From a virus, in the IMG/VR virus record IMGVR_UViG_3300035207_000026, positions 1 to 29,980 of that record: DNA of 29,980 nucleotides. One strand, 5' to 3'. The notes beneath the pieces are model-generated. The model made no database searches. It saw only the letters and a list, made by a program, of their open reading frames with translations, and was not told the origin of the DNA. Shown here piece after piece: positions 1 through 29,980 of this stretch. A program made the position numbers and the translations under genes. How positions within the stretch are numbered: position 1 is the first letter of the stretch; each line of letters opens with the position of its first letter.

Positions 1-1
1 T

Positions 2-469
2 GCTCATGATGCTCAAAGTGATTTATTTAAATATTTGAAAGATAAAAAATCTGCAAATTTAACGACATCTCAATCTAAAACATATAATCAAGCATTAAAA
101 GCACGAAATCAAATTAATAGTTCTATTTATCATGCATTGGACCAATATCCAGAAAGTGAATTAAATAAAACATATTCAAATTTGAGTAAAGGATTTAAAA
201 GAGATGTTATACCTTACCGAGATAAAAATATTATTCAATATCAAAGTGGAAAAATATCCGGTAACAAATTGATAAAAAGATTATTAAATAATGATGAATT
301 TATGACCAAAGAATCTTCAAAATATCCAGAATTAAAATTACATGAACTAATTAATAATCCTATTGGTAAATGGATAGCCGGTGGATCTGCTGGCGGAATA
401 GCAGCAGGATTAGGTTTAAAAGCTACTTCCGGTTATGGTAATGTACAGAATAATTATTATCAAAAATAA
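2..469 (+). CDS. C-terminal part of an unidentified virion protein (partial)
   Basis: The reading frame is open to the left edge, so this is the 3' end of a longer gene; an apparent TTG start at 35 is internal. The visible 155 residues are polar and Lys/Asn-rich, with helical character. A Gly/Ala-rich hydrophobic stretch near the end (GGSAGGIAAGLGLKA) could insert into a membrane or pack as a helix hairpin. The position, directly before the fibre genes and in the same direction, suggests the last gene of an internal, ejection or tail protein cluster. The ejection-protein idea is inference from position and composition only; I do not recognise the family. Confidence 0.6.
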   Translation, partial: AHDAQSDLFKYLKDKKSANLTTSQSKTYNQALKARNQINSSIYHALDQYPESELNKTYSNLSKGFKRDVIPYRDKNIIQYQSGKISGNKLIKRLLNNDEFMTKESSKYPELKLHELINNPIGKWIAGGSAGGIAAGLGLKATSGYGNVQNNYYQK

Positions 470-490
470 TTAAATTAAGAGGGCAATGGA

Positions 491-2461
491 ATGCCAATTG
501 ATCCAAATTTATTGATTGCTGCGGCAGTCTTACAAGATTACTTCGTAGATAAAGACACTGGCCTTCCTTTGGCTGCTGGTGTGGTTACCTGCTATCAGGA
601 TAATTCGCGAACTACTTTAAAAAACTGGTATTACCAATCTGGTACCCCAGGTAACTACACCTATATTACCCTACCTAATCCCCTAACCTTATCAGGTGTT
701 GGAACAATTCAGGATGGTAATGGGAATGACGTGATTCCCTTCTTCTATGCCTATGATGAAACCAGTACTGTTCCAATTCTACAACCCTATTATATTACGG
801 TAGATGATGCGGACGGAGAGAGACAATTTACACGGGAAAACTTTCCATTTGTGCCAAATAACCCAACTCCTTCTAATTCGGTTGCTTCTAACCAAAATTT
901 AATTACTAACAGTGTTTTTTGGAGAAATGCAGGTTCGATTGATGTTTCGATACCTGGTTCAATAATTGAAATAAATGGTGATACAATTTATTACGATGTT
1001 ATAGCTCCATCTCAACATGATGGATTTATAATGCAAGATATTGGATTTTTTAAAAATGAAACTGATGCGACAGATCAAATTAATTTTTATAAATTTGTGC
1101 CCCCTGCATCAAATCCTACATTTCCTAATCAAGTTCTTCAGAATGATGTCACACCTGAATTTTATTTGAACATCGAGTGTAGTGGAGCAGGAACAGAAAC
1201 TCAAAAATATGTTCAGATACCATTACAGCTTCATGTAAAGTCATTATCTGGTTATACTGATGGCACCCTTACTATTCAGGCAATGTCAGTTCCTGGTAAT
1301 CCTAATGGACGTATAACAGTTGGGATATTTCAATTTTTAGGTACTGGAGTATTATCTCCTCCTATTGTTCCTCAACAAACACTTACATTAGGTAATTCAT
1401 GGCAAAAATATGAGATAAATATTCCTATTCCTTCTGCTGCAAATTTAACATTAGGCGAAGGTGGAGATGATGCACTTTATTTGATAATCGGGTATCCAAC
1501 CGCATCAATTTTTAATATTAATATTGCAAAACCATCATTTTATTTAAGTGATGAAGTCCCAACAAATGATTGGGAAACCTACGATCATGTGAATTCTATT
1601 ATCAGCTCACCTCGCACAGGAGATGTTAGAACAACCATAAATTCATTCTATAATTTTGGCTGGGTGGAAATGAATGATGGTCAAATAGGAAGTCCTACAT
1701 CTAATTCTAATACGCGTGCTAATACTGATACATGGTTGCTATTCAACAATATTTGGAATATTGGAAAATCTTATGATAGCGGTGCAAATTTCAATCCTAT
1801 AGCGCAAATGTATTCAAGCGCAGGCGCTGCAACAAATTATTCATCAACAGCAATTGGAGATTTTACTTTAAATAAACAATTATCTTTAACAAAAATGTTA
1901 GGAAGAGTGATATTAGGTACTTCTCCTATTTCTGTCATGTTACCTTTTCAAAAAAATACTTTTACTGCATCAAGTGATGGATTTGGTAATTTAATAATTA
2001 CACCTAGCAGTTTCTTTTATGGTTTTAATGGAATGCCAATTGTATTTACTAATAGCGGAGGCGCTTTGCCTGGTGGATTAGTTTCAAATGCAGTTTATTA
2101 TATCGCATCTTATAATAGTGGTATTAATTTTGCAGTTTCAACAACATTTCAAAATGCATTAGATTATATTGTTCTTACATTTGGAAACGCAGGATCAGGT
2201 ACAAATACAGTCATTGCATCACCTACTGGAACATTAGAAGGTGAATATGGACATAATCTTTTATTAGATGAAATGGCAAATCATACACATGATTCACCTG
2301 GACAACCTTTTATTATTGGTGGGGGTGCAGCTGTTTATCAAGGTGCTGCTAATTCTGGTCAAACTGCTGGTCAGACAGGAACCATTACAGGATATACAGG
2401 ACAATTACCATTTAATATTACTCAACCAGGAACTTTTTATAACATTTTTATGAAGCTTTAA
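491..2461 (+). CDS. Tail fibre / receptor-binding protein with collar-like tip
   Basis: A 656-residue protein. The N-terminal ~125 residues are richer in aromatic residues and Pro and end near FPFVPNN; this looks like a conserved virion-attachment domain. A beta-rich, Ser/Thr/Asn-rich shaft follows. The C-terminal ~70 residues carry EMANHTHDSPG and end with QPGTFYNIFMKL. That pattern (an HxH motif followed by a QPxxxxNxFxKL ending) is typical of T4 gp12/tail-collar type tips, where the histidines can bind metal in the trimer. The ribosome site is weak (AGAGGGCAATGG). Codon use changes after about 900: the N-terminal part is more GC-rich than the rest, which fits a mosaic fibre whose distal part was exchanged. 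Host receptor binding is inferred. Confidence 0.75.
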   Translation: MPIDPNLLIAAAVLQDYFVDKDTGLPLAAGVVTCYQDNSRTTLKNWYYQSGTPGNYTYITLPNPLTLSGVGTIQDGNGNDVIPFFYAYDETSTVPILQPYYITVDDADGERQFTRENFPFVPNNPTPSNSVASNQNLITNSVFWRNAGSIDVSIPGSIIEINGDTIYYDVIAPSQHDGFIMQDIGFFKNETDATDQINFYKFVPPASNPTFPNQVLQNDVTPEFYLNIECSGAGTETQKYVQIPLQLHVKSLSGYTDGTLTIQAMSVPGNPNGRITVGIFQFLGTGVLSPPIVPQQTLTLGNSWQKYEINIPIPSAANLTLGEGGDDALYLIIGYPTASIFNINIAKPSFYLSDEVPTNDWETYDHVNSIISSPRTGDVRTTINSFYNFGWVEMNDGQIGSPTSNSNTRANTDTWLLFNNIWNIGKSYDSGANFNPIAQMYSSAGAATNYSSTAIGDFTLNKQLSLTKMLGRVILGTSPISVMLPFQKNTFTASSDGFGNLIITPSSFFYGFNGMPIVFTNSGGALPGGLVSNAVYYIASYNSGINFAVSTTFQNALDYIVLTFGNAGSGTNTVIASPTGTLEGEYGHNLLLDEMANHTHDSPGQPFIIGGGAAVYQGAANSGQTAGQTGTITGYTGQLPFNITQPGTFYNIFMKL

Positions 2462-2483
2462 TTATTTTAAAAGGATTTAAAAT

Positions 2484-2831
2484 ATGGCTGATTTACTTCA
2501 ATTTGGACGGGATGTCCAAGGTTACAATGCTTATGCGCCTGCCACTGCAAATTTTAAATATTCTGCCGCCTTACTTTCTGCTGGACATGACTCTATTACT
2601 GTTCCTAGTGAATACACCAACTGGATAGTATCTTTTTCATATGAACCAGGAGCTATCATCTGGGTTTCAATTGATGGAACAGCCGCAGCACCAGTCGGTA
2701 ATACTTTTGCTGCAACTGATTCTGAATTATTGCCTGCACAAAGAACAGTTAAAAGCGGACAAGTAATTGATATTTATAACCACGGATCAAACATCGCTGA
2801 TGTTGGAGTAAGTCTTTATGCTATCTCGTAA
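2484..2831 (+). CDS. Small beta-rich virion protein (decoration or fibre-associated)
   Basis: 115 residues with no signal peptide or membrane helix. The sequence alternates hydrophobic and polar residues (for example VSLYAIS at the end, GAIIWVSIDG in the middle), as in small beta-sandwich head-decoration or fibre-cap proteins. It follows the collar-like fibre after 22 bp and has the AAAAGGATTTAAAAT ribosome site used by other virion genes here. The next small gene overlaps its end by 14 bp. A structural role is inferred from context; the exact family is not recognised. Confidence 0.65.
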   Translation: MADLLQFGRDVQGYNAYAPATANFKYSAALLSAGHDSITVPSEYTNWIVSFSYEPGAIIWVSIDGTAAAPVGNTFAATDSELLPAQRTVKSGQVIDIYNHGSNIADVGVSLYAIS

Positions 2832-2997
2832 TGATCAACCTAATATTCAAAATTTTAATTTTGGTGTAGATAGTGTTTTTTTTGCCAAAAGTACTTTATT
2901 TAATTTTGTTCCTCCTCCTGAATCAGATTTTGTATTGCTGGATGGTACAAATTTTTTACTTTTAGATGGAACTGATTTTCAATTACTAGGAAATTGA
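2818..2997 (+). CDS. Small protein with repeated LLDGT motif
   Basis: A 59-residue gene that starts inside the end of the previous gene (14-bp overlap) and stops one base before the next ATG, so translational coupling on both sides is likely. The C-terminal third contains a duplicated unit, LLDGTNFLLLDGTDFQLL. Short LLxDGxxFLLL-type repeats are common in small phage virion proteins, often near tail or fibre genes. No function can be assigned. The tight packing and lack of stops support a real gene. Confidence 0.6.
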   Translation: MLSRNDQPNIQNFNFGVDSVFFAKSTLFNFVPPPESDFVLLDGTNFLLLDGTDFQLLGN

Positions 2998-2998
2998 T

Positions 2999-5176
2999 AT
3001 GTCAAAAAATATTAAGCAGATTTATGATACAAATCCTATTACTTCTAATACTAATAATGATTTAATTTATTTTGGCCAATCTCCGTATGGTATCGGAGAT
3101 GATGCTGCTATGTTATTTTCTAATTTTTCAGCACAATTTTCAACATCATCTTTAACGGATGCTCATATTTTTGTTGGAAATGCATCTAATATAGCAACTG
3201 ATTTACCAGTTAGTGGAGATATTACTTTAATAAATACTGGTAATATGTCTATTAACAATGGTGTTGTTAGTTTTAATAAAATTCAGAATTTACCAGCTTT
3301 TAGTGTGTTGGGAAGACCACAAAATTCTCCTGGTGTCACTAGTAATATTTCATCTTTTTTCGATGGGGAAATATTAAGAAATAATAGCGGAAGTTTGGCA
3401 TTTGGTTCTATTGATATCAGCAATACTACTACAGTTGGATCAAGTATTTTAAAAATATTAAATGGTGGAACTAATTCAAGTTCACAAATTACTAATGGGA
3501 TTAATTATTATGATGGAACTAGCATAACATCTAGTTCATATTTTTCATGGGATGGAAGTAATTTAACTGCTCAATCTAACACAAATATTGCTGCCTTTTC
3601 TTTAATTAATTTAACAACTGGATCATCTAATTTTTCACTATTTCATATAGTTAGGGGTGATCAAACCAATGGACAAGCATGTGTACAACTTGATACTACA
3701 ATTGGAAGTGGAAAATGGATTTACGGAATGTTCCAAGGAAGTGCATCGTTATCTAGTGATGCTGATGATTTATTATTTAGAAGTTTTAATTCTGGTGGAA
3801 ATACAGTTTTAGGACTGGGTTACTCTACTTATGATATTACAATTCCAAATGGAAATTTATTAATTACTAATGTAGCTAAAACAATAAATATTTCTAGTTT
3901 AGCAGCATCTTGGCCAGTCGTTACTAATGGTTCTAAAAATTTAGTCTCATCAAATACAGCATCATCTTACGCTTTTGGAACAACTAATCCATCACTAGAT
4001 ACAAATGCTGATACCGGAATAAATTTAATTAGTAGTACTGCTAATAAGGCAGCACAACTTAATGTAGGCGATTCAGGTTTAACTGCTACTTTTTCTATTT
4101 TTTCTGGAAGATCATCAGATTTAAATACCTCGCTTGTTTGGACATCTGGCACTAATTTAAAATTTGCTACTCAAACGTCTGGTCAAGTAGCTAATAGTGG
4201 TTATACTCAAATAGCAAATTTTGATGGAAGTGGAAATTTTACTTTTGGAAATCCTGCAGGAAATCCTACAACTGCCGCACGAGTTAATATTAATTCTTCT
4301 ACTCAAACTATTTCTAGAATTACATTTAGTGGTCAAGAATTTCTTCAAGCCGCAACTACTTCTAATGATGGTATTGCATTAATATTAGGTATTAATAGAA
4401 CAAATAACAAGCAATTATGGATAGGTGATTCTACTAGATTAGCTTCAAGTTCTTCAAATCCAGTCATTCGTTTCTTAATTTTACCTAATGCGACTAGTGT
4501 AGTTATAGATTCTCAATCTACTAATGGAACTCAATTACCTATTACCTTTGGATCAAGCGGTGCTACTACCACTATTTCTGCTTCTACTCTTAATCTATCT
4601 GGTAGTAGTGTATCAGTTAATAATTCTAATTTTAGTGTTAGCAGATCAGTCGCAGGCGATGTAATAAGTTCAGTTATAAATACTAATGCAGGAAGCACAT
4701 CAAATGCTGTATTTCAGTCTACAACTCAAGGAGCATCCGGAGGCGATCCAAAATGTATATTTACTATATCAGGAGTTCAAAGTTGGGTTTGTGGAATAGA
4801 TAATAGTGTTAATGATCAATTTATAATTGGTTCTAGTACTGATCCTGGATCATCAGATAAATTAATTATAACAACTGGAGGAGATATTACGAATGCTTCA
4901 GGCGACCAAATAATTAATACTGCTGGTAAAACTTTAAAAGTAAAACAAGGCTCTAATGCATGTGCCGGAACAGGTGCTGTTTTAGTGGGTGGAACTGTTA
5001 CTGTCAATACAACGGCTGTTGCAACTGGAGATATTATATTATTAAATTGCACTACTTCAGGTGGAACTCAAGGTATCATTACAACTTCAATTGTAAATGG
5101 AACTTCATTTACTTTAACTTCATCTCAAATATTAGATACTTCAACTTATTCTTGGTGGATTTTAAAAGCAGCTTAA
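2999..5176 (+). CDS. Large fibre/spike-like protein
   Basis: 725 residues, strongly enriched in Ser, Thr, Asn and Gly, with many short beta-strand repeats and no cysteine-rich or enzymatic motif. The N-terminus (MSKNIKQIYDTNPIT) is probably the virion-binding end. The body contains repeated NxxSSTxxLxxGG-like stretches, and the C-terminus ends in beta-strands (SFTLTSSQILDTSTYSWW). This is the profile of a trimeric phage tail fibre or spike. It sits third in a row of fibre-like genes, all on the same strand. Whether it is a separate adhesin or an alternative tip cannot be told from sequence. AT content is higher than in the start of the 491 gene. Confidence 0.65.
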   Translation: MSKNIKQIYDTNPITSNTNNDLIYFGQSPYGIGDDAAMLFSNFSAQFSTSSLTDAHIFVGNASNIATDLPVSGDITLINTGNMSINNGVVSFNKIQNLPAFSVLGRPQNSPGVTSNISSFFDGEILRNNSGSLAFGSIDISNTTTVGSSILKILNGGTNSSSQITNGINYYDGTSITSSSYFSWDGSNLTAQSNTNIAAFSLINLTTGSSNFSLFHIVRGDQTNGQACVQLDTTIGSGKWIYGMFQGSASLSSDADDLLFRSFNSGGNTVLGLGYSTYDITIPNGNLLITNVAKTINISSLAASWPVVTNGSKNLVSSNTASSYAFGTTNPSLDTNADTGINLISSTANKAAQLNVGDSGLTATFSIFSGRSSDLNTSLVWTSGTNLKFATQTSGQVANSGYTQIANFDGSGNFTFGNPAGNPTTAARVNINSSTQTISRITFSGQEFLQAATTSNDGIALILGINRTNNKQLWIGDSTRLASSSSNPVIRFLILPNATSVVIDSQSTNGTQLPITFGSSGATTTISASTLNLSGSSVSVNNSNFSVSRSVAGDVISSVINTNAGSTSNAVFQSTTQGASGGDPKCIFTISGVQSWVCGIDNSVNDQFIIGSSTDPGSSDKLIITTGGDITNASGDQIINTAGKTLKVKQGSNACAGTGAVLVGGTVTVNTTAVATGDIILLNCTTSGGTQGIITTSIVNGTSFTLTSSQILDTSTYSWWILKAA

Positions 5177-5189
5177 AAGGAATTTTTTT

Positions 5190-5963
5190 ATGTCTAATCC
5201 GGTTGTAAATATTTATGGAAGCGCATTTATATATTATACGTGCGATAGAGACCCAACAAATAATGAACCTATGGTTTATAATGGATATTCAAATCTTTTA
5301 TTATTTTGGTGGAATACTGTTAATAATAAACTTTTCTGGTGTATAGATACTACTTCTAATTCAATGGTATGGATAAATCAAATTAATTCTAATAATTTAT
5401 CATCTTCTTTATCTGCGCTTGGTATTGTTTCTCCTCCAACACCTATAGGAACAGATAACCAAATAATTGTGACACCAGGGACAGGAACTTATACTTTTTC
5501 TACCCCTCAAAATATTAATAGTGGTGCATCTCCGCAATTTAATGGTTTAAATTTATCTGGATTAACTGCCTCAAACTTCGTTACCACAGATAATTCTAAA
5601 AATTTAATTAGCCAGAGTACCTCTCAAGTTAAAAATATATTAGGACTTAATATAAATACAATCAGATCATATACAACTCTTTCTAACCCTGCATTCGCAA
5701 CTAATTATACTCCTAGCACTACTAATGATACCTTTGTTGTAGCCAATATCAGTCAAACAAGTGTTCTATTAGGAAGTGCTTCGGTTAATGCCACTATCGG
5801 CGGTGTTACAATTTCTAATGCAAGTTTAGGGGGGGTTGCAGCCACCCAGACTAATTCGTTATCATTTATCGTTCCGGCCAATTCTGCTTATCAATTAACT
5901 CAGAGTTCAAGCGGGATAGGTGCTTCAAATAGTATTTTATCAATTAGGGAATTATCTTTATAA
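5190..5963 (+). CDS. Fibre-like protein with WxTVNxxLxxC module
   Basis: 257 residues. Near residues 30-65 it has the module FWWNTVNNKLFWCID followed by SMVWIN. A very similar module occurs in the protein starting at 6158 (CWDTVNHALYVCTTT followed by TVWIEV). Such W-D/N-TxNxxLYxx-W units are common in phage tail proteins as short beta repeats. The C-terminal ~100 residues, after a TLSNPAFATNYTPS segment, form a beta-rich terminal domain. The ribosome site is AAAAGGAATTTTTTT. A role as a fibre component is inferred from composition and neighbours. Confidence 0.6.
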   Translation: MSNPVVNIYGSAFIYYTCDRDPTNNEPMVYNGYSNLLLFWWNTVNNKLFWCIDTTSNSMVWINQINSNNLSSSLSALGIVSPPTPIGTDNQIIVTPGTGTYTFSTPQNINSGASPQFNGLNLSGLTASNFVTTDNSKNLISQSTSQVKNILGLNINTIRSYTTLSNPAFATNYTPSTTNDTFVVANISQTSVLLGSASVNATIGGVTISNASLGGVAATQTNSLSFIVPANSAYQLTQSSSGIGASNSILSIRELSL

Positions 5964-5972
5964 GGAGTAAAA

Positions 5973-6125
5973 ATGAAATCATTTAAAATATTAGAAAAAG
6001 ATGCTCAATTTTTATGGGGTCTTTTATTAGAATTTCCGGCAAAGCATCAAGGTATTATTGAGAAATGTATTGAAATTTTAAAGGGATTAGAGGAAATAAA
6101 AGAAGAAATTAAGAAAGAAGATTAA
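5973..6125 (+). CDS. Small charged helical protein
   Basis: 50 residues following a strong AAGGAGTAAAA ribosome site. The first half is mixed (LEKDAQFLWGLLLEFPAKHQ). The second half is a Glu/Lys-rich amphipathic helix (GLEEIKEEIKKED) that could form a coiled coil. It lies between two fibre genes, so a chaperone or assembly helper for fibres is conceivable, but there is no motif to prove it. Confidence 0.55.
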   Translation: MKSFKILEKDAQFLWGLLLEFPAKHQGIIEKCIEILKGLEEIKEEIKKED

Positions 6126-6157
6126 TTTTTATAATTGCCTATTAAAAAGGATTTTTT

Positions 6158-7000
6158 ATGGCATCTGAAAAAATAACTGCTTTACCAACCGTTGCAAATG
6201 CATTAGCAGCAGATATTATTTACGCTGTTCAGGGAGGGGTTTCAGTACAAGAAACCCTTCAACAAGTATTAAATTTAGGATTGTCAAATACCATTCTTAA
6301 TTTCAATGCAAATCCCAACGGTAGCGTGGCTGGTAAGACATTTCAGCTTTGTTGGGATACAGTTAATCATGCGCTATATGTTTGTACCACCACTGGTTCG
6401 GCATCCACTACCGTTTGGATAGAAGTAACCACTGGAGTAACATTAACGGGTCAAACAGGAACTGGCGCATTTGTTGGAAGCAATACTCCAACCATTACCA
6501 ATCCTATTTTAAATGACCCGACTTTAACAAATGCTAGTTCAACCACAGAACTTAAATTTACCAATACTACTCTCGGCGTTTCTGGTACTACTACCAATAA
6601 CAATGCGGCTGCAGGTATTACGGGAGAGTTTAAAAGTAGTGTGGTTTTAGCGGCTTCGCCAGTAGCATTAGCAGATAATATTGCGGCTAATGTGACATCT
6701 ATTTCTTTGACTGCGGGGGATTGGGATGTTTGGGGTAATATTAGATTGAATGGATCAACATTTAATATGGATGGAGCTGGGGTTTGGTCTTCAACGGTTT
6801 CTGCGGTTCAACCCACTACTGAAAAGGTTAATGCATTTGATGTGGATGTGGGGAATGAATTAGAAGCATGGGGTTCATCAATTCCTTATCAAAGAATTAG
6901 CATTTCTTCAACTACTACTGTTTATTTAAGTGTTCAATGTGGTTTTTCAACTGGGACAGTTTCCGCTTCAGGTCAAATATTTGCAAGACGTGCTAGGTAA
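6158..7000 (+). CDS. Fibre-like tail protein with C-terminal beta domain
   Basis: 280 residues. The N-terminus (ITALPTVANALAADIIYAVQGG) resembles the short domain that opens many phage tail-fibre proteins. Residues ~60-95 carry the W-D-TVN-hairpin module shared with the 5190 gene. The C-terminal half (ALADNIAANVTSISLTAGDW onward) reads as a beta-sandwich receptor or cap domain ending FARRAR. GC content is higher than in its neighbours, which hints at separate acquisition. It is the last gene of the rightward fibre cluster and is followed at once by a hairpin terminator. Confidence 0.65.
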   Translation: MASEKITALPTVANALAADIIYAVQGGVSVQETLQQVLNLGLSNTILNFNANPNGSVAGKTFQLCWDTVNHALYVCTTTGSASTTVWIEVTTGVTLTGQTGTGAFVGSNTPTITNPILNDPTLTNASSTTELKFTNTTLGVSGTTTNNNAAAGITGEFKSSVVLAASPVALADNIAANVTSISLTAGDWDVWGNIRLNGSTFNMDGAGVWSSTVSAVQPTTEKVNAFDVDVGNELEAWGSSIPYQRISISSTTTVYLSVQCGFSTGTVSASGQIFARRAR

Positions 7001-7006
7001 TAAAAT

Positions 7007-7025
7007 GGGGGCTTCCTGCCCCCTT
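7007..7025. terminator. Hairpin terminator between convergent operons
   Basis: A perfect 6-bp GC stem, GGGGGC/GCCCCC, with loop TTCCT, 6 bp after the stop of the fibre gene. The reverse complement is followed by ATTTTATT, so it may also stop the leftward operon that ends at 7064. The U-tract on the + strand is short. Confidence 0.6.
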
Positions 7026-7063
7026 ATCATTTGGTTGGAAAGGTAAATGATTTTTTTTAGGAA

Positions 7064-7507
7064 TTAAAACGTAATATGAGAATCGACAAATGGTTCATCT
7101 TTTTTAATTTCTGCTGTACTACCATTAGGCAATAAATATTCTTCTATGACATTCTTAGGTTTATATTTTCCATCATTATCAAATTGAATAGATAATTTAC
7201 ATCTACCAGTTGCTCCGATAATGCTAGTTGGGTCAACATTACCTGTCATAGCCATTTGATCATGTCCTATTGCATATAAAAATTTATGTATTTTATTGTT
7301 ATCATTTAACATGTAATCATATACTTTTATTGGATTATCTTCTTTATTAGTAGAAAATACTTCTAATCTAACTTCTAGCATTGGTTTATTTGTGTTTTTT
7401 GATATTTTTTCATTTATATCATTTACTTCAAAATGATATTCTCCTTCATCAAATAAAAACATTGGTTTAAAAGCTTGTTCTTTCGTTTTAGGGGTAATCT
7501 GAAACAT
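7064..7507 (-). CDS. DUF669-like recombination-associated protein
   Basis: 147 residues. The segment FDEGEYHFEVNDINEKISKN followed by KPMLEVRLEVF matches the pattern of DUF669-type phage proteins (a 'GxYxFxVxDxxxKxSKxGNPMLxLxLxV' core), which usually sit beside annealing proteins and are thought to act as single-strand DNA binding or partner proteins. That fits here: upstream in the operon lie a Gp157-like and a RecT/Rad52-like gene. The start has a good ribosome site (AGGAGTTTAAT). It is the last gene of the leftward operon. The molecular function is inferred from neighbours. Confidence 0.6.
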   Translation of the reverse strand: MFQITPKTKEQAFKPMFLFDEGEYHFEVNDINEKISKNTNKPMLEVRLEVFSTNKEDNPIKVYDYMLNDNNKIHKFLYAIGHDQMAMTGNVDPTSIIGATGRCKLSIQFDNDGKYKPKNVIEEYLLPNGSTAEIKKDEPFVDSHITF

Positions 7508-7516
7508 ATTAAACTC

Positions 7517-8008
7517 CTATTTAATTTCTATCCTACTTGCTCTGGTTAATTGAACGCCTGGCACAAATATATTATTTTTTAAGTCATCCGATATTTTCCT
7601 TTTATCTATATTTTTAATGGTTTTTTCACAAAAATAATGCTCCGGTATTAAGTTTTCATCTTCTATTTTAACTGAAGGCGGATTTAATTTTAATTTAATA
7701 TCAAAGTATGGTGATTTTATTTCGTTTATGTGACAACTTTCTAAATTGTATTTTAGATACTGTTTTAAAGATTCAACTTTTTTCATTATCTTTGATTGCC
7801 TATCTTGCATTGATTTTACAGCATCATCAATTGCATTTATCTCAGCTTCAAAGTTTTTAATTAGATAACCAATATTAATTGATTTATTATTAATGTCATC
7901 TTCAATTGATTCTAAAGTAAATAATTGCTCCTCCGAGATTTCATCGGAGGAATTAATGTCTTCTTCAACACTTAAATATTGGTTTTTTAATGAATATAAT
8001 TTACTCAT
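7517..8008 (-). CDS. Siphovirus Gp157-like protein
   Basis: 163 residues from the chosen ATG at 8008. An upstream in-frame ATG at 8023 lies inside the previous gene and lacks a ribosome site, whereas GAGGT sits 8 bases before 8008. The N-terminal half is a long acidic then mixed coiled coil (LESIEDDINNKS ... IDDAVKSMQDRQSKIMKKVE). It is followed by LKQYLKYNLE, then a short beta region ending VQLTRASRIEIK. This helix-then-beta-tail layout (coiled coil, LxxYL, then xVPGxxLxxxxxxxIK) is that of the Gp157 family. Gp157 proteins accompany phage recombination genes and have been linked to resistance to phage, but their biochemistry is unsettled. The start overlaps the end of the upstream gene (ATGAGTAA). 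Confidence 0.7.
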   Translation of the reverse strand: MSKLYSLKNQYLSVEEDINSSDEISEEQLFTLESIEDDINNKSINIGYLIKNFEAEINAIDDAVKSMQDRQSKIMKKVESLKQYLKYNLESCHINEIKSPYFDIKLKLNPPSVKIEDENLIPEHYFCEKTIKNIDKRKISDDLKNNIFVPGVQLTRASRIEIK

Positions 8009-8729
8009 TGATAGATACCTCATTTAAATCTTTTTCTAATAACTCTTTTTTCTTATCATCTTTTTTATTAATAAGAGACTTAAATAATTCAGGATTATTT
8101 CTAAAGTCTTTTGATTTAATTTGCATAAAGCAAGTTTGTAACTGGTCTATTGTTTCGCAATCATCAATGGCTTGATCAAATATTTCAAATTCTTTTTTAA
8201 TTTCTTCTATGTCCTCTTCAATTTTTAATATGTTTAATTTTTTTGAGTCCTTTGGCATGTCCTCTATTTCACTTTCGTCCAACATACCTAGCCCACAGAT
8301 AGAAAGTGTTACTCGTCTTTTAGCTTGGGTTTCTGCCTTTTTCATAGCATTACCAATATCAATACCTTTTAATCCTTCAATATTAACAGCGGATGTTGAG
8401 CAATCCTCCCTACCGCTTGGTTTTCGCGCATATGCGCGAACTACATAAATTTTATTGTTTAATATTTCTGTTTCTAATTTATGAATGGATACATCATGCA
8501 GGTTTCTAATTTGCTCTGCACCATCCTTTGTCATATAAGGTATTTCTTTACCTTGAAATTTTAATAGTTGTATTGGCTTTGTTAATGGATTTAAACCTAT
8601 GCTTCCACATAGGTTTTTAACATGTTGTACTTTTTCTATTGGGCTTAATCCTGCAAGATCATTTTGCAGGATAACTTTTTCTAATAAAGTGTCATTATCA
8701 TTAATTAACTTTAAATTTGATAAACTCAT
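8001..8729 (-). CDS. Putative RecT/Rad52-like single-strand annealing protein
   Basis: 242 residues from the ATG at 8729, chosen because AGGAGA lies just before it; a further in-frame start at 8765 would overlap the upstream gene. Residues ~30-75 read LCGSIGLNPLTKPIQLLKFQ then GKEIPYMTKDGAEQIRN, like the 'GLNPxxxxIYxIxxxGxxxPxxxxxG' signature of Bet/RecT-type annealing proteins. The middle (MKKAETQAKRRVTLSICGLG, then LDESEIEDM) resembles the Ala/Arg-rich helix found in phage annealing proteins. The C-terminus is Lys/Glu-rich and probably disordered. Role inferred: pairing of single strands during replication-recombination, with the DUF669-like and Gp157-like products as partners. The exact superfamily is uncertain. 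Confidence 0.55.
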   Translation of the reverse strand: MSLSNLKLINDNDTLLEKVILQNDLAGLSPIEKVQHVKNLCGSIGLNPLTKPIQLLKFQGKEIPYMTKDGAEQIRNLHDVSIHKLETEILNNKIYVVRAYARKPSGREDCSTSAVNIEGLKGIDIGNAMKKAETQAKRRVTLSICGLGMLDESEIEDMPKDSKKLNILKIEEDIEEIKKEFEIFDQAIDDCETIDQLQTCFMQIKSKDFRNNPELFKSLINKKDDKKKELLEKDLNEVSINE

Positions 8730-8739
8730 ATCTTTTCTC

Positions 8740-9105
8740 CTAAGCTGCTTGAATTTTTTCTTCAAAAATGAAATCTTCTAAAGCATTGTCTAATAAAATA
8801 ACAATGTTGTGATGAAGGTAATTTCTAATACCGCTTTTAACATTATCTAAGAACAAATTTTCATTGCATTTGTCTGAACTGTTTTTAAGATAATTTATAA
8901 GGGCTGGCAAAATATTTGAATCAAAAGAATTATTATCTGATCCTAATATTTCATTTCCAAAAGTCAAATCGTTATTAATAATTAATGAACAAAATTTGTC
9001 TAAATCGTCATTTGGAATGTCATTAATATTGATAGTTTTATCTTTATGATAAAAAATTACCAAATCGTAAGCATAGTTTCTTAGTTCTTTATTAATTGAT
9101 TTCAT
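8740..9105 (-). CDS. Unidentified early protein
   Basis: 121 residues. The ATG at 9105 was chosen because AGGAGGT lies 7 bases upstream; the GTG at 9114 falls right after that site. The protein is acidic and Asn/Asp-rich, mostly helical, with no cysteine-rich or membrane motif. Its stop lies 10 bases upstream of the next start, inside the same operon as the annealing protein, so an auxiliary replication or recombination role is possible. Not recognised. Confidence 0.6.
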   Translation of the reverse strand: MKSINKELRNYAYDLVIFYHKDKTININDIPNDDLDKFCSLIINNDLTFGNEILGSDNNSFDSNILPALINYLKNSSDKCNENLFLDNVKSGIRNYLHHNIVILLDNALEDFIFEEKIQAA

Positions 9106-9235
9106 AGAATTCACCTCCTGTGAATTGGCACCATGTGTTGTTATCGTGTTCTAAATAACACATAGGACAAAAAATAAGTTCTTGACTTGATTTTACAATA
9201 TTTATTAATATTGCGTTACTTGCAATTTTATGCAT
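9092..9235 (-). CDS. Small Cys-containing protein (possible zinc-binding)
   Basis: 47 residues. It reads MHKIASNAILINIV, then ELIFCPMCYLEHDNNTWCQF and ends GGEFYEIN. The CxxC (CPMC) followed by WC about 12 residues later suggests a small metal-binding knuckle, though a full set of four ligands is not seen. The coding end overlaps the next gene by 14 bp, and the AGGAGGT ribosome site of that gene is inside it, so the two are likely coupled. GGAGA lies 8 bases before the start. Confidence 0.5.
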   Translation of the reverse strand: MHKIASNAILINIVKSSQELIFCPMCYLEHDNNTWCQFTGGEFYEIN

Positions 9236-9275
9236 ATATACTATCTCCATAGTAATGTTAATAATTTGTAAGTAG

Positions 9276-9301
9276 TCTGGAGTTATTCAAGTAGCTCCAG
9301 A
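9276..9301 (-). promoter_or_regulatory. Hairpin in the leader of the leftward operon
   Basis: A 7-bp inverted repeat, TCTGGAG/CTCCAGA, with a 12-base spacer lies between the RHH gene and the next gene of the operon. No U-tract follows it on the - strand, so it is not a simple terminator. It could be an mRNA processing or stability element, or a protein-binding site. Confidence 0.4.
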
Positions 9302-9320
9302 CACTATTTAAGTTACATCA

Positions 9321-9491
9321 TTATGGTACCATAGCATTATCGTTTGTCAACAATTTTTTTGAATTATTTTTATGATTTATTATTAATGCTATTATTATTT
9401 CATTCATTGATTTTTCTACATCTGTCGATAAATTTCTTAAATATCTCCAGTGTTCCTCTGGCAATCTTATATTCATTGCTTTTATTTTCAT
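9321..9491 (-). CDS. Ribbon-helix-helix (Arc/MetJ-type) regulator
   Basis: 56 residues. MKIKAMNIRLPEEHWRYLRN is the N-terminal beta strand and first helix of an RHH DNA-binding domain (alternating residues in MNIRLP, then a helix), followed by STDVEKSMNEIIIALI as helix two. Such proteins bind DNA as dimers of dimers on short palindromes. The gene heads the leftward recombination operon, and its own 3' end contains a TTGACA element and the 12-bp palindrome TATGGTACCATA, so it may repress the genes that follow it. AAAGGAAAAATT precedes the ATG. Confidence 0.7.
   Translation of the reverse strand: MKIKAMNIRLPEEHWRYLRNLSTDVEKSMNEIIIALIINHKNNSKKLLTNDNAMVP
9322..9350 (-). promoter_or_regulatory. 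Candidate early promoter overlapped by a 12-bp palindrome
   Basis: On the - strand TTGACA (9345-9350) is a perfect -35 box. A -10 candidate is TACCAT at 16 bp (9323-9328), or CATAAT at 19 bp. Both overlap the perfect palindrome TATGGTACCATA (9322-9333). This is the geometry of a repressible promoter for the genes from 9235 leftwards; the likely repressor is the RHH protein encoded immediately upstream. The -10 is weak, so activity is inferred. Confidence 0.5.
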
Positions 9492-9588
9492 AATTTTTCC
9501 TTTTTATTAGATTTGTATACTTCAATAACTTATGATATGTTCTTAATGCTATAGTATCAATTTAAAGTGATAGTGAAAAGGATTATTT

Positions 9589-9708
9589 ATGGAAAAAGAT
9601 AGGATATATGCTGCAATTAAAAGATTGATATTCAAGTATAATTATTTTTTAGAGGAGAAAGATTATGAATTAATGATTAAAGAATTAGCAAATATTTTAA
9701 AAATTTAA
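9589..9708 (+). CDS. Small helical protein
   Basis: 39 residues (MEKDRIYAAIKRLIFKYNYF then an acidic helix ending LANILKI), preceded by AAAAGGATTATTT. It is followed directly by a 10-bp stem terminator, so it may be a monocistronic early transcript starting in the 9.5 kb divergent region. No recognised family. Confidence 0.5.
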   Translation: MEKDRIYAAIKRLIFKYNYFLEEKDYELMIKELANILKI

Positions 9709-9735
9709 TACAAAGGGAGGCGAACCCCTTTGTAT
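9708..9735 (+). terminator. Stem-loop after the 9589 gene
   Basis: Perfect 10-bp inverted repeat ATACAAAGGG/CCCTTTGTAT around an 8-base loop, beginning at the stop codon. The following bases (CATTATTC) are not a good U-tract, so it may be a terminator of modest strength or a 3'-end stabiliser. Confidence 0.5.
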
Positions 9736-9757
9736 CATTATTCATTCCAATATGAGG

Positions 9758-9795
9758 GCAAGTATAAGGCATTATTTTTAAAATGCAATATTTGC
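9758..9795 (+). promoter_or_regulatory. Two-tier leader hairpin upstream of the helicase gene
   Basis: GCAAGTA pairs with TATTTGC (7 bp, one G-U), and inside it GCATT pairs with AATGC across an A/T loop. It lies in the transcript leader before a 25-codon ORF and the primase-helicase gene. It could modulate translation; no known riboswitch class fits. Confidence 0.35.
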
Positions 9796-9810
9796 TTATA
9801 AGGATTTTTT

Positions 9811-9888
9811 ATGTGTTTATTTATCCTATTTACTTTTTTTTCTTTATCAATTCTTATCGATAGTTCAATTAATAATTTTTTTAAATAA
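9811..9888 (+). CDS. Tiny hydrophobic peptide / leader ORF
   Basis: 25 residues (MCLFILFTFFSLSILIDSSI then NNFFK), essentially one membrane helix with a short polar tail. It has an ATAAGGATTTTTT ribosome site and its stop is 9 bases before the helicase ATG, whose ribosome site it abuts. It is either a small membrane peptide or a translated leader that couples helicase expression. Phe/Leu/Ser codons dominate. Confidence 0.4.
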   Translation: MCLFILFTFFSLSILIDSSINNFFK

Positions 9889-9897
9889 GGAAGTTTT

Positions 9898-11955
9898 ATG
9901 CATAGCTTTGAAGAAGCGCGTTCTATTTTATCAAATCGAGTTTTAGAAATTGTTTCATATTTGTTCCCAAATGGTAAAAAAATTGGTCAGGAGTGGTGTG
10001 TAGGAAGCATAAATGGGGAAGCTGGTGAATCTTTAAAAATTAGATTATCTGGTCAAAAGTCTGGCATATGGAGCGACTTTAATGGTGGAAAAGGAGGAGA
10101 TCTGATCGATTTATGGTCAAAAAAAAATGGTATAAGCCTATCAGAAGCATTGAAGGAAATTAATGAATATTTGGGAAATAAGTCTTTTAATTCAAAAATT
10201 ACTATTAATAATCCTTCTTCTAAATCCACTAAATATACTCTTCCATCTCCTAAAAATTTAGTTGAATTATCAAATAATTCACCTATTAAGAATTACTTAA
10301 TAACTGAAAGATGTTTAATAGATGAAATAATAAACAAATTTAAAATATCAGAACGTGGAAATGATATTGTTTTTCCATTCTTTGAAGATGATGTTTTAAC
10401 TCATATTAAATACTTGTCCATTCATCGTCATGGAGAAAATAAAAAGAAAATCATTTCTTCCTCACCAAATTCCAAACCTATTTTATTCGGATGGCAGACC
10501 ATTCCTAGTGAAGCGACTTCTATCATTATTTGCGAAGGTGAAATAGATGCAATGAGTTTATGTCAATATGGCCTACACGCATTATCTGTTCCAACTGGAG
10601 CTGGTAAAGGGGCTAAACAGAATTGGTTTGAACATGAAAAAGAAAGATTGGAAAAATATGAAACTATTTATTTATGCTTTGATCCTGATGAACCGGGCCA
10701 GCAATCAATTGATGCTATAGCTAATCTTTGCGGCAAGAATCGCTGTAAAGTGGTCATCCTTCCGCACAAAGACCCTAACGAATGTCTTCAGAATGGTATA
10801 ACCATTGAACAAATGTATGAATATTTGCAGAAAGCTAAATATTATGAGGAGTCGGAAGACAAAAATAATGATCCAGTTAATTCATCAATTAATAATAATC
10901 GAGAAATAATTGTAGAAAATTTATCAGACATTATTCATTTAGTTAAACCAATTAATTGGCTTTGGAAAGATAAAGTTGCTTACTCAATGGTTACTTTATT
11001 CGCTGGCCAGCCTGGACTTGGTAAGTCTCAACTATTACTTCATATTGCATCAATTGTTAGTAGTGGAGGTAAATTTCATTTTGAAGAGAGTAATACTGAT
11101 AAAAATAGAGTTCTGCTCATATCAGGTGAAGATAGTAAAGAACATACATTAATACCAAGATTAATTGCTTCTGGCGCTAACAAAGAAAATATCGACATCC
11201 TAAATGGTATAAAAACCATTGGTAGAAGTGGAAGAATATTTTACGACTATTTGTCTATTGTTGATGATGTTGATTCATTTGAAGAATTGATAATAAAAAA
11301 TAATTATAAATTGATTATTTTTGACCCAATTTCACTTTACATTGGTTCGGCAGATGACAGTAAAAGTAAAGATATTAGAAAGGTAATTGGTATTCTTCAA
11401 CAATTAGCTGAGAAATTAAACTTAGCCATCATTTTAAATACTCATTTCTCAAAATCCTCAGGTCATGTTCAACGGTCAGCTATTGAAAGAGTTTTAGGTT
11501 CAATTAGTTATGTTGCTGCTTGCAGAACTGTTATGGGTATTTTTAGGGACAAAGATAATCATAGTAGAGTTTTATTTCTTCCTATCAAAAATAATGTTGG
11601 TTCAGATCGTGGTGGATTTGTTTATGAGATTGAACAATTTAATTTCATTAATCAACAAAACGGTGAAACCATTAATACTAGTCGCATCAAATGGCTTAAT
11701 GAAAAAATAGATACTTTAGCTGATGAAGCATTGAATAGTTCGCCTAAAGAATCTCCTAGATATGATGAGGCATCAGAATTTTTAGCTCAACTTTTATCTG
11801 ATGGAGAAAAGAGTTATAGGGAAATTAGACAAAAATTCATTGAATATGGTTTTGGGATAAAAACTCTTTATAAAGCACGAGATCAATTAAAAATTCGCAT
11901 AAGAGAATGTGAAAAAAATAAAAGAGACACATATTGGTCAATTATTAAACACTAA
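9898..11955 (+). CDS. Primase-helicase (TOPRIM + RepA-like AAA ATPase)
   Basis: 685 residues, the replicative primase/helicase of the phage. Residues ~30-95 hold a DnaG-like N-terminal element (SGIWSDFNGGKGGDLIDLW), but the usual CHC2 zinc cysteines are absent. A TOPRIM domain follows, with ICEGEID at 211-217 (catalytic Glu213) and CFDPDEPG at 260-267 (Asp262, Asp264). The helicase domain has Walker A GQPGLGKS at 370-377, Walker B KLIIFDPISLY near 475, and a sensor-like LNTHFSK segment, as in RepA-type hexameric helicases. The last ~60 residues (SYREIRQKFIEYGFGIKTLY) look like a winged helix. The iteron region directly downstream suggests origin binding by this C-terminal domain or by the next gene product. 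Confidence 0.88.
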   Translation: MHSFEEARSILSNRVLEIVSYLFPNGKKIGQEWCVGSINGEAGESLKIRLSGQKSGIWSDFNGGKGGDLIDLWSKKNGISLSEALKEINEYLGNKSFNSKITINNPSSKSTKYTLPSPKNLVELSNNSPIKNYLITERCLIDEIINKFKISERGNDIVFPFFEDDVLTHIKYLSIHRHGENKKKIISSSPNSKPILFGWQTIPSEATSIIICEGEIDAMSLCQYGLHALSVPTGAGKGAKQNWFEHEKERLEKYETIYLCFDPDEPGQQSIDAIANLCGKNRCKVVILPHKDPNECLQNGITIEQMYEYLQKAKYYEESEDKNNDPVNSSINNNREIIVENLSDIIHLVKPINWLWKDKVAYSMVTLFAGQPGLGKSQLLLHIASIVSSGGKFHFEESNTDKNRVLLISGEDSKEHTLIPRLIASGANKENIDILNGIKTIGRSGRIFYDYLSIVDDVDSFEELIIKNNYKLIIFDPISLYIGSADDSKSKDIRKVIGILQQLAEKLNLAIILNTHFSKSSGHVQRSAIERVLGSISYVAACRTVMGIFRDKDNHSRVLFLPIKNNVGSDRGGFVYEIEQFNFINQQNGETINTSRIKWLNEKIDTLADEALNSSPKESPRYDEASEFLAQLLSDGEKSYREIRQKFIEYGFGIKTLYKARDQLKIRIRECEKNKRDTYWSIIKH

Positions 11956-12336
11956 AGTTTGCTGCTGATGGTGGAGACTGAGAGACTAAGAGACTGAGAT
12001 TTTATGTTATTGATTATTATATAAAATTCTCAGTCTCTATATGGAGACTGAGATTATATATTAAATTACTTTTTCAGTCTCTCAGTCTCTCTTCAGTCTC
12101 TCTAAATTGGTGATAGTGAGAGACTGATATTTTATTATATTTATTATATACTTATAATATATATTTATTCTCAGTCTCTCAGTCTCTCAATTTTCACTAA
12201 AGTAGAGACTAATACCTTATTGTTTCACAATTATACAGTAAATATGACTATTTATTATTCATAAATGGTTAAATTGCTCAGTCCCAACCAATTAATAAAT
12301 AATTTAACTGTTTCACAATTGATAAAAGGATGAAAT
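11956..12336. repeat. Iteron array with AT-rich stretches (candidate replication origin)
   Basis: A gene-free 381 bp. The 8-mer GAGACTGA (or GAGACTAA) occurs on the + strand at 11974, 11982, 11990, 12044, 12120 and 12205. It occurs reversed (TCAGTCTC) at 12030, 12074, 12082, 12093, 12171 and 12179, with a variant at 12278 and one more + copy at 12343 inside the next gene. The first three are in exact 8-bp tandem. Copies at 12028-12037 and 12044-12053 form a perfect 10-bp inverted repeat. Between the clusters lie stretches of almost pure A/T (for example 12130-12168). Iterons plus AT-rich DNA beside a helicase gene are typical of an origin; this is inference. Confidence 0.65.
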
Positions 12337-12526
12337 ATGATGGAGACTGAGATTTTTTTGGATAAAATTAAGAAAGTTTTTGTCGAAGCGGAAGAATATG
12401 AAACATATATAAAGAGGGACAGAGAAAAACTGTTTCATAATTTGTCAAAATTTAATTACCACCCAGCAAAAAAATTGTTTTTGGGCGACAGGGTTCAGGT
12501 TCTGCGAGTTTTGGTGTTTCATAATT
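12221..12526 (+). repeat. Second dispersed repeat, TGTTTCAYAATT
   Basis: The 12-mer TGTTTCACAATT occurs at 12221 and 12309 in the intergenic DNA, and TGTTTCATAATT at 12431 and 12515 inside the next coding region. The copies at 12221 and 12515 stay similar for about 27 bases. Spacing is 88, 122 and 84 bp. Repeats that ignore a gene boundary suggest protein-binding sites rather than coding constraint. Confidence 0.5.
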
Positions 12527-12732
12527 ATACAATTAAGATGAAGGAATTAGGTTATAGAACTTATATTCGGCGAGTAGAAGAATATTTAGACAAATTACTT
12601 ATTAAGTTTAATTATGATTTGGAAGGTGCAATTGATTGGATGCACAGAAAAAACCATAGGAAAAACCATGGAAATGCAGTAAAAACTGAGGAAAAACCGC
12701 GTCCAAGCGGAAAAACTGAGGAAATCATTTAA
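12337..12732 (+). CDS. Unidentified protein adjacent to the origin-like repeats
   Basis: 131 residues (ATG at 12337 or 12340, both after AAAAGGATGAAAT). The helical N-terminal 100 residues are charged and aromatic; the C-terminal 30 are a low-complexity basic tail with short duplications (HRKNHRKNH; KTEEKPRPSGKTEE). The DNA of the tail also carries a duplicated AAAACTGAGGAAA. An iteron copy forms codons 3-5 (GAG ACT GAG). The gene lies right after the iteron array, so a DNA-binding or initiator-accessory role is possible, but no domain is recognised. Confidence 0.55.
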   Translation: MMETEIFLDKIKKVFVEAEEYETYIKRDREKLFHNLSKFNYHPAKKLFLGDRVQVLRVLVFHNYTIKMKELGYRTYIRRVEEYLDKLLIKFNYDLEGAIDWMHRKNHRKNHGNAVKTEEKPRPSGKTEEII

Positions 12733-12736
12733 AAAT

Positions 12737-12764
12737 TTTAACTTTGTACAAAATTTGATATAAT
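12737..12764 (+). promoter_or_regulatory. Candidate promoter before the VRR-NUC gene
   Basis: TTTAAC (12737-12742) and a perfect TATAAT (12759-12764), 16 bp apart, immediately after the 12337 gene. A terminator-like hairpin starts 3 bp downstream of the -10, so initiation would fall inside the hairpin sequence. Confidence 0.5.
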
Positions 12765-12766
12765 TT

Positions 12767-12788
12767 TGTTCTACATGGAACATTTTTT
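12767..12788 (+). terminator. Short intrinsic terminator
   Basis: TGTTC/GAACA stem with a 6-base loop, followed by TTTTTT. It would stop transcripts coming from the helicase operon. Because a transcript started at the overlapping promoter would lack the 5' arm, the arrangement separates upstream from downstream transcription. Confidence 0.55.
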
Positions 12789-12808
12789 AATTGTCAAGGA
12801 TGATGGTT

Positions 12809-13255
12809 ATGAACAGTGCAGCGGATGCGTTTGAATGTAAAATTTATAACATTTCTTACCGAACAACTTATCGTGGTGCATCATCGGTAATTAAAAAAAT
12901 CCCCAGCGAGACTGAAGATCAAATTGAATTGGTAAAGTGGATGGAGAAAAAAGGTCTTAAATTTTATGCTGTACCTAACGGCGGTTATCGTAGAATCTCT
13001 GAGGCCGTCAGATTTAAGCATAGCGGCGTTAAAGCTGGGGTCCCTGATCTATGTATACCTTTTCCTTCAGGACCTTACCATGGTCTTTATATTGAGCTTA
13101 AAAGGGTTATTGGAGGGGAGGTTTCTGTCGTTCAGCAGGAGTGGGTAGATTATTTAAATTCTGTTGGATATTATGCGGCGATTTGCCGGGGATTTGAAGA
13201 AGCCAAAAGAACAGTAGAATATTATTTATCACTTAATGATGATAAAATTGCTTAA
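12809..13255 (+). CDS. VRR-NUC domain nuclease
   Basis: 148 residues from the ATG at 12809, chosen because AAGGA lies 8 bases before it; in-frame ATGs at 12800 and 12803 are too close to that site. The VRR-NUC fold of the PD-(D/E)xK superfamily is visible in order: Glu36 (SETEDQIELVKWM), AVPNGGYRR at 54-62, GVPDL at 77-81 (Asp80), IELK at 95-98 (Glu96, Lys98) and Gln109 in the following helix. Stand-alone phage VRR-NUC proteins are structure-specific nucleases thought to process replication or recombination branches. It follows the replication genes. GC content is above that of its neighbours. Confidence 0.85.
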   Translation: MNSAADAFECKIYNISYRTTYRGASSVIKKIPSETEDQIELVKWMEKKGLKFYAVPNGGYRRISEAVRFKHSGVKAGVPDLCIPFPSGPYHGLYIELKRVIGGEVSVVQQEWVDYLNSVGYYAAICRGFEEAKRTVEYYLSLNDDKIA

Positions 13256-13274
13256 TTTTTAATGGATTTTATTT

Positions 13275-13433
13275 ATGTTGGTTAGTAAGTGTTGCAAGGA
13301 AAGCGTTAGCGTTGAGTTTGATTGTTATTTATGTAATTCTTGCGGGAGGATATGTAATACATTAACACCTTGGGCGTTAGGAGTTGATAATGAATACACT
13401 TATGATACCTCAAGAATATGTTCAGAAACTTAA
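13275..13433 (+). CDS. Small Cys-rich zinc-ribbon-like protein
   Basis: 52 residues. Cysteines are arranged as KCCKES, then CYLCNSCGRIC, a plausible zinc knuckle (CxxCxxCxxxC). The end overlaps the endolysin gene by 44 bp in another frame. The ribosome site is weak. The conserved-looking cysteine cluster and codon use support coding, but the function is unknown. Confidence 0.5.
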   Translation: MLVSKCCKESVSVEFDCYLCNSCGRICNTLTPWALGVDNEYTYDTSRICSET

Positions 13434-13833
13434 GCTTTCTCTTGTTAAGCATGAAGGATATTTAAATTATCCTTCACCTGATAACGGTTCAATTAAAATC
13501 GGCATAGGATATAACTTAACTGAGCGCGGTATTTCTGATAATTGGATTCAGAACCAGTTTACTGAAGACTATTTATCTCACAATGAATCTCTTTTTAATC
13601 ATACTAAATTTTATAAAAATCTAAACAATACGCGTAAGATTGTTTTAATTGAATTAGCTTTTATGGGTTATAAAATTTTTATTATTGAATTTAAAGAGAT
13701 GTTTAATGATTTGGATGATAAAGATTATGATGGTGCCGCCCAGAAAATATTAGAAAGTTCATGGGCGACAAATCAAATGGATCGTGCTATTAGGTTATCT
13801 GAGAGTATGCGTACTGGGGTTTATTATATATAA
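13390..13833 (+). CDS. Endolysin, T4-lysozyme-like muramidase (GH24)
   Basis: 147 residues from the ATG at 13390, preceded by TAGGAG. It hydrolyses peptidoglycan at the end of infection. Motifs in order match GH24: KHEGY with catalytic Glu22; SPDNGSIKIGIGYNLT, with Asp31 and the GIGYN segment at 38-42 where T4 lysozyme has its Asp20/Thr26 region; RKIVLIELAFMGY as the central helix; and SSWATNQMDRAIRL followed by MRTG at the end, like the SRWxxQTPNRAxR...FRTG end of T4 lysozyme. Length is close to T4 lysozyme (164). There is no signal peptide, so a holin is needed. No classical holin is next to it; small membrane proteins at 14856 and 9811 are candidates. Confidence 0.85.
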   Translation: MNTLMIPQEYVQKLKLSLVKHEGYLNYPSPDNGSIKIGIGYNLTERGISDNWIQNQFTEDYLSHNESLFNHTKFYKNLNNTRKIVLIELAFMGYKIFIIEFKEMFNDLDDKDYDGAAQKILESSWATNQMDRAIRLSESMRTGVYYI

Positions 13834-13999
13834 AATTTCTAACTTCTTCGTATATAAAATTTGCTAATTCTACATTTTCTCCAAAATATTTTGATATTTT
13901 TTCGTTGTTTTCTTTTATTACACATATTTCATAATTTTTTTTACTATTATTGTATAAATCTCCGTAAAAACCAAATCTAATATATAATATTTTATTCAT
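13790..13999 (-). CDS. Unidentified small protein convergent with endolysin
   Basis: 69 residues with a good AGGAGA ribosome site 7 bases before the ATG. It is aromatic and mixed alpha/beta (MNKILYIRFGFYGDLYN at the start). Its last 15 codons overlap the last 15 codons of the endolysin on the opposite strand, an uncommon tail-to-tail overlap. It is the last gene of the leftward cluster transcribed from the promoter near 14.75 kb. Not recognised. Confidence 0.55.
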   Translation of the reverse strand: MNKILYIRFGFYGDLYNNSKKNYEICVIKENNEKISKYFGENVELANFIYEEVRNFIYNKPQYAYSQIT

Positions 14000-14080
14000 T
14001 TTTTATTCTCCTGAGTTGATGTTAAAAAATTAATTTATCTATGTAAGATAACATTCTAGTATTTCCTATTTTCATAATAT

Positions 14081-14344
14081 TTACTCTGGTATTTTTGGGA
14101 AGTGAGACCAATGGGAAAATATTTCTATTGGCATTGGAAAATCATGATCAACATTAAAATATATAATATGGGATTCTGGAGAATATATGCAATTTTTACC
14201 ATTAAATTCTATTCCCCATTTACCATAATTTTCTTGATATGTACCTATAATTATTGTTGAGAATCCCAAAGAAGTTTTTGGGCAATATAATAAAATTCTT
14301 AGATTGAGTGGCGGCAAAATATCTTTAATTTTTTCCCAATTCAT
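14081..14344 (-). CDS. DUF551-like protein
   Basis: 87 residues. The pattern MNWEKIKDILPPLNLRILLY at the start and FSHWSHFPKIP at the end is the DUF551 layout (W-xxxxxLP-xxxxVLxx at the N-terminus and THWxPLPxPP at the C-terminus). DUF551 proteins are small, frequent in phages and of unknown function. A second, more typical copy is encoded at 17022. It is preceded by AAAGGAGAATAAATA; the upstream gene ends one base before its ATG. Confidence 0.7.
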   Translation of the reverse strand: MNWEKIKDILPPLNLRILLYCPKTSLGFSTIIIGTYQENYGKWGIEFNGKNCIYSPESHIIYFNVDHDFPMPIEIFSHWSHFPKIPE

Positions 14345-14345
14345 A

Positions 14346-14510
14346 TTATTTATTCTCCTTTAATTCATTTTTCAAATAGTTGTAATAGCATGAGAGCGCG
14401 CGTTTAAAGATGTATGAGTTGCTTTCATTTACTATTTCTTTTACGGCTTCTAAAATTCTTACATCTTCTTTGGATAAAGAGATGGTGGTTGATTGAGCTG
14501 TGTATGACAT
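14346..14510 (-). CDS. Probable ribbon-helix-helix protein
   Basis: 54 residues. TTISLSKEDVRILEAVKEIV is consistent with an RHH strand plus first helix; NSYIFKRALSCYYNYLKNEL fits the second helix. The ATG follows GAGGTAAAT. It is placed between the 14520 and 14081 genes with 1-9 bp spacing, so it is part of one leftward operon. A DNA-binding regulatory role is inferred. Confidence 0.5.
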   Translation of the reverse strand: MSYTAQSTTISLSKEDVRILEAVKEIVNESNSYIFKRALSCYYNYLKNELKENK

Positions 14511-14519
14511 ATTTACCTC

Positions 14520-14684
14520 TTATTGTTTTGTAGTATTAGATAAGTTTGAAAATTGAAATAATGTTGATTCGTAAGTAGTGTTATCTTCATTAAAAACAAT
14601 TATTGGTTTATTTAAGTTAATATTAAAAAATATATCTGATTTATGTTTATCTTTAATAGCTTGTTGTTCTTTGGTTAATTTCAT
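14520..14684 (-). CDS. Small unidentified protein, first gene of a leftward operon
   Basis: 54 residues (MKLTKEQQAIKDKHKSDIFF at the start), polar and Asn/Thr-rich at the end. It has a strong AGGAGTAATAAA ribosome site and lies about 35 bp downstream of a consensus promoter. No family recognised. Confidence 0.55.
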   Translation of the reverse strand: MKLTKEQQAIKDKHKSDIFFNINLNKPIIVFNEDNTTYESTLFQFSNLSNTTKQ

Positions 14685-14728
14685 TTTATTACTCCTAAAA
14701 ATTTTTAATTAATGTAAGTTACAGATGC

Positions 14729-14757
14729 ATAATAACTAAATAATAATAACATGTCAA
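14729..14757 (-). promoter_or_regulatory. Strong sigma70-type promoter, leftward
   Basis: On the - strand TTGACA (14752-14757), a 17-bp spacer, and TATTAT (14729-14734). This is close to consensus and drives the cluster 14684 to 13790. Confidence 0.75.
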
Positions 14758-14792
14758 CAATATTTTATTATTATTTTAATATTAATTTAACT

Positions 14793-14821
14793 TTGTATTA
14801 GATAATGCTGTGAGATACAAT
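14793..14821 (+). promoter_or_regulatory. Candidate rightward promoter
   Basis: TTGTAT (14793-14798), a 17-bp spacer, and TACAAT (14816-14821), 35 bp before the ATG at 14856. It is divergent from the leftward promoter 36 bp away, giving a switch-like regulatory region flanked by RHH genes on both sides. Confidence 0.5.
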
Positions 14822-14855
14822 ATGTTATTGGATAATAATTTTACAAGGAATGAAT

Positions 14856-15008
14856 ATGATAGCGCTTAAAAAGGATGTATTGATTTGGTTATTTATATTT
14901 AATATTGTTGTTAATGTAATTACTTTATTTGCTTGTTATGAATCTTGTGTGTCTTCTTATACTTCTTCTCAATTATATGATCACTTGACATTTGTGGGAT
15001 GTGAATGA
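14856..15008 (+). CDS. Small single-span membrane protein
   Basis: 50 residues: a short basic start (MIALKKD), a membrane helix (LIWLFIFNIVVNVITLFA), then a Cys/Ser/Tyr-rich 25-residue tail. Topology would be N-in, C-out. AAGGAATGAAT precedes the ATG. It could be a lysis-associated protein, since no holin is otherwise visible near the endolysin, but this is only a positional guess. Confidence 0.5.
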   Translation: MIALKKDVLIWLFIFNIVVNVITLFACYESCVSSYTSSQLYDHLTFVGCE

Positions 15009-15082
15009 TTAAAAATCTTTATTAATTCATTGTTTAATGATACTTTTCTCTCTTTTATTTATATTTAAATAGAGGAGTAATA

Positions 15083-15304
15083 ATGAAAAATTCTAAGTCT
15101 CAATTATGTCATATCAATGTTCCATTGAAATTATATGATCGTATTAAACGGATTGCTATTCGTGAAGATAAAAAGCTAAGTCAAGTGTTTGCAATTTATT
15201 TAGAGGAAGGATTACAAAATAATAATAAATTATCAGTGGTTAAGGTTGTTAAAAAGTCCTTAAAAAATAAAGATAAACTTGTATCTTCTAAAAAGAATAA
15301 GTGA
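15083..15304 (+). CDS. Ribbon-helix-helix (CopG/Arc-like) regulator with basic tail
   Basis: 73 residues. CHINVPLKLYDRIKRIAIRE is the RHH strand and first helix; KKLSQVFAIYLEEGL is the second. The last 25 residues are Lys/Ser-rich and probably bind DNA or are disordered. GAGGAGTAATA precedes the ATG. It is followed 38 bp later by another RHH gene, so the two form a tandem pair that may bind related operators. Confidence 0.7.
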   Translation: MKNSKSQLCHINVPLKLYDRIKRIAIREDKKLSQVFAIYLEEGLQNNNKLSVVKVVKKSLKNKDKLVSSKKNK

Positions 15305-15342
15305 TACATTATTTCACTTTATTAATAAGATAAGGAGTAATG

Positions 15343-15513
15343 ATGTTACATAAAAGTGATGATACAACATTAAAGATTAGTTTAACTAAAGATACATTTA
15401 CCGAAATACAGATATTAGCAATTAGAAAAGGAGTACATCCTCGGGAAGCAATATCTGAGATATTAGATCAATATATAAACAAACGTAAAGATAAGATAAC
15501 TAACGTTACTTAG
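15343..15513 (+). CDS. Second tandem ribbon-helix-helix protein
   Basis: 56 residues: TTLKISLTKDTFTEIQILAI, then RKGVHPREAISEILDQYINK. This is the same strand-helix-helix layout as the gene before it, with little identity. The AAGGAGTAATG ribosome site serves ATG 15343 (15340 is also possible). A 20-bp-period repeat begins at its stop codon and may be its binding site. Confidence 0.65.
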   Translation: MLHKSDDTTLKISLTKDTFTEIQILAIRKGVHPREAISEILDQYINKRKDKITNVT

Positions 15514-15573
15514 TGTTACATACTCTTATATAGTGTTGTATACCATTGATTGGTGTTATAACACTATATAACA
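15511..15573. repeat. 20-bp-period direct repeats and palindrome (operator-like)
   Basis: TAGTGTTACATAC (15511), TAGTGTTGTATAC (15531) and TGGTGTTATAACAC (15551) are spaced by exactly 20 bp. The last contains the perfect palindrome GTGTTATAACAC (15553-15564), and a reversed copy of TAGTGTTATAAC overlaps it. Two helical turns of spacing is what RHH operators often show. It lies between the RHH gene and a convergent gene. Confidence 0.55.
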
Positions 15574-15840
15574 TCATATATGCAATATAAATTGATAGAA
15601 TGTTATTATCATTCCTTGAACAATGCTCATACCTGTGATTGTTTTTATTACAGTTGAGTTAATTAAGTCCTTTAACTCTACAATATCTTTCTTAGTAGCT
15701 AAATTTTCGGAACTTATTATCTGATTAAATGCTATTGATGTTGCTTTAGTAATAGCGTCTGCTTGTTTATCTGTAAAACCATTTTTCTTTAATTCGTTGG
15801 AATAAGAAAGAGTATCAAAGCTAATATTGGTTACTGACAT
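15574..15840 (-). CDS. DUF1640-like coiled-coil membrane protein
   Basis: 88 residues. FDTLSYSNELKKNGFTDKQA, then LATKKDIVELKDLI, is the DUF1640/CCDC90-like pattern (FDTxxxxxxLxxxGFxxxQAxA...ATKxDIxxL). The C-terminus (MSIVQGMIITFYQFIL) replaces the usual membrane helix and is probably membrane-associated. Related short proteins occur in phages and intracellular bacteria; function unknown. The AAGGATGATTTAA site precedes the ATG. Confidence 0.65.
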   Translation of the reverse strand: MSVTNISFDTLSYSNELKKNGFTDKQADAITKATSIAFNQIISSENLATKKDIVELKDLINSTVIKTITGMSIVQGMIITFYQFILHI

Positions 15841-15934
15841 TTAAATCATCCTTGATTAATTAAATAATTATTGAATGTTAACTTATATTTTATTAATATT
15901 AAATCTGAATATTTTTTTAACAAATGGAATTAAT

Positions 15935-16204
15935 ATGAGCAATCATAAGAAATGTTTAGGTTGTCATGGAAGTGGTAAAGTTCTAGGGCTTGGTAATATG
16001 CCAAGCGAATGCGAATTATGCGAAGGAAGCGGTAAAATATATGAGATTAAAGATGAAATTGAAGAGCTTAATATTCGTCACACTCAAAGTTATAATAATG
16101 CTATTGAAGAGATTAAAACACAGATACCAGATATATCTCATGAGAAAGCTCAGCAGATATTTGATGATGAATTAAGGAAAGTTAATAAGAAAGGGAGAAA
16201 ATAA
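15935..16204 (+). CDS. DnaJ-type zinc-finger protein (CxxCxGxG)
   Basis: 89 residues from the ATG at 15935; an earlier in-frame ATG at 15875 would add a hydrophobic stretch and lacks a ribosome site. Residues ~6-36 contain CLGCHGSGK and CELCEGSGK, two CxxCxGxG motifs as in the DnaJ cysteine-rich domain, enough for one zinc site. The rest is a charged helix (DEIEELNIRHTQSYNNAIEE). It stops 2 bases before the TerS ATG and so probably starts the packaging operon. The substrate is unknown. Confidence 0.7.
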   Translation: MSNHKKCLGCHGSGKVLGLGNMPSECELCEGSGKIYEIKDEIEELNIRHTQSYNNAIEEIKTQIPDISHEKAQQIFDDELRKVNKKGRK

Positions 16205-16206
16205 TT

Positions 16207-16563
16207 ATGGCTAATCCCGTTGGAAGACCTACCGATTATTATCCGGAGTTATGTAAAGAAGTTATTCCACTTTTAAAGAAAGGCGCATCTATTAAAGAAA
16301 TTGGGTGGACGTTAGATGTTGGTTATTCAACAATATATGATTGGATGAATAAATATCCTGAATTTTCGGAGTCAATAAAAAAAGGTAGAGAGTTATCTGA
16401 AGGTTGGTGGGAACGACAAGGTCGTATTAATTTAAAGAAAAAAGACTTTGGTTCAACTCTTTGGTTCATGAATATGCGAAATCGCTTCGGTTGGAATAAT
16501 AATCAAGATTTAGATGAAAACAAAGTTACTAAACATGAAGATGCATTGAAGGAACTAGAATAG
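16207..16563 (+). CDS. Terminase small subunit
   Basis: 118 residues. GRPTDYYPELCKEVIPLLKK, then GASIKEIGWTLDVGYSTIYD, is the N-terminal helix-turn-helix of terminase small subunits, followed by YPEFSESIKKGRELSEGWWE and a C-terminal helical part (oligomerisation and TerL contact in known TerS). It recognises the packaging site on phage DNA. TerL is encoded 2.6 kb downstream rather than next door; the gap is filled by tiny genes. The stop TAG overlaps a GTG start of the next ORF. Confidence 0.82.
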   Translation: MANPVGRPTDYYPELCKEVIPLLKKGASIKEIGWTLDVGYSTIYDWMNKYPEFSESIKKGRELSEGWWERQGRINLKKKDFGSTLWFMNMRNRFGWNNNQDLDENKVTKHEDALKELE

Positions 16564-16670
16564 TGTTTGAAATATATTTAGAAATAATTACAGGCATTGG
16601 TATTACTATTATAGTTTTTCTTTTATTTTTAATTTCTATAATATTGATAAAAGAGTTTAAGGATATTTAA
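16563..16670 (+). CDS. Tiny membrane protein (GTG start)
   Basis: 35 residues, almost entirely one membrane helix (GIGITIIVFLLFLISIILI) with a KEFKDI tail. Its GTG overlaps the TerS stop (TAGTG) and its TAA abuts the next ATG, which suggests coupled translation. Confidence 0.45.
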   Translation: MFEIYLEIITGIGITIIVFLLFLISIILIKEFKDI

Positions 16671-16805
16671 ATGGAATTATTTTTAGAAATATTCGCATAT
16701 TTATGCCTATTTTTATTTTTATCTTTAATAATCATTGGCTGTATTTATTATATTATTTGCTTTGTTTTATCTTCATTAGAAGTTTTAAAGGATTATAAAA
16801 AATGA
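16671..16805 (+). CDS. Tiny membrane protein
   Basis: 44 residues with a long hydrophobic helix (YLCLFLFLSLIIIGCIYYII), then a short polar tail (SLEVLKDYKK). It shares an ATGA overlap with the next gene. Function unknown; possibly a holin-like or inner-membrane accessory protein, without proof. Confidence 0.5.
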   Translation: MELFLEIFAYLCLFLFLSLIIIGCIYYIICFVLSSLEVLKDYKK

Positions 16806-16999
16806 ACTTAGTAGAAATAGTAAGTGGTAGTTCTCCGATGGATAGAATCAGACGTTCTATCTGGAATACTCAATTCTTAACAATTCCAATGGATAAAACT
16901 GATTCTTTATACTTTTGTGATAAGTATAATTTAGATGGGTGCGTTAAATATATTCCTCTCATAAATGATCTTGTGGCTAATGACTGGATTAAATTTTAA
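16802..16999 (+). CDS. Small DUF2829-like protein (tentative)
   Basis: 65 residues. RRSIWNTQFLTIPMDKTDSL, followed by KYIPLINDLVANDWIKF, resembles the DUF2829 pattern (xRxxWNxxxxx...P...xDxxAxDW at the end). Some DUF2829 members are the anti-Thoeris protein Tad2, which sequesters the cyclic ADP-ribose signal. This one is shorter than typical (~80-100 aa) and lacks the usual N-terminal 'FxEALxxLKxG' helix, so the match is weak. It overlaps the previous gene by ATGA. Confidence 0.4.
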   Translation: MNLVEIVSGSSPMDRIRRSIWNTQFLTIPMDKTDSLYFCDKYNLDGCVKYIPLINDLVANDWIKF

Positions 17000-17021
17000 T
17001 AAGGTATATTAAGGAATATAA

Positions 17022-17213
17022 ATGCCATATTGGATATCTGTTAATAATAGGTTACCATCCTCCGAAACGCCAGTTTTAACTTACAGTCCTGATTTTGATG
17101 GTATGTATTTAATAGATGAAATTTGGGATGATGAATGGATGGAAAATAGATTAATGAAAATAAAACCAACACATTGGATGGAATTGCCTCAGCCACCGAT
17201 AATAAAATTATAG
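17022..17213 (+). CDS. DUF551 protein
   Basis: 63 residues: WISVNNRLPSSETPVLTYSP at the N-terminus and PTHWMELPQPP at the C-terminus are the two hallmarks of DUF551. Function unknown. AAGGAATATAA precedes the ATG. It is the second DUF551 protein of the window and closer to consensus than the one at 14081. Confidence 0.75.
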   Translation: MPYWISVNNRLPSSETPVLTYSPDFDGMYLIDEIWDDEWMENRLMKIKPTHWMELPQPPIIKL

Positions 17214-17236
17214 ATAATAATAAAGAGAGTAATTAA

Positions 17237-17524
17237 ATGAAAAAAAATGATAAAGAAATTAAAGTAAATTATAATAGTAAGCTTATAGAAACTTCAAACA
17301 AATTTCTTATTAAAAAATTATCCATTTTTGAATCAATGCATACTGGACAATTAATAGATATAACTTTAAGTGCTCATCTCTCTTCATGTTTTACTATGAT
17401 GACTTATATTGCGGAATCATCAGATAATAAAACTATTTTAGTTGAGGTAAATAAATTTATTAGAAAAATGGAAGATATATTGCCTGCCATTATTCCATTT
17501 GGCAAAGTAGAAGTATCAAAATAA
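17237..17524 (+). CDS. Unidentified small helical protein
   Basis: 95 residues, mainly helical (FLIKKLSIFESMHTGQLID, then NKFIRKMEDILPAIIPFGK). No membrane helix is certain. GAGAG lies before the ATG. Member of the tiny-gene cluster between TerS and TerL; no family recognised. Confidence 0.5.
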   Translation: MKKNDKEIKVNYNSKLIETSNKFLIKKLSIFESMHTGQLIDITLSAHLSSCFTMMTYIAESSDNKTILVEVNKFIRKMEDILPAIIPFGKVEVSK

Positions 17525-17539
17525 TTATAAGGATAATCA

Positions 17540-17713
17540 ATGAAATTTATTATATATGTAATAATAGTAACAATTATTAATTTTTTTATCTTTCATCCTT
17601 ATATCCATGCTATAAATTTAAAAAATGCGTTAGTTATGATTTACGCCAGTGGATCATCTGCTTTCTTATTGTTTACTATATTTGATGATATTTTAAGGTT
17701 ATTAAATGAATAA
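17540..17713 (+). CDS. Small two-span membrane protein
   Basis: 57 residues: helix one MKFIIYVIIVTIINFFIF, a short loop, and helix two MIYASGSSAFLLFTIF, then DDILRLLNE. AAGGATAATCA precedes the ATG. The size and hairpin topology resemble small holins, but no lysis gene is adjacent. Confidence 0.5.
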   Translation: MKFIIYVIIVTIINFFIFHPYIHAINLKNALVMIYASGSSAFLLFTIFDDILRLLNE

Positions 17714-17834
17714 ATTATTAAATAAAATATTAATTAAATTAAAGTGTAAAATAGGTAATCATGAATTTTATAAAGGTTATACTTCATCATCCTCAGAACG
17801 ATATATATGTAAAAATTGTAGGTATATTTTATAA
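17706..17834 (+). CDS. DUF1660-like small zinc-binding protein
   Basis: 42 residues with KCKIGNHEFYKG and RYICKNCRYIL. The CxxxxxH...CxxC arrangement resembles the DUF1660 phage family (LCxxxGHxW...YCxRCG), a presumed metal site. It starts 8 bases before the stop of the preceding gene. Confidence 0.5.
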   Translation: MNKLLNKILIKLKCKIGNHEFYKGYTSSSSERYICKNCRYIL

Positions 17835-17898
17835 AAATTGAAGACATTCTTAAAGACCCTAAAAAGTATCATGATAATTTTAGAATTAAAAGACCATA

Positions 17899-18084
17899 AT
17901 GATAATAACTGAAAAACAATTAATTATGCTTTATGAAATGGGAGTTTTTTTAGCAACATTAAATATGCATGGAAATGCTTGGAATCCTCCTTTTAGTAAA
18001 GAGACGATGGTTAAATTAGTAAATGAAATTTATAATCAACAATCAAATAAATTAATCGAGGTTAATGATGGAATTAATAACTAA
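17899..18084 (+). CDS. Small phage protein with NQQSxxLIEV ending
   Basis: 61 residues. MIITEKQLIMLYEMGVFL and NEIYNQQSNKLIEVND recall a widespread small phage family (ITxKQLxxL...INxIxNQQSxxLxEV) of unknown function. There is no clear ribosome site. The ATG overlaps the TAA of a 22-codon frame upstream (CCATAATG), so it may be translated by coupling. Confidence 0.5.
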   Translation: MIITEKQLIMLYEMGVFLATLNMHGNAWNPPFSKETMVKLVNEIYNQQSNKLIEVNDGINN

Positions 18085-18169
18085 TTGGCCGCAAGCTACA
18101 GTATTATGCATTTTATTTATATGTATAGCATCTGTTTTTTCAATATTAATAATAATGACATATAAATAA
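18068..18169 (+). CDS. Tiny membrane peptide
   Basis: 33 residues, one membrane helix (VLCILFICIASVFSILIIM). GAGGTTAATG lies before the ATG, and the gene overlaps the preceding one by 17 bp. It is one of several single-helix peptides in this block. Confidence 0.45.
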   Translation: MELITNWPQATVLCILFICIASVFSILIIMTYK

Positions 18170-18182
18170 TGGAGACTAAAGA

Positions 18183-18695
18183 ATGTCTTGTATATCAGAA
18201 ATTTTAAAGTTAAAAGGCGATAAAGAATATTTAATGATAAGTGAATCATGCATGGCAGAAGATGGTGGAATATATAAAGATTATGAGTATTTAATTACAT
18301 TTAATGATAGGGGCTTTAGATGCGGTTATGTTACCATTAATAACGATCATAAAGTATATAACTATAATGATTATGATAGTCTTGATCTTTATGTTCACGG
18401 TGGGGTTACTTTTTTTGATAAGTCTGATTTCATATTAGAACCATCTTTAATAAAAACATCATGTGTCGATAAATGGATTGGATTTGATGCAGATCATGCA
18501 TATGATGGTAGGAATTTAGAATTAGCCAAAAAATACTTTAATATTAGTGATGTTGATAACACAGATGGATATAGATTTTTGTTAAATAGTATAAGAACGC
18601 TTCAACAAGTAAGATCACAAGTAAGATCAAAAGAATACATGATTGAACAATGCAAAGAATTAATAGATCAATTGGTGGAATTAAATAATGAGTAA
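18183..18695 (+). CDS. Conserved phage protein with VHGG...GFDxxH motif
   Basis: 170 residues. The middle shows CGYVTINNDHKVYNYNDYDS, then LDLYVHGGVTFF and KWIGFDADHAYDG. I recognise this as the widespread unnamed phage/plasmid family with 'GYVxVPxxHPxYGxxYD...VHGGLTFS...WxGFDCxH.GD'. The conserved His/Asp residues suggest a metal or catalytic site, but no function is established. The C-terminal 35 residues are a helix with a short internal repeat (QVRSQVRSKE). GGAG lies 8 bases before the ATG. Confidence 0.7.
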   Translation: MSCISEILKLKGDKEYLMISESCMAEDGGIYKDYEYLITFNDRGFRCGYVTINNDHKVYNYNDYDSLDLYVHGGVTFFDKSDFILEPSLIKTSCVDKWIGFDADHAYDGRNLELAKKYFNISDVDNTDGYRFLLNSIRTLQQVRSQVRSKEYMIEQCKELIDQLVELNNE

Positions 18696-18843
18696 TTTTT
18701 ATATTTGTAATTTACTAGCAGTATTATGGTTTATAGCTGGGGCAATAATTAATATTAATTTAATTAAAAAAAATCAATATTTTAATATCATATGTTGCCT
18801 ATGGTTAATTAATGCAATGGTTCAAAATTTTTTAGGAAAATAA
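18688..18843 (+). CDS. Small two-span membrane protein
   Basis: 51 residues: ICNLLAVLWFIAGAIINI, then a KKNQ loop and FNIICCLWLINAMVQNFL. The ATG overlaps the stop of the previous gene (ATGAGTAA). Function unknown. Confidence 0.5.
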   Translation: MSNFYICNLLAVLWFIAGAIININLIKKNQYFNIICCLWLINAMVQNFLGK

Positions 18844-18847
18844 ATAA

Positions 18848-19135
18848 ATGAAAAAACACATTAAAGACATGACGAAACATGAGTTTTTTGAAAATAATTA
18901 TAAATCACTTGTCAAAAAATTCTTTGAATTTCACAATTATGAGGAAAACACCCCTTCAGCACGTGTTGTTACTGATTTTATTAATCAAATAACTTATATT
19001 GTACTGATGTTTATTAGATCAACTTATGAATTGAATGGTGGTCTTAAATTATCGAATTTTGAAGATTTCAAAAATATTTTTGTAGAAGCAATAAAAGAAT
19101 CATTAGATAAATCTGAGTTAAAAAGAATAAATTAA
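18848..19135 (+). CDS. Unidentified protein upstream of TerL
   Basis: 95 residues, helical and charged (KHEFFENNYKSLVKKFFEFH at the start, FVEAIKESLDKSELKRIN at the end). It lies 23 bp before TerL. Ribosome site poor (AAATAA). Possible packaging accessory by position only. Confidence 0.5.
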   Translation: MKKHIKDMTKHEFFENNYKSLVKKFFEFHNYEENTPSARVVTDFINQITYIVLMFIRSTYELNGGLKLSNFEDFKNIFVEAIKESLDKSELKRIN

Positions 19136-19158
19136 TAATTAAATAAGGAAGTTTCTTC

Positions 19159-20727
19159 ATGGATGAGGTAGAGCGAAAGATACGCCTGCGTCTTAAAAAT
19201 GACTTTATTCATTATGCTTCTAAATGTCTTAAAATTAGGACGGAGTCATCAGGATTACAGCCATTTATATTAAATGATGCACAATTATATTTACATAGTA
19301 AGGTTGAGCATCAATTAGCAACTACAGGAAAAGTAAGAATAATAATAGATAAAGGTCGTCAAATGGGATTAACGACTTATGTCCAAGGTAGATATTTTAG
19401 AAATGTTACACATAACTCTGGTACTAGAGCATTTATTTTAACGCATGAAGATAAGGCTACGAATAACTTATTTAATATGGCAAAAAGATTTTATGAGAAT
19501 TGTCCTAAAGTTATATGTCCAAGAATTAAAAAATCAAATTCTAAGGAATTAATATTTGAATCGATTGATTCTGGTTATCATATAGGAACAGCCGGAAATA
19601 AAGGAGTAGGAAGGTCAGACACTATTCAGTATTTTCACGGTTCAGAGGTATCAAGGTGGCCTAATACTTTAGATATAGCGCAAGGTGTCATGAGAACCAT
19701 TCCTAATGTTCCAGGAACAGAAGTATTTTTAGAATCAACTGCTAATGGTCAAGGTAATTATTTTCATGAGCAATGGCAAAAAGCTGAAACTGGTGAATCT
19801 GAATATTTACCTATTTTTATTCCTTGGTATTGGAAGAAAGAAAATAGTTCAAAACTAAAAGAAGGATTTAGTTTAACTGATGAAGAAGAATATTTAAAAC
19901 AAATATATCAATTAACCGATGAGCAAATATATTGGCGTCGTCTTACTATTGTTGAATTATCCATTGGTGGGGATAGCGGTGAAAAATCATTTAAGCGTGA
20001 ATATCCTTTTACTGCTGCTGAATCATTTGAAAATACTGGCGAAGATACATTTATAATGCCTGATTTAGTGGTGTCATCACGAAAGTGTCCTAATGTTGAT
20101 GGTGTAGGTCACTTACTTATTGGCTGCGATCCTGCTCGTTATGGAGACGATAGAACATCTATTATAAGAAGAAGAGGAAGAGAGGCTTATGGGCTACAAA
20201 GTTATGTTAAAAAAAGTACCATGGAAGTGGTTGGTTTACTCCATCGTATTATTGTTGATGAGTCTCCCAATAGGGTATTTATCGACATTGGGGGACTGGG
20301 TGCGGGAATTTACGATAGACTCGTTGAGCTCGGTTATCGTGATATTGTGGTTGCAGTTAATAGCGGAGAATCTCCGTTTGATGAAAAGAAATACTTAAAT
20401 AAGCGAGCCGAAATGTGGGGATTAATGCGTGAATGGTTATCTAATTATCCATGCAAAATACCTGATTTAGATTCTCTACATTCTGATTTAACCAATATTA
20501 AATATACTTACAATAGTAATTCACGTCTGCAATTAGAAAAAAAGGAAACGATGAAAAAGCGTGGAATTAGATCGCCAGATGAAGCAGACGCTTTAGCATT
20601 AACATTTGCATTGCCGGAATCAGCTATCATTGAGACTAAGCGTAAATTAAACAATGAAGCAGGTAAGGTTATATGGGATTCCATGCGTAATTTAGATTCA
20701 TTAAAGAGAAAATCTTATAGTAAATAA
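19159..20727 (+). CDS. Terminase large subunit (TerL)
   Basis: 522 residues. The DNA-packaging motor acts at the portal. ATPase half: a modified Walker A KGRQMGLTT at 65-73, and Walker B TIQYFHGSEV with catalytic Glu163. FLESTANGQG at 190-199 fits motif III (C-motif/coupling). Nuclease half (RNase H-like): GCDPARYGDD with Asp324 and Asp330/331, RVFIDIGGLGAG with Asp376, and PDEADALAL with Asp474/477. The length and motif set fit headful-type P22/HK97-like terminases. The ribosome site is AAGGAAGTTTCTTC. Confidence 0.93.
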   Translation: MDEVERKIRLRLKNDFIHYASKCLKIRTESSGLQPFILNDAQLYLHSKVEHQLATTGKVRIIIDKGRQMGLTTYVQGRYFRNVTHNSGTRAFILTHEDKATNNLFNMAKRFYENCPKVICPRIKKSNSKELIFESIDSGYHIGTAGNKGVGRSDTIQYFHGSEVSRWPNTLDIAQGVMRTIPNVPGTEVFLESTANGQGNYFHEQWQKAETGESEYLPIFIPWYWKKENSSKLKEGFSLTDEEEYLKQIYQLTDEQIYWRRLTIVELSIGGDSGEKSFKREYPFTAAESFENTGEDTFIMPDLVVSSRKCPNVDGVGHLLIGCDPARYGDDRTSIIRRRGREAYGLQSYVKKSTMEVVGLLHRIIVDESPNRVFIDIGGLGAGIYDRLVELGYRDIVVAVNSGESPFDEKKYLNKRAEMWGLMREWLSNYPCKIPDLDSLHSDLTNIKYTYNSNSRLQLEKKETMKKRGIRSPDEADALALTFALPESAIIETKRKLNNEAGKVIWDSMRNLDSLKRKSYSK

Positions 20728-20765
20728 ACAATTAATTACCTTTAACACTAGATAAAATTTTGCGC

Positions 20766-20771
20766 TATAAT
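20766..20771 (+). promoter_or_regulatory. Possible -10 element upstream of the portal gene
   Basis: A perfect TATAAT lies 35 bp before the portal ATG. The best -35 partner (TTTAAC) is 19 bp away, longer than ideal, so the promoter call is tentative. Confidence 0.35.
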
Positions 20772-20805
20772 TGGCTATTACTAACCCAATTGACAAGGAT
20801 GTCAT

Positions 20806-22938
20806 ATGGAAGTGGCAAAAAGCTCACAAGACCAACTCGGTCGTATTAAAAAAAATATCAAAGAATCTTATGATGCATTTAAAACTAATTATGATCGTTA
20901 TAATGAGTTTCGTAAGTTTGTCTTTGAGACCTCTCTTAGCGCGGATGATATTTCTCTTTTAACCTCTCTATCAAAACCTCAGTTAGAATTTAATATTCAG
21001 GAAGCTTATATTTCTAGATTAATGGGAGAATTCTCAAAGCAAGAACCTGATGTTGCCGTTAATGCAGATGAGCATAATATGACTGATCCAATGACTATAA
21101 AAGTCACGGAACAACATATTCGTCATACATTAACCGATTCGGACAATTATTCTGTTCGTTATGAGATTTATAAAGAAATATTAAGTGGCGGCTTCAGTGT
21201 TGGTAAAGTTAAAACAGACTATCTAAATACAATGTCATTTAATCAAGGTATTTTCATTGAAAAGTGTTTTGATCCAACTCTGTGCGGATTTGATCAGTTA
21301 GCGAGACTTTCGCATAAAGGCGATGGTCGTTTTTGCTTTGAACTTTATCCTAAATCTAAAGAAGATTTTAAGAATGAATATCCAGACATCTCTATCCAAG
21401 GAATTTCATTTTCACGTGATTTTGAAGGGTTTAATTGGTCTTATTTAGCTGGTGAAACACCTATTCTTATTTGTGCTGATTATTATGAAAAGAAACATAA
21501 GAAAGTGAAATTAGTTCAGCTTTCAAATAAACAAGTAATGAAAGAAAAACAATATAAGGAAATGTTGGAAAAGTGGGATTCATTTGAAATGCCGCCTGTT
21601 GTGGTTAATAGCCGAATGACAACCATGGATGTGATTTGCCGATATAAGTTAATTGAAAGCCAAATATTGGAATATGAAGAAACAGATTTTACCATGTTGC
21701 CATTGGTTTTCTTTGATGGTAACTCAGTTCTTATTAAGACTAAAAACAATGGAAATGTTAAACAGGTTACTAGACCTTACTTATATCATGGTAAAGGAGC
21801 TCAGAGACTTAAAAACTTTGCTGGTATTACGCTCGCTAATGAAATTGAAAACATCGTTCAGCATAAGTTTATGGTGGCAAAGGAAGCTCTTCCTAAAGAA
21901 GAAGAATTTCTACAAGCTTATAAAGACATTCAAAAAGCATCCGTTCTGGTTTTCAATAATTCATATGAAGAAAATCCCGCAATGCAGATTCAAAACCCAA
22001 TTAGGGAAATCGCTAAAGTACCATGCCCGCAAGAGGTAATTGCTGCCTTCACAGGTGCAGATCAATTGATGCAAGGTATTTTAGGATCATATGATGCGCA
22101 ATTAGGAATTCAAAATAATCAATTGTCTGGCGTTGCGTTGGTTGAAGCAGCATCTCAGTCAAATGCAACAGCAATGCCTTATATTGTTGGTTACTTACAA
22201 GGAATGCAGCGCATTGCTCAAATATACTTAGATTTAATGCCGAAGTATTATGTAACACCTATGACAATCCCTATTAAAGATGAAGAAGGTAAAAAGTCAT
22301 TTATTAAGATTAACCAACAAGGTGGAATGGATATGGATTTTGATCCAAATCCATTGAAAGTAACAGTTAAAGCAGGTGCATCATTCCAAGTTCAAAAATC
22401 ACGTACTATTAACATGGTTAAAGAATTAATGGGGATGTCCCCGCTATTTGCACAGTTTATATCTGATAAGGGTATTAACTTCGTCTTAGATAATATGGAA
22501 GGTCGTGGTATTGAACAGCTAAAAGAAATGGTGGATGAATGGCAACGAGAAATGCAACAACAAAAACAAATGGCAATGCAGGCTCAACAGCAAGAAATGA
22601 TGAATAATCCTCAAATGTTAAAAGCACAGAATGATCGTGCTAAGATTCAATTAGAAGCACAAAAATCCCAAACTCAAGCTCAAATTGATATGGCTAGAAT
22701 GGAGCAGGATGAGAAAAAGCTATTATTGGATGCTAAACAAGCAAATGATGCTAATTTAGTTCAAATAATAAAATCAAATGCTGAGAGATATTCTAAGAAT
22801 ATTGACTTGCAATTAAAAGCAATTGATACTCGTCATAGGCATAGAAAAGAGAATATTGAGCTTTCACATAATATTCAAATGGATCATAAAAAGGAAAATA
22901 ACAATGCAAAAGGTTCAACAAAAAGTACGGTGGAATGA
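20806..22938 (+). CDS. Portal protein, P22 gp1-like
   Basis: 710 residues, close to the 725 of P22 gp1. It forms the dodecameric DNA channel that docks TerL. Family-like stretches are RKFVFETSLSADD, LTSLSKPQLEFNIQEAYISR, GGFSVGKVKTDYL, FDPTLCGFD and VALVEAASQSNATAMPYI. From about residue 575 the protein becomes Gln/Met/Lys-rich and helical (QQQKQMAMQAQQQEMM), then a long charged helix. This replaces or extends the C-terminal barrel of P22 and could reach into the capsid. AAGGATG lies before the ATG. P22 would have scaffold next; here 4.2 kb of accessory DNA intervenes. Confidence 0.88.
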   Translation: MEVAKSSQDQLGRIKKNIKESYDAFKTNYDRYNEFRKFVFETSLSADDISLLTSLSKPQLEFNIQEAYISRLMGEFSKQEPDVAVNADEHNMTDPMTIKVTEQHIRHTLTDSDNYSVRYEIYKEILSGGFSVGKVKTDYLNTMSFNQGIFIEKCFDPTLCGFDQLARLSHKGDGRFCFELYPKSKEDFKNEYPDISIQGISFSRDFEGFNWSYLAGETPILICADYYEKKHKKVKLVQLSNKQVMKEKQYKEMLEKWDSFEMPPVVVNSRMTTMDVICRYKLIESQILEYEETDFTMLPLVFFDGNSVLIKTKNNGNVKQVTRPYLYHGKGAQRLKNFAGITLANEIENIVQHKFMVAKEALPKEEEFLQAYKDIQKASVLVFNNSYEENPAMQIQNPIREIAKVPCPQEVIAAFTGADQLMQGILGSYDAQLGIQNNQLSGVALVEAASQSNATAMPYIVGYLQGMQRIAQIYLDLMPKYYVTPMTIPIKDEEGKKSFIKINQQGGMDMDFDPNPLKVTVKAGASFQVQKSRTINMVKELMGMSPLFAQFISDKGINFVLDNMEGRGIEQLKEMVDEWQREMQQQKQMAMQAQQQEMMNNPQMLKAQNDRAKIQLEAQKSQTQAQIDMARMEQDEKKLLLDAKQANDANLVQIIKSNAERYSKNIDLQLKAIDTRHRHRKENIELSHNIQMDHKKENNNAKGSTKSTVE

Positions 22939-23086
22939 TTTATTTAATGCGACTCAGCATGAGTTAAAAAGCACTTATAAATTATCAGATCGAGAGCTTG
23001 AAAAGCAGGTAAGGGGTCATTTAGATGGGGCATCTTCTGAGGAAACTTGTGAAGTTTATAATACTGTTTATAATAAAAGGAGATAG
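22904..23086 (+). CDS. Unidentified small protein overlapping the portal end
   Basis: 60 residues from the ATG at 22904 (AAAAGGAAAATAAC before it), overlapping the portal gene by 35 bp. The sequence (VRWNDLFNATQHELKSTYKL, then LEKQVRGHLDGASSEETCEV) is a compact helical protein. Not recognised. Confidence 0.55.
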   Translation: MQKVQQKVRWNDLFNATQHELKSTYKLSDRELEKQVRGHLDGASSEETCEVYNTVYNKRR

Positions 23087-23088
23087 TT

Positions 23089-23229
23089 ATGCCGCTTAAA
23101 AAAGGTAAAAGTAAGAAAGTTATGTCTGAAAATATCAAAACTGAAATGAAAGCAGGTAAACCGCAGAAGCAAGCTGTTGCAATTGCTTATAGCGTGGCAA
23201 AAAAATCTAAAGGTAAAAAGAAAAAATGA
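23089..23229 (+). CDS. Small basic protein of a common phage family
   Basis: 46 residues: MPLKKGKSKKVMSENIKTEM, then KAGKPQKQAVAIAYSVAKK and a Lys tail. The 'MPLKKGxSxxVISxNIxxxxxxGKPQKQAVAIAxxxA' pattern recurs in many phages near portal and head genes; function unknown. The basic charge suggests DNA or RNA contact. AAAGGAGATAGTT precedes the ATG. Confidence 0.65.
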   Translation: MPLKKGKSKKVMSENIKTEMKAGKPQKQAVAIAYSVAKKSKGKKKK

Positions 23230-23459
23230 TCCATATTAGATGTAACAATGTTTTAAATTTTTTTGGTAAAAAAACTAATAGATTTATACTATCTTTAAAT
23301 AATAAATCATTGCATATTGATTTTGATCAAGATAAAAATGTAAAAAAATATATTTCTGGATCAATTTCACACGAACAAACTATTTATCTTATTAATTTTT
23401 TAAATGAATCATTAAGAGAAGAAAATAATGAAACTGGACTTATCAGTCGTAAAAAATGA
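23226..23459 (+). CDS. Unidentified small protein
   Basis: 77 residues, ATGA-overlapping the previous stop. It is beta-rich at the start (MIHIRCNNVLNFFGKKTNRF), then helical and acidic. No family recognised. Confidence 0.5.
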   Translation: MIHIRCNNVLNFFGKKTNRFILSLNNKSLHIDFDQDKNVKKYISGSISHEQTIYLINFLNESLREENNETGLISRKK

Positions 23460-23577
23460 ATCTGTTGTAAAGTTTGATAAATCATTAAAGGCTATTAAAA
23501 AGAATTTTGAGAATGACCTTTTTTTAGCTTTATCGTCTGCTAATAATTGTATGAATAAAGCATCTTCATTGGTTTAA
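23428..23577 (+). CDS. Unidentified small protein
   Basis: 49 residues (MKLDLSVVKNESVVKFDKSL, then a helical end), overlapping the preceding gene by 32 bp. Its only ribosome-site candidate is GAGAAGAAAATA. Coding is suggested by the packed arrangement; function unknown. Confidence 0.4.
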   Translation: MKLDLSVVKNESVVKFDKSLKAIKKNFENDLFLALSSANNCMNKASSLV

Positions 23578-23597
23578 AATATTTTGGGAGATTAATT

Positions 23598-23760
23598 TTG
23601 AAAAATAAAAAATTATCTAAAGTTGATATTGATATATTGAGAGCTATTAGTCTTTATAATAAATTACATCCTGGTAAAGATGTACCCAATGATGCTAATT
23701 TAATTAATGAATATATTAATAAAGTTTATGATATGAATTATTGGCCAGAAGACAAATAAT
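23598..23760 (+). pseudogene. Small gene apparently split by a 1-nt frameshift
   Basis: A TTG start at 23598 follows GGGAGATTAATT. The frame gives MKNKKLSKVDIDILRAISLY, then NKLHPGKDVPNDAN and, after one more codon pair, a stop at 23706-23708. The next frame continues in the same style without a break (LINEYINKVYDMNYWPEDK) to a TAA at 23758-23760. Removing one T from TTTT at 23699-23702 would fuse them into a 53-residue protein. This is a recent mutation, an assembly error in a T run, or a +1 recoding site. Function unknown. Confidence 0.45.
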
Positions 23761-23774
23761 AAGGAAAATTAATT

Positions 23775-23963
23775 ATGTCAGAAAAATGGATAGCAAAAGC
23801 ACTACCTAAAACTTCAAGAGGTAAATTGCATCGAGAGTTAAATGTACCAGAAGGTGAAAAAATTCCTGCTAAAAAAATGGCTAAAGCTGCTAAGTCTAAA
23901 AATCCTAAGATTAGGAAACAAGTCGCACTGGCGAAAACTTTGAAAAAGATAAATAAAAAATGA
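23775..23963 (+). CDS. Small basic phage protein (VPEGEKIPAKKMAKAAKS family)
   Basis: 62 residues: WIAKALPKTSRGKLHRELNV, then PEGEKIPAKKMAKAAKSK and NPKIRKQVALAKTLKK. The 'GALHRxLGVPEGxKIPxxKLxxAAxxxxxxxxRRAxLAxTLKxF' pattern is a common small phage protein near head genes, of unknown function. Its charge suggests nucleic-acid contact. The ribosome site is AAGGAAAATTAATT. Confidence 0.65.
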   Translation: MSEKWIAKALPKTSRGKLHRELNVPEGEKIPAKKMAKAAKSKNPKIRKQVALAKTLKKINKK

Positions 23964-23975
23964 TAAGGATAAATC

Positions 23976-24140
23976 ATGAATAAACATGATAATCAAGATT
24001 CATTGAATTTAGTTATTTTTATGACAAGATTTGAAAAATTAGAAAAAAACTTTAATAGATTATGTCATGAATTTGAAACAACAAAAGAACAATTATATCA
24101 AGGTCTTGAAAAGTTATATGAGAAGATTGAAGAATTATAA
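23976..24140 (+). CDS. Small coiled-coil protein
   Basis: 54 residues, mostly one charged amphipathic helix (MTRFEKLEKNFNRLCHEFET, then QLYQGLEKLYEKIEEL), likely oligomeric. AAGGATAAATC precedes the ATG. The stop lies 15 bp before a structured RNA element. Confidence 0.5.
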   Translation: MNKHDNQDSLNLVIFMTRFEKLEKNFNRLCHEFETTKEQLYQGLEKLYEKIEEL

Positions 24141-24154
24141 ATAAAAGTTAAATA

Positions 24155-24352
24155 GTTTACGGGGTACGCCAGTAAGTAATGATAAGCCTTAGTTAATTTT
24201 AACCGTTGTCTTGTGAAGATTTGGTGAGAGGTTAAAATGAAATAACTCCTAAATTGTGCCCCATCATTTACGGACATAGATAACGTGCAAGACGATCGCT
24301 TGCCGGAGTGAGTGGTTTCCTCTACAGCCGGTTCTATGTCCACCAGTTAGAT
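24155..24352 (+). ncRNA. Structured RNA element of unknown class
   Basis: About 200 nt with clearly higher GC than the flanks and no good ORF. Pairings seen: (a) GGGGTAC (24161-24167) with GTGCCCC (24256-24262); (b) inside it, ATTTTAACC with GGTTAAAAT, a perfect 9 bp; (c) a hairpin TCTT/AAGA within b; (d) a second domain closed by GGACATAGA/TCTATGTCC (9 bp, 24272-24342); (e) inside d, GCAAG/CTTGC and CCGG/CCGG hairpins. A TTTACGG repeat precedes domain one and domain two. The 3' end TCC ACCA mimics a tRNA acceptor end. I could not match it to group I or II introns, tmRNA or a known riboswitch. It sits 15 nt before the sigma-like gene and could be its leader or a separate RNA. Confidence 0.6.
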
Positions 24353-24366
24353 AATAAGGTTAAAAA

Positions 24367-24837
24367 ATGATCGAAGAATTAGATGAGAAATTAATACCTT
24401 ATATACAATATCTTCCTAAAAGGTATCAAGAAGCAATTAAATTAAGATATGGCATAGGATGCGATAAACATTCATTTAGAAAAATAGGTGAAAAAATATT
24501 AAGTTTACAAACCGGTAAAGCTTTGTCTATCGAACGTGTTAGGCAAATGGTTTATAAATCTATTAGATGGTTAAATAATAAATATGAATTAAGAAATTTT
24601 ATTCCTGATGATAGTCAATATCCAGTTGATAAATTTGATATAAGAAAAATGACAAAAAATTTTTTAAAAGGAAATAATGTTCATAGTTTATACGATTTGA
24701 TTTATCTATATAAAAAATCAACTTTTAATAATTTAGAAGATTTTATTAGGTCTTTGAATAATATTGGGCCAAATCTTACTAAAGAAATAATGGAGTTTTT
24801 ACATCATATAAAAATAAATATGGATGATTTAAAGTAA
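24367..24837 (+). CDS. Sigma region 4-like protein with alpha-CTD-like tail
   Basis: 156 residues. Residues 16-30 (LPKRYQEAIKLRYGI) and 36-69 (SFRKIGEKI, then SIERVRQMVYKSIRWL) match sigma70 region 4.1/4.2, the helix-turn-helix that reads -35 elements. An insertion separates the two helices. Residues ~105-145 (NVHSLYDLIYLYKKSTFNNL ... NNIGPNLTKEIMEFL) resemble the helix-hairpin-helix of the RNA polymerase alpha C-terminal domain. No region 2 is present, so it cannot act as a full sigma factor; an appropriator-type or late-transcription regulator is plausible. It lies inside the accessory block just before virion genes. Confidence 0.65.
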   Translation: MIEELDEKLIPYIQYLPKRYQEAIKLRYGIGCDKHSFRKIGEKILSLQTGKALSIERVRQMVYKSIRWLNNKYELRNFIPDDSQYPVDKFDIRKMTKNFLKGNNVHSLYDLIYLYKKSTFNNLEDFIRSLNNIGPNLTKEIMEFLHHIKINMDDLK

Positions 24838-24950
24838 AATTATTTATAACGTTCATTATAGATAATATTAATATGTTACTAATTTATTAAAAATTAGTAT
24901 TTGTTACGTAATATTACATAATACATAAAATTACATGTAGGAATATAAAA

Positions 24951-25103
24951 GTGGAACAAATAATAAATAATGAAGAATTAGATAAGTTTCGTGAAGAATG
25001 TATTGATTCTGTCATGAATAAAGAGCAATATTTATTATCATTAAAAATAAAATTATCTGATATTGGACCATGGTTTATGTGGGATAAAAATACTACGGGA
25101 TAG
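24951..25103 (+). CDS. Unidentified small protein (GTG start)
   Basis: 50 residues from GTG 24951, with TAGGA 9 bases upstream. It is acidic and helical (NNEELDKFREECIDSVMNKE), ending DIGPWFMWDKNTTG. Its stop falls inside the tRNA-like sequence that follows, so the coding end and the tRNA-like 5' end overlap by 10 bp. Function unknown. Confidence 0.5.
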   Translation: MEQIINNEELDKFREECIDSVMNKEQYLLSLKIKLSDIGPWFMWDKNTTG

Positions 25104-25165
25104 AGAAGAGGTATCTCATATGTCTCATAACCCTCAGGTTGTTTGTTCAAATCCAACTACCGCTA
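25094..25165 (+). pseudogene. Degenerate initiator-tRNA(fMet)-like sequence
   Basis: The segment fits tRNA geometry base by base: T8 A9; D-stem GAGA/TCTC with a 7-base loop AGAGGTA containing GG; anticodon loop CTCATAA (CAU) at 25124-25130 followed by CCC as in initiator tRNA; variable AGGTT; T-loop TTCAAAT (25146-25152) with a 4/5 T-stem; 3' acceptor strand TACCGCT; discriminator A. The acceptor pairs at only 4/7 positions and the anticodon stem (TATGT/CCCTC) scarcely pairs, and CCA is replaced by TCA. The 3' half is better kept than the 5' half. It is a decayed tRNA or a host-tRNA-derived segment, such as part of an attachment site. It is unlikely to be a working tRNA. Confidence 0.55.
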
Positions 25166-25169
25166 TCAA

Positions 25170-25198
25170 TATACATTTTTAATTAATTCAGATATAAT
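25170..25198 (+). promoter_or_regulatory. Promoter for a candidate small RNA
   Basis: TATACA (25170-25175), a 17-bp spacer, and a perfect TATAAT (25193-25198). Initiation would be near 25205, and a strong terminator lies 80 bp downstream with no gene between except an 18-codon frame that runs through the terminator. Confidence 0.5.
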
Positions 25199-25204
25199 AA
25201 AACT

Positions 25205-25283
25205 GTAGTTACTCCTTGTTTTTTAAATTTAGTATTCCTATGCAACCTTTGTTAGTTCCTCGTACTAATAAAGGTTTTTTTAT
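25205..25283 (+). ncRNA. Candidate small RNA, rightward
   Basis: About 78 nt bounded by the TATACA/TATAAT promoter and an intrinsic terminator (AACCTTT G TTAGT / ACTAA T AAAGGTT, then TTTTTTT). Near the 5' end it holds TTACTCCTT (25209-25217), complementary over 9 bases to the AAGGAGTAA ribosome sites at 5962 and 15332. This is an anti-Shine-Dalgarno-like seed, as in many bacterial small RNAs. No similarity to a named RNA is recognised. Confidence 0.45.
25244..25283 (+). terminator. Strong intrinsic terminator
   Basis: A 7 + 5 bp stem, AACCTTT/AAAGGTT and TTAGT/ACTAA with an opposed G/T between, a 7-base loop, then seven Ts. Confidence 0.75.
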
Positions 25284-25294
25284 TTTCATTTATT

Positions 25295-25350
25295 AAAAAA
25301 TAAAAAACCCGCCGAGGTGCGCATTGTTAAGAGGCGTGGCAGGTGTTGTT
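25295..25350 (-). ncRNA. Candidate small RNA, leftward, with terminator
   Basis: On the - strand a perfect TATAAT (complement of 25357-25362) lies upstream of a GC-rich hairpin, CCTGCC/GGCGGG (25338-25343 with 25308-25313), followed by TTTTTTATTTTTT (25295-25307). The loop is long (24 nt) and can fold further. The RNA would end about 10 bp from the terminator of the rightward small RNA. A -35 box is not clear. It may instead be only a terminator for leftward transcripts. Confidence 0.4.
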
Positions 25351-25443
25351 ACTTACATTATACAATATGATCAATATTTTACCATTGTATTTTTTTAAAA
25401 TATAGTATTAAATATAAACATCACTGATAAAAGGAGTTTGACC

Positions 25444-25644
25444 GTGAAAAATATGAAAGGATGCTATGGTAATAGCGGAAAGATGATTGATAATCAAAAA
25501 GGAAACGTCTCTCGCCAAGCTGGTATTGAGCGAGTTCTGCAAAAGGGAAATATGCAGGTAGGTCAAGGCGGTAAAATGTCTTCTGGTAAAAGTGGAGGCA
25601 GTTTTAAACGCTCAGGAGATTCATTAACACCACGTAAAGCTTAA
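25444..25644 (+). CDS. Small Gly/Ser/Lys-rich protein
   Basis: 66 residues from GTG 25444, set 7 bases after GGAG. It is rich in Gly, Ser, Lys and Met (KGCYGNSGKMIDNQKGN, then QVGQGGKMSSGKSGGSFKRS), with no hydrophobic core, so probably disordered and basic. It immediately precedes the fibre-like gene at 25678. GC content is above the local average. Unknown function; virion or DNA-associated role possible. Confidence 0.55.
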   Translation: MKNMKGCYGNSGKMIDNQKGNVSRQAGIERVLQKGNMQVGQGGKMSSGKSGGSFKRSGDSLTPRKA

Positions 25645-25677
25645 ATTTAAATTTAATTCATATAAAAAGGATTTTTT

Positions 25678-26688
25678 ATGGGAATCATTCAATTTCCGCA
25701 AAAACTTGTTGGGGAAGAAGGTGTAATAGGTGCCATTAAATATATGGTAACTACTGATAATTTAGCAACTATTACAACTGCTGGTTATTTAAACAATATT
25801 GATTTATCAGTTTTTCCAATTTATGCATCAGATAGAATTAGTTGTTTATATTCATATAATGAACAAACAAAAAGTGGAATTCTTGCTGATTTTACTGTAT
25901 CCATTACTAATGGAGTTATTATTTTAGTAATATTTGTAAATCCAGGAAATGTATTATTACCAGTGGTAAGTGGTAATTTTCCTTCATTTAATGGAACATC
26001 AGGACAAATTAAAGATTCTGGAATTTCTGCTTCAAATCCTTTGAAATCAAAGGTTGCTAGTATTAATAATACCACTACTGTTAATCATATAGCCACTTAT
26101 ACTGATGCAAATGGTACCATTGGAGAGGATCCTGTTACAGCTATAAATAGTGGAAGTATTCAGGCCGGCATGAGTGGAATTGCTGGATCATTGATTTCTT
26201 TTCCTACTGCTGCAAATACTGGTAGTATACAAATTATTCCTAATAGCAATTCAGGTAATTTTACAACTGTTATTACTAATCAAGCTATGGGTCAAACATC
26301 TACTATAGCAATGCCTGATCCAGGCGCAGCTTCAGCTAAATTTATTTTAGATAGTGCATCTAATCAAATGGTGGCAGGTTCTAGATTATTATTGGCAAAA
26401 GTAACAGGAACAGAAGCAGCAAATGCAATAACATTAAATGGACAAGCTGGTGTTATTACTACTTCTGCTTTAACTACTGCGGGAGGAGCTAGATATACAT
26501 TTACTTGGACAAACTCTTTTATTAGTGCTAATTCTGTAGTTTTACTTTCCTGGATGAGAGGAACTAATTCTAAAGATAATATAACATTTACAGTGGAACC
26601 AACTGGCGGATCAGCTTCAGTAAATATATTCAATAATGGAGTTGATGCGTTAGATGGAACAATTATTATAGGATTTGCAATTTTTTAA
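25678..26688 (+). CDS. Fibre-like virion protein (head or tail fibre)
   Basis: 336 residues. The N-terminal ~100 residues form a separate domain (MGIIQFPQKLVGEEGVIGA), followed by a Ser/Thr/Gly-rich shaft with FPSFNGTSGQIKDSGI, a segment typical of phage fibre repeats. The middle has FTTVITNQAMGQTSTIAMPD then PGAASAKFIL, a beta repeat seen in phage tail proteins. The tip (TLNGQAGVITTSALTTAGG ... GTIIIGFAIF) is a beta-sandwich often found at the end of phage fibres. It lies between portal and scaffold, away from the fibre cluster at 0.5-7 kb, so a capsid-associated fibre is possible. The ribosome site is AAAAAGGATTTTTT, and a terminator follows at once. Confidence 0.65.
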   Translation: MGIIQFPQKLVGEEGVIGAIKYMVTTDNLATITTAGYLNNIDLSVFPIYASDRISCLYSYNEQTKSGILADFTVSITNGVIILVIFVNPGNVLLPVVSGNFPSFNGTSGQIKDSGISASNPLKSKVASINNTTTVNHIATYTDANGTIGEDPVTAINSGSIQAGMSGIAGSLISFPTAANTGSIQIIPNSNSGNFTTVITNQAMGQTSTIAMPDPGAASAKFILDSASNQMVAGSRLLLAKVTGTEAANAITLNGQAGVITTSALTTAGGARYTFTWTNSFISANSVVLLSWMRGTNSKDNITFTVEPTGGSASVNIFNNGVDALDGTIIIGFAIF

Positions 26689-26722
26689 ATAAAATTCCCG
26701 GATTATCGGGAATTTTATTTTT
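26689..26722. terminator. Bidirectional intrinsic terminator
   Basis: Perfect AAAATTCCCG/CGGGAATTTT stem (10 bp, extendable to 12) with loop GATTAT, flanked by A- and T-rich tracts on both sides. It separates the rightward fibre gene from the leftward HTH gene. Confidence 0.8.
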
Positions 26723-26915
26723 ATAATTCTATTATTTTCATATTTTCATAAAACCATTTATCCGTTTCAGCAATTGAATAATAAATGGTTCTTTTACCTT
26801 CAAATTTTATCCAAAGAGGAGGTAATTTATGATGTCTTTTTTTTTGAAACCACGATTGAGATTTTCCATATCTAACTGATGCTTGCTTCTCTGTTAAATA
26901 ATTTGATTTATCCAT
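26721..26915 (-). CDS. Excisionase/AlpA-like helix-turn-helix protein
   Basis: 64 residues from the ATG at 26915; longer in-frame starts (26951, 26981) add hydrophobic sequence without a ribosome site. YLTEKQASVRYGKSQSWFQK, then LPPLWIKFEGKRTIYYSIAE followed by TDKWFYEN, is the winged-helix layout of AlpA/Xis-type proteins (LTxxEAAxxLGVSxxTxxR...P.xxKxGxRxxYxxxDLxxW). It is the only leftward gene in the late region. It could regulate, or be an excision or packaging-type DNA bender. No integrase is in the window. Confidence 0.6.
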   Translation of the reverse strand: MDKSNYLTEKQASVRYGKSQSWFQKKRHHKLPPLWIKFEGKRTIYYSIAETDKWFYENMKIIEL

Positions 26916-27019
26916 AAATATTTTTATCCATAAAAAATAAATAATTTTCATTTTATCATAAATTGTATCATTTATTTTCATAAAATTTGAAATAATTAAT
27001 TTTTGAATATAAATTAATC

Positions 27020-27121
27020 ATGTGCACTAAAGGATTTAGTACACATTAAGCGTGACGGCGTTAATAGTCTGGTACTTGTACGTTAATCAAGGTCGCATCA
27101 CACCGTGACGGGGATATAGTC
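27020..27121 (+). promoter_or_regulatory. Structured leader / operator region before the scaffold gene
   Basis: It contains a 12-bp-arm hairpin with loop GGA and one C-A mismatch (27020-27046, ATGTGCACTAAA / TTTAGTACACAT). A multi-part stem follows: GTGA(CG)GCG at 27052-27060 pairs with CGC(A)TCAC at 27092-27099, enclosing ACTTG/CAAGGT. CGTGACGG occurs at 27051 and 27104, each followed by an (A)TAGTC element, giving an imperfect ~18-bp direct repeat. It lies between the divergent HTH gene and the scaffold gene; it could be a 5' RNA regulator or a protein-binding site. No known class is recognised. Confidence 0.45.
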
Positions 27122-27139
27122 AAAAAAAGGGATTTTATT

Positions 27140-27892
27140 ATGACCGAAATGGCTAATGGATTAGGCCAAGATAATGGTAGTTTAAATGTTCAAAATGTTC
27201 CATCTAATCCGAGTATCGCGCAGGATGCGCCGCAACCGGCAATGGATGAACGAGTTTTTAAGCAGTCTGAAGTTAATGACATTGTAAGACGTGCTAAAAA
27301 TGATGCTGTTGAAACTTTTAAGAGACTACAGGTTGAACAACCTCAATATGCTCAACAAAAGTATGCTGATACTCCTCAGTATCAACCGTCACAAAGTACC
27401 TCTGGCGAAGATCATTACAGAAAGATTGCCGCAGAAGAAGCTAAGCGTCATTTTGAATCAGTAAAGCAGGATGCTTTGCGCCAAAATCAAGATGAAATGG
27501 CCAAACGGACGGTGCAGAACTTCTTTTCAAAAACATCAAAAGGACGTGAAAAATACCAAGATTTTGACCAGGTCACGGGAGATGTTGATTTAGGAAGATT
27601 CCCAAATGTGGTTCAGCTTTTAGGGGACATCCTAGAAAATTCTGAAGATGTTTTTTATGAATTAGGCAAAGATAGAATTAAGATGGCCAATTTAGAACAT
27701 CTTGCAACTATCTCACCAAATGATGCAATTGTACAGGCAAGACGATTGGCTCAATCAATTAAAGACAATCAGAATGCTTCCAATGCAAAACAAGCTAGAG
27801 CGCCTCTCGATCAAATAAAACCTACAAATTACGGCACAGAGGATAATCCTCTATCTGTTTCTGATTTTAGGAAAAAATACAGATTAGGATAA
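27140..27892 (+). CDS. Capsid scaffolding protein (P22 gp8-like)
   Basis: 250 residues; P22 gp8 has 303. It is highly charged, helical and Gln-rich, without a hydrophobic core: a disordered N-terminus (SNPSIAQDAPQPAMDERVF), a central helix region (AAEEAKRHFESVKQDALRQN), then AKRTVQNFFSKTSKGREKYQ and a basic C-terminal end (SVSDFRKKYRLG) where P22 gp8 has its coat-binding helix-turn-helix. Its position directly before the coat gene fixes the role: it directs procapsid assembly and leaves before or during packaging. AAAAAGGGATTTTATT precedes the ATG. Confidence 0.78.
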   Translation: MTEMANGLGQDNGSLNVQNVPSNPSIAQDAPQPAMDERVFKQSEVNDIVRRAKNDAVETFKRLQVEQPQYAQQKYADTPQYQPSQSTSGEDHYRKIAAEEAKRHFESVKQDALRQNQDEMAKRTVQNFFSKTSKGREKYQDFDQVTGDVDLGRFPNVVQLLGDILENSEDVFYELGKDRIKMANLEHLATISPNDAIVQARRLAQSIKDNQNASNAKQARAPLDQIKPTNYGTEDNPLSVSDFRKKYRLG

Positions 27893-27937
27893 AAATTTCT
27901 CTGACCACTTTTATGGATGAAAGTAGGGAGAATAAAC

Positions 27938-29501
27938 ATGGCTGTTTATCCGCAAAATATTTTGCAACAAGTCCAAACTTATCAACGATCAGGTTTAGGA
28001 ATATTACTTAACTTATGCTGTCATTTATCGACCGCAAATACAAAATTTAAAGATTTTGATCAAATTACGGCTTAAAAGTTAGGTCCGCCATAAAGAAATT
28101 TATGGTTGTAACTGGGTGAACTCATGGGAAGTCTCTAAAGAGATAATCATGATCCAAGCTCCGAAAGGAGAAGGTGCAACGACTAGACCGAAAGGTCGTA
28201 CTCTCAAGTGAGAGGAAGTGCCCAGCCCCGAAAGGGTGAAGATATAGTCTGATCTGCTAGGTGACTAGTAGCTGCCAAAAAGGCGGGTTGAGAATAACGA
28301 ACTCAATTGAACATAAATGAACTTAGGAAGCACGGTCACGTTTGACCTACCACCGAGATTTACTACTACTCAAGGTTTAGTTGCATCTTGGCAAGCTGCA
28401 TCTCAACGCGTACAACAATTAGTTGCTGATCAATCAAATAACACCTCTTTCACTGTTACATCACAACAACGTATTTTTAACTTAGAAAAAGGTGAAGAAG
28501 ATTATACCAAAGTATTTGGCCGATCTGCTATTGCAGAACTTGCTAACTTGGTTGAAGGTAACATTGCTAAAAATTGGGATTCTTCAGTTGTATCTCAAGT
28601 CGATGGAACAACTAATACCTTTTCAGGACCGTATCGCTTTTACGGAAACGGCAGTGATTCCATAAGTTCTTATCAGCAATTAGCTCAGATGGTTATGTTG
28701 TTCAAAAATTACGGCTCTGTTGCTACTGGTATGAAAGTTTATTTACCAGATACTATTATACCCAGTATAGTAGGAAATGGTCTAAATCAGTTCAGCCCTC
28801 AAAGAAATGACGATATTGCTATGAGCTGGAATGTTGGCAGTTTTGGTACACCTCCTGTTGAATATTACCAATCTAACTTAATGCCAATTCACGTTTCTGG
28901 TAATACTGGTGTTAATGCTCAGACCCTTACAATTGTCAGCACTAATGATCCAACTGGTCAAAATGTTACTCAATTGACAGTCTCTGGAGCATCTAATAGT
29001 GATTCTAATGCTATTAAATCTGGTGACTTATTTCAGTTTAAAGATGGAGTCTCTAACCAACCTAATATGCGTTATTTGACTTTCGTTGGCCATTATCAAT
29101 CTGCAAATCCAGTTCAATTTAGAGCTGTTAATGATGCTGGTTCTAATGCTTCAGGTGTTGTTACATTTAGTATTACACCAGCACTTAATTGGGCAGGTGG
29201 AGCTAATCAAAACTTAAATAATCCTATTGCTGCGGGAATGCAATTATTGACCTTACCTTCTCATCGTGCAGGTGGCGTATTAGGTGATAATGGATTGTTT
29301 ATTGCAATGCCTCAATTACCTGAACAAAGACCTTACGATACTGCAAATGAATATGATAAAGATACTGGTGCATCTATTCGTTTAACATATGGTTCTTTAT
29401 TCGGACAAAACCAAACTGGTATGGTATATGATGAAGTTCATGGATCAGTTATTGTTCCTGAATATTCAATGCGTATTGTTATACCATTGTCTCAAGGATA
29501 A
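27938..29501 (+). CDS. Major capsid (coat) protein, P22 gp5-like, split by a group I intron
   Basis: Exon 1 is 27938-28072 (45 codons, MAVYPQNILQQVQTYQRSGL to DFDQITA). Exon 2 is 28320-29501 (393 codons plus stop, NLGSTVTFDLPPRFTTTQG onward). Joined they give 438 residues (P22 gp5: 430) with a seamless reading frame at ITA|NLGS. The P22-type coat has an N-arm, a spine helix (WQAASQRVQQLVADQ) and inserted beta domain features; the C-terminus ends MRIVIPLSQG. Without splicing translation stops at codon 46 (UAA), so capsid yield depends on splicing. An AUG at 28317, the last intron bases, could start exon 2 alone but has no ribosome site. GTAGGGAG (27923-27930) precedes the exon 1 ATG. Confidence 0.85.
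28073..28319 (+). ncRNA. Group I self-splicing intron (IA-type) in the coat gene
   Basis: 247 nt, no ORF. Assigned elements: P1 exon GGCU (28069-28072) with GGUC (28082-28085), U-G at the splice site; P10 AAGUU (28076-28080) with exon 2 AACUU; P2 CCATAAA/TTTATGG, GAAA loop; P3 CTGGGT (28112) with GCCCAG (28220); P4 TCATGG/TCATGA; P5 TCTC/GAGA; P6 CTCC/GGAG, GAAA loop; P7 GACTA (28181) with TAGTC (28245); P7.1 GACC/GGTC, GAAA loop; P7.2 CTCTC/GAGAG; P8 CCC/GGG, GAAA loop; P9 CTGCTAG/CTAGTAG, GTGA loop; P9.1 and P9.2 follow. The terminal base is G (omega-G, 28319). P7.1 and P7.2 together point to subgroup IA. Guanosine-initiated self-splicing is known for the class; activity here is inferred. 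Confidence 0.92.
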
Positions 29502-29510
29502 ACTCGTCTC

Positions 29511-29535
29511 GGGCGAGCATACTCGCCCTTTTTTT
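29511..29535 (+). terminator. Intrinsic terminator after the coat gene
   Basis: GGGCGAG/CTCGCCC stem with loop CATA and seven Ts, 10 bp after the coat stop. It would give coat and scaffold a shared strong transcript end, with the next gene expressed by read-through or another promoter. Confidence 0.85.
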
Positions 29536-29559
29536 AAACTTATTTAAAAGGATTTAAAT

Positions 29560-29980
29560 ATGTTCAGTAACTCTCAAATTCAGAACAATCCTGTTTATTC
29601 ATTACCACATTTATATGTTTCTGGTATGAATATTTCTGCTGCATCAAATACTGTTATTGCAATTGCTCCAGGACAGGCTCGTGACATGAACAATGTTATT
29701 GATATGCCGGTTTCTTTCCAAAATTTACAAGGGAATATTGTTCCGCCTGTTTTGGATTTTGGATATCAACAACCATTATTTATTAATTCTGCTGTTAATG
29801 GTGCTAATGGTTTAGATCAAGGTTCTATTGCTGCAAGTTCTAATTATTTCGTATGGTTAATTGGAGATTCTCGCGGGTATAAACCAGTTGCAGGTCTATT
29901 AAGCTTATATAGCAATGCATTTCCTCTTTTACCTCTCGGATATGATTCTTTATTAAGATTAGGTTTTGTATCGACTGGCG
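29560..29980 (+). CDS. Virion protein downstream of coat (partial, runs off the right edge)
   Basis: The first 140 residues are visible, open at the right end. The ATG follows AAAAGGATTTAAAT, the late-gene ribosome site. The start (MFSNSQIQNNPVYSLPHLYV, then SGMNISAASNTVIAIAPGQA and RDMNNVIDM) is beta-rich and reminiscent of small phage proteins with a 'GxxxSxxxxxTVxVxxGxxRDxxNxxDI' core that lie after coat or tail genes. Likely a head-fibre or head-decoration protein; exact family not certain. Confidence 0.6.
   Translation, partial: MFSNSQIQNNPVYSLPHLYVSGMNISAASNTVIAIAPGQARDMNNVIDMPVSFQNLQGNIVPPVLDFGYQQPLFINSAVNGANGLDQGSIAASSNYFVWLIGDSRGYKPVAGLLSLYSNAFPLLPLGYDSLLRLGFVSTG

Follow-up and report, generated by a model that had tools for sequence, protein, structure and literature searches.

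The coat gene at 27938-29501 of the window, by which we mean the whole virus record of 29,980 bases analyzed here, has a reading frame that, when left unspliced, stops after 45 aa, and this raises the question of how a full-length coat protein might be made from it. Very probably, as judged from the sequence, the gene is interrupted after codon 45 by a td-like group I intron of type IA, 247 nt long and ORF-less, and would be spliced to give a coat protein of 438 aa. A second question is how such an intron, itself devoid of an endonuclease gene, came to reside there.

The coat gene and its virus

The window spans roughly three quarters of the length of its relatives' genomes and contains a P22-like head module with genes for terminase, portal, a scaffold-like protein and the coat; the phage carrying the intron is podovirus-like. 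On the plus strand, the terminase large subunit (19159-20727; phrog_2, E 6e-28) is followed by the P22-like portal protein of the same head module (20806-22938; PF16510, E 5e-89). Directly 5′ of the coat gene lies a gene for a scaffolding-like protein (27140-27892, plus strand; phrog_8865 head scaffolding protein, E 7e-6), which supports the assignment of the coat gene as a capsid gene.

A Shine-Dalgarno-like AGGGAG, read directly from the sequence, is found before the coat gene (27925-27930, plus strand). Exon 1 (27938-28072, plus strand) starts with ATG and comprises 45 codons; it is supported by its translation and by the corresponding peptides of the listed relatives, which are 73-87% identical. 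Exon 2 (28320-29501, plus strand) comprises 393 codons and a stop and matches phrog_283, a major head protein family. When the exons are joined at 28072|28320, where the joined sequence reads ACGGCT|AACTTAGG, a single frame of 438 aa results. The joined protein matches phrog_283 with an E-value of 9.7e-10, versus 4.3e-8 for exon 2 alone, and its match reaches into exon 1. Among 20 relatives, nine also match phrog_283 (best E 2e-14), and the homologue in contig L232 aligns to positions 43-382 of the 385 in the family. The interrupted gene is assigned as the major capsid gene from its PHROG similarity and its place in the gene order. AlphaFold2, applied to a 20-sequence capsid alignment, failed to predict a fold (pLDDT 36).

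Searches of isolated phages by tblastn, with the coat and scaffold proteins as queries, gave no match. In GTDB genomes the coat gene was found only in four metagenome-assembled contigs, which belong to mixed taxa and give no reliable host.

Two other elements of the window may relate to host defense. abiF RNA is the antitoxin RNA of AbiF systems, and a copy was identified on the minus strand at window positions 25307-25343 (Rfam, 53.6 bits, gathering score 37), as well as in the relatives G029 (58 bits) and G031, with weaker copies in others. No Abi_2 gene was found in the window contig or, where searched, in the abiF-bearing relatives. The phage RNA is possibly a decoy antitoxin directed against a host AbiF; AbiF is neutralized in trans by RCd22 of C. 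difficile (PMC12373285). The 3′ end of the window abiF RNA consists of a terminator-like stem and a T run, and the rival reading is that it acts as a terminator. In addition, a 65-aa ORF at window positions 16802-16999 shows weak likeness to a Tad2-like Thoeris anti-defense domain (E 0.0012, short of the curated cut-off).

Identity and anatomy of the intron

Three lines of evidence, the Rfam family RF00028, the empty sites in relatives and folding, place the intron at 28073-28319 on the plus strand, with UAA as its first triplet, in frame with exon 1, and an omega-G (G28319) as its last base. Rfam Intron_gpI (RF00028) matched positions 28064-28271 of the plus strand with 74.5 bits (gathering score 50, E 2.2e-17). 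Together with a junction that is empty in 77 relatives, this bears out the original prediction, made from the sequence, of a group I intron in the major capsid gene.

The anatomy observed here also agrees with that prediction, according to which helices P1 to P10, an omega-G and both P7.1 and P7.2 fit into 247 nt: P2 to P9.2 are paired without mismatch, and P1 and P10 are legible in the sequence. In P1 (28069-28085), the exon end GGCU (28069-28072) pairs with the guide GGUC (28082-28085), with U28072.G28082 at the splice site and the helix extended by UAA/UUA inside the intron. The P10 strand AAGUU (28076-28080) pairs with AACUU of the 3′ exon (28320-28324). P2 (28088-28105) has 7 bp and a GAAA loop and was supported by a pairing check. 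P3 (28112-28225) is formed by 28112-28118 with 28219-28225 and encloses P4 (28122-28127/28147-28152), P5 (28131-28135/28140-28144), P6/P6a (28154-28174), P7.1 and P7.2; from P3 to P6a, pairing is accompanied by compensatory changes. The P7 pseudoknot (28181-28249), formed by 28181-28185 with 28245-28249, is supported by pairing and by the alignment. P7.1 (28186-28197, GAAA loop) and P7.2 (28201-28214) show changes on both sides in all pairs, and P8 (28227-28236, GAAA loop) and the P9 region (28254-28307), composed of P9 with a GUGA loop, P9.1 and P9.2, are supported by pairing, with covariation in P8 and P9. All these elements lie on the plus strand. The predicted set of four GAAA loops (L2, L6a, L7.1, and L8) and one GUGA loop (L9) is present. 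The small size, on the other hand, which had been regarded as remarkable, falls within the known range (the BAKA intron has 265 bp).

P7.1 and P7.2 between P3 and P7 are extra helices typical of subgroup IA, and from the presence of both the intron is classified as IA and td-like. Thymidylate synthase introns of T4-like phages match the window intron both in sequence and at the level of the model (L106, 50 bits). The claim that the intron lacks a homing endonuclease was confirmed, in that no open frame of more than 54 codons was found inside it on either strand.

Empty sites in related coat genes

A scan of viral contigs for the coat gene returned 80 loci, 79 of them other than this virus. In 77 of the 79 related contigs, the counterparts of exon 1 and exon 2 follow each other directly (gap 0), exactly at the predicted junction, while in the remaining two the coat gene is cut by the contig end. 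A second scan, with an alignment as query, gave further uninterrupted coat genes. The original prediction had proposed a search for intron-less relatives in which the junction is conserved, and these 77 uninterrupted coat genes provide them. The codons flanking the junction are conserved, the window having I-T-A|N-L-G where most relatives have I-Q-A|N-L-G; the claim that joining of the exons restores ITA|NLGS in frame is consistent with this conservation and with the 438-aa product.

The sole second copy of the intron was found in L002, which shares 3,369 bases with the window without a single difference. L002 thus represents the same virus and was rejected as independent confirmation. Matches to Intron_gpI of 22 bits in the relatives G037 and G038 were also discarded, as they lie inside the open frame of another gene.

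Folding and covariation

Unconstrained folding recovered 11 helices (P2, P3, P4, P5, P6a, P7.1, P7.2, P8, P9, P9.1, and P9.2), with a stability z of −4.6 and none of 200 shuffles equally stable. A covariance model made from the window intron alone identified related introns in phages and viral contigs. In their alignment, 93% of the pair cells are standard pairs, a percentage inflated by the fitting of the alignment to a model of the window intron, which favours the structure. Covariation was observed throughout, with changes on both sides in 39 of 48 pairs and a covariation score of 0.489; shuffled versions averaged 0.128, and none of the 500 reached the observed value. In slid helix controls all scores were below 0.1 and standard pairs fell to 33-41%. 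Double changes are many in P3, P4, P5, P6a, P7.1, P7.2, P8, and P9, and all nine pairs of P7.1 and P7.2 have changed on both sides. P7 is nearly invariant, with a double change in one of its five pairs.

Splicing and the in-frame stop

From these features we infer catalysis, splicing in infected cells and a role for the stop codon in halting the ribosome. The late transcript would fold into a ribozyme comprising P3 to P9, in which P1 presents the GGCU exon end and, by analogy with td, guanosine attacks; P10 would then align the 3′ exon, so that ligation would yield the mRNA for the 438-aa coat protein. As the original prediction proposed, the supply of capsids may depend on splicing, and the ribozyme may be an efficient one. 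The in-frame UAA, as the first codon of the intron, may halt the ribosome before the ribozyme gets unfolded and would limit the unspliced product to 45 aa. Reading of the frame upheld the claim that unspliced RNA gives a 45-aa peptide only; the notion that such a stop is special did not hold, since an in-frame stop just past the 5′ junction is found in most group I introns, where its presumed role is to prevent ribosomes from entering the ribozyme, and group I splicing is aided when the exon upstream is translated (PMC3073962, PMC3984707).

A recently inactivated intron could look alike, but no broken pair was seen. That the segment is instead a structured, non-intron insertion disrupting the coat gene, as a pseudogene or an assembly error, is extremely unlikely: in the absence of splicing the stop codon and frameshift would indeed inactivate the gene, but the junction is exact to the base, the ribozyme core is complete and conserved, the exons are intact, and a second contig, L002, has the identical sequence.

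Distribution of the intron lineage in IMG/VR

With P7, P7.1, and P7.2 as the pattern defining the lineage, at least 119 stretches were matched in IMG/VR, and the matches listed contain 69 distinct introns after removal of duplicates, related viruses included. No matches were obtained with a composite DNA pattern in which the gap was allowed to vary. Major capsid genes of several coat families host at least 35 of the 69: 16 are of the phrog_1328 type, seven of the N4-like phrog_1357 type, six, including that of the window virus, of the phrog_283 type, four of the phrog_371 type, and two of others. The exons around the L211 intron also match a major head family. DNA polymerase genes are the next most frequent host, with about 13 of the 69. 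As a control, td-like introns outside the lineage were sampled by means of a motif located in the 3′ strand of P7 (L305-L380, no lineage member included), and at least 20 of these 67 reside in capsid genes, often just after the scaffold gene. Host genes were assigned from automatically chosen flanking ORFs, some of them by clustering, and the capsid shares are therefore rough lower bounds.

Capsid genes are clearly common hosts of td-like introns and may rank among the main targets of introns in uncultivated phages. Metagenomic capsid genes may thus often be split and hence overlooked by annotation. An intron of the same type was also seen in two IMG/VR matches (L202 and L248), inside a viral-contig gene with exons that, read by eye only, resemble the C subunit of ammonia/methane monooxygenase.

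Closest introns and possible routes of mobility

Among the matches listed, the three introns nearest to that of the window (82, 81, and 81% identity, the next being at 78%) are those of L214, L232, and L243. Like the window intron, all three interrupt genes of the same coat family, are 245-249 nt long, start with UAA, end with G and carry no endonuclease ORF. Unlike it, they occupy other sites: the L232 intron is inserted after N-L-G, exactly 9 nt downstream, while those of L214 and L243 lie about 110 codons downstream, inside the Y codon of S-S-Y-Q-Q. In a tree of 74 introns, the window intron, L214, L232, and L243 make up a single clade (97/90) that falls within a 12-member group consisting of capsid introns only, from three coat families (89/97). 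The tree is based on about 220 columns, its bootstrap has yet to settle completely, and many of the deeper forks are weak. Most probably, as far as the intron tree tells, an ancestor of the window phage gained its intron from another site in a capsid gene. Circumstantially, the pattern suggests that an ORF-less intron lineage spreads ectopically among capsid genes, by reverse splicing or with a nuclease acting in trans.

The original prediction held that the intron is either immobile or moves in trans. Both alternatives are retained here as rivals, but RNA-based ectopic movement, suggested by the relatives at other sites, had been omitted. By our estimate, reverse splicing now ranks first, at about one in three, followed by homing in trans, slightly lower, and then by loss of the ORF.

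By the RNA route, which we put forward tentatively, the excised intron would reverse-splice into abundant capsid mRNA at sites matched by its guide, and a DNA copy would recombine into the genome. This would account for ORF-less introns at three sites of one coat family, with the four members in a single clade, and in unrelated coat genes. The introns have different guide sequences, each of them matched to the exon end of its own gene (GGCU/GGUC, AGGU/GCCU, and AGCU/GGCU), and the label of capsid versus other host changes only six times on the tree, while shuffled labels never gave fewer than 17 changes. Moreover, HNH_3, HNH, GIY-YIG, and endonuclease VII domains were not detected in the contigs of the window, L214, L232, and L243 (incomplete genomes, one of 38.8 kb), whereas the positive controls were detected. 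Ordinary homing does not readily account for shifts of site inside a single gene, and in fungal rDNA such a pattern has been taken as circumstantial evidence for reverse splicing (PMC1299323). Against this route, the phage has no known reverse transcriptase, and reverse splicing of group I introns is without direct demonstration as a path of mobility (PMC3984707, PMC1299323), a 2014 review having found no direct evidence for it (PMC3984707). The limits of the tree weigh here as well, and L214 and L243, which share one site, are not sisters in it, although their sisterhood is not rejected (AU p 0.25). A more far-reaching reading, in which an endonuclease-free lineage specialized on capsid genes hops within and between coat genes by reverse splicing into late mRNA, and the window intron is a recent insertion, is somewhat doubtful.

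Homing in trans, by an endonuclease encoded elsewhere, such as the VRR-NUC of the phage or an enzyme of a co-infecting phage, is a possible but rather unlikely alternative. Phages provide documented cases of ORF-less introns that spread by collaborative homing (review, PMC3984707), and free-standing endonucleases are frequent near capsid genes (PMC10448857). A VRR-NUC gene is located at 12791-13255 of the window and occurs in two other intron-bearing contigs. Overall, VRR-NUC was found in three of four intron-bearing contigs (the window, G050, and G051) and not in the partial G049. However, seven of 20 intron-less relatives also carry it, the HNH, GIY-YIG, and endonuclease VII domains mentioned above were not detected in these contigs, and homing alone would leave the insertion site within the gene unchanged.

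Still less probable is that the intron is now immobile, inherited from an ancestor whose endonuclease ORF was lost. Introns of the same type do carry endonuclease ORFs elsewhere, for example in DNA polymerase genes and near the capsid genes of SP-15 and Vibrio phage 1.232.O, but absence of the intron from almost all relatives of the coat gene indicates poor vertical persistence, and the close introns sit at different sites.

As a single intron, that of the window is ordinary; the interest lies in its distribution, as part of a capsid-associated, ORF-less lineage at shifting sites. For reverse splicing as a natural way for group I introns to move, the support so far is circumstantial and comes chiefly from fungal rDNA. 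It could be put to a direct test in phage coat genes, where generations are short, alleles can be counted and the introns are small.

Comparison with known phage introns

The location in a coat gene, presented as exceptional in the original prediction, has precedents in phage LittleE (PMC3706429) and in crAss-like phages (PMC7886860) and is shared by about half of the IMG/VR sample of the lineage. LittleE, a Cluster J mycobacteriophage, likewise has an intron, most likely of group I, in its major capsid gene, and its splicing was proven in 2013 by RT-PCR and N-terminal protein sequencing (PMC3706429). Unlike the window intron, it is 819 bp long, has an endonuclease ORF on the other strand and interrupts an unrelated capsid gene in a phage of a high-GC host (PMC3706429). 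Closer in size is the ORF-less tail intron of BAKA, also of Cluster J, which lies in a virion gene as well and splices (PMC3706429). The delta and zeta crAss-like phages share with the window group I introns in the major capsid gene, but there they are sometimes several per gene, were detected via intron-encoded endonuclease domains and often occur alongside stop-codon reassignment (PMC7886860).

Among annotated phages, the capsid gene of SP-15, which matches the window intron, is recorded as two joined pieces that flank an endonuclease gene, and in Vibrio phage 1.232.O the match lies in the region after the annotated capsid gene. In phage C72C1 (OQ984150.1), an ORF-less group I intron of about 251 nt (L103, approximately 1174-1424) splits the major head gene; the record lists two fragments named "major head protein" along with hypothetical ORFs on the antisense strand, with the intron unannotated. 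Like the window intron it is ORF-less and about 250 nt long, and it is the second-best match of the ribozyme model derived from the window (134 bits), whereas its capsid gene belongs to another family, phrog_1328. With the td-type introns of T4 (IA2, T-even phages) the window intron shares the same core, P7.1/P7.2 and P9, but it differs in lacking an I-TevI-like ORF, in its length of 247 nt and in residing in a capsid gene rather than the thymidylate synthase gene. The window intron thus adds to a known class of group I introns in phage capsid genes, on record since at least 2013.
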